From the NCBI GenBank assembly GCA_001443495.1, contig LDXR01000002.1, positions 62,001 through 126,000 on the forward strand: a stretch of DNA of 64,000 nucleotides, written 5' to 3'. Source of the stretch: a candidate division NC10 bacterium CSP1-5 (GTDB lineage: Bacteria > Methylomirabilota > Methylomirabilia > Methylomirabilales > CSP1-5). The notes under the pieces are model-generated. The model did not search any database. It was not told the DNA's origin and saw only the letters and a program-made list of their open reading frames with translations. The position numbers and the translations under genes were made by a program. The stretch's first letter is position 1; the number at the start of each line of letters is the position of its first letter. Of the stretch, positions 1 through 64,000 are shown one piece after another.

Positions 1-2
1 CC

Positions 3-911
3 CTCACCGCAAAGCGATACGGCATCAAGACGCGGGACATCACCTTGCTCCCTATCGGTGGCGTGGCCCGCCTGGAACGGATGCCCGACGATCCCAGGCA
101 GGAGTTGTGGGTGGCCCTTGCCGGTCCTGCCGTCAACGTGGTCATCGCCCTTGCCCTCTATGTCTGGCTACAGGTGACCGGCAGCTGGGCGCCCCTCGCG
201 GAGCTCGGCGTGACAAAGGGCTCATTCGGGGGGCGCCTCATGGTGGTGAACGTCTTTCTGGCCGGGTTCAACATGCTCCCCGCGTTCCCGATGGACGGCG
301 GAAGGGTATTGCGCGCCCTGCTGGCGACGCGGATGGACTATGTGCGGGCGACGCAGATTGCCGGGAGTCTGGGGCAGGGAATGGCCTTTCTGTTCGGGTT
401 CATCGGGCTGTTCAGCAATCCGTTCCTGCTCTTCATCGCCCTGTTCGTGTGGATCGGCGCCGCGCAGGAGACGAGCATGGTGCAGATGAAGTCGGCATTG
501 GGCGGCATCCCGGTGCGCCGGGCGATGCTCACTGACTTCCGTACCCTCTCCCCGGGGGATCCCCTGGTCCGCGCCGTTGAGCTGATCTTGGCGGGCTCCC
601 AGCATGATTTTCCTGTCGTGGAGAACGGACGCGTGGTTGGCGTGTTGACGCGGGACGATCTCGTCGTCGCGTTGGCGCAGCAGGGCCAGGAATCGCCGGT
701 CAGTGGCGTGATGCGGCGCGAATTTGAAGTGGCCGATTCTGCCGAGATGCTCGAGCCGGTGTTCCTGCGCCTGCAGGCCTGCGAGTGCCGTACCCTCCCC
801 GTGACGAGCCATGGGCAGCTCGTCGGACTGGTTACCATGGACAATGTCGGGGAGTTCCTGATGATTCAGGCTGCACTCGTCGGAGCGAAGGGCCGTGCAT
901 GGGCGGCATAG
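3..911 (+). CDS. Site-2 protease (M50 family) with C-terminal CBS pair, 5' truncated
   Basis: Intramembrane zinc metalloprotease of the SpoIVFB/site-2 type fused to a CBS pair. The reading frame is open to the left edge and its first visible residues (LTAKRYGIKTRDITLLPIGG) are those that directly follow the HEXXH motif in this family, so the catalytic motif and first membrane helix lie outside the window. Seen here are the LAGPAVNVVIA membrane helix, the NMLPAFPMDGGR motif that holds the third zinc ligand (the Asp), further hydrophobic helices to about residue 150, then two CBS repeats ending near residue 280. CBS pairs in such proteases usually bind nucleotides and tune activity. Substrate unknown. 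A TTG at 45 is in frame but is not the true start. Confidence 0.9.
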   Translation, partial: LTAKRYGIKTRDITLLPIGGVARLERMPDDPRQELWVALAGPAVNVVIALALYVWLQVTGSWAPLAELGVTKGSFGGRLMVVNVFLAGFNMLPAFPMDGGRVLRALLATRMDYVRATQIAGSLGQGMAFLFGFIGLFSNPFLLFIALFVWIGAAQETSMVQMKSALGGIPVRRAMLTDFRTLSPGDPLVRAVELILAGSQHDFPVVENGRVVGVLTRDDLVVALAQQGQESPVSGVMRREFEVADSAEMLEPVFLRLQACECRTLPVTSHGQLVGLVTMDNVGEFLMIQAALVGAKGRAWAA

Positions 912-944
912 ATTTCCCGATCCGATGACACGCGGGGGTGCCAG

Positions 945-1982
945 ATGTTTGTAGCGGTGCGGTGTCAGCCCGAAGGGAGCGTCGAAGAAACGACGGACCT
1001 CGCCTCGCTCGGTCCCTGGTTGGCCGAGGCCCAGGACAGGCTCTGGGTGGACGTGGCCAGCCCGGGCGTTGAGGAGATGGAGGCGGTGGGTCGGTCCTTC
1101 GGTTTTCATCCTCTCACCATCGAAGACTGCCTGCACGGCGGGCAGCGCCCGAAGGTGGAGGACTACGACGGCTACCTCTTCCTGGTTCTCCATGCGATCC
1201 CCCAGCAGCTCGAGGATCCCTGCGTCATCGAGGAGTTGGAAGAGCTCTACGTCTTCGTGACGCCGCGGGCCCTGGTGACCGTCCATCAGCGCGAGAATGA
1301 GTCGGTGTCGAGGCTCCGCGACCGGATCCGAAAAGAGCCAGCCCGCCTGGCCCAGCCCCCGGGATTCCTTCTTCACATGCTCGGCGACGGCGTCGCGGAC
1401 CAGTACTTCCCATTCCTCGACCGTGTGGAGGATGAGATCGACGACCTCGAGGCCCGGGTCGTGAGCTCCGGCAACCCTGAAATCCTCGACCGCCTCTTTA
1501 CCGTGAAACGGTCGCTGATCCATCTCCGGAAATCCCTGGGCCCTCTCCGCGAAGTCTTCAACGCCCTCAGCCGGCGCGATTACCCCCTCCTGGACCCCAA
1601 GGTCGCGCTCTACATGCGGGACGTCTATGATCACCTCGCGCGGGCCTCCGAGATCGTGGACGCCTGCCGGGACCTGGTGGCGACGACGATCGAGGCATAT
1701 CTGATGGCCACCTCGAACCGCTTGAACGACATTGTGCGCCAACTCACCATCATCGCGACGATCTTCCTCCCGTTGACCGCCGTCACCGGATTCTTCGGGA
1801 TGAACTTTGAGCATATCCCGTGGAACAGCCCGCTCGCCTTCATCCTCACCACCCTGTTCATCCTGGCCATTCCCGTCGTGATGCTCCGCTGGTTTCATCG
1901 GTGGGGATGGCTTGAGCGCGAGCCGAGCTTCATCACCAAGCGCGAGGCGAACAAAGGTCCCGGTCAGCGGGGATCGGCCTGA
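945..1982 (+). CDS. corA: CorA-type magnesium/cobalt transporter
   Basis: Inner-membrane divalent cation channel of the CorA family, 345 residues, a normal length. The N-terminal two thirds is the soluble alpha/beta and helical domain, containing the HPLTIEDCLHG and QRPKVEDYDGYLF stretches typical of the family. Two membrane helices follow at about residues 265-325. The first ends in the signature GMN (GFFGMNFEHIPW), which forms the selectivity filter of the pentamer. A short basic C-terminal tail is present. The ATG start follows a purine-rich GGGGGTG. It lies 33 bp after the protease gene on the same strand and may be co-transcribed. Confidence 0.95.
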   Translation: MFVAVRCQPEGSVEETTDLASLGPWLAEAQDRLWVDVASPGVEEMEAVGRSFGFHPLTIEDCLHGGQRPKVEDYDGYLFLVLHAIPQQLEDPCVIEELEELYVFVTPRALVTVHQRENESVSRLRDRIRKEPARLAQPPGFLLHMLGDGVADQYFPFLDRVEDEIDDLEARVVSSGNPEILDRLFTVKRSLIHLRKSLGPLREVFNALSRRDYPLLDPKVALYMRDVYDHLARASEIVDACRDLVATTIEAYLMATSNRLNDIVRQLTIIATIFLPLTAVTGFFGMNFEHIPWNSPLAFILTTLFILAIPVVMLRWFHRWGWLEREPSFITKREANKGPGQRGSA

Positions 1983-2066
1983 ACCCGTCTCTTGCCTCGG
2001 TCCCTCCTGCCTCAAGCTGGCATCGTTCCTGCATGGTCCCCCCGGTGAATCGAGAGTTTCTCTCCT

Positions 2067-2663
2067 ATGCAGAATGAAAGCCTCATATCGGTCTTTAGTG
2101 TGCTCATCGCAGCGACGGGCATCTCGTTGGTCTTCAAGGACTATTTGGCCAGCCTCGTTGGGGGCCTTATCCTGCGGCGGATCCGACAGGTCAAGCCCGG
2201 TGTCCGCATCAAAGTCCTGATCATGCCGGCCATTACCCTCAAAGGCGATGTCATCAGCGTCGGGGCGCTTCGCACGACACTGCACGAGGTGGGCGACGGC
2301 GAGCGGCTGCCCAGCGTCCGTACGGGGCGGATCGTGAAGGTTCCCAACTTTACGCTGGTGAACAGCCCCCTCGTCATTTACGACGAGCAGATCTCCGATG
2401 AGGTTATCGCCTACGAGAGCCGGCCCTTTCCTCACCTGGACACCCTTGAAGAGGATATGCGGGCGGCCATCACCAAGGATGGTCACGAGGTGATTGAAGT
2501 GGGCTTCTACCAGAAAGAGGACCGGCTGATCATCCACGGGATCTTCACCGTCCGCACCCACGAGGCAGGCGACGTCCGCGGCCGCATTCTGAAAGCATTC
2601 CTGGAGCGGCGGCAGGCGCACGCCGCTCACGTCGAGGCCTCGACTCCCCTCAGGGTCCAGTAG
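2067..2663 (+). CDS. Small MscS-like mechanosensitive channel domain protein
   Basis: 198-residue protein resembling the conserved core of MscS channels: one hydrophobic segment at about residues 5-35, rich in Gly and Ala like the pore helix, followed by a beta-domain (VKPGVRIKV, then GDVISVGALRTTLHEV and the RIVKVPNFTLVNSPLVIYDE stretch typical of the MscS middle domain), and a short alpha/beta C-terminus. It is shorter than the usual 280-residue MscS because the first two membrane helices are missing. It could be a minimal channel or a subunit. It follows corA by 84 bp on the same strand, so an ion or osmotic role is plausible. Function is inferred from the domain only. Confidence 0.7.
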   Translation: MQNESLISVFSVLIAATGISLVFKDYLASLVGGLILRRIRQVKPGVRIKVLIMPAITLKGDVISVGALRTTLHEVGDGERLPSVRTGRIVKVPNFTLVNSPLVIYDEQISDEVIAYESRPFPHLDTLEEDMRAAITKDGHEVIEVGFYQKEDRLIIHGIFTVRTHEAGDVRGRILKAFLERRQAHAAHVEASTPLRVQ

Positions 2664-2729
2664 CGACCGAGCATGGACCGTGGAAGTGGTGCGGTGTCTG
2701 CGGGGTCGTGCGGATTCCCAAGCCAGTTG

Positions 2730-4451
2730 CTATCCGTTGGTGGGAAAGTAGGCGTTTCTCAGATACTGGGTCAGCATCCGCTGCGTGTTGAAAAACGAGC
2801 CGTTCAGAGCGATAGCAGAGCGCTGGACCTCGGCAAACGCGCTGGGCCGCCCGTAAAAGAGCGGGAGAATGACGTGCTCGAGCTTGGCGTACAGCAGGGT
2901 CACCTCGCCGAAGGGATCATCCGGGGGTTCCTGCCCATCCCCTATAGACCAGCCGGTTATGCCCTCCACGTGGCCTTCGATCCACCACCCGTCCAACACA
3001 CTCAAACTCGGCACCCCGTTCAGGGCCGCCTTCATGCCGCTGGTGCCCGAAGCCTCGAGCGGCCTCTGCGGGGTGTTTATCCAGAGGTCCACACCGGCGC
3101 AGAGCTGCCGGGCCAGCGCCATATCGTAATTCTCCAGATACAGCACGCGCACAGCGTCGCCGAGGGCGGCCGCCGCCTCAAAAATGCGCCGAATGATCAC
3201 CTTCCCCCCTTCATCCCACGGATGGGCCTTGCCTGCATAGATGATCTGCAATGGGCCCACCCGACGCGCAATGCCCCGAAGGCGGTCCAGGTCGTAGAAT
3301 AACAGGTCTGCCCGTTTATACGGGGTGGCTCGCCGTGCAAAGCCGAGGGTCATGGCCGCCTGATTGAGGCGGACACCGGTTCGCTTTTCGACCTCGTCCA
3401 AGAGTTCCCGTTTGGCCTCGGCATGGGCCTGCTGGATCTCGTGCAGGGGGATGCCGACCGCGTAGCGGAGGTAGTGGTTATCATACCGCCACTCCGGTAT
3501 GCGCCGGTCGTAGAGGGTGCGAAAAGGTGGCGCCGTCCAGGTGACGGCGTGGACGCCATTGGTGATGGCGTTGATGGGGTAGTGGGGAAACATATCAGTA
3601 GAGACCTCGCCATGTCGCATGGCCACGCCGTTGGTATAGTTGGCGAACCGGAGGGCGAGGTACGTCATGTTGAGGGTTCCGTCCGTGTAACAGTGCATTC
3701 GCTCCAGGGCGGCAGCTCGCTCCGCCCCAAGGACGTGGCGGACGAGGTCGACCGGGAACTGGTCGTGGCCCGCGGGGACAGGCGTGTGGGTCGTGAAGAC
3801 GCACTTGCGACGGACGGCCTCCATGTCCGCGTCGGTGGCGCTCTGCAGGCCTCGTCCCTCCGTCTGCCGCTCGAGCAATGCGAGGGCGAGGAGGGCGGAG
3901 TGGCCCTCGTTCATGTGGTGGACTCCGACCGTGTCGTCCCCGAGGGCGCGCAACATCGCCACACCGCCCAAGCCCAGGACCGCCGCCTGGCAGAGGCGGT
4001 AGTGGTCGTCTCCGCCATAGAGATGGTCGGTGAGCGTCTGATCCCAGGCACTGTTTTCGGGCAGGGCGGTGTCGAGGAAGTATACGGCTACCGTATGCCC
4101 GGATACGCCACGCACAACGTAACGCCACGCGGCGACGCGCACCTGCCGGCCTTCGATGTCGAGCGTCACGCGAGTCGGTACGGGTTCCAGTGCCTCTTCC
4201 GGAGCCCACAGGGCCGGGGTCTCGGACTGGTTCCCCCGGGGATCGAGGTGCTGGGTGAAATACCCTTTCCGATGGAGGAGGGTGACTCCCACCATGGGGA
4301 CCCCGAGATCGGCGGCGGACCGGAGCGTGTCCCCGGCCAGCACCCCCAGGCCGCCGGCGTACGTGGGGATGGCAGGTTCAAGACCCACCTCCATCGAAAA
4401 ATAGGCAATGCTGTGTGGATGGGCCCCTTTCGCCGAGGCTGAAGGTTCCAT
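2730..4451 (-). CDS. glgP: Alpha-glucan (glycogen/maltodextrin) phosphorylase
   Basis: GT35 enzyme that cuts terminal alpha-1,4 glucose from glucans with phosphate to give glucose-1-phosphate. It has the short-form N-terminus (IAYFSMEVGLEPAIPTYAGG) and the cofactor-lysine motif EASGTSGMKAALNG near the C-terminus, equivalent to the pyridoxal-phosphate site of glycogen phosphorylase. About 573 residues, shorter than animal or E. coli phosphorylase but of the compact type. The start at 4451 is chosen because AGGAGG lies 12 nt upstream and homology begins a few residues in; a longer frame to 4496 has no support. A GG-N10-GC sequence at 4489-4502 resembles a sigma-54 site only weakly. The gene works with the glucan cluster downstream on the other strand. 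Confidence 0.9.
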   Translation of the reverse strand: MEPSASAKGAHPHSIAYFSMEVGLEPAIPTYAGGLGVLAGDTLRSAADLGVPMVGVTLLHRKGYFTQHLDPRGNQSETPALWAPEEALEPVPTRVTLDIEGRQVRVAAWRYVVRGVSGHTVAVYFLDTALPENSAWDQTLTDHLYGGDDHYRLCQAAVLGLGGVAMLRALGDDTVGVHHMNEGHSALLALALLERQTEGRGLQSATDADMEAVRRKCVFTTHTPVPAGHDQFPVDLVRHVLGAERAAALERMHCYTDGTLNMTYLALRFANYTNGVAMRHGEVSTDMFPHYPINAITNGVHAVTWTAPPFRTLYDRRIPEWRYDNHYLRYAVGIPLHEIQQAHAEAKRELLDEVEKRTGVRLNQAAMTLGFARRATPYKRADLLFYDLDRLRGIARRVGPLQIIYAGKAHPWDEGGKVIIRRIFEAAAALGDAVRVLYLENYDMALARQLCAGVDLWINTPQRPLEASGTSGMKAALNGVPSLSVLDGWWIEGHVEGITGWSIGDGQEPPDDPFGEVTLLYAKLEHVILPLFYGRPSAFAEVQRSAIALNGSFFNTQRMLTQYLRNAYFPTNG

Positions 4452-4613
4452 GTTCACAGGGGACCTCCTCGTTGGTATTCGATCATCCGCCAGCACCGTG
4501 CCTCTGGAACCGCTGGGACCTCATCACACCCGCGCGTATTCGGTCGAATCCTCGAAAGGGAAGCATATACCACGCTCCCGAGTCCCTGGCAACCCTCATC
4601 GAGAACCTTTCCA

Positions 4614-6143
4614 TCACCGCTCGCTCTGCACTCCGCTCTGTGCAAGGACGGCGCCGCTTCGGGGCGCAAGCTTGAGCTCGCGAAGCATTCCAGTCGTAAT
4701 CGGCCATCGCGCCCCGCTCTCCGTGTCCAGCAGAAAGCCCTCGCTCACGCCAAGGGCCTTGACCGGCGCATCGATCACCCGGGCATCTGACGCCACATTC
4801 AGCGCGATGACGCACACTTCATCGGCGAACTTCCGGCCAAAGACATATAGGTCGCTGTCGGCATACAGGCGGACATACGCGCCGTGCCGCAGGGCCCGGT
4901 AGGTGCGGCGGAGCGCGATGCATCGTTTAACAAAGGCAAGCAGATCATGATTCCACTGCGATCGCTCCCACGGAAACGCTTTGCGGCAGTCGGGATCGTG
5001 TCCCCCGGCCAGTCCGATTTCGTCGCCATAGTAGATGCACGGCGCACCCGGATAGGTGAACAGGAACAACAGGGCGAGTCGGAAGGCCGTCTGGTCGCCG
5101 CCAACGCTCGTGATGAAGCGCGGGATGTCGTGAGTGCTCAGGACATTAAGCTGAGCTTGGCTGATGGCTGGGTCGTACAGGCTCAGGATCCAGTTGATCC
5201 GGTCGGCAAACTCGATGCCGCTGAGCGGGCGGACATCGCGGAAGCTGTGCACGCGGTGGATCCCCTCAAGGTCAAGCCGCTCGCCGCCAAAGAAACCCAG
5301 GCAGGCAGCCGTGAGCAGATAGTTCATGATCGCGTCAAACTGATCGCCCTGGAGCCAGCGTGTCGCCTCGTGCCAGACCTCGCCGACGATGTAGACATCA
5401 GGGTTTGCGGCCTTGACCCGGCGGCGAAACTCTCGCCAGAAATCATCGTCGTTGATCTCTCCCGGCACATCCAGCCGCCAGCCGTCGATGCCGAATTCGG
5501 TCCAGTGGGTGGCTACGCTCCACAGGAACTCGCGCACCGCCGGCGTCTGCGTGTTGAACTTCGGTAACCCGGGCATGTCCCACCAGGCGTGATAGCCGAT
5601 GGCCTCATAGCTGCCGACGCCCTTGCGTAACGCCTCCTGCGATGCCGGATCGGGATACGCGCCGAAGTGGCGCTCGCCCGACAGGCGGTCCGGGTGGAAG
5701 TGAAACCAATCGACATACGGGGAGGCGGCGCGGTTTTCCAAGGTATGGTGGAACTGCCAGAAGCCGCGGCTGGCGTGGTTGAACACCCCATCGAGCACGA
5801 TGCGGATGTTTCGGCCGTGGGCGGCATCGATGAGTTCGCGTAAGGCGGCGTTGCCGCCGAGGAGCGGATCGACGGTGAAATAGTCGTAGGTGTGGTACCG
5901 ATGATTGGCCGCCGAGGCGAAGACGGGATTAAAGTAGAGTGCGGTAACGCCCAGCTCTTGGAGGTAATCGAGGTGTTCGATGACCCCCAACAGGTCCCCC
6001 CCCTTGAAGCCGAGCAGGGTTGGGGGGCTGTCCCACGGTTCAAAGTTGAGATTTTTGGGGAGACGACTGCTCTTGGCGAAACGATCAGGAAAGATTTGAT
6101 AGAAGACCGCGTCTTTGACCCACTCCGGCGGGGTTACCGACAT
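4614..6143 (-). CDS. GH13 alpha-amylase family enzyme (cyclomaltodextrinase/neopullulanase-like)
   Basis: Cytoplasmic-looking glycoside hydrolase of 509 residues with no signal peptide. The (beta/alpha)8 barrel motifs are clear: DGVFNHA, GWRLDVPGE with the nucleophile Asp, IVGEVWHEA with the acid Glu, and LSTHDIPR with the third catalytic Asp. The opening VKDAVFYQIFPDRFA and the absence of a long N-terminal domain suit the cyclomaltodextrinase/maltogenic amylase/neopullulanase group. Likely degrades maltodextrins or cyclodextrins to maltose and glucose. The ATG is preceded by AAGGAGGGTGC. It is followed by glgP on the same strand after 162 bp, giving a glucan-breakdown pair. Exact substrate cannot be told from sequence. 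Confidence 0.85.
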   Translation of the reverse strand: MSVTPPEWVKDAVFYQIFPDRFAKSSRLPKNLNFEPWDSPPTLLGFKGGDLLGVIEHLDYLQELGVTALYFNPVFASAANHRYHTYDYFTVDPLLGGNAALRELIDAAHGRNIRIVLDGVFNHASRGFWQFHHTLENRAASPYVDWFHFHPDRLSGERHFGAYPDPASQEALRKGVGSYEAIGYHAWWDMPGLPKFNTQTPAVREFLWSVATHWTEFGIDGWRLDVPGEINDDDFWREFRRRVKAANPDVYIVGEVWHEATRWLQGDQFDAIMNYLLTAACLGFFGGERLDLEGIHRVHSFRDVRPLSGIEFADRINWILSLYDPAISQAQLNVLSTHDIPRFITSVGGDQTAFRLALLFLFTYPGAPCIYYGDEIGLAGGHDPDCRKAFPWERSQWNHDLLAFVKRCIALRRTYRALRHGAYVRLYADSDLYVFGRKFADEVCVIALNVASDARVIDAPVKALGVSEGFLLDTESGARWPITTGMLRELKLAPRSGAVLAQSGVQSER

Positions 6144-6251
6144 GCACCCTCCTTCTAGCGGAAGGAATACCCCAATGACTATACCATAATCACCGTCTCA
6201 TCCATATCGTTCCGCCGCACCTTCTGTTGGAGAGAAAATCCTTTTATCTCG

Positions 6252-6473
6252 TTGACTTGCAAGTACAGCCCCTCGGCACCGGATTTTGAGGGCCTCGGCA
6301 GAGTGGCCAAGGTGGACGTGGACGACAATGCTCGCGTTGCGGCCCAGCATGGCATCCGGTCCATCCCGACCCTGTTGTTCTTCAAGGATGGTCAGGTTGT
6401 GGATCAGGTGATCGGCGTGGTACCCAAGAAAGTGCTCGCCGACAAGCTGACCTTTCTGCTCAAGGCGGCGTAA
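6252..6473 (+). pseudogene. 5'-truncated thioredoxin remnant
   Basis: From about 6290 the frame reads as the C-terminal half of a thioredoxin: GRVAKVDVDDNARVAAQHGIRSIPTLLFFKDGQ followed by the usual last strand and helix. (The stretch is quoted in two blocks: GRVAKVDVDDNARVAAQ and HGIRSIPTLLFFKDG.) The cis-proline loop SIPT is intact. The first half of the fold, including the WCGPC redox centre, is absent, and nothing like it is found upstream in any frame. The only possible start is a TTG with no clear ribosome binding site. A protein of 73 residues without the active site could not act as a thioredoxin. Best read as the 3' piece of a gene whose 5' part was lost by deletion. Confidence 0.8.
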
Positions 6474-6574
6474 GGCGGGGAGGAGGCGCATAAAAAAAGA
6501 TGATAAACTGGATGCAAGCCGTGATCGTCACCTCGGCCAACCGGCTGAGACGATGAAGGGGGGCGGACGACACC

Positions 6575-7606
6575 ATGAATGAAGTATATAGCCTGATGAA
6601 ACTTCTGGCTGGCGGAGATGTGGGGCGAGGGGGGAACGGACAACCGCACGGGCTGGCCCGTTCGGAGCAGGACGAGGACCTGCTCGACGCCTATTCTCGT
6701 GCCGTCGTCGGCGTGGCGGAAAAGGTGGGGCCGGCGGTCGTGGGCATCGGAGTCAGGAAGCGTGCCCAGGGACCTCGCGTGCGGCAAGAGGGGGCGGGGT
6801 CCGGGGTCATCATCGCCCCGGACGGCTTCATCCTCACCAACAACCACGTGGTCGAGGGGGCGCAGGATGTCGAGGTGAGCCTCACGGATGGGCGAATGTT
6901 TCCGGCCCAGATCGTTGGGGGTGATCCGGCCACGGACCTCGCCGTGGTCCGCGCCGGAGCGACAGGCCTGCCGACCGCCGAGCTGGGCGATTCCAGCTCT
7001 CTACGCGTGGGCCAGCTGGTCATCGCCATCGGGAATCCGCTCGGATTTCAAAGCACCGTCTCGACCGGGGTTATCTCCGCGCTCGGACGGGCGCTCCGCA
7101 GCCAATCCGGCCGGCTGATCGAGAACGTGATTCAGACCGATGTACCGCTCAATCCGGGGAACTCGGGCGGGCCGCTGGTAGACAGCCGCGGCCGCGTGAT
7201 CGGCATCAACACAGCGATGATCTTCATGGCTCAGGGCATCAGTTTCGCCGTCCCGGTGAGCACGGCGCGGTGGGTGGTGGGCGAATTGGTCACGAACGGC
7301 AAGGTCCGCCGGGCCTACCTGGGCATTGGGGGGCAGGCCCGACCGATCAGCCGGCGCGTCCAGCGCTCCGTGGAGTCTTCGGCTGCGACCGCTGTCGAGG
7401 TGGTTTCGGTGGAAGCGCACGGCCCTGCCCACCGGGCCGGGCTCCGCGAGGGAGATTTGATCGTCGCGGTGAATGGCAAGGGCGTCGCCAGTGTGGACGA
7501 CATTCACCGGCTTCTGACCGGCTGGTCTCCGGGCTCGCAGTTTACCTTGACGATCCTGCGGGACGGTGAGCGGCACCAGATGGACATCGTTTCAGGTGAG
7601 GCGTAG
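6575..7606 (+). CDS. Trypsin-like serine protease with PDZ domain (HtrA/Deg family), no signal peptide
   Basis: HtrA-type protease of 343 residues. The protease domain (about residues 45-240) carries the full triad: His in TNNHVVEG, Asp in DPATDLAVV, Ser in NPGNSGGPLVDS. One PDZ domain fills residues 250-340, with VEAHGPAHRAGLREGDLIVA as its core. Unlike DegP/DegQ there is no signal peptide or membrane anchor: the N-terminus is polar and Gly-rich. It should therefore stay in the cytoplasm unless the start is wrong. A GGGGGCGGACG lies before the ATG. Function is presumably protein quality control. The next gene, prmA, begins 20 bp after the stop. Confidence 0.85.
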   Translation: MNEVYSLMKLLAGGDVGRGGNGQPHGLARSEQDEDLLDAYSRAVVGVAEKVGPAVVGIGVRKRAQGPRVRQEGAGSGVIIAPDGFILTNNHVVEGAQDVEVSLTDGRMFPAQIVGGDPATDLAVVRAGATGLPTAELGDSSSLRVGQLVIAIGNPLGFQSTVSTGVISALGRALRSQSGRLIENVIQTDVPLNPGNSGGPLVDSRGRVIGINTAMIFMAQGISFAVPVSTARWVVGELVTNGKVRRAYLGIGGQARPISRRVQRSVESSAATAVEVVSVEAHGPAHRAGLREGDLIVAVNGKGVASVDDIHRLLTGWSPGSQFTLTILRDGERHQMDIVSGEA

Positions 7607-7625
7607 AGTCTCGCGGAGGCAAAGG

Positions 7626-8561
7626 GTGGGGGAGGGGTACGTCGAGGTGGGTGTCGTGGGTACGATCGAGACCGCGGAGGCGCTCGCCGATTTCCTCTTC
7701 ACCGAAGGGGCGCTCGGCCTCGTCACCGAGGATAGATCTGATGGATCGGCCGTGATCCTGATTCGGGCGAGCTTCCCCCGGACCCTGTCCGTCGAGCGGA
7801 TCGTCGCCCGGCTTGCGGATTATCAGAGGGAGCTCGAGGCACTCGGCCTTGCCGGGGGTGACGGGCATATCGAGGTCCGCACGATCCCGAGTGAGGACTG
7901 GGGGAGGAGCTGGAAGCAGCACTTCAGGCCCCTCGTGATCGGCAGGCGTCTGGTCATTGCCCCGCTCTGGGAGGCCGGCCCCTTCCCGGAGGATCAACTC
8001 GTAGTCCGGATCGACCCCGGGATGAGCTTTGGGACCGGCCACCACGCCACGACCCGCATGTGCCTCGAAGCGCTCGAGGCTTTCCTGGACCAGTGGCGAG
8101 GCGATCCGGGCCCCCGGGTGCTCGACGTGGGGACCGGTACCGGAATCCTCGCCATGGCGGCAGACGCGCTCGGAGCCGAACGCGTGGTCGCCGTCGACAC
8201 CGATCCGGAAGCCTGCGCCGGAGCAATGAAAAACCTCGTTCTGAACCATACCAGGGACTGTGTCCAGGTCCTGCACGGGGGGGTCGAAGCCCTCAGGCCC
8301 GGGACGCGATTCGACCTAGTCGTCGCGAACCTCGATTCGAGGAGCCTCCGCCCGCTCTTCAATGCCCTCAAGGTTCTCCTGGCTCCACACGGCCGCCTGG
8401 TTGCTTCAGGGATCTTACTCGAAGAAGAGGAAACGCTCAGTGGTGCCGCCAGGGCTGCCGGACTTCGCTCAATTGCCCGTCAGTCCGACGGCGAGTGGCT
8501 CTGCCTCACCCTCACCCCGGAGGCGGGTGACAATCGTTCCGCTCCGCCTCCCGGATCTTAG
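7626..8561 (+). CDS. prmA: Ribosomal protein L11 methyltransferase
   Basis: SAM-dependent methyltransferase that trimethylates ribosomal protein L11. The family motif DPGMSFGTGHHATTRMCL is present at about residues 115-132, followed by the SAM-binding loop VLDVGTGTGILAMAA and VVAVDTDPEA. The N-terminal substrate-recognition domain (LADFLFTEGALGLVTED) is also present. About 311 residues, normal for the family. I chose the GTG at 7626 because CGGAGGCAAAGG lies just upstream; an in-frame GTG at 7566 would overlap the protease gene and adds no homologous sequence. Directly after the stop comes a short degenerate tandem repeat. Confidence 0.9.
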   Translation: MGEGYVEVGVVGTIETAEALADFLFTEGALGLVTEDRSDGSAVILIRASFPRTLSVERIVARLADYQRELEALGLAGGDGHIEVRTIPSEDWGRSWKQHFRPLVIGRRLVIAPLWEAGPFPEDQLVVRIDPGMSFGTGHHATTRMCLEALEAFLDQWRGDPGPRVLDVGTGTGILAMAADALGAERVVAVDTDPEACAGAMKNLVLNHTRDCVQVLHGGVEALRPGTRFDLVVANLDSRSLRPLFNALKVLLAPHGRLVASGILLEEEETLSGAARAAGLRSIARQSDGEWLCLTLTPEAGDNRSAPPPGS

Positions 8562-8588
8562 GGAAACAGGGAAATAGGGAAACAGGAG
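8561..8588. repeat. Degenerate 8-bp tandem repeat after prmA
   Basis: Three copies of an octamer (GGGAAACA, GGGAAATA, GGGAAACA) plus a partial copy begin at the prmA stop codon. One of five similar tracts in the window (see also 33900, 38781, 40873 and 58729). Confidence 0.8.
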
Positions 8589-8600
8589 TGTTTTTCCGCC

Positions 8601-8628
8601 TTGACTCGGCCCTGGCCCTCGGCATAAG
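8601..8628 (+). promoter_or_regulatory. Candidate sigma-70 promoter for glgC
   Basis: TTGACT at 8601-8606, a 16-nt spacer, then CATAAG at 8623-8628. Transcription would begin near 8635, 17 nt before the glgC start. The -35 is strong and the -10 moderate. Confidence 0.5.
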
Positions 8629-8651
8629 GTTTCAAAGAGGGAGGGTCAGGG

Positions 8652-9890
8652 ATGGAAGTCATGGGAATGGTCCTCGCCGGGGGGCGAGGGGAGCGAATCT
8701 ATCCGCTGACCAAGGACCGGGCCAAGCCTGCGGTCCCCTTCGGCGGGAAGTACCGGATCATCGATTTCGTCCTGTCGAATTTCATTAACTCCGGCATCTA
8801 CGCGATTTACGTCCTCACCCAGTTCAAGGCCCAGTCGCTGATGGAGCACCTGCGTGAAGGCTGGCGCTTCTCGAGCGTCCTCCAGGAGCACTTCGTCATC
8901 CCGGTCCCCGCCCAGATGCAGATGGGGGATGACTGGTACCAGGGGACGGCCGATGCCGTCTATCAGAACATCCACCTGATCCAGCGGGGCGATCCCAAGA
9001 CCGTCGCCGTCTTCGGCGCCGATCACATCTATAAGATGAACATCCACCAAATGGTCGAGTACCACAGGGCCACGAGCGCCGAGGCCACGGTGGCGGTGGT
9101 CCCGGTGCGGCTCACGGAGGCCTCGCACTTCGGGGTCCTTGAGGTCGATCCCGCCTGGCGGATCGTGGGATTCGAGGAGAAGCCCCGCCAGCCGAGGGCG
9201 ATTCCGAACGAGCCGGAGTATGCGCTGGCCTCCATGGGCAACTATCTCTTCGACACCGAACTGCTCCTGAAGACTCTGCACGACGATGCGCAGCAATCGA
9301 CGAGCACCCATGACTTCGGCCGCGACATCATCCCCTCCCTCGTCGCGGGGGGGCGACGGGTGTACGCATACGATTTCCGCAAGAATCGGATCCCCACCCC
9401 CCTCAAGGGCGAGGAGCCGAGCTACTGGCGCGACGTCGGGACTCTTGATGCTTACTACGAGGCGAGCATGGATCTCCGGGCTGCCGATCCGTCCTTCAAC
9501 CTCTACAACCGAAGCTGGCCGATCCGCACCGTGAGCTACGGCGATCCACCCGCCAAGTTCGTCTTTGACGAGGAGGGACGTCGGGGGACCGCCCTGAACT
9601 CCATCGTGGCCGACGGGACCATCATCAGCGGGAGCCTGGTCCGCGGTTCTGTCATCAGTCCGAACGTCCGGATACACAGTTATTGCCTCATCGAGGACTC
9701 CGTGATCATGAACCGGGTGGTCATCGGCCGGGGCTGTCGGATTCGCCGGGCCATCATCGACAAGAACGTCCACGTGCCGCCGGGGACCGAGATCGGCTAT
9801 AACCTCGAGCTGGATCGGCAGCGGTATTCCGTCACGGAAAGCGGGATCGTCGTGATCCCTCGGGAGGAGGTCAAGACCCCCTGGCCGTAG
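8652..9890 (+). CDS. glgC: Glucose-1-phosphate adenylyltransferase (ADP-glucose pyrophosphorylase)
   Basis: Makes ADP-glucose from glucose-1-phosphate and ATP, the committed step of bacterial glycogen synthesis. 412 residues. The nucleotide loop [20 protein letters not shown], the [15 protein letters not shown] stretch, the FEEKP sugar-phosphate motif and the C-terminal left-handed beta-helix (repeated hexads such as [18 protein letters not shown]) are all present. The ATG follows GAGGGAGGGTCAGGG. It opens the plus-strand glucan cluster; its product can feed both GlgM (21.1 kb) and GlgA (37.3 kb). Allosteric effectors cannot be read from sequence. Confidence 0.96.
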
Positions 9891-10094
9891 CGGCCGGGAA
9901 CCTGAGCGGGCCTCGCCCGGATCCCCGACGCGCAGCCCCGGCCGTGATTCCCCGCGGCCCGGTCGCCCCTCTTGCCCCCTCGCGCACTGCCGAGAACATT
10001 TCCTATCCGGTTGCCCTCGCGGTCGCACACGGTTGCTCCGCCCGCCGGATCGATCGGCGGGTCGGCGCAGGAGGGGAATCGCCGCGTTTCACCT

Positions 10095-10122
10095 TGACAG
10101 GGGCGAGAGGGGGATTATAGAA
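10095..10122 (+). promoter_or_regulatory. Sigma-70 promoter of tRNA-Val
   Basis: TTGACA at 10095-10100, 16-nt spacer, TATAGA at 10117-10122. Start of transcription expected near 10129, about 50 nt before the tRNA. The 290 bp between glgC and the tRNA hold nothing else I can identify. Confidence 0.65.
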
Positions 10123-10180
10123 GAGGGGAAGTCATTTGTCGGAAGCCGATTGCACGGGCGGGGTCCTCGGGGCGAGTGGG

Positions 10181-10255
10181 GGGCGAATAGCTCAGTGGGA
10201 GAGCACCTGCCTTACAAGCAGGGGGTCAGAGGTTCGAACCCTCTTTCGCCCACCA
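10181..10255 (+). tRNA. tRNA-Val (anticodon TAC)
   Basis: Full cloverleaf: acceptor arm GGGCGAA pairs with TTCGCCC at 10245-10251, D arm AGCTCAGTGGGAGAGC, anticodon stem CCTGC/GCAGG closing the loop CTTACAA with TAC at its centre, T loop TTCGAAC. The CCA end is encoded at 10253-10255. It lies between glgC and the small membrane protein genes, inside the glucan cluster. Confidence 0.95.
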
Positions 10256-10365
10256 GGCCAGTCAGGCTCCGCCTCCTTCGGTTGTCCTTTCGCTCGAAAG
10301 CCTGAGAGATCTGATCCCGATGACTATTCACCCGCTCTAAGAAGGATGGACAGGGAGGAGTGACC

Positions 10366-10608
10366 ATGGACGTCGTGAACCTCATTATCGCTGTGCTCGC
10401 CTTGGTGATCGCGATCCTCGCCTATATCCGCACAGGCGGTCTCGTCGATCTCCGCAGTCAGGTGAAGGCCGTGGGTCCTGCCACGGAGGCGCTTCGGACG
10501 AAGACCGCCGACGCGTTGGACCGACTGGAGGGGGTCGTGAGGGGATCAAGCGGGCCCCGCTCGCCCTCGGTTCCGGAAGAAGAGGAGAGGCAGGAGCGAA
10601 GAGGGTAG
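10366..10608 (+). CDS. Small single-pass membrane protein
   Basis: 80 residues: a hydrophobic N-terminal helix (VVNLIIAVLALVIAILAYI), then a polar region that looks helical (LRSQVKAVGPATEALRTKTA) and a charged Glu/Arg-rich tail. Probably anchored in the inner membrane with the tail in the cytoplasm. No family recognised. The ATG at 10366 is preceded by GGGAGGAG at good spacing; a GTG two codons earlier is possible. It sits 61 bp before another membrane-anchored coiled-coil protein and upstream of treS-mak, so a link to glucan metabolism is possible but unproven. Confidence 0.65.
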   Translation: MDVVNLIIAVLALVIAILAYIRTGGLVDLRSQVKAVGPATEALRTKTADALDRLEGVVRGSSGPRSPSVPEEEERQERRG

Positions 10609-10668
10609 ACCGCGTGATCACCCCAGTCCCGGACGAGGCTGCGTGCCTTTCACGCCGGAGGTGGAAGC

Positions 10669-11256
10669 ATGGGGAGCGCTGAAGAACGAGGAGGGTTGAG
10701 CAAGGCGTTTCGCGGTGTGGCGATCGGAGCTGTAGTTGTCTTCGCTGGCCTGGTGGCAGGATTCGGCGTCGGATATTACTTCCGCGATAAGAAGGTGCAG
10801 GAGCTGGAACAGCTCGTGGCAGGTCAAAAGGAGCAGCTCGCCTCGATGGAGAAGAAGGTCTTGGAGGCACAGAAGTCCCAGCTGGAGCGGGCGCTGGCGC
10901 GGGCGAAGTTGAACATAGGGTTTGAGGAACTGCTGGGCTCTCTGGCCGCAGCGCAGGCCGAAGTGGAACAGAGAAACTTCGGGAGGGCGATACAAAAGAT
11001 CGCGGCCGCGAAGGGCGCACTCACCGCGGTCAGCAATACACCTGGCCCTGTCAGCGAGGCGGTGGGGACCAAATTGGACGAGATCAAGGCAGGGCTCGAG
11101 CATCTGGACGTGAAGGTCCGGGACCAGATCAGCAGCCTGGCGAAGGATCTAGAGGCGGGTACGCTCCCCGGGGCCTCGTCAAAGGAAAGAGGCGCGCCTG
11201 GGACCGGCCCACGGAACGGAGGGGCAGCCGCAGGGCAGGAAAAGGAGGGGGGGTAG
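10669..11256 (+). CDS. Membrane-anchored coiled-coil protein of unknown function
   Basis: 195 residues. A short N-terminal arm is followed by one membrane helix (about residues 15-40, [19 protein letters not shown]), then a heptad-rich coiled coil ([20 protein letters not shown], residues 43-75), a helical region to about 160, and a low-complexity Gly/Ala/Lys tail. No known domain recognised. AGGTGGAAGC precedes the ATG. The gene ends 7 bp before treS-mak, so the two are almost surely co-transcribed. A scaffold or anchoring role for the glucan enzymes is only a guess. Confidence 0.7.
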
Positions 11257-11263
11257 GCGCCCG

Positions 11264-14200
11264 ATGCGTCAGGCGAAGAACGCGTCCGCGATGCAGGGGG
11301 ATCCCCTCTGGTACAAGGATGCGATTATCTACGAAGTCCACGTCCGGGCCTTCTACGACAGTGACGGGGATGGGGTCGGGGACTTTCGTGGGCTGACCGA
11401 AAAGCTAGACTATATCCAGGATCTGGGGGTCACGGCCATCTGGCTTCTGCCCTTCTACCCGTCGCCCTTAAAGGACGACGGCTACGACATCGCCGACTAC
11501 ACGGACGTTCACCCCGCCTACGGAACCCTCCACGACTTCCAGGTCTTTCTCCGGGAGGCCCACCGACGGAACCTCCGAGTGATCACCGAGCTGGTCCTGA
11601 ATCACACCTCGGACCGGCACCCATGGTTTCAGAAGGCCCGCCGGGCCAAGCCGGGAAGCCGCTTGCGCGACTTCTACGTGTGGAGCGACACGCCGGAGAC
11701 GTATAAAGACGCACGCCTTATCTTCAAGGACTTCGAAACCTCCAACTGGGCCTGGGATCCCGTGGCGCGGGCGTATTACTGGCATCGGTTCTACTCGCAC
11801 CAGCCAGACCTCAACTATGAGAACCCCTCGGTCCGGCGCGCCATCCTGCACGTGCTGGATTTTTGGCTCGGGATGGGGGTGGACGGGCTTCGGCTGGACG
11901 CCGTGCCCTATCTCTACGAGCGGGACGGGACGAGCTGCGAGAACCTGCCCGAGACACACGCCTTCCTGAAAAAGGTCCGCCGCTCGGTGGACGAAAAGTT
12001 CCAGGACCGCATGCTGGTGGCCGAGGCGAATCAGTGGCCCGAGGACGCCGTGGCGTACTTCGGCGACGGGGACGAATGCCACATGGCCTTTCACTTCCCG
12101 GTGATGCCGCGCCTCTTCATGGCGATCCGCACGGAGGATCGTTTCCCCATCGTCGAGATCCTCCACCAGACCCCCGCCATCCCCGAGCCATGCCAGTGGG
12201 CACTCTTCCTCAGGAACCACGACGAACTCACGCTGGAGATGGTGACCGATGAGGACCGGGATTACATGTACCGGGTCTACGCGCAGGATCCGCAAGCCCG
12301 GATCAACCTGGGCATCCGCCGGCGACTGGCACCGCTCCTCGGCAATCATCATAGAAGGATCGAGCTGATGAACGGCCTCCTCCTCTCCCTGCCGGGGACG
12401 CCGGTCATCTACTACGGGGATGAGATCGGCATGGGGGACAACATCTACCTGGGCGACCGGAACGGGGTTCGGACGCCGATGCAGTGGAGCGCCGACCGGA
12501 ACGCCGGATTCTCCCGGGCCAATCCCCAACGGCTGTACCTGCCGATCATCATCGACCCCGAATATCACTACGAGGCGGTCAACGTGGAGGCCCAGCAGAC
12601 CAACCCCCACTCGCGCCTCTGGTGGATGAGGCGCGTGATCGCGCTCCGGAAGCGCTTCAAGGCCTTCGGGCACGGCAGCCTCGAGTTCCTGCATCCGGAG
12701 AACCGAAAGGTGTTGGCCTTTCTCCGACGCTACCGGGATGAGTGCATCCTGGTCCTGGCCAATCTTTCGCGCTTCGTCCACTGCGTGGAGCTGGACCTGT
12801 CGGCCTTCAAGGGAATGGTCCCCGTCGAGATGTTCGGCCGGACGGAGTTCCCGCGCATCGGGGAACAGCCCTATTTCTTCACCCTGGGCCCCCACACCTT
12901 TTACTGGTTCGCGCTCGAGCCGCTGCGGCCCGGGGTCGAGGTCGCGACCGCGCCCGAGGAGGTCAGGCTTCCCACCCTCACCGTGACGGGCGGTGCCTGG
13001 GATGCGGTTTTCCGGGACGAGGCGAAGATCGCGCTCGAGGAGGTCCTGCCGGCTTATTTCAAGAGGAGCCGCTGGTTCGGCGGCAAGGCCCGCCAGGTGA
13101 AGACCGCGAAGGTTCTCGACACCGTGGTCGTCCCCTCAGCGCCCCGGGGCGCCGTGCTCGCCATGGTCGAAATCCGATATACCGAGGGAGAGCCGGAGCT
13201 GTACGCCCTCCCCCTCACGTGTGGGGCAGGGGAAACGGCGGCGCAGGAACTCGGTCCTTACGCGGCCATTGCCCGTCTCCGATTGACCAAGGACGGCCGG
13301 CACGAAGACGGGATCCTCTTCGACGCGTTGTGGGACAAGGGCTTCTGCCTGGCGCTCCTGGAGGCCGTCGCCCGGCGCCGTCACCTGAGGGGGGCATTCG
13401 GGGAGCTGCTGGCGTCGCCGACGCAGGCGTTCCGGAGAATACGGGGGCCGGCAGAGACCCAGCTCGAACCGGCGATCATGAAGGCGGAGCAGAGCAACAC
13501 GTCGGTCGTGTACGGCGACCGACTGGTTTTGAAAATGTTCCGGCGTCTCGATCAGGGCATCAACCCCGACCTGGAGATCGGGCGGTTTCTGACCGAGCGG
13601 GCCGCGTTCGCCCATATCCCGCCCGTGGCGGGTGCCCTGGAATACCGGCGGGGCCGGAGCGAACCGATCACGGTCGCGGTCCTGGAGGCCTTTATCCCGA
13701 ACCAGGGCGACGCGTGGCGGTACACCCTGGACGCCCTCGGGAGCTACTTCGAGCGGGCCTTGGCCTCTTCCGAGATGCAGGTGGCGACCCTGCCGAAAGA
13801 ACCGCTCCTCAGCCTCTGCGAGCAGGACCCGCCCCCGCTGCTTCGAGAGATCAGCGGCCCCTACCTGGCATCGGCCGAGCTCTTGGGTCGCCGGACCGCT
13901 GAACTCCACGTGGCCCTCTCTCAAGAATCGGAGGACGCGGCCTTCGCCCCCGAACCTATGACCGACTTCTACCGGCAATCCCTCTATCACGCGCTGCTCG
14001 GCGCGACCGACCGGGCCTTCCAACTCCTCCGTCAACGTCTGAAGGAGATGCCCAGGGGCCTCCAGGCGGACGCCAAGAGGGTCCTCGATCTCCACGGGGA
14101 GATCCGCAAGCGCTTCCGGCAGATCCGCGACCGTAAGATCACCGCGATGCGCATCCGCGGCCACGGCGACTATCATCTCGGGCAGGTCCTCTACACGGGG

Positions 14201-14626
14201 AAGGATTTCGTCATCATCGACTTCGAAGGGGAGCCGGCGCGACCTCTGAGTGAGCGCAGGCTGAAACGCTCGGCCCTCAGGGACGTGGCCGGAATGCTCC
14301 GTTCGTTCCGCTATGCGACCCGTGTCGCCCTGGTGGAGCAGGCGGCGACCGGGCTCATCCATTCGCGCCCCGAGGCCATCGCCGGCCTGGAGGTGTGGGG
14401 TCGGCTCTGGACCCTTTGGGTCTCCGCTGTCTTCCTCAAGGCATACCTCGCCGTCGCAGGCGGGACGCCACTTATCCCCCGGAACCGGGGGGAGCTCCAG
14501 GTGCTCCTCGATGCCTTCCTCCTGGAGAAGGCCGTGTATGAGCTGGCCTACGAGTTGAACAACCGGCCGGACTGGGTGCGGATCCCCATCCAGGGCATCC
14601 TGGAATTGCTGGAAGGTGAGGGATGA
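11264..14626 (+). CDS. treS: Trehalose synthase / maltokinase fusion (TreS-Mak)
   Basis: 1120-residue bifunctional enzyme. Residues 1-560 are a GH13 trehalose synthase (maltose to trehalose isomerase): [18 protein letters not shown] start, [19 protein letters not shown] with the nucleophile Asp, [11 protein letters not shown] with the acid Glu, [11 protein letters not shown] with the third Asp. Residues about 600-1115 are a maltokinase with the kinase-like catalytic segment [17 protein letters not shown] and [12 protein letters not shown]. Together they turn trehalose into maltose-1-phosphate, the donor for GlgE. In mycobacteria TreS and Mak are separate partners; here they are one chain, as in several other bacteria. 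The next gene overlaps the stop by 4 nt (ATGA), which points to coupled translation. Confidence 0.95.
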
Positions 14627-17010
14627 GGCGGGCGGCATCCCCGCACGGGGCGCCGCTCCGTGCGCTCGCCCGCCTGTACGGGGTGCAGACGGCGTACGAC
14701 GACGTCGCCCGTCGTCGGAGACCGGCCTCACCGGAAGCCCTTCGCCTGGTGCTCAGGGCGCTGGGAGCGCCCCTTGAGTCTTTTCACGACGCTACAGCGG
14801 CCCTCCGGGAGCGCCGGGAGAGCCTGTGGAAGCGCGGGGTAGAGCCGGTCACCGTGGCCTGGGAGGGAGGGCCTGCCGCCCTCGAACTTCGCCTGCCCGC
14901 CGATCAGGCGAGAGGCCCCGTGGCGTGCCACCTCCGGCTCGAGTCCGGAGACGTCAAGAAGTGGGCCGTGCACTCGGCTCGGTTGGCGTCGGCAGGGGCG
15001 GTCGAAGTGGAGGGCAAGCGCTATGTGGGTAAGAGGCTTCCCCTTCCTCATCGGCTGCCCTGGGGATATCATCGATTGACGCTGGAAACCCATGGGAGGC
15101 TCTTCAATTCCATGATCATCTCTGGCCCCCTGCGGGCGTATGCCTCTCATGAAGACTCCGCGAGAAGGCTCTGGGGCGTCTTCCTTCCCCTGTATGCCCT
15201 TCACTCCGGGCGGAGTTGGGGGGGTGGCGATTTTACCGATCTTGAGGACTTGGTGGAGTGGGTGGCCGGTCTGGGGGGGAGCGTGGTGGCGACGCTACCG
15301 CTCCTCGCGTCGTTCCTGGACGAGCCCTGCGATCCGAGTCCGTACACCCCGGCCAGCCGCCTCTTCTGGAACGAGTTTTATCTGGACGTGGCGCGAATTC
15401 CGGAACTGAAGGACTGCCCACCCGCCCAGGCCCTCATGGCGTCAGGCGGAGTTCAGCGGGAGCTCGAGGCATTGCGCGCCTCGCCCGTGGTGGACTACCG
15501 CCGTCAGATGGCGGTGAAACGCCGGGTGCTCGAGGAGCTCGCGCGATCGTTCTTTCTCGATGCGTCCGGATGGTCGGCCGATTTTCGGCGGTTCCTCGCG
15601 GCCCATCCTGAGGTCGAGGACTACGCTCGCTTCCGGGCCACGGGCGAGCGACAGCGCGCCCCCTGGCCGTCGTGGTCTCGGCCCCTCTGTGACGGCGTCC
15701 TCACGGAGGGAGATTATGACGAGCGGGCCAGGCGCTACCACCTCTACGTCCAGTGGGTGGCCCGTGAGCAGATCCGGGTCCTCTCGGAGCATTCAACGCG
15801 CGCGGGCGTGAACCTCTATCTCGATCTTCCCCTCGGGGTTCATCCGCATAGCTACGACGTCTGGCGGGAACGGGAGGCGTTTGTCCTGGGCGTGTCCGGG
15901 GGTGCCCCTCCGGACGTCGTCTTCACCCAGGGGCAGGATTGGGGCTTTCCGCCGCTCCATCCTGAGGCGATCCGGGAGCAGGGATACCGGTACGTTATCG
16001 CCTACCTCCGACATCAACTCCAGCACACCACCCTCCTTCGAATCGATCATGTGATGGGGCTTCATCGCCTCTTCTGGATCCCGAAGGGGTTGGAGGCGCG
16101 CGACGGGGTGTATGTGCGCTATCCTGCCGAGGAGCTGTACGCAATCTTCTGTCTCGAATCCCATAGGCACCGGGCGTCGATTGTCGGTGAGAACCTCGGG
16201 ACCGTCCCCGCGTATGTAAATTCGGCCATGGCGCGACACAACCTGCACCGGATGTACGTGCTGCAGTACGAGCTGGATCCCGGTCCGCGCCAGGTCCTTC
16301 GAGCCGTCTCTCACGATGCGGTGGCGAGCCTCAACACGCACGATATGCCCCCTTTTGCCGCGTACTGGGAGGGACTGGACATCGTGGACCGGCTCCGGCT
16401 GGGGCTCCTGGATCCATCGGGCGCGCGGATCGAGCAGGAGAACCGGCGGTCACTTCGGCCCGCCCTCGAGCGCTTCCTCGAGCGTCAGGGATGGCTCACG
16501 GGGGATTCACCGGGCTTGGCACCCCTCCTCCAGGCGTGCTTGCGCTTCTTGAGCGCGAGCCCGGCCCGAGTAGTCTTGGTGAACCTGGAGGATCTGTGGC
16601 TCGAGAGAGAGTCCCAGAACGTCCCCGGCACCAGTGAAGAACGGCTCAACTGGCAACGCAAGACCCACCACAGCCTTGGGGCGTTTCGCGAGATGCCGGC
16701 CGTGGTTGATCCGCTATGCGGCGTCAACGATCTGCGGCAGGGGATGACGAAAGCCAAACCGGTCACCTTTCGGTGGACGGTTACAACAGCGAATACCGTC
16801 ACCGTTGCGGGGGACTTCAACAATTGGGACCCCCATGCCTACTCGCTCAAAAAGGGGAAGGACGGCACGTGGAGGGTAAGCCTCCATCTCAAGCCTGGCC
16901 GGTACGAGTATATGTTCGTTGTTGACGGGGACTGGAGGGAAGACCCGCTCAACCCGAACAGGGTGCCAAACCCTCATGGAGGCTTCAACTCGGTCTTCGA
17001 CGTGGCGTGA
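14623..17010 (+). CDS. malQ: 4-alpha-glucanotransferase (amylomaltase) with C-terminal CBM48
   Basis: GH77 enzyme that moves maltodextrin segments between glucans. The catalytic region, residues about 170-690, has [19 protein letters not shown], the nucleophile Asp in [15 protein letters not shown], the acid Glu in [12 protein letters not shown] and the third Asp in [15 protein letters not shown]. After a linker comes a starch-binding domain of the AMPK/CBM48 type at about residues 712-795 ([22 protein letters not shown]). A CBM48 at the C-terminus of MalQ is not the usual layout. 795 residues. The ATG overlaps the treS-mak stop, and the stop in turn overlaps the possible GTG start of glgB. 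Confidence 0.93.
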
Positions 17011-19007
17011 GGGAGGCGATCTTGGTCAGAGAGGATAAGGGCACGATGGCCGACGGGAGAGGGCCGACGGGACAGCCTCAGGCAGAGGCACAGCCCCGGT
17101 CGGTCGTGCATGACGTCACTCGTCTCTCCGAGGATGATCTCTACCTTTTTAATCAGGGGAGCCACTTCCGCCTGTACGAGAAGCTCGGGGCCCACCTCAT
17201 GACGGCGGAGGGAACCGACGGGACCTATTTTGCCGTCTGGGCCCCCGATGCCGAGCAGGTGTGCGTGGCGGGGACCTTTAATGATTGGGACAAGACGAGC
17301 CACGCGCTGCGCCCCCGGGGGACGTCGGGAATCTGGGAAGGTTTCGTCCCCGCCGTGGGTCAGGGGACCCTGTACAAGCACCACATCATCTCCCGGCACC
17401 ACGGCTACCGGGTCGATAAGACAGATCCCTTCTCGGTCTTCAATGAGATCCCTCCCAAGATGGCCTCCATCGTCTGGAATCTGGAGTACCCGTGGGACGA
17501 CCAGGAATGGATGGCGGCGCGACGGCAGCGCAACGCCCTGGACGCGCCGATCGCCATATACGAGGTGCACCTCGGGTCCTGGCGGCGGGTGGCCGAAGAG
17601 GGGAACCGCTCCCTGAGTTACCGGGAGATGGCCCCCATCCTGGCGGAATACGTGCAGCGGATGGGCTTCACACATGTGGAGTTCCTCCCGGTCATGGACC
17701 ACCCCTTCTTCGGCTCGTGGGGCTACCAGACCACGGGATACTTCGCCCCCTCCGGCAACTACGGGACCCCCCAGGACCTGATGTACCTGATCGATTATCT
17801 GCACCAGTACGGCATCGGCGTCATCTTGGACTGGGTGCCTTCCCACTTTCCTACCGACGAGCACGGGCTCGGCTACTTTGATGGGACCCACCTCTACGAG
17901 CATGCCGATCCGCGGCAGGGGATTCACGCCGACTGGAACACCTTTGTCTTCAACTATGGCCGGAACGAAGTGCGCAGCTTCATTATATCGAGCGCGCTCT
18001 TCTGGCTGGAGAAGTATCACGCCGACGGGCTGCGGGTGGATGCGGTCGCCTCCATGCTCTATCTCGATTACTCCCGAAAGGAGGGGGAGTGGACCCCCAA
18101 CGAGTACGGGGGGCGCGAGAACCTCGAGGCCATCGCGTTTCTCCGGCGGTTTAACGAAGAGGTCTACAGGGGCTATCCGGACGTACAGACCGTCGCGGAG
18201 GAGTCCACTGCGTGGCCCATGGTCTCCCGGCCGACCTATGTGGGAGGGCTGGGGTTCGGCCTGAAGTGGGACATGGGGTGGATGCACGACACCCTCGAGT
18301 ACATGTCGCAGGACGCCCTCTTCCGGAGGTACCATCACAACAAGCTGACCTTTCGGATGCTGTACGCCTTTCACGAGAACTTCGTTCTGCCTCTCTCCCA
18401 CGACGAGGTGGTGTATGGCAAGGGTTCGCTTCTGGGAAAGATGCCCGGGGATGATTGGCAAAAGTTCGCCAATCTGCGGTTGCTGTTCGGGTACATGTAC
18501 GCTCAGCCGGCCAAGAAGCTGCTTTTCATGGGGGGCGAGTTCGGCCAGCGGCAGGAGTGGGCCCACGATGACAGCCTGCAGTGGGACCTGCTCCAGTATG
18601 CCCCGCACGCCGGCCTGCGACGATGGGTGACGGAGCTGAACCGGCTGTATCGGGGCGAACCGGCGCTCCACGAGCTCGACTGCCACCCGCTCGGCTTCGA
18701 GTGGATCGATTGTCACGACGCGTCGTCGAGCGTGGTCAGCTTGATCCGGAAGGGGAAGTCCACGGACGACGTCGTGCTCGTTGCCTGCAACTTCACGCCG
18801 GTTCCCCGACATAACTATCGGGTCGGCGCCCCGCGCGGGGGATTCTGGCGGGAGATCTTGAACAGCGACGCGAGGGACTACGGGGGGAGCGGCCAGGGGA
18901 ACCTGGGGGGGGTTGAGGCAGTTCCGATCGGCCTGCACGGGCGGCCGTACTCCCTGACGCTGACGCTCCCCCCCCTCGCCGCCGTCTTTTTCAAGCACGC
19001 GCGGTAG
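17007..19007 (+). CDS. glgB: 1,4-alpha-glucan branching enzyme
   Basis: GH13 enzyme that makes alpha-1,6 branches. An N-terminal CBM48 ([20 protein letters not shown]) precedes the barrel. Catalytic residues: Asp in [16 protein letters not shown], Glu in [10 protein letters not shown], Asp in [15 protein letters not shown]. The family motif [17 protein letters not shown] is present. The long form starts at a GTG that overlaps the malQ stop (GTGA) without its own Shine-Dalgarno; the ATG at 17046 has GAGAGGA upstream and is an equal candidate. 666 or 653 residues, normal length. Acts on chains made by GlgE and GlgA. Confidence 0.95.
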
Positions 19008-19065
19008 CGGCTGTCAGTCAGCATTTTCCCGTCGCTTTGCTTTCGGGGCCTTCCAACGAGGGCGG

Positions 19066-21069
19066 ATGCACATGCGGCCCGAACGAGGGGAGGAGCGGGT
19101 CATCATCAAGGGCGTCAAGCCCGAAATCAACGGGGGACGTTTTCCCATCAAGCGGACGGTCGGGGAGACGGTTATCGCCGAAGCGGATATTCTCGCCGAA
19201 GGGCACGACATCCTCTCGGGGGTTCTCCGGTACCGCCACGAGGCAGACGAGCACTGGAGTGAGATCCCACTCGAATTCCTGGGCAATGATCGCTGGCGGG
19301 CCGAGTTTGCCGTGGCCAGACCCGGACGGTACCCCTATAGGCTTGAGGCATGGGTTGATCGTTTCCAAACCTGGCGGCGAGACCTGGCGAGGAAGGCAGA
19401 CGCGGGGCAGGATGTGGCCGTTGATCTCCTCGTCGGGGCCGGGCTGGTCGAAGAGGCAAGTCGGCGGGCTTCGGGGGCCGGTGCCGAGACCCTCAAGGAC
19501 CGGGGGGCTGCCCTCAGGGCGGATCGGCCATCGGATCCATCGGGGCGGATCCGTATTGCCTTGGCGGATGACCTGGCCCTCCTCATGGCGCGCTATCCCG
19601 ACCGGCGGTTCGCCACGCGTTACGGTAACGAGCTACAGGTGGTGGTTGATCGGGAAAGGGCCCGCTTCAGCACCTGGTACGAGATGTTTCCTCGGGCCTG
19701 CGCCCCCGAGCCAGGGGTCCACGGCACCTTCAAAGACTGTGAGGAGCGGCTGCCATACGTGGCGGAGATGGGCTTTGACGTGCTCTATCTCCCGCCGATC
19801 CATCCCATCGGCCGCACGCACCGCAAGGGAAAGAATAACTCCCCCGTCGCCGATCCTGATGATCCCGGCAGTCCTTGGGCGATTGGGGCTGAGGAGGGGG
19901 GGCACAAGGCTGTCCATCCCCAGCTCGGAACCCTCGAAGATTTTCGGCGGCTCCTCGCCAAGGCCCGGGATTACGGCATCGAGATTGCGTTAGACATCGC
20001 CTTCCAATGCTCGCCCGATCACCCCTATGTGAAGGAGCACCCGGAGTGGTTTCGCTGGCGCCCCGATGGCACCATTCAGTACGCCGAAAACCCCCCCAAG
20101 AGGTACGAGGATATCTATCCCTTCGAGTTTGAAACGGAGGACTGGCCGCAGTTGTGGGAGGAGCTCAGGAGTATCCTCCTCTTCTGGATTGACCAGGGCG
20201 TACGCATCTTCCGGGCCGATAATCCCCACACCAAACCCTTCCGGTTCTGGACATGGGTGATCGACGCTATCAAGAGGGATCATCCTGACGTGATCTTTCT
20301 TGCCGAGGCCTTCACTCGCCCCAAGGTCAAGTACGAACTGGCCAAGTTGGGCTTCACCCAGTCCTACAGTTATTTTGCCTGGCGGAACACGAAGGCGGAA
20401 TTAACCCAATACTTCAAGGAGCTGCATCAGGCGGATGTGCGCGAGTTTTTCCGTCCCAATCTTTGGCCGAACACGCCCGACATCCTGACCGAGTATCTGC
20501 AATCCGGGGGGCGGCCGGCCTGCATGATCCGGCTGGTGCTGGCGGCCACCCTTGGGGCGAATTACGGGGTATACGGCCCCGCCTTCGAGCTGTGCGAGCA
20601 TCGCGCCCGGGAGCCCGGCAGCGAAGAATATCTCGACTCGGAGAAGTACGAGATCAAGCAGTGGGATATTACGCGATCAGACAGCCTGCGCGAGTTCATC
20701 ACCCGGGTCAATCGGATCCGGCGGGAGAACCCGGCGCTGCAACGCGATGCCGGCCTGCGCTTCCACACGGTGGATAATGGGGAACTCCTCTGTTTCAGCA
20801 AGGTCTCGGAGGACCGGACCAACGTGATCCTGGTCGTGGTCAACCTGAACCCCCGCTACACCCATGCCGGCTGGGTCGAGGTGGATCTCGACGAGCTCGG
20901 GCTGGTTCGGGGACGGTCCTACCAGATGCATGACCTGCTGACCGATGCCCGTTACCTCTGGGACGGCCCGCGGAATTATCTGGAGCTGAACCCGCACAGC
21001 GTCCCGGCCCACATCTTCCGCGTCCGCCGGCAATTGCGCACGGAGCGGGACTTTGATTACTATATGTAG
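19066..21069 (+). CDS. glgE: Alpha-1,4-glucan:maltose-1-phosphate maltosyltransferase
   Basis: GH13 subfamily enzyme that transfers maltose from maltose-1-phosphate to the end of a glucan. 667 residues, normal. The N-terminal beta-domain begins VIIKGVKPEINGGRFPIKRT, a stretch typical of GlgE. Catalytic residues: nucleophile Asp in GVRIFRADNPHTKPF, acid Glu in VIFLAEAFTRPKV. The WYEMFPRA and LPPIHPIGRTHRKGKNN motifs are also characteristic. Two ATGs lie 6 nt apart; the one at 19072 has the better distance to GAGGG. With TreS-Mak and GlgM in the same cluster the pathway is complete. Confidence 0.95.
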   Translation: MHMRPERGEERVIIKGVKPEINGGRFPIKRTVGETVIAEADILAEGHDILSGVLRYRHEADEHWSEIPLEFLGNDRWRAEFAVARPGRYPYRLEAWVDRFQTWRRDLARKADAGQDVAVDLLVGAGLVEEASRRASGAGAETLKDRGAALRADRPSDPSGRIRIALADDLALLMARYPDRRFATRYGNELQVVVDRERARFSTWYEMFPRACAPEPGVHGTFKDCEERLPYVAEMGFDVLYLPPIHPIGRTHRKGKNNSPVADPDDPGSPWAIGAEEGGHKAVHPQLGTLEDFRRLLAKARDYGIEIALDIAFQCSPDHPYVKEHPEWFRWRPDGTIQYAENPPKRYEDIYPFEFETEDWPQLWEELRSILLFWIDQGVRIFRADNPHTKPFRFWTWVIDAIKRDHPDVIFLAEAFTRPKVKYELAKLGFTQSYSYFAWRNTKAELTQYFKELHQADVREFFRPNLWPNTPDILTEYLQSGGRPACMIRLVLAATLGANYGVYGPAFELCEHRAREPGSEEYLDSEKYEIKQWDITRSDSLREFITRVNRIRRENPALQRDAGLRFHTVDNGELLCFSKVSEDRTNVILVVVNLNPRYTHAGWVEVDLDELGLVRGRSYQMHDLLTDARYLWDGPRNYLELNPHSVPAHIFRVRRQLRTERDFDYYM

Positions 21070-21132
21070 GGCGTAGCGGGAGGCACGCATCGCGGGGCGC
21101 TTTCACGGGGGATCCGGGGAGGGGGGATCGCA

Positions 21133-22353
21133 ATGAAGGCGCTCCTCTTGACACGTGAGTATCCGCCGGAGGTCTACGGGGGTGCGGGCGTCCATGTGGA
21201 ATACCTGTCCCGGGCGCTGGCCAAGCTGATTCCCGTGGAGGTCCGGACGTTCGGCGATCAGGACATGCGGGATGGAAATCTCGTGGTCCGGGGTCACCGA
21301 TTCGCCCAGGCTGCGCCAGAGGACGCGCCGCAAAAGTTCCTGGTAGCCCTGCAGGCCCTCCGCGTGGGGGTGAGCTTCGCCGGCCGACCCGTCGATGCGG
21401 ACGTGGTCCACTGCCATACCTGGTACGCCCACTTCGGCGGCCTGCTGGTCAAGACCCTGTACGGGATTCCCATGGTCGTCACGGCCCACTCGCTCGAGCC
21501 GCTCAGACCCTGGAAACGGGAGCAGCTGGGCCGGGGCGCGGACCTGGCCGCCTGGATCGAGCGAACCGCTCTGGAGGGGGCCGATGCCGTTGTGGCGGTC
21601 TCCCAGGATATGAAGGTGGATATCCTGCGGCACTTCCGCGTCGCCCCCGAGAGGGTCCACGTGATCCACAACGGCATTGATACCGAGGAGTACCGTCCTG
21701 TCCAGAGCCGCCAGCGCCTCCACCAGTACGGGATCGACGCGGGGCGCCCGTATGTGCTCTTCGTCGGCCGGGTCTCGCGGCAGAAGGGGATCGTGCACCT
21801 GGTGAATGCGATTCCTCACATCGACCGGGAAGCACAGGTGGTCCTCTGCGCTGGCGCTCCGGATACGCCGGAGATCGCCAAGGAGCTCGAGGATGCGGTT
21901 CGGCGGGTCGTGGCCACGAGGGACCACGTCGTCTGGATCCGGGACATGGTCGATCGCCCGACGGCAATCGAGCTCTACTCCCATGCCGCGGTCTTTTGCT
22001 GCCCGTCTCTCTACGAACCCTTTGGGATCATCAACCTCGAGGCGATGGCCTGTGAAACGCCGGTGGTGGCCAGCGCCGTCGGCGGCATTCCAGAGGTCGT
22101 CGTCCACGGCGAGACCGGCTTCCTTGTCCCCGTCGAGCGGCAAGCCGAGAGTTCCTTCGAGCCCGCTGATCCGGCTCAGTTCTCGCGCGACCTGGCCAGG
22201 TCTATCAACGCGCTCCTGGTCGATGGGTCGCTACGGAAGGCCATGGGCAAGAAGGGGCGGCAGCGGTGCGAAGCCCTCTTCAGTTGGGGCGCGATTGCCA
22301 GAAAGGTTCTTGCCCTCTATGAGGCCCTGGTTCGAATAGCGTCGCCCGCCTGA
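21133..22353 (+). CDS. glgM: GlgM-type GT4 glucosyltransferase (maltose-1-phosphate/glycogen synthase)
   Basis: GT4 glycosyltransferase of 406 residues that resembles the actinobacterial 'GlgA' now called GlgM, which joins ADP-glucose to glucose-1-phosphate to give maltose-1-phosphate. Features: N-terminal [43 protein letters not shown], and the donor-site EX7E motif in [19 protein letters not shown]. It differs from the GT5 GlgA at 37.3 kb. Strong ribosome site (GGGGAGGGGGGATC) before the ATG. Last gene of the glucan cluster, 63 bp after glgE. Whether it makes maltose-1-phosphate or elongates glycogen needs an assay. Confidence 0.88.
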
Positions 22354-22370
22354 GCGTCTCGCCGCGTGAG

Positions 22371-22399
22371 TTGACTTCTCCAGCGTGGTAGGCTATAGA
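22371..22399 (+). promoter_or_regulatory. Sigma-70 promoter of the tRNA-Asp transcript
   Basis: TTGACT at 22371-22376, 17-nt spacer, TATAGA at 22394-22399. The start would be near 22406, so the tRNA-like remnant at 22422 is the first element of the transcript and tRNA-Asp the second. Confidence 0.65.
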
Positions 22400-22421
22400 T
22401 AAAGCTCTCATTTGCGCCCGC

Positions 22422-22485
22422 GGGGCCGTGGTACAGCCTGGTGAAGACGTCCCGACTGGCCATCGGGAAGATCACGGGCCCTGTC
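22422..22485 (+). pseudogene. Degenerate tRNA-like sequence
   Basis: Starts with the same GGGGCCGTGGT as tRNA-Asp 120 bp downstream, has a D-arm-like segment (ACAGCCTGGTGAAGAC) and an intact anticodon stem-loop CCCGA-CTGGCCA-TCGGG (middle triplet GGC). The T arm has lost its loop: CACGGG runs straight into CCCTGT. No 3' acceptor strand matches GGGGCCG. It cannot fold into a full tRNA. Probably a decayed tRNA gene. Confidence 0.65.
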
Positions 22486-22492
22486 AGAGCAT

Positions 22493-22512
22493 CCATTAAT
22501 AATTAATAATGG
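22493..22512. repeat. AT-rich near-perfect palindrome
   Basis: A 20-bp inverted repeat (CCATTAAT...ATTAATAATGG, one mismatch pair) in an otherwise GC-rich genome, between the tRNA remnant and tRNA-Asp. It could be a processing or insertion scar; no T-run follows, so it is not a standard terminator. Confidence 0.5.
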
Positions 22513-22541
22513 CCTTGTAGTTCATGCGGGTAGCTCCTCAT

Positions 22542-22619
22542 GGGGCCGTGGTGTAGCCCGGTTAACACGCCGGCCTGTCAAGCCGGAGATCGCGGGTTCA
22601 AGTCCCGTCGGCCCCGCCA
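22542..22619 (+). tRNA. tRNA-Asp (anticodon GTC)
   Basis: Cloverleaf is complete: GGGGCCG pairs with CGGCCCC at 22609-22615, anticodon stem CCGGC/GCCGG around the loop CTGTCAA with GTC in the middle, T loop TTCAAGT, encoded CCA at 22617-22619. It ends 18 bp from the stop of the convergent cusA gene. Confidence 0.95.
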
Positions 22620-22637
22620 TCCGCCCCCCCACGCGAC

Positions 22638-25600
22638 TCAGGCCTCGGTCGTCGAGGAAGCTCGAGCCTGGCTCAATTCCCACTCCTTCATCCACAGGTA
22701 GAGGACGGGAAGCACGATCAGGACCAGAATTGTGGAGCTAATCATCCCTCCGATCACTGGGGTGGCGAGGGGCCGCATCACTTCGGATCCGGTCTCCGTG
22801 CTCCACATCAGGGGGACGAGGCCAAAGATGATGGCCGAGACCGTCATCATTTTAGGCCGAAGCCGCTGGACAGCCCCCTCCATGACCGCCCCTTCAGGGT
22901 CGTCACGGCCGAGACGATCGAAGGCCTCCCGAAGGTAGATCAACATTATGACGCCGGTTTCCACGGCCGTGCCGAAGAGGGCGATGAAGCCGACCCAGAC
23001 CGCGACGCTGAAGTTGTATCCCGTGAGGTAGAGGAAGAGGAGGCCTCCGACCAAGGCAAAGGGGAGGGAGAGGATGACGAGCAGGGCCTCCTTCCAGGAG
23101 TTGTAGGTCACGTAGAGGAGGATGAAGATGATAAGGATCACTGCGGGAACGACAAGCTGGAGGCGCTGCTTCGCCCGCAGCTGATCCTCGTACTGACCAC
23201 TCCATTTCAGGAAATACCCGGTGGGGACCTTGACCTGCTCGGCCACCACCTTCTTGGCCTCCTCTACGAAGCTCCCAAGGTCCCTCCCCCGGACGTTCAT
23301 GAGGACGAGGGCCTGGAGCAGGCCATTCTCACTCGAGATCATCGAGGGGCCGATCGCGATCCTGAACTCGACAAGTTGGGCCAGGGGGAGCTGGGCCCCG
23401 TTCGATGCCTTCACCAAGACCCGCTTGATGGCCTCCATATTATCGCGGAGCTCGCGGGCGTAGCGGACCCGAACGGGGAAGCGCTGCCTCCCCTCGATCG
23501 TCATCGTCAGATTCTCCCCGCCGACGGCCATCTCGACCATATCTTCTATGTCACCCACGCTGATGCCATAGCGGGCCGCTTCGGCTCGCTTGACGACGAT
23601 CTCGAGGTACGGAGCCCCCAGGATCTTCTCGGGGTATACATCGGCAGCCCCTCGAACCGTCCGGACGGCATCGGCGACTTCCTTCGCCTTTTCCTCTAAG
23701 AGCCTCAAGTCGCTCCCGAAGAGCTTGACCCCCAGTGGCGTCCTGATGCCGGTTGACAGCATATCGATCCGATTGATGATCGGTTGTGTCCAGATGTTGG
23801 TCACCCCTGGAATCCGGAGGGCGGCATCCATCTCGTTGATTAGATCTTCTTTGGTCAGGCCTTTTCGCCACGCGGTCTTCGGCTTCAAGGTGACGATGGT
23901 CTCGGTCATGTTCACGGGTGCAGGGTCGGTGGCCGTTTCGGCCCTTCCTACCTTCCCGACCACCATCTCAACCTCGGGGAAGCTCTTGAGGATCATGTTC
24001 TGTTTCCTGAGGACTTCGTGCGCCTGATTCAGGGAGACGGCCGGGGAGAGGATGGGCATGAATAGGATGCTCCCCTCTTCTAAAGGTGGCATGAACTCTG
24101 AGCCAATGCGCGGGATGACGGCGAGGCTCCCGATCGTGATGGCGGAGGCTAGAGCCATAACCGTCTTCTTATGACGGAGGGCCCAGCGTAAGCTCGGCTC
24201 GTAGATAACCGTCAGCAGGCGCATGACGGGATTTTTCTCCTCGGGTCGGAGCTTCCCACGGAGGAAGAGGGAGCAGAGGACGGGTACGAGGGTCACCGAC
24301 AGGATCGTGGCCCCCACCATGGCGAAGGTCTTGGTGAAGGCGAGCGGATGGAAGAGCTTTCCCTCGCGGCCTGTGAGGGCAAAGACGGGGACGAAAGCGA
24401 GGGTGATGATCACCATCGAGAAGAAGATGGGGCGGCCCACCATCTTGGTGGCCGCCATGACCGTGTCCAGCACGGCCTTTTTGTCCTTGAAGTTCACGTT
24501 CCGCTCACTGAGTTCCCGAAAGGTGTTCTCCGCCACGACGATCCCCGCATCCACGAGGACCCCGATGGCGATGGCGATTCCCCCTAGCGACATGATGTTG
24601 GAGGAGATCCCCATGTAGTACGTAAAGAGAAAGGCCACGAGGATGGCGAGCGGTAGAGGGGTAGTGACGATGAGGAAGCTCCTGAAATGGAGGAGGAAGA
24701 CGAGGCTGATCAGGGCGACCAAGACCGTCTCCTCGACGAGGGCCCTCTTGAGGGTTCGCACGGTCTCCTCGATCAGCCCTGTCCGATCATAGAAGGGGAC
24801 GATCCTCACGCCTTGGGGAAGGCCCGGTGCAATCTCCTCGATCTTCTTCTTCACCTGCTCGATGACCTCGAGAGGGTTCACGCCGTAGCGGATGATGACC
24901 ACGCCGCCCACGGCCTCTCGTCCCCCTTTGTCAAGGACCCCTCGACGGAAATCGGGCCCGAGCTGGACGGTGGCAACGTTCTTGACGTAGATGGGCACGC
25001 CGTCGCGGGAAGTGACCACGGTATCTTCCACGTCTTTGATTGACTGGATGAGGCCGACCCCACGGATGATGTACTCGGCTCCTTGGGCCTCGATGACCTT
25101 CCCTCCCACGTTCTTGTTGCTCCGCATGATGGCCTCGAAGACATCCTTGACACTCACATCGGAGACATAGAGCTTCCGGGGATCGACATCCACCTGATAC
25201 TGCCTGACGAACCCGCCAACGGTCGCCACCTCAGCCACGCCGGGCACGGAGTTGAGCTGGTAGCGGATGAACCAGTCTTGGGTGGACCGAAGCTGACCGA
25301 GGTTGTAGCCTTCGCCTTCGACGGTGTACCAGAAGACCTGGCCCACCCCGGTGGCATCGGGGCCGAGGGTGGGGACGACCCCTGCTGGCAGAAAATTGGC
25401 CGCCAAGTTCAGACGTTCGAGGACGCGGGTCCTGGCGAAGTACAGGCCCACGCGATCCTCGAAGATCACGTTCACCATGGAGAAGCCGAAGCCGGAGGAG
25501 GAGCGCACGGTCTTCACCCCTGCGAGACCCTGGAGGTTCACCGTCAAGGGATAGGTGATCTGATCCTCGACCTCCTGCGGGCTCCTCCCCGGCCAATCGG

Positions 25601-25751
25601 TGAAGACGGTTACCTGATTCTCGCTCAGGTCCGGGATAGCGTCGATGGGAGTTCGCTGGAGCGCCCAGATCCCCCAGACGGCCACCGCGACACAGAAGGC
25701 GATGACCAAGAATCTGTTCCTCAGGGAAGACTCGATGAGCTTGTCAATCAT
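22638..25751 (-). CDS. cusA: Heavy-metal RND efflux pump, inner-membrane subunit (CusA-like)
   Basis: 1037-residue proton-driven RND transporter of the heavy-metal class. Twelve membrane helices are expected; the first is at residues 13-32 and the large periplasmic loops lie at about 35-335 and 560-865. The three Met that bind Cu(I)/Ag(I) in E. coli CusA have matches here: [24 protein letters not shown] and [12 protein letters not shown]. The TM4 segment [21 protein letters not shown] carries the acidic proton-relay region (given here across [14 protein letters not shown]). So copper or silver export to the outside is the best call. Last gene of the operon cusC-cusB-cusA; 13 bp after cusB. 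GAGAGGATCC precedes the ATG. Confidence 0.92.
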
Positions 25752-25764
25752 CGGCGGATCCTCT

Positions 25765-27345
25765 CTATCTGACGGTGAGGCTAAAGGTGGCTGAGGTCGG
25801 CGGCTGACCCGGTCGGGAGACGGTCACCACTGCCTTCCAGGGGCCGGCCATCACTATCTGTGCGAGCGCTTCATACTCGCCATTTCCGGTATGTTTTGCT
25901 TCCTCTTCCAGGCTCATTCCTCCCGGCATCCCGGGCATCGCTGGCATGGAGGTGACGAACGCGACCTTGGCGTCCGTGACCGGCTTTCCGGCCTGGTCGG
26001 TGACCTTCACCGTCAAGGTGTTTTTGCCGACGATAGGGGACTTCGGGCTGTTGGAGAAGGTGATCTTGAGCTTCTCCTGCTGTTGCACTACCATCTCGTC
26101 CTTCTTCCCCGGGGCCATTCCCTCCATGCCGGCCATCCCGACGGTGCCCCCCGTAAGCTCCCGCTGCGAGTCGATGAGGAAGTTACCGACGACGACGATG
26201 CGCTCGCCCGGGCTAAGGCCCTTGGTGACGGCGTAGTACCCGGCCGCCTCTGATCCCAAGGTGACCTCCCTTCCTTCGTAGACGCCGTTTCCCTGATCGA
26301 CATAGACGAGCTGCCTCACGCCCGTATCCAAGACCGCCGACTTGGGGACGGCCAGGACTTTTTCGCCCAAAGACGCGACGAGTTTGGCGTTAACGAACAT
26401 CTGAGGCTTGAGCTTTCTCTTCGGGTTGGGGATATCGGCGCGGACCCTGATAGTGCGGGAATTGGAGTTGACGATCGGGTCGATGAAACTGACGGTCCCG
26501 TGGGACGCATTGCCGGGCGAGCTGAGGGAGGTGATCTCGACTCGCTGGCCCAGCCTCACCCAGGGAAGCTCGTACTCGTACACTTCGGCCAACATCCAGA
26601 CCGTGGACAGATCGGCGATCTTGTAGAGATTCTCGCCCTCGGTGACGTACTTGCCCTCGAGTACCATCTTCTCGATGACGGTGCCTCCGATCGGCGAGGA
26701 GATGGTCATATGAATGCTGGGATTCTTGTGGGTCTTGATCTCGGCGGTCTGTTCATCAGTAATCCCCCAGAGCCGAAGCCTGGTCTCTGATGCCTCGACC
26801 AGGGATCTCGCGCTTTCCACCACCTCATTGATATCGCTCCCCTTGACCTTCTCAAGGTTCTCGAGGGCCAAGTGGTATTCCCGTTGCGCTGCCACTAAGT
26901 CGGGACTGTAGATCAGGGCGAGGGGCTCCCCCTTTTTGACCTCAATTCCGGTGAAGTTTACGAAGAGCTTGTCGAGCCGGCCCGCGATCCGAGCGGGGAC
27001 GAAGGCGAGCTTCCGTTCGTCGACATCGATCCTGCCGACCGTAAAGAGCTCCTTCTGGAGGGGTCGATAGGCCACGACCTCCGTCTGAACGTCGATGGCC
27101 CTCTGCTCCTCCGGAGTGAGCTGGACCGACGTTCGCTCTGACCCGGCCGGCTCAGTCTTCCGCGGATGGGCGTCGTGGCTTGGGTCGGTGGCCGATGCGG
27201 GGACGTCACTCCGAGCCGGCCCAATACGCTCCTTCGCCTCTTGAGAAACGTCCTTAACGCCTTGGCCATTAATGAACAGGAGCACGCCCGCGACCACGAG
27301 GACGAGGGCGATACCGATCCCGAGGTAGAAGTGTTTTCGTGTCAT
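25765..27345 (-). CDS. cusB: RND efflux periplasmic adaptor (CusB-like) with C-terminal FixH/YtkA-like domain
   Basis: Membrane-fusion protein that links the RND pump to the outer-membrane channel. A signal-anchor helix lies at residues 8-27. The barrel-sandwich and beta-barrel regions ([53 protein letters not shown]) follow. The last 110 residues add an Ig-like FixH/YtkA-type domain ([20 protein letters not shown], then [11 protein letters not shown]). That Met-rich stretch is a likely Cu(I) contact. 526 residues, longer than plain CusB because of this extension. AGGAGG before the ATG. Confidence 0.9.
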
Positions 27346-27372
27346 GGCTGAATCCTCCTGAACTGGTCTTGT

Positions 27373-28662
27373 CTACCGGATAAGGTCCCTACCCACGGCC
27401 CTCTCCAGATCCGCGAGCCTCTGCTCGTAGTCAACAAGGGCCCGATAGTAGCCGAGCTTGATATCCCGTGTAGAGCGTGCCGCCTCCATGAGGCCGATGA
27501 ACTCGACCTTGCCGACCTCGTAGGCGGAGAGAGCCGCCTTGAACGACTGCTCAGTCTGCGGGATGAGCGCATCCCGAAAGAGCCGAAGCTGTTGCCGGGC
27601 GGCCTCCAGCTTGGCGAAGGCATCCCGGATCTCGAAGAAGACCATGTTCTTCATTGCCTGGTAGTCGGCCGTGCCCTTGGCCACCATTAAGCCAGCCTCT
27701 TCAACCTCTTTGCTATGCTTATTTATGGTCCACGGCGAGAAGGGGATTGTGATGTTGACCATGGCGCCATAGGAGTCTTGGATCTCACCCTCGGGGGCGA
27801 ACCAGTACTGCCAGCCCAGGAAGAAGTCGGGATACTTGCGATTCCGATCCGCGAGATCGAGTGTCCTTTCTGCGCCGCGGATCGCCGCCTCCATCTCCTT
27901 GAGCTCTGGGCGAAGCTGAAGGGCCTGCTGGATCAAGTCGTCGACGCGCCACTCGCCTGCAGGGATGTCGGGGATTAACTCGGGAGGCGGCGGGAACGGG
28001 GCGGTGGAGGGTCGATTGAGCAGGGCGTTGAGTCCCGCCTCCGCCACCTGCCTCTCCTGTCCCACAGCAATCAGGTTGTTGAGGACCTCACTCTGGGCAA
28101 CCTGGGCCTTAAACACGTCCTGCTGGGGGACCCTCCCGACGGCGTACCGGATCTCGGCGATCCGAAGGATCTGCTTCACCAGTTCCAGATGCTCGCTCTG
28201 AATCTGGATGGCCCTGGACGCCATGAACAGCCCGGCGTAGGCGTTCTTCAGACGGGCGATGATCTCCCGCTCTTTCGCCCGATAGCGGGCCTCAGCCATC
28301 TTCGCCTCTTCGGAGGCGATCTCTCCCTTCAGCCGGAGCTTCCCCGGGAACGGGAGCTTCTGCTGAATTCCGAAAATGTTGGGGTTGGCTTTTCGGAAGT
28401 TTACCGGGTCATTCAGCGGTACAGCCCAGGCCTGATAGGTGAACTCCGGGTCGTCCAGCGATGTCGCCTGGGGGATCCTCGTGTCGGCCGCCTCCCACGC
28501 CTTCCTTGCCGCGACGATCTCAGGATTGTTCTTCAGCGCCTCACTGATGAGCTGCTTCACATCCATCGGAGTCCCCTCGGCGAAGGAGGGGGCGTTCAAT
28601 CCGACAAGAATCGTCAGCAGGAGAAAGGCCCCTGCGGCCACGTGATGGTGCGCATGCTTCAT
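27373..28662 (-). CDS. cusC: Outer-membrane efflux protein (TolC/CusC family)
   Basis: Outer-membrane channel of the metal efflux system. The start at 28662 is chosen because it gives a classic signal peptide (MKHAHHHVAAGAFLLLTILV, cleavage after SFA) and has GTGAGG upstream. The mature protein has the two OEP repeats of TolC-like channels: long helices such as ALKNNPEIVAARKAWEAADT and RAEAGL-type helices, with the repeated ...AEARYRAKEREIIARL... pattern. No lipobox Cys follows the signal, unlike E. coli CusC. First of the three pump genes, 27 bp before cusB. Confidence 0.88.
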   Translation of the reverse strand: MKHAHHHVAAGAFLLLTILVGLNAPSFAEGTPMDVKQLISEALKNNPEIVAARKAWEAADTRIPQATSLDDPEFTYQAWAVPLNDPVNFRKANPNIFGIQQKLPFPGKLRLKGEIASEEAKMAEARYRAKEREIIARLKNAYAGLFMASRAIQIQSEHLELVKQILRIAEIRYAVGRVPQQDVFKAQVAQSEVLNNLIAVGQERQVAEAGLNALLNRPSTAPFPPPPELIPDIPAGEWRVDDLIQQALQLRPELKEMEAAIRGAERTLDLADRNRKYPDFFLGWQYWFAPEGEIQDSYGAMVNITIPFSPWTINKHSKEVEEAGLMVAKGTADYQAMKNMVFFEIRDAFAKLEAARQQLRLFRDALIPQTEQSFKAALSAYEVGKVEFIGLMEAARSTRDIKLGYYRALVDYEQRLADLERAVGRDLIR

Positions 28663-28815
28663 TTTCGCCTCACTTCGTAAGTAAGCAGTGTCCTCTCTGT
28701 TCGGAGGCACTGGTTCATCTGTCCAGTACTGCGAAAGGACAGCACTCAGCGCCTCTCGGCGTCATGGGAGAGGCTATGATATTAGCGAGTCGTCTATCGG
28801 GAGCTTAGCTGAGGG

Positions 28816-29130
28816 CTACGCTTGGGGAGGGGAGCGGGCGAGGGAGGGTTGCCACAGATCACGGGAAGGACGAGGTTTCTGCTGTGGCAGCAGGGCCCTC
28901 GCGACGGGGACATCACCAGAGGGCTCATGGGGGGTAGTTATAGCGGGCAGGCTCTGGAACTTATCCGACCAGAGGCAACTGTCTTTGTCTTCCGACATGC
29001 CCTGACATGTGCCAGCGACATTATGAGTCTGGGCATGGGCGTAGGTGGACAGGATACAGGTGGAGAGGAAGATGACACTAACAGAGACGACAAAAACTTT
29101 TAGCCATCGAGGTCGCATTTGAGAGACCAT
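28816..29130 (-). CDS. Small exported protein at the head of the cus operon
   Basis: 104 residues with a clear signal peptide (WLKVFVVSVSVIFLSTCILS, cleavage after AHA). The mature part is about 70 residues and disordered-looking, with two Cys and few His/Met (VAGTCQGMSEDKDSCLW), and several Pro. AAGGAATCC precedes the ATG. It is the first gene after the palindromic operator at 29150 and lies 153 bp before cusC on the same strand. A periplasmic metal-binding helper is possible, but no family is recognised and the gene may be weakly conserved. Confidence 0.5.
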   Translation of the reverse strand: MVSQMRPRWLKVFVVSVSVIFLSTCILSTYAHAQTHNVAGTCQGMSEDKDSCLWSDKFQSLPAITTPHEPSGDVPVARALLPQQKPRPSRDLWQPSLARSPPQA

Positions 29131-29149
29131 ATCGTCAGGATTCCTTTCT

Positions 29150-29196
29150 GTGTTACGGAGTGTAACACTTTAATTCATATTAAGGGAACCTGTCAA
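29150..29196 (-). promoter_or_regulatory. Candidate promoter and operator of the cus operon
   Basis: On the minus strand TTGACA (29191-29196) is followed 17-18 nt later by an AT-rich TTAAAG/ATTAAA -10 region, and then by a perfect inverted repeat GTGTTAC-N5-GTAACAC at 29150-29168. The repeat would cover the start site, as expected for a repressor of the ArsR or CopY kind. No regulator gene is found next to it. Confidence 0.5.
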
Positions 29197-29277
29197 GGGC
29201 AAAAATAGGGCGCTGTGCCCGGAAGGAGGGCTCAAAGTAATCCGTCACCTTGTAGCGTTGATCGCTCCGAGAACAAG

Positions 29278-29301
29278 AAGGCCCGGGAACACCCGGGCCT
29301 T
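29278..29301 (-). terminator. Rho-independent terminator of the porin operon
   Basis: Perfect 10-bp stem AAGGCCCGGG/CCCGGGCCTT with a 4-nt loop, followed on the minus strand by CTTGTTC. It lies 31 bp after the porin stop and closes the glnK-amt1-porin unit. Confidence 0.75.
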
Positions 29302-29332
29302 CCACCCTTCGGCCTTGGGCTGGTCCGAATTC

Positions 29333-30682
29333 CTAGAACATGTAGATAACCTCGAGCTGGATAATGTTCTGGTCGTCTCGGGCACTTCCAAAGAAGAGTT
29401 TGTCTCCACCCGAGAAATCGTATCGGTACTCAAGCCGGGTCAGGACGTGGTCGAATAACTTGTAGTGCAATGTGAGGGTGGCTTCGTAGAGATCTGCCCC
29501 CACGAGGGTCTGAAGTGGGTCCGTAGGGTCGGTGGCGCTTGTCCGAACCCCATCGTCATCGCGGAAGTATTCTCCTCGCAGGGCCACCCCGAACTTGTCT
29601 GTGAAGTCGTAATTGGCGACTACAGCGACACCCCACCACTGGGCGTCGCGGCCGATGGCGGCGACATTCTCCTCCCGGCCATAGTCGAAGTTGGCCAGCA
29701 AGGTAAAGTCCTTGAACGGCTTGAGGGTGGGAACCACATCTATAACCCACCGCGAGTTCTTGTCGTTGTTGTTCTGCTCTGCTCCCCAGATGCCATTTAC
29801 CGCGACGGAGAAGATCTCGGCGGGGGTGAACACGGCTTGGCCGATGAATGTCTTGGCATCGTTATTGTCAATGGCGTTGTCCCAGCCGTTCACCACCCCG
29901 GCTGTAACGTTGAACGTGGGGTGGAGGGGATAGCTGAGGAGCAGGCCGGTGTGGGTGAAGGGGATGGCGAACCCAAAAAGATACGAGTGGCTGATGTTGA
30001 AATTGGCTGTTCTCTTAATCACCTCCGCGCCCAACAGGGTTATAAACTTTCCGAGCTTGAGATCGAGGCCTTCCCCTACCGGAGCCTTGTACGTTACATA
30101 CCCTTCCGTTAGCTCGAAAGTGTTGGTGTCAGATATCCCATCGCCGGTCCAATCCGCCGTGAACACTCGCGCATCGTGGCCGACGCTGAAGACCAGGCCA
30201 TAACCGAGGGGCGATTCCGATGTGCTGGTCTTGAGCAACGAAAGCTCGGCGGCGTTAAAGGTAAAGGTATTGGCGTCGAGATCAAAGACGTGAAAGCGGC
30301 TATCCTGAGGTTCGGGCTTGTTGAAGTTATAGTTGTAGGTTGCCGCCACATAGCCGCCGATCTCGGTCTCTTTGAAAAACTTGAAGACCGAGGATTCCTC
30401 CAGAGCCTTGAGGCGCTCGCTCAAGCTCGGCGTCTCGGGCTTTGCTGTGGCCCCTGGAGAGGCAGGAGTCTGGACTGCTGCCGGTACCATCTGGACCTTC
30501 TCACTCTCTTGAACCTGCTTCTCGAGGCGCTCCACCCGTTGCATCAGCTGCTGGATGACCTGATCCCTTGCCTTGAGTTCTTTTTCGAGTACCCCCATCT
30601 GGGGATCTGCTGCCCAGAGGAACGGATGAGGGTGAAGCAGGCTCAGGATTGTCACGAGGGTCACCGCTCGGATGCGTCCCAT
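29333..30682 (-). CDS. Outer-membrane porin (BBP2/OmpL-like beta-barrel)
   Basis: 449 residues. The start at 30682 has a textbook AAGGAGGT and gives a signal peptide (MGRIRAVTLVTILSLLHPHP, cleavage after LWA). A short coiled coil follows (KELKARDQVIQQLMQRVERL), then a barrel of the BBP2 type: GGYVAATYNYNFNKP, alternating strands, FELTEGYVTYKAP, GRDAQWWGVAVVANYD, ending in the aromatic LEVIYMF typical of outer-membrane barrels. It lies 81 bp after amt1 with no terminator between, so it probably supplies a nitrogenous solute or ion to the periplasm. Substrate unknown. Confidence 0.85.
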   Translation of the reverse strand: MGRIRAVTLVTILSLLHPHPFLWAADPQMGVLEKELKARDQVIQQLMQRVERLEKQVQESEKVQMVPAAVQTPASPGATAKPETPSLSERLKALEESSVFKFFKETEIGGYVAATYNYNFNKPEPQDSRFHVFDLDANTFTFNAAELSLLKTSTSESPLGYGLVFSVGHDARVFTADWTGDGISDTNTFELTEGYVTYKAPVGEGLDLKLGKFITLLGAEVIKRTANFNISHSYLFGFAIPFTHTGLLLSYPLHPTFNVTAGVVNGWDNAIDNNDAKTFIGQAVFTPAEIFSVAVNGIWGAEQNNNDKNSRWVIDVVPTLKPFKDFTLLANFDYGREENVAAIGRDAQWWGVAVVANYDFTDKFGVALRGEYFRDDDGVRTSATDPTDPLQTLVGADLYEATLTLHYKLFDHVLTRLEYRYDFSGGDKLFFGSARDDQNIIQLEVIYMF

Positions 30683-30763
30683 AGTGTACCTCCTTACTGA
30701 GGCGTTTCCCTGACGATCGCTTGCCGCACATTCAACGTTGTGCAACTCTTCCCCTGATCCCAA

Positions 30764-32272
30764 TTACTGTGTCCCCTCGCGGGCCGGGGCCATCGCCATC
30801 TGGCGCGCCATCCCGCTGGCAGCTCCCGGAACGTGCTCGGTGAGAGGAGTTTGAAAGTCCGGGTAAGCGCTGATCCCGTGCTCGCCAAGGTCCAGTCCCT
30901 CCATCTCTTCCTCGGGGCTCACCCGGAGTCCGACAGTCGCCTTGATAATCGCCCAGAAGAGGAGGCTGATCGCGAAGGCGAAGACTCCGACGGCGGCCAC
31001 ACCGATGAGTTGGGCGGTGAAGAGCTTCCACCCGCCCCCGTAGAGGAGCCCGTTGCCGGTGGTGTTCGGCATGAACTGGTCTTGGGCGAGCAGGCCGAGC
31101 ATCAAGGTCCCGAAGACGCCGCATGCGAGGTGCACCGAGATGGCCCCCACCGGATCATCCACTCTGATTCGGTCAAAGAAAAGGACCGAGAGGACCACCA
31201 GGACCCCGGCACCGAGGCCGATGATCAGCGAGTCTGCGACGCTGACGAAGGCGCACGGCGCAGTGATGGCCACGAGACCTGCCAGGGCGCCGTTGAGGAT
31301 CATGGTGAGGTCCGGCTTCTTGAGCAGCAGCCAGGCCGCGACGGAGGCGCTGACTGCCGCAGCCGCTGCGGCCGTGTTCGTCGTCGTGGCGATCCGGGCG
31401 ATAGCATTCCAGTCCGCGGCCATGGTGCTCCCCGGATTGAACCCGAACCAGCCGAACCAGAGGACGAAGACCCCGAGGGTGGCGGAGGTGATGCTGTGCC
31501 CCGGGATCGGGTTGATCTTCCCACCCTTCCCATATTTCCCGATTCGAGCCCCCAGCATGATGGCCCCGGCCAGTGCAGCCCAGCCCCCGACCGAGTGGAC
31601 CACGGTGGAGCCCGCGAAGTCGAACATCCCCAGTTTCGCCAGCCATCCTCCCCCCCAGATCCAGTGACCGATGATCGGGTAGATGATCCCGACCATGAGA
31701 AACGAGAACAGGTAGAATGAACCGAACTTGATCCGCTCGGCCACCGCGCCCGAAACGATGGTGGCGGCGGTCCCGGCGAAGACCAGTTGGAAAAAGAACT
31801 TGGCCCACAGAGGCGTCCCCGTCCAATTGAGAGAGCCGTACACCCCTTGATAGGCATCCCCGGTGGCCGGGCTGTTATCGAGGCCGGTCAGGAAGAACAG
31901 CCCCTGCGTCCCGAAGAAGGAGGTGCCGTCGGCGAACATGAGCCCGAAGCCCAGGACCAGGAAGGCCAAGGAAGCGGCGCAAAAAACGACGAAGTTCTTG
32001 GCGAGGACTGTCACGGTGTTCTTGGCCCGACAGAACCCAGACTCCACCATGGCGAAGCCCAGGTTCATGAAGAAGACCAGAAAGGCCGTGAGAAGCGTCC
32101 ACATGGTGTCCATGGCCACCTTTGAGTCAGTCAGTTTATCGGCTAGCTCCTTGGTGAACGGGACCAGTTCGGGAGCCTTCGCCGCCTCGCCAGCCCAAAG
32201 CAGTCCCGGGAGCAATGTCCCTCCCAGAACTAAAGCGACCAACAGCCACATTGTTGGAAGGTGCCTGCGCAT
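30764..32272 (-). CDS. amtB: Ammonium transporter (Amt family), copy 1
   Basis: Inner-membrane ammonium channel with 11 core helices. An N-terminal signal-like helix (LLVALVLGGTLLPGLLWA) is present, as in many bacterial Amts. The twin-His pore residues are found in DFAGSTVVHSVGGWAALAG and SVHLACGVFGTLMLGLL. 502 residues. AGGAGG precedes the ATG. It is encoded 85 bp after P-II, the usual glnK-amtB pairing in which P-II plugs the channel when nitrogen is ample, and is followed by a porin gene. Confidence 0.95.
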   Translation of the reverse strand: MRRHLPTMWLLVALVLGGTLLPGLLWAGEAAKAPELVPFTKELADKLTDSKVAMDTMWTLLTAFLVFFMNLGFAMVESGFCRAKNTVTVLAKNFVVFCAASLAFLVLGFGLMFADGTSFFGTQGLFFLTGLDNSPATGDAYQGVYGSLNWTGTPLWAKFFFQLVFAGTAATIVSGAVAERIKFGSFYLFSFLMVGIIYPIIGHWIWGGGWLAKLGMFDFAGSTVVHSVGGWAALAGAIMLGARIGKYGKGGKINPIPGHSITSATLGVFVLWFGWFGFNPGSTMAADWNAIARIATTTNTAAAAAAVSASVAAWLLLKKPDLTMILNGALAGLVAITAPCAFVSVADSLIIGLGAGVLVVLSVLFFDRIRVDDPVGAISVHLACGVFGTLMLGLLAQDQFMPNTTGNGLLYGGGWKLFTAQLIGVAAVGVFAFAISLLFWAIIKATVGLRVSPEEEMEGLDLGEHGISAYPDFQTPLTEHVPGAASGMARQMAMAPAREGTQ

Positions 32273-32357
32273 TTGATCTCCTCCTCTCTTTCGTCTGATG
32301 AGGTCGACGCCTCGGGCCCGCGGCGCCTCGCCGGAGGTCGAGGGGCCTCACAGGCTG

Positions 32358-32696
32358 CTACAACGCCGCCTCGCCGGTCTCCCCCGTGCGGATGCGGAGC
32401 ACCTCCTTCAAATCGTAGACGGCGATCTTGCCATCGCCGATCTTTCCGGTGCGGGCCGCCTCCATGGCCACCCTGATTGCCTCATCCGCCATCGTGTCTG
32501 ACAGGAGGACCTCGATCTTGACCTTCGGGAGGAAACTGATCGTATACTCGCTTCCTCGGTACAGCTCTGTCCGGCCGCGCTGTCGTCCGAATCCCCGGAC
32601 TTCCGTTACGGTCATCCCCTGAATCCCCATCTTGGTGAGTGCATCTTTTACGTCGTCGAGCTTGTGGGGTCGGACGATGAATTCGATCTTTTTCAC
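32358..32696 (-). CDS. glnK: P-II nitrogen regulatory protein (GlnK/GlnB)
   Basis: With the GTG at 32696 the protein has 112 residues, the standard P-II length, and starts MKKIEFIVRPHKLDDVKDAL. GGGAGG lies 8 nt before this GTG; two in-frame GTGs at 32705 and 32702 are too close to it. The T-loop has Tyr51 in TELYRGSEY, the uridylylation site, and the B- and C-loop ligands are normal (RTGKIGDGKIAV, RIRTGE). It senses ATP/ADP and 2-oxoglutarate and should gate Amt. An intrinsic terminator ends only about 20 nt before the start (see 32716-32758). Confidence 0.95.
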   Translation of the reverse strand: MKKIEFIVRPHKLDDVKDALTKMGIQGMTVTEVRGFGRQRGRTELYRGSEYTISFLPKVKIEVLLSDTMADEAIRVAMEAARTGKIGDGKIAVYDLKEVLRIRTGETGEAAL

Positions 32697-32715
32697 CGGC
32701 ACCACCTCCCTTCAT

Positions 32716-32758
32716 GGAAAAAAAGAAAAGGACGCCCCACGTTGCGTGAGGCGTCCTT
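32716..32758 (-). terminator. Intrinsic terminator in the glnK leader (candidate attenuator)
   Basis: Minus-strand hairpin with a 9-bp stem AAGGACGCC/GGCGTCCTT (32728-32758), an inner CACG/CGTG stem, and a T-rich run TTTTCTTTTTTT down to 32716. The glnK GTG follows 20 nt later, with its Shine-Dalgarno in between, so no promoter fits downstream of it. A second hairpin, CTCCGG/CCGGAG, lies just upstream at 32766-32790. Transcripts entering glnK must read through this terminator. Confidence 0.75.
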
Positions 32759-32935
32759 GCCTCTCCTCCGGTCGTCACATTGCGCCGGAGATCTGGAGCA
32801 ACCTAATTCAGGAATTGTGCCAAGAGCGACTAACTGCGACCCGGCAGCTTGAAGTATTGAAGTCTCAACGCCTTCCGCGGATTCCGACCTCGGGTCCCGT
32901 CGCCCAGCGACTTCTCCGTTCTGCTCAATGCTTCC

Positions 32936-33127
32936 TCATTTCCGATCGGGCATGCCTACACGATAGGCATTCGTAGTGGTCCCGTTCCGCTGTATGCCGG
33001 GATCGTGCGCCTCCGGTGTCTCTGCTCCGCAGAGGGGACAGAATGACATGCACAGGACGCAGAATCGCGTCTCGCAGGTCGTGCAGGTTATCGATGTCGG
33101 CTGGTGAGCTGCCTCCATGCGGTCCAT
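32936..33127 (-). CDS. Small Cys-rich (zinc-ribbon-like) protein
   Basis: 63 residues with three closely spaced Cys pairs, CTTCETRFCVLCMSFCPLCG, which would bind one or two zinc ions. The C-terminus is polar. The ATG at 33127 has GGAGGG 5 nt upstream. It lies between the ANTAR regulator and the glnK leader, on the same strand, 94 bp after the former. No known family recognised; it may be a DNA/RNA- or protein-binding mini-protein or a spurious frame with chance Cys codons. Start and reality are both uncertain. Confidence 0.45.
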   Translation of the reverse strand: MDRMEAAHQPTSITCTTCETRFCVLCMSFCPLCGAETPEAHDPGIQRNGTTTNAYRVGMPDRK

Positions 33128-33221
33128 ACGTCCCTCCATGACCCGACCATCCCTAGGCATCCGTGTCCGTCTTCCCCGGGCGCCTTCCAGTCATTATCAG
33201 CACGTTCAGGGAGCGCGAACG

Positions 33222-33827
33222 TCATCGTCCCAGATCGTTTGTCGTGCCCCTCGATACCTCCTCGGCGGTGAGGAGCGCTCGGGCGATATCGACCATGGGC
33301 CTGCGACTCTTCATGCTGGCCTTGCGGATGCGGGTAAACGCCTCGCCTTCTGCCAGCCCCTCCCGCTCCATCAGGATCCCCTTGGCTCGCTCGATCACCT
33401 TCCGCTCCTCGAGCGACCTCTTGAGGTTCGCATTCTCCGTGCGGAGGGTCATGAATTCGCGAAACCGCCCGATGGCCAATTCGATGGCCGGCTGAAGCTC
33501 GTCTTCCCGGACTGGCTTGATGAGATAGGCCATCACCCCTGCCTCGGTGGCCCGCCGAATCGTCTGCGAGTCCCGGTGGCTGGTGAGAATGACGATGGGA
33601 GTCGGGACCTCCTCCATGATCTGCCGGGCAGCGGTGATGCCGTCCACTCCCGGCAGCCCCACCGCCATGAAGATCAAGTCCGGCTGGATGGACCGGGTCA
33701 GATCCAATCCCTCTTGAGCCCCTACGGCTTCACTCACCACGGAGCATTCCAGGCCGTTGAGGGCATCCCGTAGGAGGACCCGGGACGATCTGCTGTCGTC
33801 AACGATGAGGACCCGCCGTGCTCCCAT
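33222..33827 (-). CDS. ANTAR-domain regulator with pseudo-receiver (NasT/AmiR type)
   Basis: 201 residues. Residues 1-120 form a receiver fold (RRVLIVDDSRSSRVLLRDAL, LTSHRD, AYLIKPVREDEL). The phospho-acceptor Asp is replaced by Ala (LIFMAVGLPG where LxxMDVxxPG is expected; codon GCG), while the acidic pair and Lys stay. After a short coiled coil comes an ANTAR RNA-binding domain at residues about 140-195 (VIERAKGILMEREGLAEGEA, IRKASMKSRRPMVDIA). Such proteins bind paired hairpins in leader RNA and prevent termination, often for nitrogen genes. GGAGG precedes the ATG at 33827. Natural targets in this block include the glnK leader. Confidence 0.88.
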   Translation of the reverse strand: MGARRVLIVDDSRSSRVLLRDALNGLECSVVSEAVGAQEGLDLTRSIQPDLIFMAVGLPGVDGITAARQIMEEVPTPIVILTSHRDSQTIRRATEAGVMAYLIKPVREDELQPAIELAIGRFREFMTLRTENANLKRSLEERKVIERAKGILMEREGLAEGEAFTRIRKASMKSRRPMVDIARALLTAEEVSRGTTNDLGR

Positions 33828-33899
33828 TTGCCTCCACGTGTAGTTCCCTGCCCGGTTCTCGCTTCGGCCTCGTCGGGGGCGCATTTCATCTTGTGACAG

Positions 33900-33984
33900 A
33901 CAATGGAGCAATAGAGCATTAGACCGCAATGGAGCATGGTGATTCCCAATTCATTGCTCTATTGTTCCACTGCTCCATTGCTCC
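33900..33984. repeat. Inverted array of degenerate octamers downstream of glnA
   Basis: Right arm (about 33952-33984): four tandem octamers ATTGCTCT, ATTGTTCC, ACTGCTCC, ATTGCTCC. Left arm (about 33903-33936): the reverse complement, GGAGCAAT, AGAGCATT and partial copies. The arms can pair into a long imperfect hairpin. No coding potential. It occupies most of the 184 bp between glnA and the ANTAR gene. Confidence 0.75.
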
Positions 33985-34013
33985 AAAGTAAACGCATTTC
34001 GTGCGTTTACTTT
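33985..34013 (-). terminator. Hairpin terminator overlapping the glnA stop codon
   Basis: Perfect 12-bp stem AAAGTAAACGCA/TGCGTTTACTTT with a 5-nt loop. Its first bases on the minus strand are the TAA stop of glnA. No long T-run follows, but the stem itself ends in TTTACTTT. Confidence 0.6.
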
Positions 34014-35436
34014 AGATGTCAAAGTACAGCGCGAACTCCCACGGATGAGGCCGCAGCCGGATTGCATCGACCTCATTCTTTCGCTTGTACTCAATCCAGG
34101 TCTCGATCAGGTCCGGGGTGAAGACATCCCCCTTCAGGAGGAACTTATGATTCTCCTCCAAAGCGTCCAGGACCCGATCCAGGCTTCCCGGGAGCTGCTT
34201 CACCTTGGCTGCCTCCTCCGGCTCCAGCTCGTACAGGTCTTTGTCAATCGGCTTCCCCGGGTCGATCTTGTTCTGGACCCCGTCCAGGCCCGCCATCAGC
34301 ATCGCGGCGAAGCAGAGGTAGGGGTTACAGGAGGGATCTGGCGTCCGAAACTCGACCCGCTTGGCCTTCTCGCTTCGGCTATAGACGGGGATCCGGGCGC
34401 AGGCACTTCGGTTCCGCTGGCTGTAGACGAGATTGATCGGCGCCTCGTAGCCGGGCACCAGCCGCCGGTAGCTGTTGGTGGTCGGGGCGATCAAGGCACA
34501 CAGCGCCTCGGCGTGCTTGAGGAGCCCTCCGATGTAGTAGAGGGCCATCTTGGAGACATCGCCGTAGCCTCCAAGCTCGAAGAAGAGGTTCTTGCCCTTC
34601 TTCCAGAGGCTCTGGTGGACGTGCATCCCCGAGCCGTTGTCCATGAAGATCGGCTTGGGCATGAAGGTCACCGTCTTGCCCCACTTCCTTGCCACGTTCT
34701 TGGTGCAGTACTTGTACCACATGACGTTATCACCCATCCGGGTCAGGGTGCCGAAGCGCATGTCGATCTCCGCCTGCCCGGCGGTTCCCACCTCGTGGTG
34801 GTGGACCTCGCACTTCACCCCCACGCTCTCCAGGGCCAAAAGCATCTCACTTCGGATGTCCTGCTGCTTGTCCATGGGGGGCACCGGGAAGTACCCCTGC
34901 TTGTAGCGGGGCTTGTAGCCCAGGTTTGGCCGCTCCGGCGTCCCCTCCTTGCCGGAGTTCCAAAAACCCTCCTCGGAGTCGATATGGTAGGACCCGTGGT
35001 TGTAGCTCTGGTCGAACCGGATGTCGTCGAAGATGAAAAACTCGAGCTCAGGCCCAAAGTAGCTGGTGTCGCCGATCCCCGTCTGCTTGAGATAGGCCTC
35101 GGCCTTCTGGGCGACGTAGCGGGGATCTCGGCTGTAGGGCTGGCCCGTCACCGGATCCTTGACGTTGCAAATGAGGACAAGGGTCGGGACCGAGAGACAG
35201 GGATCCATGGCGGCGGTCGCCGGATCGGCCACCAGGAGCATGTCGGATTCGTGGATGTGCTGGAAGCCCCGGATCGATGAGCCGTCGAATCCGATGCCCT
35301 CCTCGAAGAGCCCCTCGTTCAGCTCTGCGGTAGAGAGTGAGAAGTGCTGCCAAAGCCCGGGCAAATCGATGAACCGGAGATCGACGATCTTTGCCCCTTT
35401 CTCCTTCGCCAGCTTGATGACTTCCTTGGGTGTCAT
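34012..35436 (-). CDS. glnA: Glutamine synthetase type I
   Basis: ATP-dependent synthesis of glutamine from glutamate and ammonium. 474 residues with the start at 35436 (AGGAGG upstream; the N-terminus then reads [20 protein letters not shown]). Key motifs: [10 protein letters not shown], catalytic [15 protein letters not shown] region, [20 protein letters not shown], the ATP-site stretch [12 protein letters not shown]. Tyr of the adenylylation loop is present ([10 protein letters not shown]), so regulation by a GlnE-type adenylyltransferase is possible (GSI-beta). It lies 94 bp after amt2 on the same strand. Confidence 0.96.
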
Positions 35437-35530
35437 ACTCTCCCTCCTCAGAAGGCTGGGCCCGTGAAGGGCCACGGTGGTTGAAACGCCTCTGTGCGGA
35501 ATCACGGATCAGGATACCGGAGTCTCCGAC

Positions 35531-36964
35531 TCACGGTGTGGTGCGGGGCCTGGTCTTCTCCACAGGCTGCTGGAGGGAGGCGCCCCCCACCCGGGCGTAC
35601 TCGCCGTAGGCGGGAAGGTCCAGGGCATAGGCGCTCTCGCTATGCTGGGCGAGGTCGAGCCCCTGGATCTCCTCCTCTTCCGAAACCCGCAGTCCCATGG
35701 TCACATCGAGGACCTTCAGGATGATCGTGGTGCCGACGAAGGCCAAGACCCAGGTCGCCACGACGGCGATGATCTGGGCCTTCATCAGGCCGGGGTTGCC
35801 GTAGAAGAGCCCGTCAGCGCCCGCCTCATTGATGGCCTTGGAGGCGAAGAGGCCCGTGGCCACCGCCCCCCAGGTCCCGCCGACGCCGTGGACCCCCACC
35901 ACATCCAGGGAGTCGTCGTAGCCGAGCTTCGTCTTCAGATTGCCAGCCGTGTAGCAGAGGACCCCGGCCCCAACCCCAATGATGATCGAGGGGAGCGGCG
36001 CGACGAAGCCGGAGGCCGGGGTGATGGCGACGAGCCCTGCCACCGCCCCTGAGGCCGCGCCGAGGACGGTCGGTTTGCCTTTGGCAATCCACTCGGCAAA
36101 CATCCAGGCCAGCGCCGCCGCCGCCGTCGCGGTGTTGGTGACGACAAAGGCGCTCGTGGCTAAGCTGCCAGCCCCCAAGGCGCTGCCCGCGTTGAAGCCA
36201 AACCACCCGACCCACAGCATGGAGGCGCCGATGACAGAGAAGGGGAGGTTATGCGGAGGCATCGGTTCTTGCCCATAGCCGCGGCGCTTTCCGATGATGA
36301 TGGCGGCGGCCAGGGCCGAGATCCCCGAGCTGATGTGCACCACCGTCCCCCCGGCGAAATCGAGCGCCCCCAACTCCCGGAGCCAGCCCTTCACGCCCCA
36401 CACCCAATGGGCCAGCGGATCGTAGATAAAGGTGGCCCACAAGAGCATGAAGACCAGGAAGGTGCTGAACTTCATCCGCTCGGCAAAGGCCCCGGTGATC
36501 AGGGCGGGGGTGATGATGGCGAACATGAGCTGGTAGATCATGAACGCCTGGTGAGGAATCGTTGCGGAGTAGTCCGGATAGGGTTCCAGCCCCACCCCAG
36601 TCAGCCCGATCCAGTCCAGCCCGCCGATCAGCCCCGCTTTATCCGGCCCGAAGGCGAGGCTGTAGCCCCAGAGGACCCATTGGATGCTGATCACGGCCGC
36701 GAGGATGAAGCTGTGCATGATGGTGCCGAGGGCGTTCTTCCTCCGCACCAACCCCCCGTAGAAGAGGAAGAGGCCGGGGATGGTCATCATGAGCACCAGG
36801 GCCGACGAGGTCAGCATCCACGCCGTGTCGCCCGAATCGATCTTGGGGGGCGGGGGGGCCGCCTGCTGGGCCTCTTGGGCAAAGGCGGCCCAGGGAACGA
36901 AAAGGGTCACAACCCAAAGAAGGAGAGAAATAAGGAACCAGAGTCGTACGTTTCTCGACACCAT
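35531..36964 (-). CDS. amtB: Ammonium transporter (Amt family), copy 2
   Basis: 477 residues with a signal peptide (LWFLISLLLWVVTLFVPWAA, cleavage after AFA). Twin His in DFAGGTVVHISSGISALAA and VHGVGGTWGAVATGLFA; the phenylalanine gate region and 11 helices are normal. The start at 36964 is set by GGAGGGACG just upstream and the signal peptide; a longer frame to 37054 would run through a sigma-54-like site. Its sequence is clearly different from copy 1, so this is not a recent duplicate. Co-transcription with glnA is likely. Confidence 0.95.
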   Translation of the reverse strand: MVSRNVRLWFLISLLLWVVTLFVPWAAFAQEAQQAAPPPPKIDSGDTAWMLTSSALVLMMTIPGLFLFYGGLVRRKNALGTIMHSFILAAVISIQWVLWGYSLAFGPDKAGLIGGLDWIGLTGVGLEPYPDYSATIPHQAFMIYQLMFAIITPALITGAFAERMKFSTFLVFMLLWATFIYDPLAHWVWGVKGWLRELGALDFAGGTVVHISSGISALAAAIIIGKRRGYGQEPMPPHNLPFSVIGASMLWVGWFGFNAGSALGAGSLATSAFVVTNTATAAAALAWMFAEWIAKGKPTVLGAASGAVAGLVAITPASGFVAPLPSIIIGVGAGVLCYTAGNLKTKLGYDDSLDVVGVHGVGGTWGAVATGLFASKAINEAGADGLFYGNPGLMKAQIIAVVATWVLAFVGTTIILKVLDVTMGLRVSEEEEIQGLDLAQHSESAYALDLPAYGEYARVGGASLQQPVEKTRPRTTP

Positions 36965-37043
36965 CGTCCCTCCTTTCGGACCTCGTTGGCCGTTAGAGGC
37001 ATGAAATCTGTGTGCTGAACACGAAAAGTCCTCGCCCGCGTAA

Positions 37044-37058
37044 GCATCCGGCATGCCA
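37044..37058 (-). promoter_or_regulatory. Sigma-54-like promoter upstream of amt2
   Basis: Minus-strand TGGCATG-CCGG-ATGC matches the -24/-12 pattern TGGCACG-N4-TTGC at all but two bases and keeps GG-N10-GC. Transcription would begin near 37033, 69 nt before amt2. Fits nitrogen control, but no enhancer site was identified. Confidence 0.5.
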
Positions 37059-37196
37059 GCGGGCCTGGACCTTGTAAGTCATTGGTCTTGTTGTTTGGGA
37101 CCCAGGAGGGCCTTCCTACGGATCGCCTAAAAGGAGAGCAGGGGGCGGGCGAGTCCCAAGAGGTTGCCCATATTGTAGGCAATCCGACCTTTCACC

Positions 37197-37226
37197 TTGA
37201 CAAAGGGGCGAGGCTGCCGCTATAAG
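37197..37226 (+). promoter_or_regulatory. Sigma-70 promoter of glgA
   Basis: TTGACA at 37197-37202, 18-nt spacer, TATAAG at 37221-37226. Start near 37233. This and the site at 37044 account for most of the 335-bp divergent gap between amt2 and glgA. Confidence 0.75.
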
Positions 37227-37250
37227 CTATGAAAGGCGCCAAAGAGGTGC

Positions 37251-37288
37251 GAACGGGGATCATTGGCTTGATCCCCGTTCCTGTTTTC
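37251..37288 (+). terminator. Terminator-like hairpin in the glgA leader
   Basis: Perfect 12-bp stem GAACGGGGATCA/TGATCCCCGTTC with a 6-nt loop, then CTGTTTTC. It lies between the glgA promoter and its ATG (12 nt after the T-run). Could attenuate glgA or stabilise its mRNA; the T-run is short. Confidence 0.55.
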
Positions 37289-37299
37289 AGGGGGGGCGC

Positions 37300-38766
37300 A
37301 TGCGGGTCGCCTGGGTCGCTTCGGAAATGACACCGTTTGCCCAGACGGGCGGATTGGGCGATGTGGCCGGGGCCCTGCCGGCCGTCCTGGCGGGGCTCAA
37401 GCATCAGGTCTCGGCCTTTCTCCCCAAATACCGGATCATCGATCTCGAGAGACATCTGTTCACGAGTCGCCCGGAGGAGATCCGAGTACCCCTGGGAGAT
37501 CGGACGGAGGTCGCGCGCCTCTGGGAAGGGCAGAGGGAAGGCGTCCGCGTCATCCTCCTTGATCACGACGGGTTCTACGATCGCGAGGGGCTTTACCAGG
37601 AGAAGGGACTAGATTATCCCGATAACGCCGAGCGGTTTATTTTTTTCTCCCGCGGGGTCCTCGAAACCGTCAAGGTGCTTGACCTTCAGCCTGACGTCAT
37701 CCACTGCCACGATTGGCAGAGCGGTCTTATCCCGGCGTACGTGAAGACGGTGTACGGCAGCGACCCGTACTTTGCGGATATCGCCAGCCTGCTGACGATC
37801 CACAATCTGGGTTACCAGGGAGTGTTCCCTGCCGCGGTCTTCCCTCTCACCGGTCTCCCGGGCGATCTCTTTACTCCCGGCGGCGTGGAGTTTTGGGGAA
37901 AGGTCAATTTCCTGAAGGCCGGGTTGGTGTTCGCCGACCTCGTGAGCACCGTGAGTCTCACGTACAGTCAGGAGATACAGACGCCCGAGTTCGGCCACGG
38001 TCTGGACGCGGTCCTCCGCCAGCGGGCGGGGGACCTCTCCGGCGTGCTGAACGGCGTGGACTACCAGGACTGGAATCCCCGGACGGATCCTTATCTCGTG
38101 GGCACCTATTCGCCCGAGGATCTTGCTAGCAAGGCTGCCTGCAAGCGCGATATTCAGGAGATGATGGGACTGCCAACTCGAGCAGACGTCCCCCTGTTGG
38201 GTATCGTCTCGCGACTTGCATACCAGAAGGGGATCGACCTCATCGTGGCGACTGCGGAGCGACTCCTGAGCCTCGATGTGCAGATGGTCCTGCTGGGGAC
38301 GGGGGACGTGGAGCTCGAGCGAGCGCTGCAGAATCTGCACCGGAGATTTCCCGACCGGTTCGCGGTACAGATCCGCTTTGATGTGGCCCTGAGTCATAGG
38401 ATCCTGGCCGGGGCGGATATCGTTCTCATCCCCTCCCGGTATGAGCCGTGCGGCCTGAACCAGATGTACGGCTTGGCGTACGGCACCATCCCCGTCGTCC
38501 GGGCCACAGGGGGGCTTCATGATACCATCATCCCCTTCGATCCCCGTGCGGGCACAGGGAACGGCTTTACCTTCAGCAAGGCCGAGGCCGGGGATCTCCT
38601 TGAGGCTGTCCGGCGGGCGATCGCCCTGTTCCATGACAAGGCTGCCTGGGAGCGCCTCATGAAGAACGCTATGGCGGCTGACTTCTCCTGGGAGCGACCC
38701 GCCAGTGAGTACGAGCGGCTCTATCGGCTAGCCGTTGAACGACGACGGGGCCGCCCCACGCTGTGA
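37300..38766 (+). CDS. glgA: Glycogen synthase (GT5, ADP-glucose type)
   Basis: 488 residues. Adds glucose from ADP-glucose to growing alpha-1,4 chains. N-terminal MRVAWVASEMTPFAQTGGLG holds the nucleotide-binding loop (QTGGLGD instead of the common KTGGLGD/KVGGLGD). The central VIHCHDWQSGLIPAYVK and C-terminal IPSRYEPCGLNQMYGLAYGT are typical of GT5. GGGGGGGCGC lies before the ATG. It sits alone, 15 kb from the main glucan cluster, behind its own promoter and leader hairpin. With GlgM and GlgE present, the cell has two ways to extend glucan. Confidence 0.95.
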   Translation: MRVAWVASEMTPFAQTGGLGDVAGALPAVLAGLKHQVSAFLPKYRIIDLERHLFTSRPEEIRVPLGDRTEVARLWEGQREGVRVILLDHDGFYDREGLYQEKGLDYPDNAERFIFFSRGVLETVKVLDLQPDVIHCHDWQSGLIPAYVKTVYGSDPYFADIASLLTIHNLGYQGVFPAAVFPLTGLPGDLFTPGGVEFWGKVNFLKAGLVFADLVSTVSLTYSQEIQTPEFGHGLDAVLRQRAGDLSGVLNGVDYQDWNPRTDPYLVGTYSPEDLASKAACKRDIQEMMGLPTRADVPLLGIVSRLAYQKGIDLIVATAERLLSLDVQMVLLGTGDVELERALQNLHRRFPDRFAVQIRFDVALSHRILAGADIVLIPSRYEPCGLNQMYGLAYGTIPVVRATGGLHDTIIPFDPRAGTGNGFTFSKAEAGDLLEAVRRAIALFHDKAAWERLMKNAMAADFSWERPASEYERLYRLAVERRRGRPTL

Positions 38767-38780
38767 GGGCGGCAGGTTCT

Positions 38781-38880
38781 TTGAGTTTATAGAGTTTGTT
38801 GGGTTCATTGTGGGTGAGTTTATAGGGTTGATCAGGTTCATTTCCAAGAAACCCAAGAAACCCAACACACCCAAGGAACT
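38781..38880. repeat. Inverted array of degenerate 9-mers between glgA and the MATE gene
   Basis: Left arm is T/G-rich, with GAGTTTATAG twice (38783 and 38816) and GGGTTCATT-type units. Right arm is A/C-rich, with tandem AAGAAACCC, AAGAAACCC, AACACACCC. GTTGGGTT near 38798 pairs with AACCCAAC near 38859. A frame runs through it into the MATE gene, but its Phe/Ile/Lys-rich translation looks like repeat, not protein. Confidence 0.7.
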
Positions 38881-38896
38881 TGCCAGTGAGGATGGC

Positions 38897-40270
38897 GTGA
38901 CGCACGGGAAAACGATCGAGCGGGGGGAGGTGAGACGCGAGGTCCTGCGCCTCGCCCTGCCCGTCACGGTGTCGAACCTGCTCCACCGGATGGTGACCGC
39001 CATCGACATTCTCCTCGTCGGGGGTCTCGGTGCTCCGGCGGTGGCGGCCGTCGGGCTCGGCCAGTTGCTGGTCTTTATCAGCATGACGGTGGTGTGGGGG
39101 CTGAGCACCGGGACCATGGTTGCGGTGGCGCAGCGGTGGGGGGCGGACCGGCGAGCCGAGGCGGGGCGGATAGCGGTTCACGGGCTCGTCGCGACACTGA
39201 TCCTGACCGTTCCCCTCGCGGCTGCCGGGATGGCGTTTGCGGCGGAGGCTGCCGGGTTGCTGGGGGCTCAGCTGCCGGTACAGCTCCTGGTCCAGGAGTA
39301 CTGTCGATGGGTCTTCCTCGCATTTCCCGCCACCGCTGTGGTCCATGTCCTCACCTCCACGATGCACGGGGCCGGCGATACCCGGACGCCGATGCGGATC
39401 TATGTGATCATGAATCTCTTCCACATCAGTCTGGCCGTCCCGCTGATTTACGGGTACCTGGACCTTCCCGCCCTCGGGGTTCAGGGGGCGGCCATCGCGG
39501 TCGCATCCGCGGAGGTGTTAGGGGTCTTGCTTCTGTGGTGGCAGGGCTGGGCCAAGGGGCACCTGGCCAAGGGGGGATGGGAACTGGCCTACATCCGACC
39601 TGTCTTCCATATCGGGTGGCCGGTCGCGATGGATCGGATGATATGGCAGGCTGGCCAGGTGGTCTATGCCAAGATCCTGCTCCTCTACGGGACCGCGGCC
39701 TTTGCCACACACCAGTTAGGGGTAAACGTCGAAGCCCTCTCGTTCATGCCGGGGCTGGCAATCGGCGTGGCTGCAGCGACTGTGGTTGGACAGAGTGTGG
39801 GGAGAGGCGATGTCATCCGGGCCCGTCTCGGGATGGTGGAGGCCAACCGCCTGGGCATCCTCTTTATGGGGGGGATGGGCGTTCTCTTCTTTCTCTTCCC
39901 GGGGCCCCTCTTGCAACTGTTCACGAGCGATAGCCAGCTGATTCGGCTGGGCGAGGTCTTCCTGCGAATCGCGGCGCTGAGTCAGATTCCCCTCGCGGTG
40001 ACGTTGGTGCTTCAGGGGGCGCTCCGAGGAGCGGGAGATACGCCGTACATCCTCGGGGTGACGATCCTCGGTATCTGGGGGGTCCGCATCCCTCTGGCCG
40101 CCGCCGCAGCGTGGTGGGGCCTGGGGGTGGCCTATGTGTGGTGGGCCTTCCTGATAGACTGGGTGGCCCGGATGGTCCTTATGCAGCGGCGCTGCCGCTC
40201 TTCGCGCTGGGAGCGGAAGGATCTCGAGATCACTCCGATCGCTTTAGATCCTGTTGCCGGGGATCGTTGA
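38897..40270 (+). CDS. MATE family efflux transporter
   Basis: Cation-coupled multidrug/toxin exporter of the MATE family with about 12 membrane helices, 457 residues from the GTG at 38897 (GTGAGGA upstream). The first helix region reads LRLALPVTVSNLLHRMVTAI and the second half repeats the pattern with FHIGWPVAMDRMIWQAGQVV. The paired HGAGDTRTPM and LRGAGDTPYI loops are the internal-repeat markers of MATE proteins. Substrate unknown. A longer frame from 38735 would translate the upstream repeat and is rejected. Confidence 0.88.
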   Translation: MTHGKTIERGEVRREVLRLALPVTVSNLLHRMVTAIDILLVGGLGAPAVAAVGLGQLLVFISMTVVWGLSTGTMVAVAQRWGADRRAEAGRIAVHGLVATLILTVPLAAAGMAFAAEAAGLLGAQLPVQLLVQEYCRWVFLAFPATAVVHVLTSTMHGAGDTRTPMRIYVIMNLFHISLAVPLIYGYLDLPALGVQGAAIAVASAEVLGVLLLWWQGWAKGHLAKGGWELAYIRPVFHIGWPVAMDRMIWQAGQVVYAKILLLYGTAAFATHQLGVNVEALSFMPGLAIGVAAATVVGQSVGRGDVIRARLGMVEANRLGILFMGGMGVLFFLFPGPLLQLFTSDSQLIRLGEVFLRIAALSQIPLAVTLVLQGALRGAGDTPYILGVTILGIWGVRIPLAAAAAWWGLGVAYVWWAFLIDWVARMVLMQRRCRSSRWERKDLEITPIALDPVAGDR

Positions 40271-40342
40271 CAGGGGAGTTCTCAGGGTGGAAGGGAAACG
40301 CGCCTGGCTCATCGCGGTGGGCGTGAAGGGGGGATCGAGACG

Positions 40343-40855
40343 ATGTTGACGTACCGGAACCTCTTGGAAGAGGCGCTCGAGTCGTGGACCGATGCCCGTC
40401 AAGGGCTGATCGATGAGGTCAGGAATATACCCGTCAAGGCATGCGACTTTCGGCCCACACCGGAGGTGCGTAGCGTCACAGAGCTGGTGGTGCATATCCT
40501 CGAGGTGGCCATGATGATGACCGGTGAGCTCACCCGGGGCGACACGAACTTTCACCGGCTGCCGTGGCCAAGGCTCCTTCGCCTGCATGCCGCAGCGGCG
40601 TATCGGGCGAAGACCAGGGCCAATCTGGTGCGGCTGCTGAAATCCCAGTTCAAGGAGGCCGAGAAGAAGTTTCTCGCGGCCGGCGAGCTACACATGCTGC
40701 AGATGATCAAGCGTTTCGATGGACAGCGGGGCACGCGGTTGGCCTGGCTCTACCACGGCATCGCCCACGAGGAGTATCACCGGGGGCAGCTCACCGTCTA
40801 CGAGCGGCTGCTGGGCATCGAGCCCGCCCTGACGCGGAATATCCGCGGGGGATAA
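40343..40855 (+). CDS. DinB-like four-helix bundle protein
   Basis: 170 residues resembling the DinB/YfiT superfamily, metal-binding four-helix bundles of varied function (thiol transferases, stress proteins). The three expected His ligands appear: one in ELVVHILEVAM and two in IAHEEYHRGQLTVYERLLG. 73 bp after the MATE gene on the same strand. Reaction not known. Confidence 0.75.
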   Translation: MLTYRNLLEEALESWTDARQGLIDEVRNIPVKACDFRPTPEVRSVTELVVHILEVAMMMTGELTRGDTNFHRLPWPRLLRLHAAAAYRAKTRANLVRLLKSQFKEAEKKFLAAGELHMLQMIKRFDGQRGTRLAWLYHGIAHEEYHRGQLTVYERLLGIEPALTRNIRGG

Positions 40856-40872
40856 CAGGGTAAGTAAAGCAA

Positions 40873-40899
40873 GTGCAGAAGGTACAGAGGGTGCAGGGG
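40873..40899. repeat. Tandem 9-mer repeat after the DinB-like gene
   Basis: Three copies: GTGCAGAAG, GTACAGAGG, GTGCAGGGG. It fills the 52-bp gap between two convergent genes. Confidence 0.65.
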
Positions 40900-40907
40900 T
40901 CGAACCG

Positions 40908-41753
40908 CTACGCGCCGAGGAAGAGGCGGCCCACCTCAGGGTCGCGGAGCAGATCGTCGCCGGTCCCGGCCATGGCAATCTCGCCCGAGACCAGCACGTA
41001 ACCGATGTCAGAGAACTGGAGCCCCTTCTTGGCGTTCTGCTCGACCATGACGATCGTCTTCCCCTGGCGCTGCAGGTCCTCGAGGACCTCAAAGACCATG
41101 CCGATATAACGCGGCTCGAGGCCGATCGACGGCTCATCCACCAGCAGGATCTGCGGCTCCATAACCAGCGCCCGGGCAATCTCCAGCATCCGCCGCTCCC
41201 CACCCGACAGGGTCCCGGCCCGCTGGCGCCGGCGCTCCTTCAGGCGTGGATAGTGCTCAAAGACCTTCTCCGCCGCCCCCTTGGCGTGGGCGGGGCTCTC
41301 CATCAGGAAGCCGCCCATCCAGAGGTTTTCCTCGACCGTCATGTCGGGGAAGACGGAGTTGTCCTGGAGAATGTAGGCGATGCGGGCGTTCCTGAGCTTC
41401 TCGTTCGGGTCGAGGCGTGTGATGTCCCTGCCGTTCACGGTGACCGACCCGGCCATGATGTTCGTAAAACCATAGATCGAGTGAAGCACCGTGGATTTGC
41501 CGGCCCCGTTGGGTCCGATGAGGCACAGGGACTGACCTGCCCCGACCTGCAGGTCGATACCGTGCAGGACCTCCATCTTGCCGTAGCCGGCCACGAGACC
41601 GTCGATGCGGAGCAGCGGGGAATTCCCGGCCAGTTCCGCGATCCGGGCTCGCGAAGGCCCCTCCTTGACGAACCGGCCCTGCTCCGGCAGCGCCTGCGCC
41701 GCAAGGCCCCGCGGTCTCTGCTCTGCATCGGGAGATGGAATGGTCCGCATCAT
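40908..41753 (-). CDS. livF: Liv-type ABC transporter ATP-binding protein (LivF)
   Basis: ATPase subunit of a branched-chain amino-acid type (HAAT) transporter. 281 residues; Walker A GPNGAGKST, signature LSGGERRMLEIARAL, Walker B ILLVDEPSIGL. An extra N-terminal stretch of about 40 residues precedes the usual LivF start (LLRIDGLVAGYGKMEVLHGI). Its ATG shares a base with the livG stop (TAATG), so translation is coupled. Last gene of the operon. Confidence 0.93.
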   Translation of the reverse strand: MMRTIPSPDAEQRPRGLAAQALPEQGRFVKEGPSRARIAELAGNSPLLRIDGLVAGYGKMEVLHGIDLQVGAGQSLCLIGPNGAGKSTVLHSIYGFTNIMAGSVTVNGRDITRLDPNEKLRNARIAYILQDNSVFPDMTVEENLWMGGFLMESPAHAKGAAEKVFEHYPRLKERRRQRAGTLSGGERRMLEIARALVMEPQILLVDEPSIGLEPRYIGMVFEVLEDLQRQGKTIVMVEQNAKKGLQFSDIGYVLVSGEIAMAGTGDDLLRDPEVGRLFLGA

Positions 41754-42493
41754 TAGGCTCCGAGGTAGGCGTCGATGACGCGCTGATCGGTCTGAATCTC
41801 ATCGGGCGGACCGTCAGCCAGCAACTGCCCATGGGTCAGGCAGTAGACATGCTCGGCTAATTTCATGATCACGCGTATGTTGTGTTCGATGACGAAGAGC
41901 GTGACACCAAGGTCGGCGTTGATCCGTTTCAGCCGGTCGATGAGACTGTTGATCAGCACCGGATTTATTCCGGCCGTCGGCTCGTCGAGCAGCAGCAATT
42001 TTGGCTCGTGCATCAGGGCCATCGCGAGTTCCAGGAGCTTCCGCTGGCCGAACGACAGCTCACCCGCACGGAGGTGACGCTTCGCGTAGAGCCCGACGAA
42101 CTCGAGGAGCCCTTCTGCCTGTTGGGTCACCGCCGGCGGGACTTTGGAAAACATGGTGCGCAGCCCATCACGGGTGTCGGGCACGCTGATCTGCATGTTC
42201 TCCAGACAGCTCATCATGCCGTAGATGCGAGTCTGCTGGAAGGTGCGCAGGAGGCCCAGGCGCGCGATCTCGGGCACGCGCAGCCTGGAGATCTCGCGCC
42301 CCTCGAACGTGATCGAGCCCCTATCGACGGGATGGTAGCCGACGATGGAGTTGAACAGCGTCGTCTTCCCCGACCCGTTGGGACCCATGAGGCCGACGAT
42401 GCTCCCCTTGGGGACGGTCAGGGAGATGTTGTCGTTGGCGATGACGCCGCCGAACGCTTTCGTCACGCCCTGGACTTCGAGGATCGGGGTCAT
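41753..42493 (-). CDS. livG: Liv-type ABC transporter ATP-binding protein (LivG)
   Basis: 246 residues from the ATG at 42493 (MTPILEVQGVTKAFGGVIAN). Walker A GPNGSGKTT, signature LSFGQRKLLELAMAL, Walker B LLLLDEPTAGINPVL. The start overlaps the livM stop by ATGA. The longer open frame upstream translates livM in another phase and is not coding. Confidence 0.94.
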   Translation of the reverse strand: MTPILEVQGVTKAFGGVIANDNISLTVPKGSIVGLMGPNGSGKTTLFNSIVGYHPVDRGSITFEGREISRLRVPEIARLGLLRTFQQTRIYGMMSCLENMQISVPDTRDGLRTMFSKVPPAVTQQAEGLLEFVGLYAKRHLRAGELSFGQRKLLELAMALMHEPKLLLLDEPTAGINPVLINSLIDRLKRINADLGVTLFVIEHNIRVIMKLAEHVYCLTHGQLLADGPPDEIQTDQRVIDAYLGA

Positions 42494-43548
42494 CGGCCCT
42501 CTCCGAGCGAGACCGGCGCGGCGCGAGCCTCGAGGTCCACCGTCTCGCCGAATTTCTCGGGCCATTGCTCGCGCAGCCACCCCATGATGCCGAGCGGGAA
42601 GAATACCACGATGACAACGATGAGCACCCCGAGGGCCACCCGCTGCCAGCCCAAGAGGTAAGTCCAGAAGAGCTCCTGGGTGACATGGAAGATCGTCGCG
42701 CCGATCACCGGCCCCCAGAGGGTCCCCTTGCCGCCCAGGATCGCCATCAGCACCATCCACACGCCGAAGGTGATGCCGGGAAAGGCCACCTCACGATCGA
42801 TGAAATTGTTCAGGTGGCCGAATGCGCCGCCCGCCAGGGCGAGGAAGAAGGCCGAGACGCACCAGGCGATGGCCTTGTACCGGGTCGTGTGGACCCCCAT
42901 GGCCTCGGCCTTGTCCTCGTCGTCGCGGATGGCGTTGATGGCCAGCCCGAAGCGGCTCGCGTAGAGTCTTTTGAGCGTGAAGAAACAGATCACGGCCAGG
43001 ACAAAGAAGAGGTAGTAGAAGAAGAGAGCCGCCTGGCTCGGGTGGCCCGGAAAGATCGGGGCGACCATGCCCGACCCGGCGCCGATGTAGTCCCAGCCGC
43101 TGGCGATCTCACCGGCGGCGACGCCCACCCCCAGGGTGCAGATGGCAAAATACTGTCCACGCAGGCCCAGGATGCCCGAGCCCAACCCTGCTGCCACGGC
43201 CACAGCGATGATCACCGCGAGGGTCAAACCCAACGCGAATCCGTTGAAGTAGTTGAACGCCGGGCTTATCGTCGCGAGGTCGCCGGTGGCCTGTGGCTGT
43301 CCTTCGACGGCGAAGAAAAGCTCTCGCTGCACGACGGCGGGCGCGTAACAGCCGATCCCGAAGAAGAGGACGTTCCCGAACGAGTTGTATCCCATCTGTC
43401 CCCCGCCGAGGTCCCAGGTGAGGGCAAAGAGGATCATCATCCACAAGAGCGCCATTTGGATGCGGAACGCAGGGGCGAGGGAGGGGGCGAGCAGGCCGGT
43501 CAGACCTATGAGCGCATACAGAAGGACGTTCCGAGTGGTATCCGTCAC
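42490..43548 (-). CDS. livM: Liv-type ABC transporter permease (LivM)
   Basis: Membrane permease with about 9-10 helices. I start it at the GTG at 43548, which overlaps the livH stop (GTGA) and leads straight into RNVLLYALIGLTGLLAPSLA; an ATG at 43590 would overlap livH by 46 nt. The permease motif lies in the AIRDDEDKAEAMGVHTTRYK loop, as in LivM. About 352 residues. Confidence 0.92.
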   Translation of the reverse strand: MTDTTRNVLLYALIGLTGLLAPSLAPAFRIQMALLWMMILFALTWDLGGGQMGYNSFGNVLFFGIGCYAPAVVQRELFFAVEGQPQATGDLATISPAFNYFNGFALGLTLAVIIAVAVAAGLGSGILGLRGQYFAICTLGVGVAAGEIASGWDYIGAGSGMVAPIFPGHPSQAALFFYYLFFVLAVICFFTLKRLYASRFGLAINAIRDDEDKAEAMGVHTTRYKAIAWCVSAFFLALAGGAFGHLNNFIDREVAFPGITFGVWMVLMAILGGKGTLWGPVIGATIFHVTQELFWTYLLGWQRVALGVLIVVIVVFFPLGIMGWLREQWPEKFGETVDLEARAAPVSLGEGR

Positions 43549-44447
43549 TTCAGGTACTTCCGTTGGCGGCTCAGAAGAGCGTTCCGCCACACGAGGATCG
43601 CGACCAATAGCGAGAAGACAAAGGCAGCCTGGTATTCGGTCCCGAGGACAAAGCCGGCGAAATTCTCGGCCGCGCCGAGGCCGAGACTGGCAAGGATCAC
43701 GCTCGCCATATTGCCCAGGCCGGCCACGGTCACGATCATGAATGCGCGGAGGGTATAGGCCAATCCCAGATATGGATGGACCAGCCAGGTCATTACCACG
43801 AGGCTACCGGCCGCGCCGCAGATGGCCGCATTCAGCGCAAAGGTCGTGGCAAAGACCCGGTCCGTGTTGACGCCCATGATCCGGGCGGCGCGCGCGTTCT
43901 GCGCCGTGGCCCGGATCGCCCGACCGAGGCGCGAGTGCTTCAGAAACAGGAACAGGGTCGCGCCGAGGACCAGGGCGCAGATGAAGGCGACCACCTTGAT
44001 CTGGCTCACGACGATCAGGCCGTCAGCGAAGAAGAGGCTGCCGAGCCCGGATTCTGCCGTCCGGACATCGGCTTCGAAGAGCTCGTTGGCGAGCTGCTGC
44101 AGCACGATGCTGATGCCGAAAGTGGCCAGGATCGAGATGAACATATCCTTGTCGACCACGCGGAACACGACGGTCCGGTACAGCGCCCATCCGAGGATGT
44201 AGAGGGCGGCCGCCGCTGCCGGCACGGTGTACAAGGGGTGCACCCCGGCCGCGGCGAGGAAGAAGGTGACATAGCCCCCCAGCATGACAAACTCGCCCTG
44301 GGCGATGTTGATGATGTCCATAACGCCCCAGACGAGGGCCATCCCATAGGCCACCAGGGCGAAGATGGCGCCGATGAGGATGCCATCAACGAGCAGTTGT
44401 GCCGACAGGATCGGCGCATTGAAGAGCAGGGAAAGGTTGTCCACCAT
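43545..44447 (-). CDS. livH: Liv-type ABC transporter permease (LivH)
   Basis: Permease with about 8 helices: LLVDGILIGAIFALVAYGMA, WGVMDIINIAQGEFVMLGGY, and the ATAQNARAARIMGVNTDRVF loop that contacts the ATPase. ATG at 44447; a GTG 18 nt earlier lies inside the T-run of the terminator that follows livJ. About 300 residues. Confidence 0.92.
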   Translation of the reverse strand: MVDNLSLLFNAPILSAQLLVDGILIGAIFALVAYGMALVWGVMDIINIAQGEFVMLGGYVTFFLAAAGVHPLYTVPAAAAALYILGWALYRTVVFRVVDKDMFISILATFGISIVLQQLANELFEADVRTAESGLGSLFFADGLIVVSQIKVVAFICALVLGATLFLFLKHSRLGRAIRATAQNARAARIMGVNTDRVFATTFALNAAICGAAGSLVVMTWLVHPYLGLAYTLRAFMIVTVAGLGNMASVILASLGLGAAENFAGFVLGTEYQAAFVFSLLVAILVWRNALLSRQRKYLK

Positions 44448-44451
44448 CAGC

Positions 44452-44494
44452 AGAAAGAAAAGCACCCGCCCCGCGGCTTCACCGGGGCGGGTGC
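44452..44494 (-). terminator. Terminator between livJ and livH
   Basis: Perfect 12-bp GC stem GCACCCGCCCCG/CGGGGCGGGTGC (44462-44494) followed on the minus strand by TTTTCTTTCT. It lies 14 nt after the livJ stop and runs up to the livH start, so it likely lets the binding protein be made in excess over the membrane parts. Confidence 0.8.
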
Positions 44495-44507
44495 ATGCGC
44501 CACACGG

Positions 44508-45752
44508 TTACCGCTTGCTCCACGGCGGAATTGGGTGAATCAGCTTGGCCGCGGCCCACTTGGTGGGTGCCACGACCTTGTACTTGCCGTCCTGAACCTG
44601 ATAGAGGACCATCGGCTTGGCGATGTTCTTGCCGGTCGCGTCGAACTTGACGGGCCCGTAGAAGGTCATGAGATCGGTCGCGGCGATCGCCTCGCGGACC
44701 TTCTCGATGTCGAACGACCCGGCCCGCTCGAAGGCGTCGACGAAGACGAGCAAAGCGGCTGTCGACTCGGCGGCCTGATAGGGGGGGTCGTACCTGAACT
44801 CCTTCTCGAACACCTTCGCGTACTCCTCCGCCATGCCGAACCACCTGTCCTTGTAGCTCAAGCTGCGGTCCCACTGCGAAGCGCAGAGGGCGTACTCGGC
44901 TGCCTTGCCGAGGGTCTCGGCGACCTTGGCCGAGTCGCAGTGGGTGACGGCCAGCATCGGCACGTCCACCTTCATGTCGGAGACCTGGCGGACCGCCATA
45001 GTGGCGCCTCTGGCGTGGCCAGAGACCACGAGGATGTCGGGTTTGACCGCCTTCACCTTGGTGAGCGTCGCCGCCATGTCGTTGATCTCGGGTGGGAGCT
45101 TGTCGTCGATGACGATCTTCATGCCCAAGCGCTTGACGTCCTCGAGCACGCCGTCCCGGACATCCATCGAGAAGGGGTCGTTCTCAAAGGCCATGGCGAC
45201 CTTGAGTGTCTTTGGATCCTTCCCTTGCTTCTGCGCCTGCTCGGCGGCCAGGTTCATGGCCTCCCGCAGGTACTGGTCGGAGGTGGAGAGGACGGCGAAC
45301 ATGTACTTATACCCTTGCGTGAAGAGGGCACGATCAGCCCCGTTCCCCTCGACCATCGGGATCCGGTACTTCTCCGTCACCGGCGCGATCGCCTTGGTGA
45401 GGCCCGAGCTGTACGGGCCCAGCATGAACTTGACGCCGTCCTGATTGATCAGGCGCTCGGCGAGCTGCGCACCGCGCGCCGGGGTCGACTCGTCGTCGTA
45501 GTAGATCACCTTGATCTTGTAGTATTTCCCACCGACCCTGACGCCGCCCATCTCGTTGATGCGCTTGACGCCGAGCTCGTAGCCGTCCTGCGTGTTCTTG
45601 CCGTTCGTGGAATACTTGCCGGTCAGTGACACCGCAGCGCCGAGGATGATGGTGTCGCCTTCGACCTTCGGGCTCGCCGGCCCGCCCACCGCGAGCACCA
45701 ACGCGACTGCACCCAATACCGCCCAGGCACGCGTCTTGACCACTTTCGCCAT
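44508..45752 (-). CDS. livJ: Liv-type ABC transporter substrate-binding protein
   Basis: Periplasmic binding protein of the type I (LivJ/amide-urea) family. Start at 45752 (AGGAGGAGGGAGG upstream) gives the signal peptide TRAWAVLGAVALVLAVGGPA. Mature protein begins with IILGAAVSLTGKYSTNGKNT. 414 residues. Ligand class cannot be fixed: branched-chain amino acids, amides or aromatic acids are all possible for this family. Confidence 0.9.
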   Translation of the reverse strand: MAKVVKTRAWAVLGAVALVLAVGGPASPKVEGDTIILGAAVSLTGKYSTNGKNTQDGYELGVKRINEMGGVRVGGKYYKIKVIYYDDESTPARGAQLAERLINQDGVKFMLGPYSSGLTKAIAPVTEKYRIPMVEGNGADRALFTQGYKYMFAVLSTSDQYLREAMNLAAEQAQKQGKDPKTLKVAMAFENDPFSMDVRDGVLEDVKRLGMKIVIDDKLPPEINDMAATLTKVKAVKPDILVVSGHARGATMAVRQVSDMKVDVPMLAVTHCDSAKVAETLGKAAEYALCASQWDRSLSYKDRWFGMAEEYAKVFEKEFRYDPPYQAAESTAALLVFVDAFERAGSFDIEKVREAIAATDLMTFYGPVKFDATGKNIAKPMVLYQVQDGKYKVVAPTKWAAAKLIHPIPPWSKR

Positions 45753-45939
45753 CCTCCCTCCTCCTGACGCCCCTTTCGTGGGAAGAGTTCTACCCACGGG
45801 CCCGTTGTCCGTACGACTCATGCAAAGAAGGTGCCATGCATATCTTTCTTATTCGGTAGTTGCAGGACCACAGAGGTTAGCGTCCTTCGCCTTCGAGGGC
45901 CACACGGGGACCGGTGCCCCGATGCCCCCTCATCGATAC

Positions 45940-45969
45940 AGGCTATCCGGGGAGAGCCTGAGATGTCAA
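45940..45969 (-). promoter_or_regulatory. Candidate promoter of the liv operon
   Basis: TTGACA at 45964-45969 (minus), 18-nt spacer, TAGCCT at 45940-45945. Leaves a 5' leader of about 180 nt before livJ, with no clear hairpin. The -10 is weak. Confidence 0.4.
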
Positions 45970-45992
45970 GTGGGCAATACGCATCTCGGCCG

Positions 45993-47267
45993 TCATTGTG
46001 AGTTGTCTGCCGTTGGCCACGGTGGGAGGTTCCCGTCGGGGTCAAAGGTCACCTCGTGCGGCTCCGAGAGTGGGGAGAGATCCCGGCGCTCCCGGACCTC
46101 GGGCAGGAGGGATTCGGAGATCAGAATGGTCTTGAGCTCGAGGGTGTTCTTGATCCGCACAAGCCGAGCGCTCAAGGGGTCGCTCACCCGGATGGTCTTG
46201 AGGACGGTCTCGAGGGCCTGCCGGTCGGTGGAGAAGGCCATAGGCAGGCGGGAATGTTCGGGGGTCCGGGCCGCGAGCGAATTGATATAAGTGACCCCCC
46301 GGTCCATCTCCCTCAGGAGACGCTCCGTGGTGACGTCGGCCAACCCAATGCCGTTGGCGTTCCCCTGGGTCGCCTTCGTGAGACCCCGGACAAAGATCCG
46401 GGCGATCCGGGGACTCGCAGGAGGCTTTTCGATCAGGCTGAACCGCCGGCCGATCACATTGGTGTCCATGCCGGTCCCCGCGATATCCTTTCCCATCTCA
46501 TCGACGATCAACAGGTCAATGTCATCGAAGGGGAGCCGCGGCGCCCACCGGCGCGCCCGCAGAAAGAGCCTCGCCTCTCCGGGGACCAGTCCCTCGGCAG
46601 CAAGGGCAACCACCTGGGCTAACCCCCCGTCGCTGTTTTCCAGGATGGCCAGCCCGCCCAGGATCCGGGCCCGAGCGAGGACCACAGCGCTGACGGCCCG
46701 GATGACCCGCTCGTAGCCGTGCTGCATGACGGCCTCATGGCAGGTTGCCGCCCCTTGGTGGTTGCTCAGCCCGAAGGCTGTCATCTTGAGGAGGCCACTG
46801 CCGATCCTGCCGGCAAAGCCGGTGTGGGGCTTTATGCGGTTGACCAGGAGGATTGCATCCGCCTCGGTTGCCTTTTTGTCGAGGACGACGGGAATCCCCT
46901 CGGGTGTGAGACCGAGGGGTGTGACGTCCATGGAGGAGAGGATCGACGCCCCCATCGTCTCTTCAGAGATCCCGTACATGCACAGGAGCTGCCGTTGTCC
47001 CTCGGCCGTGCCGCCTCCGTGGCTCCCCATGGCCGGGATGATGACCGGTTCCGCCTTGAGCTGGCGCAAGGCGGCGACAATGGTTTTCGTGATGGTGGCG
47101 ATTTCGGCGATCCCGCGGCTGCCGGCGGTGATCGCCACCCGCCGTCCTGGACGGATCCGCTCCGAGAGGGCAAGGTCTTTGAGGGCTCGTTCCGTTGCGG
47201 CCGCCGCGTTGGCAAGGGTGGGGCCCCGGCGCTTCACCTGGATCAGAGCCATCCGTGGAAAGGTCAT
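45993..47267 (-). CDS. LarA-like protein (lactate racemase N-terminal domain family, DUF2088)
   Basis: 424 residues. The N-terminal half has the Rossmann-like region of the nickel-dependent lactate racemase family, with RVAITAGSRGIAEIATI and the IIPAMGSHGGGTAEGQRQ stretch in place of LarA's His-containing loop. NRIKPHTGFAGRIGSGLLKM is typical of the DUF2088 branch. True LarA needs the nickel-pincer cofactor (LarBCE), none of which is seen here. Reaction therefore unknown, perhaps a racemase or epimerase. GGGAGG lies 7 nt before the ATG. Strong promoter at 47294-47323. Confidence 0.8.
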   Translation of the reverse strand: MTFPRMALIQVKRRGPTLANAAAATERALKDLALSERIRPGRRVAITAGSRGIAEIATITKTIVAALRQLKAEPVIIPAMGSHGGGTAEGQRQLLCMYGISEETMGASILSSMDVTPLGLTPEGIPVVLDKKATEADAILLVNRIKPHTGFAGRIGSGLLKMTAFGLSNHQGAATCHEAVMQHGYERVIRAVSAVVLARARILGGLAILENSDGGLAQVVALAAEGLVPGEARLFLRARRWAPRLPFDDIDLLIVDEMGKDIAGTGMDTNVIGRRFSLIEKPPASPRIARIFVRGLTKATQGNANGIGLADVTTERLLREMDRGVTYINSLAARTPEHSRLPMAFSTDRQALETVLKTIRVSDPLSARLVRIKNTLELKTILISESLLPEVRERRDLSPLSEPHEVTFDPDGNLPPWPTADNSQ

Positions 47268-47293
47268 CAGGACGCCTCCCGAGGGATGGGCGG

Positions 47294-47323
47294 AATATAG
47301 ACGGCACCTGAAAGCCGTGTCAA
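47294..47323 (-). promoter_or_regulatory. Promoter of the LarA-like gene
   Basis: Minus strand TTGACA (47318-47323), 18-nt spacer, TATATT (47294-47299). Start near 47287, 20 nt before the ATG. Its -35 forms one half of a perfect 16-bp palindrome, TGTCAAGGCCTTGACA (47318-47333). Confidence 0.75.
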
Positions 47324-47327
47324 GGCC

Positions 47328-47356
47328 TTGACAGGTCTTGATCGCGTGGCTACCCT
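47328..47356 (+). promoter_or_regulatory. Promoter of the HAD hydrolase gene
   Basis: TTGACA (47328-47333), 17-nt spacer, TACCCT (47351-47356). The -35 is the other half of the palindrome shared with the divergent promoter. The -10 is weak. Confidence 0.5.
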
Positions 47357-47395
47357 TGCCCGAGTCCCCTATGAAATGACATTGAGGAACCGGTG

Positions 47396-48130
47396 ATGAC
47401 GCTCACAGGGGTCTTTTTCGATGCTGGAAATACGCTCCTCAGCCTCGACTACGCCGCCATCGTCGATGTGCTCGCAGGAGAAGGGTTCCCGGTCACCCGG
47501 GACGAGGTCTGGAGGGCTGAGTGTCGGGCCAGGGTCAGGCTCGACCCGTTTCTGGCGCAGATCGAGGTCCGAGAATCTCGCGAGGTCTTTTCCCGCTACA
47601 TGCGTTACGCCTGCGAGGAAATGGGGATCGCCTGGGGCGAGAGAGCGGAGCGCGTCCTGGGGCAGCTCAGCGAGATCAACCGACGCGAAAGCCTCTGGCG
47701 GGGAGGGGCGATGCCAGGGGCCCGCGAGGTCCTGGCCGGGCTGAAGGGGAAGGGCTACGTCGTCGGGGTCATCTCGAACTCCGATGGCCGGCTCGAGACC
47801 CTGGTCAGGGACGCGGGCCTGGCAGGGCCACTCGACGTGATCATCGACTCGCGGGTCGTCGGCGTCGAAAAGCCTGATCCGCGCATCTTTTACTTGGCGC
47901 TCGAGCGAACCGGTGTCGCACCCCACGAAGCGATCTACGTGGGGGATTTTTACAGCCTCGATGTGGTGGGGGCACGCCGCGCCGGGCTCGAGGCTATCCT
48001 CCTTGATCCGTTAGGCGCCTGGCCCCAGCTCGATTGCATGACGGTCCAGGACCTCTTCCAAGTCCCCGGTCTCGTCCTTCCGAATGACGGGAGGAGTGCT
48101 CGTCGCGGGGATCGTTTGACACCCGCGTGA
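47396..48130 (+). CDS. HAD-superfamily hydrolase
   Basis: 244-residue phosphatase-like enzyme. HAD motif I FFDAGNTLL (nucleophile Asp; the acid/base Asp is replaced by Gly-Asn, as in one HAD branch), motif II VISNSDG, motif III Lys in VGVEKPDP, motif IV VGDFYSLDV. A helical cap lies between motifs I and II. ATG at 47396 with GAGGAAC upstream; a GTG one codon before is possible. Substrate unknown. Confidence 0.88.
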   Translation: MTLTGVFFDAGNTLLSLDYAAIVDVLAGEGFPVTRDEVWRAECRARVRLDPFLAQIEVRESREVFSRYMRYACEEMGIAWGERAERVLGQLSEINRRESLWRGGAMPGAREVLAGLKGKGYVVGVISNSDGRLETLVRDAGLAGPLDVIIDSRVVGVEKPDPRIFYLALERTGVAPHEAIYVGDFYSLDVVGARRAGLEAILLDPLGAWPQLDCMTVQDLFQVPGLVLPNDGRSARRGDRLTPA

Positions 48131-48145
48131 TCAGTCCCGTATAGT
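48116..48145 (+). promoter_or_regulatory. Sigma-70 promoter of the SDR gene
   Basis: TTGACA (48116-48121), 18-nt spacer, TATAGT (48140-48145). It starts inside the last codons of the HAD gene; transcription would begin near 48152, 59 nt before the SDR start. Confidence 0.7.
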
Positions 48146-48210
48146 CTGGCCGCAGAGACGCACCCCGGGCACCGCGAGAGGCGCTTTGGGAGCAGCATGG
48201 GAGATGGGGG

Positions 48211-48945
48211 ATGGAGAGACGGGTGGCCTTGATCACGGGAGGGGCTCGTGGGATCGGGCGGGCGGTCGCCCTTCACCTGGCAGTATCCGGTTGGTCCGTC
48301 GCCATCTGCTATCGGTCCAGTCAGTCCGACGCTCAAGAGACCGTCGAGGCGATCCAGAAGGAGGGGGCCCAGGGGTTGGCGGTCAAGGCCGACGTCTCGC
48401 TACCCGAGGCCGCCTCGGACCTGATCCGTCAGGTGGAGAAATCCTGGGGACGGATTGATGCCCTCATCAACTGCGCAGGACCCTATCACCGGGTCCCCCT
48501 GCTGGAGGAGACCCTCGAAGGCTGGCACGCGATGTTCAACAACAATCTGCATCCGGTCTTTTATCTCAGCCGCCTTGTGGCCCCGGGCATGATCGAGCGA
48601 CGGTGGGGGCGCATCATCACCTTCAGCATGGCGAACGCCGATCAGCTCATCGCGCAACCGCAGATCACCGCCCACTACATCGCGAAGGCGGGGGTGCTGA
48701 TCCTCACCCGGACGCTGGCCCGGATCCTGGCTCCCCATGGCATCACCGTGAATGCCATCTCGCCGGGCTTCGTCGCCTCGGGGAGCGCACCGGCAGAGGA
48801 GCTCAAGGCGATGGAGAAGAAGATCCCCGCCGGATACGTCGGGACGGTGGATGATGCCGTGGCGGTCGCGGGCTTTCTCCTCTCGGATAAGGCGCGGTAC
48901 GTCAACGGAGCCAATATCCATCTCAGTGGGGCCTGGGGGATCTGA
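48211..48945 (+). CDS. Short-chain dehydrogenase/reductase (FabG-like)
   Basis: NAD(P)-dependent oxidoreductase of 244 residues with the SDR hallmarks: cofactor loop ITGGARGIGRAVALHLA, INCAG, catalytic Ser region TFSMANAD, and YIAKAG with the catalytic Tyr and Lys. An Arg after the second strand (CYRSS) suggests NADP. GGAGATGGGGG precedes the ATG. Similar to FabG, but the specific substrate cannot be told. Confidence 0.9.
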   Translation: MERRVALITGGARGIGRAVALHLAVSGWSVAICYRSSQSDAQETVEAIQKEGAQGLAVKADVSLPEAASDLIRQVEKSWGRIDALINCAGPYHRVPLLEETLEGWHAMFNNNLHPVFYLSRLVAPGMIERRWGRIITFSMANADQLIAQPQITAHYIAKAGVLILTRTLARILAPHGITVNAISPGFVASGSAPAEELKAMEKKIPAGYVGTVDDAVAVAGFLLSDKARYVNGANIHLSGAWGI

Positions 48946-49092
48946 TGGGGACTCCCTGCCCGGAGAGTCGGCCCGCCTACACAACGTGTCGCGGCGGTGA
49001 GACGAGGGGGGTCGAGACGGAGCCGGGGTCGCGGCCGGGGGAACAGAAAAGAGAAGAAAAGCGTGTCAAATCTGGTATATAATAAAAGGACT

Positions 49093-49740
49093 ATGGGCCA
49101 GGTCGAAAAGCGCCAGGACCCCCGGCTTCCACTGCGGATGCCGGTCCGCTGCGAGGGCTGGGCGTTCCCCTCTCACCGCACGCTGGGCTTCACCAGAAAC
49201 GTCAGCAGGAGCGGGCTGCTTCTGGAGGCCCCGCAGGTTATGGCCCAGGGTGCCACCACACACCTCCGTATGCTCACCGGGACTCGGATCGCCTATGCCG
49301 AGGCGGTGGTGGTTTGGACGTCCGAGATGTCCCCTGGCCGAATGGGTTTCCGGTTCACCACGATGAGCCCGGCCGATGCCTTTGCCTGGGGAGAGCTGCT
49401 GGCCTTCCAGGGAGGCCCCACCCCGCGGTCCTCGCTGCGCATTCCGATCGATCTTGAGGTTACCTGTCACGTCCCCCCGGGCACGCGCCTTCAGGGCAGG
49501 GTCGAGAATCTGAGCGATGGGGGCCTGTTGGTGGTCCTTCCTCAGGCGGTTCCGCCCAGGACGCGCGTCAGCGTGGCCGGACCCGCGTGGCTTGTCCTTC
49601 CGCCGGTGGAGGCGGAGGTCGTGTGGACTCGGGATAGGTTCCATAAGGGGGGCGCACTGCACGGTCTGCGCGTCCTTGCGGACGAGGCGGGAAAAGAGCT
49701 CTTCACCATCGGCGCCATCCTCCGAAGCTTCTTCGGCTAG
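49093..49740 (+). CDS. Tandem PilZ-domain protein
   Basis: 215 residues with two PilZ-like domains. First: EKRQDPRLPLRMPVRCEG, then TRNVSRSGLLLEAP (the c-di-GMP-binding RxxxR and (D/N)xSxxG motifs). Second: PRSSLRIPIDLEVTCHVPPG and VENLSDGGLLVVLP, with an incomplete Arg motif. Likely a c-di-GMP effector. I place the start at 49093, where homology begins. A TATAAT at 49078-49083 would start transcription almost at this ATG, so the mRNA may be nearly leaderless; AAAGGA is only 2 nt from the ATG. Confidence 0.85.
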   Translation: MGQVEKRQDPRLPLRMPVRCEGWAFPSHRTLGFTRNVSRSGLLLEAPQVMAQGATTHLRMLTGTRIAYAEAVVVWTSEMSPGRMGFRFTTMSPADAFAWGELLAFQGGPTPRSSLRIPIDLEVTCHVPPGTRLQGRVENLSDGGLLVVLPQAVPPRTRVSVAGPAWLVLPPVEAEVVWTRDRFHKGGALHGLRVLADEAGKELFTIGAILRSFFG

Positions 49741-49816
49741 TTCCAACCACCTCAACACCGGTTTCTCGCCCTCCCTGTATCCTTGACCTGCGTCCAATTT
49801 CCCCGTAGGATTTCGT

Positions 49817-50317
49817 GTGGGCATGAAGAAACTCCACCGGTCTCAGACGGACAAGATGATCGCCGGCATCTGCGGCGGCCTCGGTGAGCTGTTCGGGGTG
49901 GATGCGACTGCGATCAGGCTAGGTCTCGTCTTCGTTGCGGCCGTCCTCGTCTTGCTGTACCGATCTACGGTGGGGATTCTCCCCGCTGTTCTCGCTTACG
50001 GAGTGGGATGGATCATCATTCCGGTGGCGTCGGCGGAGGCCGAGCGCCGGGAGGCGGTGGCCATGAAGCGGCTGGTCCGGTCCCGGACCGACAAGATGAT
50101 CGCCGGCATCTGCGGCGGCCTCGGTGAGCTGCTGTCCGTCGATCCGACGCTCATCCGGTTGGCCGTGGTCTTCATCGGGCTGGCGACGGCGGTGCTCCCG
50201 ATCCTTCTCGCATACCTCGTCGGATGGGCTATTATTCCGATAGCCCCGCCACAGGAAGAGGAGCACAAGAAGAGTGTACCGCCTGGCGGAGGCGGCCTCG
50301 AGGGTGGTAGACGGTGA
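49817..50317 (+). CDS. Tandem PspC-domain membrane protein
   Basis: 166 residues with two PspC domains, each a soluble KMIAGICGGLGEL segment followed by hydrophobic helices. The copies share an exact 42-bp DNA stretch (49850-49891 and 50090-50131), 240 bp apart. PspC proteins take part in envelope stress or membrane integrity. The GTG at 49817 has AGGA at proper distance; ATG 49823 is the alternative. The second domain has its own ATG at 50062 with GGGAGG 8 nt upstream, so a one-domain product could also be made. Stop overlaps the next start (GTGA). Confidence 0.82.
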   Translation: MGMKKLHRSQTDKMIAGICGGLGELFGVDATAIRLGLVFVAAVLVLLYRSTVGILPAVLAYGVGWIIIPVASAEAERREAVAMKRLVRSRTDKMIAGICGGLGELLSVDPTLIRLAVVFIGLATAVLPILLAYLVGWAIIPIAPPQEEEHKKSVPPGGGGLEGGRR

Positions 50318-51084
50318 TCATCCGGGCCGACGACCGTGGGCTGATGCTCATCCGTCAGACAGAGCACGCCCGCCTCTGCGGGGAAATGGCCCGGTCATGG
50401 GGCAATGAGCATTTCGAGCCTGTAGAGCCCCTGGAGCGGGTCGCCTGGGCTGCCGCCGAGCACGATAACGGCTGGGCCGAGTGGGAGGAGGCGCCGAGGC
50501 TCAACCCGGAGACGCGCCGGCCCTGCACCTATACCGACATTCCCATCGACCAGCACCAGGAGATCTACCGCCGGGGTATCGGCCGGGCGATCGCCCACGA
50601 CCGGTATGCCGGCCTCCTGGTGAGCCTTCACGGCTCGTTGCTCTATAGCCGCTTCCGGTCGGGCCAGCCGGGGGCGCAGGACTTCCTGGAGGAGCAGCGC
50701 AGCGTACAGCGCCGGTTGGTGGATGCGATGCGCGCCGATCCGGCGCTCCGGAGCTTCTGTGAGGAGCCACGCCTCAGCACGAACCGGGACCTCGTCTTTG
50801 GGTGGGACACCCTCTCTCTTTTTCTCTGCCACGGCGCCGCGTGGTTGGACTACCTCGAGCTGCCCGCCGACTACCATGGGCGACGGGTCCGAGTGGCCGT
50901 CGAGCGCCGGAAGGAAGGATGGATCCTGGACCCCTACCCGTTTCGGACGACTCCGCTCGTGCTGTCGGCTGCGGCGCTGCGCACGGAGCGGACGCGCTTC
51001 GCCGGCGAGTCGGAGCTCCGCGAGGCGCTCGACGCCTCAACAAAGGCAGGGCTCGACTTCGTGATCGAGGCGGCCGAGGATTGA
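50314..51084 (+). CDS. DUF3891 family protein
   Basis: 256 residues. The family pattern is plain: MLIRQTEHARLCGEMARSWG near the start and WAAAEHDNGWAEWEEAPRL, rich in His/Asp as in HD-like metal phosphohydrolases, plus LVSLHGSLLY later. Function not known; a hydrolase fold is suggested by the His/Asp spacing. Starts at a GTG that overlaps the PspC stop, so translation is coupled. Confidence 0.75.
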   Translation: MIIRADDRGLMLIRQTEHARLCGEMARSWGNEHFEPVEPLERVAWAAAEHDNGWAEWEEAPRLNPETRRPCTYTDIPIDQHQEIYRRGIGRAIAHDRYAGLLVSLHGSLLYSRFRSGQPGAQDFLEEQRSVQRRLVDAMRADPALRSFCEEPRLSTNRDLVFGWDTLSLFLCHGAAWLDYLELPADYHGRRVRVAVERRKEGWILDPYPFRTTPLVLSAAALRTERTRFAGESELREALDASTKAGLDFVIEAAED

Positions 51085-51106
51085 GGGGAAACAGTAAGGA
51101 GAAGGT

Positions 51107-51169
51107 ATGGAGACTTTACTCAGCATCGGTCTGGGAATTGGCGAGGACAAGGCCCCGCGGGCAACCTGA
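51107..51169 (+). pseudogene. 5' remnant resembling a DUF4126 gene
   Basis: A 20-codon frame with a good AAGGAGAAGGT site reads METLLSIGLGIG and then EDKAPRAT before a stop. The first 12 residues match the usual start of DUF4126 membrane proteins as I recall them; the rest of that gene is missing. The 215 bp between DUF3891 and the next gene hold nothing else clear. Confidence 0.45.
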
Positions 51170-51298
51170 ACCCCGATCGGTGCGGAAATCTCTTGAAACC
51201 GGCCCTGCCCGATACTACTATTACTGGATGATTGAGGGGCCGGGGTCCAGATTCGGAGCTTCAGTCGTGCTGGGAACGCGGAACGAAAAGGAGGAAAG

Positions 51299-51640
51299 AT
51301 GAAGCGAATCGGTGTAATGCTGCTAGGAGTGATGCTGGTCTTTCAGGGTGTCGCCTGGGCGGAGTCGAACCCGCAGGAGAGCACGGGGGCGAAGATCGGC
51401 TACGGGGTCGGTAGCGTGGTGGGGTCGGCGGTCTACTTCCCCTTCAAGGCGAGCTTCTGCATCCTGGGGGGAATCAGCAGCGGCTTTGCCCTCCTCTTTG
51501 CCGGGCCGAACACAGCCAACAGGGTGGCCAGCACTACCTGTCGGGGGACCTGGGCCATCACACCGGACGTTGTCAGGGGAGACGAATCGGTCCACTTCGT
51601 CGGTGATGCCCCTGCACCTGCCTCCCAGGCCAGGAACTAA
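51299..51640 (+). CDS. Small exported protein with Gly-rich hydrophobic core
   Basis: 113 residues. Signal peptide MKRIGVMLLGVMLVFQGVAW (cleavage near AWA), then a Gly-rich hydrophobic centre (IGYGVGSVVGSAVYFPFKAS, CILGGISSGFALLFAG) which may insert in a membrane, with two Cys, and a polar C-terminus (AITPDVVRGDESVHFVG). Strong AGGAGG site. Likely a periplasmic or membrane-associated protein. No named family recognised. Confidence 0.7.
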   Translation: MKRIGVMLLGVMLVFQGVAWAESNPQESTGAKIGYGVGSVVGSAVYFPFKASFCILGGISSGFALLFAGPNTANRVASTTCRGTWAITPDVVRGDESVHFVGDAPAPASQARN

Positions 51641-51698
51641 TCCCGCGCGTTGCGAGCAGGTGATGCGCCGACGGTAGGGCGCGACGGAGGGAGGAGTT

Positions 51699-51932
51699 AT
51701 GGCGACAGCAATGGTTCTCGTCACCGCCGATCCGGGCAAGGACCGGAAGGTCGCTCAGGAACTGAAGAAGATCAAGGGAATAGAAGGAGTGTGCCTCGTG
51801 AGCGGCCTGTATGACGTGGTGGCCACGGTCCGAGGCGGGAGCGCGGAGGATATTCTGGGGACTGTCTACGACAAGATCCGAGCGCTGCCAGGTGTCCGTG
51901 GCAGCCATACCATGTTTTGCCTCGAAGTCTGA
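51699..51932 (+). CDS. Stand-alone Lrp/AsnC ligand-binding (RAM) domain protein
   Basis: 77 residues that make up just the C-terminal effector domain of Lrp/AsnC regulators: AMVLVTADPGKDRKVAQELK, VCLVSGLYDVVATVRGGS. No helix-turn-helix is present. Such single-domain proteins form multimers that bind amino acids. GGAGGGAGGAG before the ATG. Target unknown. Confidence 0.85.
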   Translation: MATAMVLVTADPGKDRKVAQELKKIKGIEGVCLVSGLYDVVATVRGGSAEDILGTVYDKIRALPGVRGSHTMFCLEV

Positions 51933-52215
51933 GGCAGTTTTCTCACTCCCATCATATTTGCTGAGAGGACAAATCTCGGGTGCAAACGCGCCACGTTTCG
52001 CTGAGATGCGGCGATGTCCTGCTCCTCATCGGCACCCATGAAGGGAGCATTCTTGCTGCGCTCCATTTGACGAAATCTCCATTTTCCCTGCCGTCAGCGG
52101 GGGTTCAGCGGTCCGCGTCCCGCTGGCAAAAGACCTTGCATCCGGGCCTTCGTCGTGGCATGCTGCGCCCACGGCCAGAGGCTCGTTCGAATCGACGCTC
52201 TCCGCGGAGTGAACC

Positions 52216-53970
52216 ATGACGACCAATGCATCGGTACGCCGCTGGGTCAAGGAGGTCGCGCGGATGTGCGGCCCGGTGGATGTCGTCTGGTGCGACGGTT
52301 CTGAGGCTGAACGGGAACGATTGCTGAAGGTGGCAGTTCGTGCGGGAGATCTGATCCCCTTGGACCAGCGGAGGCTGCCCGGCTGCTACCTTCACCGGAG
52401 CGACCCCAACGACGTCGCCCGCACCGAGCACCTCACCTTTATCTGCTGCCGGGAAAAGGACGATGCCGGCCCCACCAACAACTGGATAGCCCCGGCCGGG
52501 GCCTACGACCGCCTGTCCAAGCTCTTGAGCAGCTCCATGGAAGGCCGGACGATGTACGTCATCCCCTTTGTGATGGGACCCCCCGGCTCCCATTTCAGCA
52601 AGGTCGGCATCCAGGTCACGGACAGCGTCTACGTGGTCCTCAACATGCGGATGATGACCCGGATGGGGGCGGTGGCGTGGGAGCAACTCGGCCCCTCGGA
52701 CGACTTCACCCGTGGTCTCCACTCCACGGCCGATCTGAGCGCCGATCGCCGCTACATCTGCCACTTCCCCGAGGACAACACCATCTGGAGCGTGGGGTCG
52801 GGCTACGGCGGTAACGCGCTCCTCTCCAAGAAGTGCATGTCCCTTCGCATCGCGAGCCATATGGGCCACCGCGAGGGCTGGCTCGCCGAGCACATGCTGA
52901 TCATCGGAGTCGAGAGCCCGGACGGCGAGGTGACATACATCTGCGGCGCGTTCCCCAGCGCCTGCGGCAAGACCAACCTCTCCATGCTGGTCCCGCCGGC
53001 CTCCATGAAGGGGTGGCGCGTCTACACCCTGGGGGACGATATCGCCTGGCTGCGCGTCGGTCCCGACGGTCGGCTGTGGGCCGTCAACCCCGAGGCGGGA
53101 TTCTTCGGCGTGGTCCCGGGCACGAGCTCCAAGACCAACCCGAACGCCATGGCGGCCATCCAGAGGAATACCCTCTACACCAATGTTGCGCTCAGGCCCG
53201 ACGGCACCGTGTGGTGGGAGGGCCATGACGATCCGCCGCCACGCACCGCGCTCGACTGGCGCGGCCGTCCATGGACGTCGTCGCACGATGAGCCGGCTGC
53301 CCACCCGAACAGCCGATTCACGACGCCAGGGCGTCAGTGCCCCTCCCTCTCGCCCGAGTGGGAGAACCCCAAGGGGGTCCCGATCAGTGCCATCCTCTTC
53401 GGCTCGCGGCGACAAAAGCTGTTGCCGCTCGTCTACCAGGCCTCTAGCTGGCAGCACGGCACCTTCCTGGGGGCTACGTTAGCGTCCGAGACCACCGCCG
53501 CGATCACCGGCGCCGTGGGCGTTGTCCGCCGGGATCCCATGGCCATGCTCGCCTTCTGCGGGTACAACATGGCTGATTACTGGGCCCATTGGCTCTCGAT
53601 GGAAAAGCGGGCGTCGCATCTGCCCAAAATCTTCCGGGTCAACTGGTTCCGGAGGGATGAAAAGGGCAGGTTCCTCTGGCCCGGCTTTGGCGAGAACCTA
53701 CGGGTCCTGAAATGGGTGATCGAACGCTGTCGAGGCGACGGCGAAGCGGATGAGACACCAATCGGATACGTCCCCACGCCGTCCGCCATCGGCGGAAAGG
53801 GGCTCGACGTCTCTAAGGATGTCCTGGGGGAGCTGCTCAGGGTCGACCGTGAAGGGTGGCGGACGAACCTCCGCAACCAGGCCGAGTTCTTTACGAAATT
53901 CGAGGACCGCCTGCCCGCCGGCATCCGAGAGGAGCACGAAGCCCTGGCCCGCCGCCTTAAAGCTAAGTGA
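52216..53970 (+). CDS. pckG: Phosphoenolpyruvate carboxykinase (GTP)
   Basis: Converts oxaloacetate and GTP to phosphoenolpyruvate for gluconeogenesis. 584 residues, slightly short for the GTP family (about 600). P-loop FPSACGKTNLSML, the active-site GSGYGGNALLSKKC, substrate-binding region PEDNTIWS and GFFGVVPGTSSKTNPNAM are all there. CGGAG precedes the ATG. It would feed the glucan pathways of this window. The 282 bp before it show a few weak hairpins and no gene. Confidence 0.95.
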   Translation: MTTNASVRRWVKEVARMCGPVDVVWCDGSEAERERLLKVAVRAGDLIPLDQRRLPGCYLHRSDPNDVARTEHLTFICCREKDDAGPTNNWIAPAGAYDRLSKLLSSSMEGRTMYVIPFVMGPPGSHFSKVGIQVTDSVYVVLNMRMMTRMGAVAWEQLGPSDDFTRGLHSTADLSADRRYICHFPEDNTIWSVGSGYGGNALLSKKCMSLRIASHMGHREGWLAEHMLIIGVESPDGEVTYICGAFPSACGKTNLSMLVPPASMKGWRVYTLGDDIAWLRVGPDGRLWAVNPEAGFFGVVPGTSSKTNPNAMAAIQRNTLYTNVALRPDGTVWWEGHDDPPPRTALDWRGRPWTSSHDEPAAHPNSRFTTPGRQCPSLSPEWENPKGVPISAILFGSRRQKLLPLVYQASSWQHGTFLGATLASETTAAITGAVGVVRRDPMAMLAFCGYNMADYWAHWLSMEKRASHLPKIFRVNWFRRDEKGRFLWPGFGENLRVLKWVIERCRGDGEADETPIGYVPTPSAIGGKGLDVSKDVLGELLRVDREGWRTNLRNQAEFFTKFEDRLPAGIREEHEALARRLKAK

Positions 53971-54021
53971 GGCCGAACCTTCTCGAAGGGACAGCAAGAG
54001 ACGGTGTAACCCGGCCCCCTG

Positions 54022-54873
54022 ATGCGTTCAAGGATGCCGTTCAGTACCATCTGGGTTATTGTGCTGCTGGTCGGAGGCTACGTGGCGCTCGTATTCATCC
54101 TGTTTTTCTTTCAGTCCCACCTCCTGTACCTGCCGAATGTGCCCTCCCGTGACGTGGTCGTGACGCCGGACGACGCGGGGCTTGCCTACGAGTCGGTGAC
54201 GATCGCCACCGGGGACGGCGTGACCTTAGACGGTTGGTTCGTTCCTGCGCGCCAGGCGAGGGGCGTATTGCTATTCTTCCACGGCAATGCTGGGAACATC
54301 TCCCACCGCCTCGACTCCCTGAAGATCTTCAACGAGTTGGGTCTCACCACACTGATCTTTGATTACCGCGGCTACGGACGGAGCGAGGGGGAGCCCTCGG
54401 AGGAGGGAACCTATCGAGACGCCGAGGCGGCCTGGCGTTTTGTGACCGAAGGGCGGCACATTCCACCCCGCGAGGTCGTGCTGTTTGGTCGTTCGCTCGG
54501 GGCCGCCATCGCGGCGGACTTGGCAACCAGGGTCAACCCGGCGGCGCTGATCATCGAGTCAGCCTTTACCTCCATTCCCGACCTCGCGGCGGCGTTGTAT
54601 CCCTTCCTGCCCGCGCGGTGGTTGGCCCGATTCCGCTACAGCACCCAGGCCGCTCTTGTTTCGGTGTTATGCCCCCTCCTCATTGTGCACAGCCGGGACG
54701 ACGAGATTATCCCCTTCACTCATGGCCAGCGATTGTTCGCGGTCGCCAACGAGCCGAAGCGGCTCCTGGAGCTCCGCGGCGGCCATAACGATGGCTTTCT
54801 CGTGAGCCGACACGCCTACATGGACGGCCTGCATGCGTTTTTACAGCCGCACCTCCGCCCACTCAGCCCGTAG
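54022..54873 (+). CDS. Membrane-anchored alpha/beta hydrolase (BEM46-like)
   Basis: 283 residues. N-terminal membrane helix (IWVIVLLVGGYVALVFILFF), then an alpha/beta hydrolase: oxyanion loop FHGNAGN, nucleophile Ser in FGRSLGAA, Asp in HSRDDEIIPF, His in GGHNDGF. Group resembles BEM46/YfhR. Likely active on the periplasmic side. Starts at ATG 54022; an ATG at 54034 is also possible. Substrate unknown. Confidence 0.88.
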   Translation: MRSRMPFSTIWVIVLLVGGYVALVFILFFFQSHLLYLPNVPSRDVVVTPDDAGLAYESVTIATGDGVTLDGWFVPARQARGVLLFFHGNAGNISHRLDSLKIFNELGLTTLIFDYRGYGRSEGEPSEEGTYRDAEAAWRFVTEGRHIPPREVVLFGRSLGAAIAADLATRVNPAALIIESAFTSIPDLAAALYPFLPARWLARFRYSTQAALVSVLCPLLIVHSRDDEIIPFTHGQRLFAVANEPKRLLELRGGHNDGFLVSRHAYMDGLHAFLQPHLRPLSP

Positions 54874-54909
54874 CGAGAGTCGGCGAGCGTTGAGCCCGAG
54901 GGCAGTGTG

Positions 54910-55278
54910 ATGGTCTCGTATCTGGTCTATAAGAACATACACCTCATCGGTGTTTTTATGATTCTGATGGCGGTGGGGGGTCTCCTCCTTCGCTGTATTA
55001 CCGGAGGCACGCAGGAGCACTCATGGAGACGGCCGGTCGCCATCACTCACGGAGTCGGATTATTGCTAGTTCTGCTCGGCGGGTTCGGCATGCTCGCTCG
55101 TATCGGCATCTATTGGCCGTGGCCGGGGTGGGTGACGGGAAAGGTCATTATCTGGATGATCTTCGGCGGTCTCGTCGGCGTGATCTTTCGCCGGCCCGCC
55201 CTGGCGCGTTCCCTCTGGTGGGTTACCATTGCCCTTGCGGGCCTTGCCGCGTATCTGGCCGGACACAAGCCCTTGTGA
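54910..55278 (+). CDS. Four-helix integral membrane protein of unknown function
   Basis: 122 residues with four predicted membrane helices (for example LIGVFMILMAVGGLLLRCI, THGVGLLLVLLGGFGMLARI, VIIWMIFGGLVGVIF, VTIALAGLAAYLAG). A His in the first helix (YKNIHLIG) and another at THGVG resemble small haem-binding membrane proteins, but this is only a resemblance. No family named. 36 bp after the hydrolase. Confidence 0.65.
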   Translation: MVSYLVYKNIHLIGVFMILMAVGGLLLRCITGGTQEHSWRRPVAITHGVGLLLVLLGGFGMLARIGIYWPWPGWVTGKVIIWMIFGGLVGVIFRRPALARSLWWVTIALAGLAAYLAGHKPL

Positions 55279-55418
55279 TCCACCACGCCATTGTGCACCG
55301 CTCCTCCCCCTTCCCGGAGAAGGTTGAACGGTGCCCACTGTGCTGGTGGTCGTCCTACCCACCCCATATAGAAACCTGGCCCTGGATTTGCATCGAGAGA
55401 CCCGTCGTTTCCTCCCTC

Positions 55419-56024
55419 ATGCGGCGAGCATCGTCGCAGCCAGGACGTCAGGGCGGGGGCTGGTGCAGCTTGGCGAAATCAGATGTGCCGAAAAACAATC
55501 GGACGTTCTTTGATTCGCGCTTCGTGTGGACGGAGAAGCGGAGAGCCAACAGATTGGCCTTTATCCTCTTCTGGTCCATCGTGATGTATTACTTCTTTAA
55601 GGTGTATGTCGTGAGCGTCGGGGTTGTGACTGACATTAGCATGCACCCGACATTGCCAGAGGGGGCATATTATATGGTGAACAAGTACATCTACCGCTTT
55701 GCCCACCCTGAGCGGGGCGACATTGTGGTGTTCCAAAAGGATCGATACACCTCCGAGGAATACGTGAAGCGCGTGATCGGCCTTCCGGGCGAGACATTCT
55801 CCATACAGGGCGGCGAGATCTACATTAACGGCCGCCGGCTGGACGAACCGTACGCCGCCGGGCGAAGTCATCCCGATAGCGCTCCGCATACCATCGGGAA
55901 AGATGCCTACTTCGTCCTCGGCGACAACCGCCTGATGAGCGAAGACAGCCGCGAGTTCGGGGATGTTCTCTTCACGAATATCATGGGGAAAATTAAACCC
56001 GACCAGTTCTTTCCGTTTCGGTAG
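55419..56024 (+). CDS. lepB: Signal peptidase I, copy 1
   Basis: Serine-lysine protease that removes signal peptides. One membrane helix (LAFILFWSIVMYYFFKVYVV), catalytic Ser in TDISMHPTLPEG, catalytic Lys in YVKRVIGLPGE, and GDNRLMSEDSREFG near the end. About 201 residues from ATG 55419; another frame start (GTG near 55483) would give a shorter leader. No strong ribosome site, so the start is uncertain. Confidence 0.88.
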   Translation: MRRASSQPGRQGGGWCSLAKSDVPKNNRTFFDSRFVWTEKRRANRLAFILFWSIVMYYFFKVYVVSVGVVTDISMHPTLPEGAYYMVNKYIYRFAHPERGDIVVFQKDRYTSEEYVKRVIGLPGETFSIQGGEIYINGRRLDEPYAAGRSHPDSAPHTIGKDAYFVLGDNRLMSEDSREFGDVLFTNIMGKIKPDQFFPFR

Positions 56025-56209
56025 GCGGTACGGGGGGAGCCGCGGCCCGACCTCACGACTGGGCGGGCTGGGGGCGCGAGCAAGGCATTGCCTTCTTCCC
56101 GTGGTACAGACGACCAGATCTGGCCCAACATTTGCAAAGCCGACCTTCCTGGCAAGGAGAGAAGGGAAGACGCGGGTCGCAGAGAATCCTGTACGGCAGG
56201 GACGGGTGG

Positions 56210-56785
56210 ATGATGGCACGGACATCTTCAGGACACGTTTCGTCAGGAAAAGATAGAGCCTTTTTTAACTGGCGATACATCAGGGGTAAATACGAGAGGC
56301 GACGAGAGCACAGGCTGGCCTTTATCCTCCTCTGGTCAATCCTGCTGGCCTTTCTGTTTAGAACATTTGTCGTTACGGTCGGCGTGGTGAATGACACGAG
56401 CATGCACCCGGCGTTGGGCGAGGGGGGCTATTACTTGGTCAACAAATACATCTATCACTTTGCCCGTCCTCAGCGGGGCGACATCGTCGTCTTCCGCGTC
56501 GGGCAATATGACACGGAGGAGCAGGTCAAGCGCATCATCGGGCTGCCGGGTGAGACGCTGCAGATCACGTCAGGCGAGGTCTACATTAACGGCCGCCGGC
56601 TGGACGAATCGTACGCCGTGGGTGCCACCTACCCCGATTTCGGGCCGACCACCGTTGAGGAAGACTCCTACTTCGTCCTCGGGGACACGCGATGGGTGCG
56701 GGAGGACAGCCGCGATTTTGGCGCTGTCCCGCTGAAGAACATCGTGGGCAAGGTGAAACCGGGCGAGTTTTTCCCATTCCGCTAA
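56210..56785 (+). CDS. lepB: Signal peptidase I, copy 2
   Basis: Paralogue of the preceding gene: the helix LAFILLWSILLAFLFRTFVV, Ser in NDTSMHPALGEG, Lys in QVKRIIGLPGE, GEVYINGRRLDESYAVGA. The usual GDN of the last motif is GDT here (GDTRWVREDSRDFG). 191 residues. Two adjacent ATGs at 56210 and 56213 follow AGGGACGGGTGG. The two genes lie 185 bp apart in tandem and arose by duplication; they have since diverged. Confidence 0.87.
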   Translation: MMARTSSGHVSSGKDRAFFNWRYIRGKYERRREHRLAFILLWSILLAFLFRTFVVTVGVVNDTSMHPALGEGGYYLVNKYIYHFARPQRGDIVVFRVGQYDTEEQVKRIIGLPGETLQITSGEVYINGRRLDESYAVGATYPDFGPTTVEEDSYFVLGDTRWVREDSRDFGAVPLKNIVGKVKPGEFFPFR

Positions 56786-57020
56786 ACGATCCCGACACCC
56801 CACCGAAAGGGACCTCTCTGACCTGAACAGCCCGTCAGTGTCCCTACACTTTATGCGTCTTGGCATCTCCTTTGCACCCAAGGTCCAAAAACCGGCGCGT
56901 AACACTCTGAAATGAGGTTGCATCCCACCACAGCGGGCGACAGGAGCCTGTCGGCCTTTGGCGGGACCATGGTGACGCCATGACTACTCGGTTTTCCCAG
57001 GGCCATATCTCGCGGTATCC

Positions 57021-58115
57021 GTGGACGAGTCGATGAACGCGCAGGATCTCCAACAATATCTCTTGAAGGTGGTGGAGCAGACCCGGGCACTCGACATCCG
57101 CCACTACGAGTGGCGGGAGCATAATTCCCTTGAACGCGAACTCCTCCCCGCCGTTATCGAGTCCCTCTCGGGGGCGATCGATGTATTCACCCACATGCTG
57201 ACGCATTACGGGGACAGTCGGGAAGATGAGACTCCGGGTGCAGGATCGCGCACTTCCGATGCGGGCTCCGGTGACGGGGGTGACCGCGTGACTCACGCGG
57301 AGGCAGGCGTCCAGCGTATCACCGACCTCGCCTTTATGGCCCGGTGGGAACTGTACCGCGAGCGCGAAGGACTGGGAAAGATTCCTTCGGGTCGCGCGGC
57401 GTGGGCCATTGTTTCCGAATGCGGGCGCGCGTGCAGACGGTTGATCACGTCAGCGATTGCGATCGAAGACGCCATGTGCGCATACGAAGGTTTGGAAAAT
57501 ACCCTCCGCCATCTCTACCAAACAGAGCTCAGCCGGTCGCTCCAAGTCCGGCGCGCGTATGCGATGCTTCGGCACACCATAGTGGGCGACGGTCCCTCGC
57601 CCGGGGAGAGTGTTCGTGAGCGACTTCGCAGGGCTGCCTTCGCCATTGCACGACTCGTCGGCAACGACGTGTACGCTGACTTACGTGCCTCGGACCGCAT
57701 GCGCATAGAGGCCGTCCAGCGCCAACTCACCGAGTGGCGTGAGGCGAATCGATATTCCGATCCCCTTGTGGGTCTCAGGCTTTGGCAGGAGATCGAGAAC
57801 CTCTCCGAGCTCTTGCTCGAGGTGAACAAGCGCGCCGAGCTCCGAGAGCACGATCAGGCCGTCGTTGCCGAAGCGCATGCGAAACTCTTCCGCGCCGCCA
57901 GCGCGCCGGATCTTGTGCCGCAGGATCTCCTACTCCAACTTCAGTCTCTGTTCGGCAGGGATGGGGAACTCGACAGGCTGATCACTGACCCCGGGTCGCA
58001 TTCGACTGCGGACTGGAGACGGCCCCTCGAAGAGGTTCTCGAAGGGCTGAACCGCACCAAGCAAGAGATAGAGGGACTGCAAGGGAGCCTCGGCCCGTCT
58101 CTATTTTCATTCTAG
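57021..58115 (+). CDS. Helical protein of unknown function
   Basis: 364 residues, soluble, almost all predicted helix, with no signal peptide or membrane segment. Runs such as QQYLLKVVEQTRALDIRHYE, LENTLRHLYQTELSRSLQVR and LIDQ-like heptads suggest a multi-helix bundle. A Gly/Ser/Asp-rich linker occurs at about residues 65-92. No family recognised. Starts at GTG 57021 or ATG 57033; no strong Shine-Dalgarno. The 235 bp upstream show no clear promoter. It is a stand-alone gene between lepB2 and another unknown gene. Confidence 0.65.
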   Translation: MDESMNAQDLQQYLLKVVEQTRALDIRHYEWREHNSLERELLPAVIESLSGAIDVFTHMLTHYGDSREDETPGAGSRTSDAGSGDGGDRVTHAEAGVQRITDLAFMARWELYREREGLGKIPSGRAAWAIVSECGRACRRLITSAIAIEDAMCAYEGLENTLRHLYQTELSRSLQVRRAYAMLRHTIVGDGPSPGESVRERLRRAAFAIARLVGNDVYADLRASDRMRIEAVQRQLTEWREANRYSDPLVGLRLWQEIENLSELLLEVNKRAELREHDQAVVAEAHAKLFRAASAPDLVPQDLLLQLQSLFGRDGELDRLITDPGSHSTADWRRPLEEVLEGLNRTKQEIEGLQGSLGPSLFSF

Positions 58116-58208
58116 TGCCCTTCCAGCATTTCTCATCCAGTTCACACACCCCTCACGTTCGAGATTTTCCTGCGCGAAAGACGGTTTCCCGGAGAGGGTA
58201 CTTTTCGC

Positions 58209-58238
58209 TTGACAGTGTTCTCCCCCGTTGGCTAGAAG
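58209..58238 (+). promoter_or_regulatory. Candidate promoter upstream of the 112-residue protein
   Basis: TTGACA (58209-58214), 18-nt spacer, TAGAAG (58233-58238). Leaves a leader of about 160 nt before 58402, with no other recognisable feature. Confidence 0.5.
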
Positions 58239-58401
58239 GGGAGCACTCGTATTTGCAGTCAATCTAGCGCGTGCGTCCCACGGTCCTGCTCACGAGAGGA
58301 GCATTCCTCCATGCGCCGTCCACCACACCGCTTGTATGATGGATTCGGTCACACGTCTCCTGAATTACAGTATAGAGTGGTAAGGACGAGCTGGTGAAAA
58401 G

Positions 58402-58740
58402 ATGGCGTATTACTTGGTTCAGGCGAGGCCAAGGCAAGAGCGGCTCAGGGAGCTGGAGAAGCTGCTGGCGGAGCGGGCCTTTGACGGGCTGCGGCCCTTC
58501 GGGCAAGCGCTGAGCGCGGGTCTCGCTGGCGCGCGGGTGGGTGCCGAAGGACTCGCCCTCTGGGAGGAGGAGGACTACTGTTCACCACCGCTCGCTATGG
58601 AGCGGGCCGCGGTGCTCGACAGCTATTTTGACGATATCCAGGTCGAGGCGGTCATGCCTGGCGAGGGGTGGAGTCGCATTCAGGAGATGCCGCGGCTTTT
58701 CCCCGCTCTCGCTTTACGGGGGTTCAGTACTGAGGACTGA
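58402..58740 (+). CDS. Small soluble protein of unknown function
   Basis: 112 residues beginning MAYYLVQARPRQERLRELEK, with an acidic WEEEDYCSPPLAMERAAVLD in the middle. No signal, no membrane helix, one Cys. It looks like a conserved small protein, but I cannot name a family. Its last codons and stop (58729-58740) fall inside a tandem 7-bp repeat, so the C-terminus is set by the repeat. Confidence 0.65.
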   Translation: MAYYLVQARPRQERLRELEKLLAERAFDGLRPFGQALSAGLAGARVGAEGLALWEEEDYCSPPLAMERAAVLDSYFDDIQVEAVMPGEGWSRIQEMPRLFPALALRGFSTED

Positions 58741-58770
58741 GGGCTGAGGACTGAGGGCTGAGGACTGAGC
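58729..58770. repeat. Tandem 7-bp repeat
   Basis: Six heptamers: ACTGAGG, ACTGAGG, GCTGAGG, ACTGAGG, GCTGAGG, ACTGAGC. The stop codon of the preceding gene lies within it. Separates two convergent genes. Confidence 0.85.
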
Positions 58771-58793
58771 ACTGGCTAGCGCTTCGGGGATTC

Positions 58794-59099
58794 TTATCGG
58801 AGCTGGATATTCCCGGTGGCGGGGTCATAAGCGTACAGGCTGACGTCGATTCTTTGGTTCTGGACGAGGGGCAGTTCGGTCAAGCTTGCCGGGAAGCGGC
58901 CATTTTCCACGTAATACTGCTGGATCGCTGTCTCGAGCGCCTTCATGTCTGCCTGAGCCCGCACCCTTTCAACGCGTCCCTTCGCATCGATGACTTGTTT
59001 CCCGTATTGCTGAACGGGGTTCTGGCCTTCACCGCATCCCAGAACGAAGAAGAGGACGAACAGAGTGACCGTAACCGGCGCGACTTGATTGCTGAACAC
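58794..59099 (-). CDS. Lipoprotein with pseudopilin-like domain
   Basis: 101 residues. The N-terminus is a lipoprotein signal (TLFVLFFVLGCGEGQ, lipobox LGC). The rest resembles the globular part of type II secretion/pilus pseudopilins: a helix with ADMKALETAIQQYYVENGRF, PASLTELPL, then strands (LYAYDPATGNIQLR). The prepilin peptidase site is absent, so it cannot be a normal pilin. GGGGGAGGAGC precedes the GTG. Function unknown. Confidence 0.7.
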   Translation of the reverse strand: MFSNQVAPVTVTLFVLFFVLGCGEGQNPVQQYGKQVIDAKGRVERVRAQADMKALETAIQQYYVENGRFPASLTELPLVQNQRIDVSLYAYDPATGNIQLR

Positions 59100-59172
59100 G
59101 CTCCTCCCCCGGCTTGGTTATTCAATGTCAATTACCAGCGCCGATCTGCAAGGGGCGTGCCGGGAGGAAGTG

Positions 59173-59289
59173 ATGCCCAAAGCCATCTGGAACGGAGCCG
59201 TCCTGGCCAAGAGTGACCGAGCAGTCAATGCGCGCGGGGTCGTGGTACCCCGGATGGATTCCCCGAGCGGAGAGCAATCTTTTGCTTGA
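59173..59289 (+). pseudogene. 5' remnant of a DUF427 gene
   Basis: A 38-codon frame behind an excellent GGGAGGAAGTG reads MPKAIWNGAVLAKSDRAV, the usual start of DUF427 proteins, then NARGVVVPRMDSPSGEQSFA, which is unrelated, and stops. The conserved YFPxE core is gone. The stop TGA is part of the TTGACA at 59286. Confidence 0.6.
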
Positions 59290-59315
59290 CAGGTAACGCG
59301 GGTTCTTGGCAAAAT
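59286..59315 (+). promoter_or_regulatory. Candidate promoter of non-coding transcript A
   Basis: TTGACA (59286-59291), 18-nt spacer, CAAAAT (59310-59315). Start near 59322. A 19-bp sequence AAAATCATGTTTGATTTCG overlapping the -10 recurs at 59561 with two changes. Confidence 0.5.
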
Positions 59316-59321
59316 CATGTT

Positions 59322-59507
59322 TGATTTCGCCGCCAAAAGGCCTTCGTGCAGGAACCTGTGGAGGAGGGAGCCGCTCCTTCCCCCGGGTAAGAAAGAAATG
59401 AGCTGCGTGAAGATAGCCTGCGGCCCAGGCGTAGCGCATTGGGTTGCGTGGCGGGCATTTAAATGGCCCTCTCGGCGGAGCATGGCCCGAGAGGGCGTTT
59501 TCTTTTT
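59322..59507 (+). ncRNA. Candidate non-coding transcript A (about 186 nt)
   Basis: Lies between a promoter (59286-59315) and a strong intrinsic terminator (59466-59507: stem GCCCTCTCGG/CCGAGAGGGC, then GTTTTCTTTTT). It contains several local hairpins (GCAGGAACCTGT; GGAGC-C-GCTCC; GCCTGCGGCCCAGGC) and a possible end-to-end pairing of CCGCCA near the 5' end with TGGCGG before the terminator. No frame in it looks coding. The identity is unknown; it could be a small RNA or a riboswitch-like leader. Confidence 0.45.
59466..59507 (+). terminator. Rho-independent terminator A
   Basis: 10-bp stem GCCCTCTCGG/CCGAGAGGGC with an 11-nt loop, followed by GTTTTCTTTTT. Confidence 0.85.
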
Positions 59508-59615
59508 CCGACAGGGACTTTTCCGGATTCCTACACAACAGAGGCTCGTGACTAATTAAGAAAATCCCGTTTGATTTCGAGGCAACGGCCAAACCGCTTA
59601 AAGGAGAGTAGAGCG

Positions 59616-59696
59616 ATGGGACCCCGGGACTTCTACAAGCTTCTTTTGTCGTCGGACCGGTGGCGCGGACAGTTTGAATTTGAAATTACCCCTTGA
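59616..59696 (+). CDS. Small ORF of 26 codons (possible leader peptide)
   Basis: AAAGGAGAG lies 7 nt before the ATG. The peptide reads MGPRDFYKLLLSSDRWRGQF and ends FEITP. Its stop TGA is part of the -35 TTGACA of the next promoter, as with the remnant at 59173. No known family. Could be a true micro-protein or the start of another lost gene. Confidence 0.4.
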   Translation: MGPRDFYKLLLSSDRWRGQFEFEITP

Positions 59697-59721
59697 CACG
59701 GGGCGGAGGCTTTGCTACAGT
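59693..59721 (+). promoter_or_regulatory. Sigma-70 promoter of transcript B
   Basis: TTGACA (59693-59698), 17-nt spacer, TACAGT (59716-59721). Start near 59728. The best promoter in the region. Confidence 0.75.
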
Positions 59722-59727
59722 GCCGAT

Positions 59728-59842
59728 CATATACTGGCTTTCAATCCTAGGATCTGCGGACGGACCCAGGGCCGGTCCCGTCCCCGGAGGCCAAGGCGCC
59801 TCAAGGAGGAATTAGGTTCCTCCGCGAGGCGTTTTTATTTTT
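59728..59842 (+). ncRNA. Candidate non-coding transcript B or regulator leader (about 115 nt)
   Basis: Runs from the promoter at 59693-59721 to the terminator at 59797-59842. A first stem-loop (GGACGG/CCGTCC) is followed by the two-part terminator stem. The response-regulator gene starts 73 nt after the terminator, so this may be an attenuated leader for that gene rather than a free RNA. No known riboswitch class recognised. Confidence 0.45.
59797..59842 (+). terminator. Rho-independent terminator B
   Basis: Outer stem CGCCTC/GAGGCG and inner stem AGGAGGAA/TTCCTCC around a 5-nt loop, followed by TTTTTATTTTT. Confidence 0.85.
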
Positions 59843-59914
59843 CGGATCGGAAGATCCTAGCCAGAAGATGGAGCCCAAGAGCCGTGAGCTGGGGCCCGTT
59901 TGAAGGTCCATGAG

Positions 59915-60592
59915 ATGAGGGCGCAGGAAGACGTTATTCGTATCCTTATCATTCACCGCAGTCGTCTGATTCGGGAGGGTTTCGCCTTTGTCTTGGACCA
60001 CCAAGAGTCCATATCCGTGATTGGCAGCGTTGCCGGGGTCGGCGAAGTCGTCGGTGATCTGGAGCGGCTTCGCCCGGCTGTCATCCTCCTGGATCTCTGC
60101 CTCCCGGACCGGGGTGGTCTGAGAGACGCGCAATGGATCCGGGAGGTCCTTCCTGGAGCCAAGATTCTGATGACAGGGCTCAGCGAATTGGAATCCGATG
60201 TTCTGGCGTGCTTCGAAGCAGGGGCAGCAGGGTATCTTCCCCAGGAAGCATCACTGGAGGAGCTGCTGAATAGCATTCAGGCGGTAGCAGCGGGAGAGGT
60301 TCTCTGTTCACCCAAGGTCACGGCTTTGCTCGTCTCCCGGATTGCCGAGGCTAGTCGTGAAAGGGAGCTGCGTCGCGTCCAGGGTCTGCCGAACCTCACC
60401 CGTCGCGAGCTCGAGATCATCGCCCTCGTTGAGGAGGGATTAAGTAACAAAGAAATCGCTGTCCGCTTAGAGATAGAAATCCCGACGGTCAAGACCCATA
60501 TCCATAACATTCTGGAAAAGCTACAGCTTGATGGCCGGCGCGAAGCCGCACAGTATGTGAGAGAGTGGGGTTTGCTGAGGAGTTCGCCATGA
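59915..60592 (+). CDS. LuxR/NarL-type response regulator with atypical receiver
   Basis: 225 residues. Receiver at 1-125, LuxR-type helix-turn-helix at about 160-222 (NLTRRELEIIALVEEGLSNK, VKTHIHNILEKLQLDGR). In the receiver the phospho-acceptor Asp is present (VILLDLCLPD) but the acidic pair is replaced by His-Arg (ILIIHRSRL) and the Lys by Gln (AGYLPQEAS), so normal phosphorylation is doubtful. Start ATG 59915 with GAAGGT upstream. No sensor kinase is seen nearby. It lies downstream of transcript B. Confidence 0.88.
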   Translation: MRAQEDVIRILIIHRSRLIREGFAFVLDHQESISVIGSVAGVGEVVGDLERLRPAVILLDLCLPDRGGLRDAQWIREVLPGAKILMTGLSELESDVLACFEAGAAGYLPQEASLEELLNSIQAVAAGEVLCSPKVTALLVSRIAEASRERELRRVQGLPNLTRRELEIIALVEEGLSNKEIAVRLEIEIPTVKTHIHNILEKLQLDGRREAAQYVREWGLLRSSP

Positions 60593-60647
60593 GGAGTTAC
60601 GGGATGGAGTAGGAAGGATTAATCCTTTTCTGCCAAGAGGGCGCGTT

Positions 60648-60676
60648 GGGTCTACGGAGACGTAGACCCTTTTTTT
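60648..60676 (+). terminator. Rho-independent terminator after the response regulator
   Basis: Stem GGGTCTACG/CGTAGACCC with GAGA loop and seven T. A perfect palindrome AAGGATTAATCCTT lies just before it at 60614-60627. Confidence 0.88.
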
Positions 60677-60768
60677 GTGCCCGAATACATCAAATCTACA
60701 ACCCCGATCTATTGTCTTGCCTGGGCATAGTCTTTACCGTATCACGCACAGGCGGAGTGAGTGTGGCG

Positions 60769-61149
60769 ATGAAGCTCAAGATTCTCTTAGCAAATCGTCC
60801 TCGAATGTTGCGTGAAATGGTGAGGAAGATCATCGAGGACGAGCAAGACATGGAGGTGGTGGGGGAGGTCTTGGCTCCGGTGGATCTTCTCGTCGCTGTG
60901 AGAGAAACAAGGGCGGACGCGGTTATTCTGACCATGAGGGGTTCTGAGGAGCCGGGCATTTGTAGTCACCTGCTCGCCGAGTATCCGGACCTCACGATCC
61001 TCGGTTTGGCATTTGAGGGTCAAAAGGCCTTTGTGAAGCAACTGCGTCCCCGGCGCGAAGAGATCGCTGACCCCACGGGGGCGAAGATCCTCAGCGCCCT
61101 TCGTAATGCCATCCGGGGCCCGTGGTTATCGGTTGATAAGGTTCAATGA
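60769..61149 (+). CDS. Degenerate single-domain receiver protein
   Basis: 126 residues with the pattern of a receiver domain (KLKILLANRPRMLREMVRKI, then MEVVGEVLAPVDLLVAV) but none of the active-site residues: the acidic pair is Ala-Asn, the phospho-acceptor Asp is Thr (AVILTMRGSEEPG), and the Lys is absent. No output domain. It may bind a partner constitutively. ATG at 60769 with GGCGGAGT upstream. The stop overlaps the next gene (ATGA), so the two are translated together. Confidence 0.75.
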   Translation: MKLKILLANRPRMLREMVRKIIEDEQDMEVVGEVLAPVDLLVAVRETRADAVILTMRGSEEPGICSHLLAEYPDLTILGLAFEGQKAFVKQLRPRREEIADPTGAKILSALRNAIRGPWLSVDKVQ

Positions 61150-63134
61150 AAAACTGGCGAATTAAGAGCAGCATGGTCGCGGCAGTAATGTTTTGCTTTC
61201 CGGCCGGGTCAACTGCCTGGGCTGGACAAGGGGTACCTCCAGAGACACGCGAACGCTTGATGCAGAAGGTCATGTCGGAAAACAAGGAGCCCAAGAAACG
61301 GGTCGGCGAACTGAAGGCTGAAATGGCTAAGCTGAAACTCACCGAACAGTCTCTGAATCATCTACGACAAGAGGGGCTTCCTAACGAAATTGTAGAAAAG
61401 TTAGAAGCGCTTACAGATCAAGAGTTTAATACAGAAGACGCATTCTTGGAGGCTGTGAGGCAGGAAATAGGAAGCGATCACACTGTCAGCTATAAAGCGC
61501 AAATGTTGAAACATGCCCTAAAACATGCCGCGAATGACATTTCGGAAATTAAACGTATCACCGAAATGCTACAGGCACAGAATCGTGCCATCGAAGCGTT
61601 ACAGGCACAAAATCGCGCGCTTGCGACCCGACTTGCCGAGCTCGAAACGGCACAGCACCAGCGCGCGCAGAAGCAAGAGGAAGCCGAGAATCAGCCCGAG
61701 AGGGTCGAGGTCGAGAGCGGGGACCTGAAACAGCTGGAGGAACGCGTCAAGGAATTGGAGACCGAGAAAACTGCCCGGGAGGAAGCTAGCCGTTCGATCA
61801 TTCGACAAGCCCTTTCGACGTTGGGGTCGAAGATCAACGAGTCCGTGAGCTTGGGCGGTGTCCTCGAGGTGCTCGCTGGACGGAGCGAGGATTTCTCAGG
61901 TAGAACTGAGAGCGTGCTCAAATTGAATACAGCGGAGCTCCAATTTGAAATCCAGGTAAACGAGTGGACCTTGGGAAATCTCGTCATCGAATTTGTTGAT
62001 GGTACGGATGTTCTCTTTCCCACGACCGCGGGCTTCAACGCGGGGGTTGAGCGAATCAATATCGACACGGCGTTCCTTACCATTGGCGATCCGCAGAGAT
62101 TCCCGCCTTTCGTGCAGTTTGGCCGGATGATCTTGCCCTTTGGAATCTCGACGGGCGACCCCGTGGCAGACGTGCTGAGCATTGAAGACCCACTGACGAT
62201 CGAGGCATTCGAGATGAGAAACACTGCCATCGGCATTGGCCTGGGGTTTCCGACGCCTGCCCCGACTCCCGCCACGCCACCGGTAACTCCGCCGCCGGTC
62301 AGGCCACTGCTGATCAATCCCCTCGTTGGCCTACTCAGCAGAGGCCTTGGCTATGATCCACCTCCGACGCGGCCGCCGCGGCCAACTCCCATCACTCTCA
62401 AGCCAGCTCCTCCTCTTTTCAATGTGGGCTTCTATTCTTACGACGGGAGCACCTTTAAGGGGGTCGAAAAAGCAGGGTTGGACCCCGGGCAGCACATCAG
62501 CGCCACGGCGGGCTTTCGCACCCAGGGGCATTGTGGTCGTCCCTACGATCAGCTCGGTGCCGACCGGGGGAGCTGGCTGGAATTCTTTTGTCCTTGGTCA
62601 ATCGATGTCGATGTGGATTACATCAGCTCGGTCTTCGACAGTCGATTCCTATCATCCGAATATCGGAGTTTTCTCGGCCGGATCGGTTTCGTGCCCGGGA
62701 TGGCTGCGCATGTCAAAGCGACCCTCGGTCCTGTATCGCTCGTTGGTGAGTGGAATGGGGCCATCAGCTCGGCAAAGTTTGTCGATGATTCGGGCACTTT
62801 CGTCAGCTTGGAACCCAGCGCCTGGCATATCTCACTCAACTATCAGTTCGATTGGAACCCGTGGGTCGAGGTGATTGGCGATCAAGGAACCTACATCTCC
62901 TTCGGCTACTCGGAGAGCCGAGATCTGGCAGGGGTGACGCAGTTGGTCAACGGCGATCCAACCAGGGTTGGGTTCGCTCCCCAGCGGCGATTCCTCGTGA
63001 CCCTGGGCGAGTGGGTCTTGGACGGTGTCCTATTTAGGGTTGAGTATGCCCACATCGAGGACTACTCCAGGAGTGAGCGCGGTACCGGCAGGTCCGCGGA
63101 TGGGGTGTTCACGACAATTACGTACGTGTGGTAG
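61146..63134 (+). CDS. Outer-membrane beta-barrel protein, LbtU-like, with coiled coil and Pro-rich insert
   Basis: 662 residues. Signal peptide (KSSMVAAVMFCFPAGSTAWA), a long helical/coiled-coil part to about residue 225 (LQAQNRAIEALQAQNRALAT), then a barrel starting SVSLGGVLEVLAGRSEDFSG and ending in the aromatic TTITYVW. The layout resembles the LbtU siderophore porins. A Pro-rich segment of about 55 residues (near 370-425: PTPAPTPATPPVTPPPVRP and PPPTRPPRPTP) sits inside the barrel, probably as a loop. Starts within the receiver gene (ATGA overlap). Ligand unknown. Confidence 0.78.
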   Translation: MKNWRIKSSMVAAVMFCFPAGSTAWAGQGVPPETRERLMQKVMSENKEPKKRVGELKAEMAKLKLTEQSLNHLRQEGLPNEIVEKLEALTDQEFNTEDAFLEAVRQEIGSDHTVSYKAQMLKHALKHAANDISEIKRITEMLQAQNRAIEALQAQNRALATRLAELETAQHQRAQKQEEAENQPERVEVESGDLKQLEERVKELETEKTAREEASRSIIRQALSTLGSKINESVSLGGVLEVLAGRSEDFSGRTESVLKLNTAELQFEIQVNEWTLGNLVIEFVDGTDVLFPTTAGFNAGVERINIDTAFLTIGDPQRFPPFVQFGRMILPFGISTGDPVADVLSIEDPLTIEAFEMRNTAIGIGLGFPTPAPTPATPPVTPPPVRPLLINPLVGLLSRGLGYDPPPTRPPRPTPITLKPAPPLFNVGFYSYDGSTFKGVEKAGLDPGQHISATAGFRTQGHCGRPYDQLGADRGSWLEFFCPWSIDVDVDYISSVFDSRFLSSEYRSFLGRIGFVPGMAAHVKATLGPVSLVGEWNGAISSAKFVDDSGTFVSLEPSAWHISLNYQFDWNPWVEVIGDQGTYISFGYSESRDLAGVTQLVNGDPTRVGFAPQRRFLVTLGEWVLDGVLFRVEYAHIEDYSRSERGTGRSADGVFTTITYVW

Positions 63135-63245
63135 CGCGGTCGCACGCCCCCGGCGAAGCACATGCCTGGCGCAAAAGGTCAATAAAGAAGATCCGATGCA
63201 TTGGGAATAAACCAAATAATATCACCAAACCAAGGGAGGTCAGCC

Positions 63246-64000
63246 ATGATGCGTTGGATCATTGGGTCGAGCTTGAAGCTTCGACTCGTCGTTGTTACGC
63301 TCGCGGCGTTGCTGATGGTTTTTGGCTTCACGCAGCTCCGTCACATGCCGGTGGATGCCTTGCCCGAGTTCTCGCGGCCGTATGTGGAGCTCCAAATCGA
63401 GGCCCTCGGACTTTCCGCCCAGGAAGTGGAAGCCTTGATCACCACGCCCCTGGAGGCGGACATGCTCAACGGGACACCGTGGGCGAAGGAAATACGCTCC
63501 GTGTCGCTTCCCGGGCTGTCGTCGATCACTCTCATCTTCGAGAAAGGGACCGACGTCATGCGTGCCCGGCAAATGGTGCAGGAGCGCCTCGTCGAGGTGT
63601 TTGCGCTCCCAAGAGTGGCGAAGCAGTTTACCATGATCAATCCTCTCTCCTCGGCTGGCCGGGTCATGGCGATCGGGCTGACCTCGGACAAACTGTCCTT
63701 GATCGAGATGTCGGTGCTCGCCCGCTGGACGATCCAGCCCCGCTTATTGGGTGTCCCCGGCGTAGCAAATGTGTCGATATGGGGCCGGCGTGAGCGGCAG
63801 TTGCAAGTGCAAGTGGATCCGGAAAGGTTGCGAGATGAAGGTGTGACGCTGATGCAAATCATCAAAACTGCTGGCAACGCCTTGTGGGCGTCGCCCTTGA
63901 GCTTTTTGGAAGCCTCGACACCCGGTACCGGCGGGTGGGTCGACACCCCCAATCAAAGGCTCGGGGTCCGGCATCTCATGCCCATCACAACGGCGGAGGA
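63246..64000 (+). CDS. RND efflux transporter, heavy-metal type (CzcA-like), 3' truncated
   Basis: The frame runs from ATG 63246 (AGGGAGG upstream) to the right edge with no stop. The first 251 residues read MMRWIIGSSLKLRLVVVTLA, then HMPVDALPEFSRPYVELQIE and ALGLSAQEVEALITTPLEAD, matching the first helix and porter domain of HME-RND pumps. It differs clearly from cusA. It follows the LbtU-like gene by 111 bp. Metal specificity cannot be read from this part. The rest of the protein lies outside the window. Confidence 0.9.
   Translation, partial: MMRWIIGSSLKLRLVVVTLAALLMVFGFTQLRHMPVDALPEFSRPYVELQIEALGLSAQEVEALITTPLEADMLNGTPWAKEIRSVSLPGLSSITLIFEKGTDVMRARQMVQERLVEVFALPRVAKQFTMINPLSSAGRVMAIGLTSDKLSLIEMSVLARWTIQPRLLGVPGVANVSIWGRRERQLQVQVDPERLRDEGVTLMQIIKTAGNALWASPLSFLEASTPGTGGWVDTPNQRLGVRHLMPITTAE

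Follow-up and report, generated by a model that had tools for sequence, protein, structure and literature searches.

ANTAR-target attenuators (EutV/eut, NasR, AmiR, and NasT) place two hairpins before an intrinsic terminator, the second of them (P2) sharing the 5′ arm of the terminator, and the targets carry a dual hexaloop with A at position 1 and G at position 4 of the loops (PMC3369931, PMC8934654). Nitrogen-related targets of ANTAR proteins are also known, as in the case of NasT (PMC6759348). Leaders of the c-di-GMP-I class (RF01051), on their part, are scattered in numerous copies over a genome, upstream of genes of varied function, and end in an intrinsic terminator.

A locus comparable to both types of leader is found in the genome of the uncultured NC10 bacterium CSP1-5 (2.77 Mb in 40 contigs; coded G000 here, with relatives coded G001, G002, etc., and loci given L001-type labels). 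NC10 bacteria, some of which are nitrite-driven methane oxidizers, are hard to grow, and no paper on RNA regulation in them was found in the literature searched. The stretch studied, hereafter the window, comprises 64,000 nucleotides of contig C2, where two promoter-RNA-terminator leaders lie in series upstream of a receiver and LuxR (GerE) regulator gene (59915..60592, + strand, assigned with Pfam), the presumed read-through target. A previous sequence-only reading had described this anatomy, that is, a promoter, an untranslated RNA, and a terminator, present twice before an atypical receiver gene, and it is borne out as sequence. The promoter-like site of unit 1 (TTGACA-18-CAAAAT, 59286..59315, +) and the promoter of unit 2 (TTGACA-17-TACAGT, 59693..59721, +) are the sole + strand promoter matches within 3.5 kb, and strong hairpins followed by T-runs form the terminators of unit 1 (59466-59507, +, with the conserved loop CGGAGCATGG) and unit 2 (59794-59838, +). 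The explanation that we favor, with moderate confidence, is that two unrelated transcription-attenuation leaders would act in series before the receiver/LuxR gene. The earlier idea that the leaders are the regulatory input of this gene is probably right.

The regulator gene belongs to a pair of adjoining receiver-type genes (59915-61149, +), both atypical-looking: the first presents IIHRS in place of the expected acidic pair, and the second has no Pfam match and is without the usual phosphoacceptor motif. The pair is common to the paralogs in G000 (contig C6) and G003, and a further terminator (60648-60669, +) separates the two genes here, in the paralog, and in G003. Upstream of the locus, a tandem 14-bp repeat (CTGAGGACTGAGGG, 58730-58774, +) has similar repeats at many places of the genus and also in G007, outside of it. 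Also, two similar adjoining genes (55500-56785, +) resemble, as judged by their translations only, type I signal peptidases (PTLPEGAYYMVNKYIYRFAHPERGDIVVF and similar).

Two dispersed RNA families at one locus

Both terminator regions matched several further places in the same genome and genus, and these places were read as two distinct repeated promoter/RNA/terminator arrangements, named family A (unit 1) and family B (unit 2). A covariance model was built for each, R1 from 11 family A copies with unit 1 left out and R2 from 7 family B copies with unit 2 left out. R1 matches the RNA of unit 1 (59391..59511, +) with 63.2 bits (E 4e-14 in the window) and R2 matches that of unit 2 (59748..59845, +) with 68.6 bits (E 7e-17), scores made up mostly of the terminators, through which the model seeds were located. 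Without the terminator, unit 1 gives 8.1 bits (E 0.0065 in 165 bases) with its register unchanged, and unit 2 gives 4.4 bits. Moreover, R1 is silent at unit 2 and R2 is silent at unit 1, and each RNA has closer relatives elsewhere than the other unit. The models place the two units in two different dispersed RNA families, and the duplication of one module, as the sequence-only reading had it, is rejected on these mutually exclusive matches. The covariance search suggested there did recover both RNAs, although by two separate models, and the same plan, when looked for elsewhere in the genome and in relatives, is found in repeated promoter/RNA/terminator copies of two families.

Neither the family A nor the family B region is credibly matched by Rfam 15, even at E-values up to 1, and the gathering score is reached in the window by tRNAs only; known Rfam families were discarded for either unit. 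The claim that no described element has this plan stands for unit 1, for whose kind no Rfam 15 family and no paper in the literature searched were found, but it fails for unit 2, whose anatomy is that of the ANTAR-target attenuators.

The two units do share a 19-bp sequence with two changes (17 of 19 positions identical), as had been noticed. The first copy (59311..59329, +) is an imperfect inverted repeat, AAATCA..TGATTT, that overlaps the −10 box, and the second lies at 59561..59579 (+). Without mismatch, the pattern is present only at these two places of the whole genome, and it was not found upstream of the paralogous regulator genes, for which reasons a role as a genome-wide operator was rejected.

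Unit 2 and the ANTAR-type attenuators

In unit 2, folding places a hairpin P1 at 59758..59783 (+), with the 7-nt loop CAGGGCC (C+AGGGCC) and a linker of 3 nt to its lower stem and 8 nt to its upper one, followed by the putative antiterminator P2, GAGGC[CAAGGC]GCCTC, at 59787..59802 (+). The 3′ arm of P2 is part of the terminator 5′ arm, the overlap expected of an ANTAR target. When the RNA is folded without the terminator 3′ arm, P1 and P2 are obtained, with a stability not above that of shuffles, and when it is folded in full, the terminator is formed. The P2 loop carries the expected G at position 4, as do 12 of 12 aligned family B copies, and its position 1 is C, not A. The likeness of family B to the described attenuators resides in the two hairpins before an intrinsic terminator, in the P2 that shares the terminator 5′ arm, in G4 of the loop, and in the association with REC-ANTAR genes. 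However, family B proper has a P2 loop CNNGRC, with C at position 1, its P1 loop is often of 7 nt or larger, only a short linker of 3 nt leads to the lower stem of P1, and at several loci the −35 box of its promoter shares bases with the stop codon of the ANTAR gene.

Regarding the associated genes, ANTAR genes are rare: 10 were found in 11 genomes (0–2 per genome), and nine of them are followed by an R2 match of 18–95 bits, the exception being that of G001. These nine comprise two genes in the host and one each in G002, G003, G004, and G006, all of the genus, together with two in G009 and one in G010, from other families of the order. Several of the ANTAR-linked matches are weak (18–31 bits), and these leaders match R2 because in each of them the 5′ arm of the terminator doubles as the 3′ arm of a hairpin; the hairpin loops of the ANTAR-linked leaders are of 6–7 nt. 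For example, the hairpin in G004 is GAGGC[AAGGGC]GCCTC, and G009 shows a textbook dual hexaloop, GGTGGAC[AACGCG]GTCCACC and CAGGC[ATAGGC]GCCTG, with A1 and G4 in both loops. A scan for a dual hexaloop plus terminator found none in ten shuffled windows. R2 also matches G025 (L101), where no ANTAR gene visibly adjoins, and the genes behind strong family B copies are often signaling genes (LuxR, PilZ, and PAS).

Both REC-ANTAR genes of the host genome have a family B or B-like leader behind them, which is the association sought in an ANTAR system at the level of the genome. One of them (33222..33827, −; PF00072 1.7e-23, PF03861 3.2e-22) opens a segment of the window (32358-33827, −) in which an ANTAR-type attenuator is found ∼450 nt later, followed by a P-II (glnK) gene and an amtB-like gene. 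This family B-like leader (32719..32798, −, with P2 at 32748-32763) has the P2 GAGGC[AAGGAC]GCCTC, the same as in G002. Position 1 of the P2 loop is A in the glnK leader, G002, G004, and G009, in contrast to the C of family B proper. The pattern GAGGCNNNGNCGCCTC has four sites in the genome, and the unit 2 and glnK leaders account for two of these. The position of an ANTAR-linked leader before glnK and an amtB-like gene recalls the NasT-type nitrogen targets, and the segment would be a candidate for a self-contained ANTAR system for ammonium uptake in NC10.

Unit 2 itself is not adjacent to any ANTAR gene. Also, the C at loop position 1 and the 7-nt P1 loop speak against strict membership, so unit 2 is termed here ANTAR-type and the mechanism is held as likely: the receiver/LuxR gene at 59915 would be controlled by ANTAR-type antitermination through an RNA that is one loop base off the consensus. 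By default, transcripts would end at both terminators of the locus, whereas an activated REC-ANTAR protein would hold the P1 and P2 hairpins of unit 2, and since P2 occupies the terminator 5′ arm, the polymerase would read through into the gene at 59915. Perhaps unit 2 is instead a mere strong terminator and promoter, derived from the duplication of an ANTAR 3′ flank and with an inherited hairpin without function, as could be thought from the lack of an ANTAR gene at this copy and from other family B copies that retain frameshifted ANTAR tails. Nonetheless, P2 forms five of its five pairs, and the pairing of P1 is kept with bases different from those of the relatives, which makes this alternative unlikely. 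Pair changes favor the P2 and terminator helices.

The short open reading frames

Each unit is preceded by a short ORF, at 59173..59289 (+) and 59616..59696 (+; 26 codons), both with a purine-rich Shine-Dalgarno sequence and, as described earlier, with a TGA stop inside TTGACA (59286-59291 and 59693-59698). Nevertheless, they do not form a conserved element of the plan. ORF1 begins like a DUF427/NTP_transf_9 (PF04248) gene but is broken after 17 codons: its start, MPKAIWNGAVLAKSDRA, is identical at 14 of 17 positions to the N-terminus of the intact 94-residue DUF427 protein of relatives, encoded at the syntenic position in G005, G001, and G006, and the remainder is not homologous. Since DNA synteny with the relatives breaks at ∼59219 and no DUF427 match exists anywhere in the host genome, ORF1 corresponds to a degraded gene stump at the edge of a rearrangement.

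ORF2 has no Pfam match and is probably not functional. It ends in ...FEFEITP, and the REC-ANTAR genes at the family B copies of G000 (contig C3), G003 (where the gene is cut by the contig end), and G006 end in ...EEST or ...FEETP, with their TGA inside the same TTGACA as at ORF2; at two family B copies of G004, only ANTAR tails are present. This hexamer is invariant at the unit 2 promoter position in eight aligned family B copies. In this family, the repeated overlap of TGA and TTGACA is due to the stop codon of a genuine REC-ANTAR gene falling at this place, and it is not a coding design of a short ORF. The ending of ORF2 suggests an origin from the 3′ end of an ANTAR gene; however, its DNA similarity to ANTAR 3′ ends is no higher than that of shuffles and the C-terminal resemblance is not significant, so that a proven descent from an ANTAR gene was rejected. 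Both short ORFs are taken to be incidental, with no part in the mechanism.

Family A and the tandem arrangement

R1 detects 18 copies of family A in the host genome and 6–74 in six relatives of the genus, which is of the Methylomirabilis type. Among 95 genomes of the phylum, matches with E up to 1e-5 come solely from this genus and from two further families of the order, the latter with few copies, and in 84,980 species genomes, all the exact matches to the core belong to Methylomirabilota (NC10), Candidatus Methylomirabilis sp. MAG-BB-18 included. Most copies have a sigma-70 promoter whose TTGACA is ∼49 or 105–140 nt upstream of the core (an exact TTGACA in 78 of 117 copies versus 8 on the opposite strand); the core is conserved and poor in helices, and the terminator behind it keeps a conserved loop. 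Of 101 genes that come next, 79 run in the direction of the leader and 22 do not (p 1e-8). Moreover, the same gene types follow family A in different families of the order, namely a PAS-containing regulator (57–78% identity), cupin-like proteins, and a small cysteine-rich protein, and the genes behind it also include PilZ-like, receiver, PAS, and exported proteins. Together, the codirectional and partly recurring downstream genes, the promoter, the core, and the terminator indicate that family A is a cis-acting leader.

In this regard, both units could be free-standing small-RNA genes, trans-acting or protein-sponging, with incidental downstream genes. Each unit has its own promoter and terminator, some copies have no obvious gene close downstream, and an ANTAR-sequestering small RNA is known elsewhere (EutX, cited in PMC8934654). 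However, this does not agree well with downstream genes that are codirectional in the above proportion and partly orthologous across families, or with antiterminator-like strands that overlap the terminators, and we regard it as quite improbable.

With respect to structure, compensatory changes are observed in the terminator helix of family A, and the covariation of the whole structure exceeds all 500 shuffles, in an alignment that was fitted to that structure and with shuffle controls that only partly remove relatedness. A core helix, GGGGU/ACCYC, reaches moderate support once the copies of families f3 and f6 are added, with slid controls not far below it on covariation, and the proposed GGYG/CGCC antiterminator pairing is standard in 90–97% of the copies, being nearly invariant. 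Also, two core haplotypes covary outside base pairing. Family A resembles c-di-GMP-I leaders in its many copies per genome, diverse genes, and intrinsic terminator but differs in that Rfam 15 offers no match to it by sequence or by structure and that helices of its core have weak support, and RF01051 is absent from seven of seven genomes of the genus, so this riboswitch was discarded as its basis. No ANTAR hexaloops are seen by eye in family A, and G005, a genome only 88% complete, has 16 copies and no ANTAR match. A cassette or transposon origin was put aside because, although arrays exist on some contigs, the intervening genes differ. Same-strand arrays of family A leaders are found at L123 (G006:C108) and L124 (G005:C223), several of them before different exported-protein genes. 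Several family A promoters in two families of the order (L022, L016, and L025; L229, L235, and L237) are preceded by a short dispersed inverted repeat (about AGATTTGTRGTTGNAATCT).

The conserved motif SD-ATG-xxx-CCG-GGG-TRR of family A could be an ORF of four codons (M-x-P-G-stop) that, on being translated, would determine the RNA fold, making family A a leader-peptide attenuator. SD-like purines are located ∼7 nt upstream of the ATG in many copies, codon 5 is a stop in 45 of 68 motif copies, and the motif recurs in family f6. Nonetheless, 11 of the 68 have CGA or CAG in place of the stop, and the ORF is not kept in unit 1. Depletion affects not only TGG but also TAA, so that a structural constraint (columns 48-58-59-71) can explain the pattern at codon 5. 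A leader peptide seems very unlikely.

We read unit 1 as a divergent member of this leader family, which has no earlier description, and as a putative cis-acting attenuator. Its promoter-to-core distance (−105) resembles the spacing in other family A copies of the long-leader class, and a possible antiterminator, GGGC...GCCC around ATTTAAAT (59453..59469, +), overlaps the terminator 5′ arm and appears in both the minimum-energy and the centroid structure when the RNA is folded up to the terminator 3′ arm. Since its score drops to 8 bits without the terminator, unit 1 may be a decayed copy. Upon a signal, the upstream strand (GGYG in family A, GGGC here) would pair with the terminator 5′ arm, and as read-through of unit 1 would enter unit 2, the two signals could converge on one gene.

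The side-by-side arrangement recurs, since 4 of 12 strong family B copies have a family A copy no more than 700 nt away, versus 0.28 expected: this locus, C175 and C50 of G006, and C239 of G003, the other three in the order B then A. The regulator paralog in the host genome (70% identity) has its own promoter, leader, and terminator, the leader of that operon giving a weak R1 score (19.7 bits), and the ortholog in G003 has a promoter without such a leader.

In summary, unit 2 is best read as a variant of the known ANTAR attenuators, and unit 1 leads to an RNA family without earlier description, which merits follow-up more than the single locus itself. The ANTAR link offers a concrete test because there are only 0–2 ANTAR genes per genome and the ammonium operon is among the linked targets. 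For family A, we tentatively propose, as a possibility rather than an expectation, a new class of cis-acting leaders of Methylomirabilota, in which one signal (a ligand, a protein, or the four-codon ORF) would control dozens of signaling and export genes per genome and the tandem with family B would add ANTAR control. An orphan leader family with up to ∼70 copies in one genome would be an attenuation regulon of unusual size, and its signal would be a candidate for one not yet described as sensed in this way.
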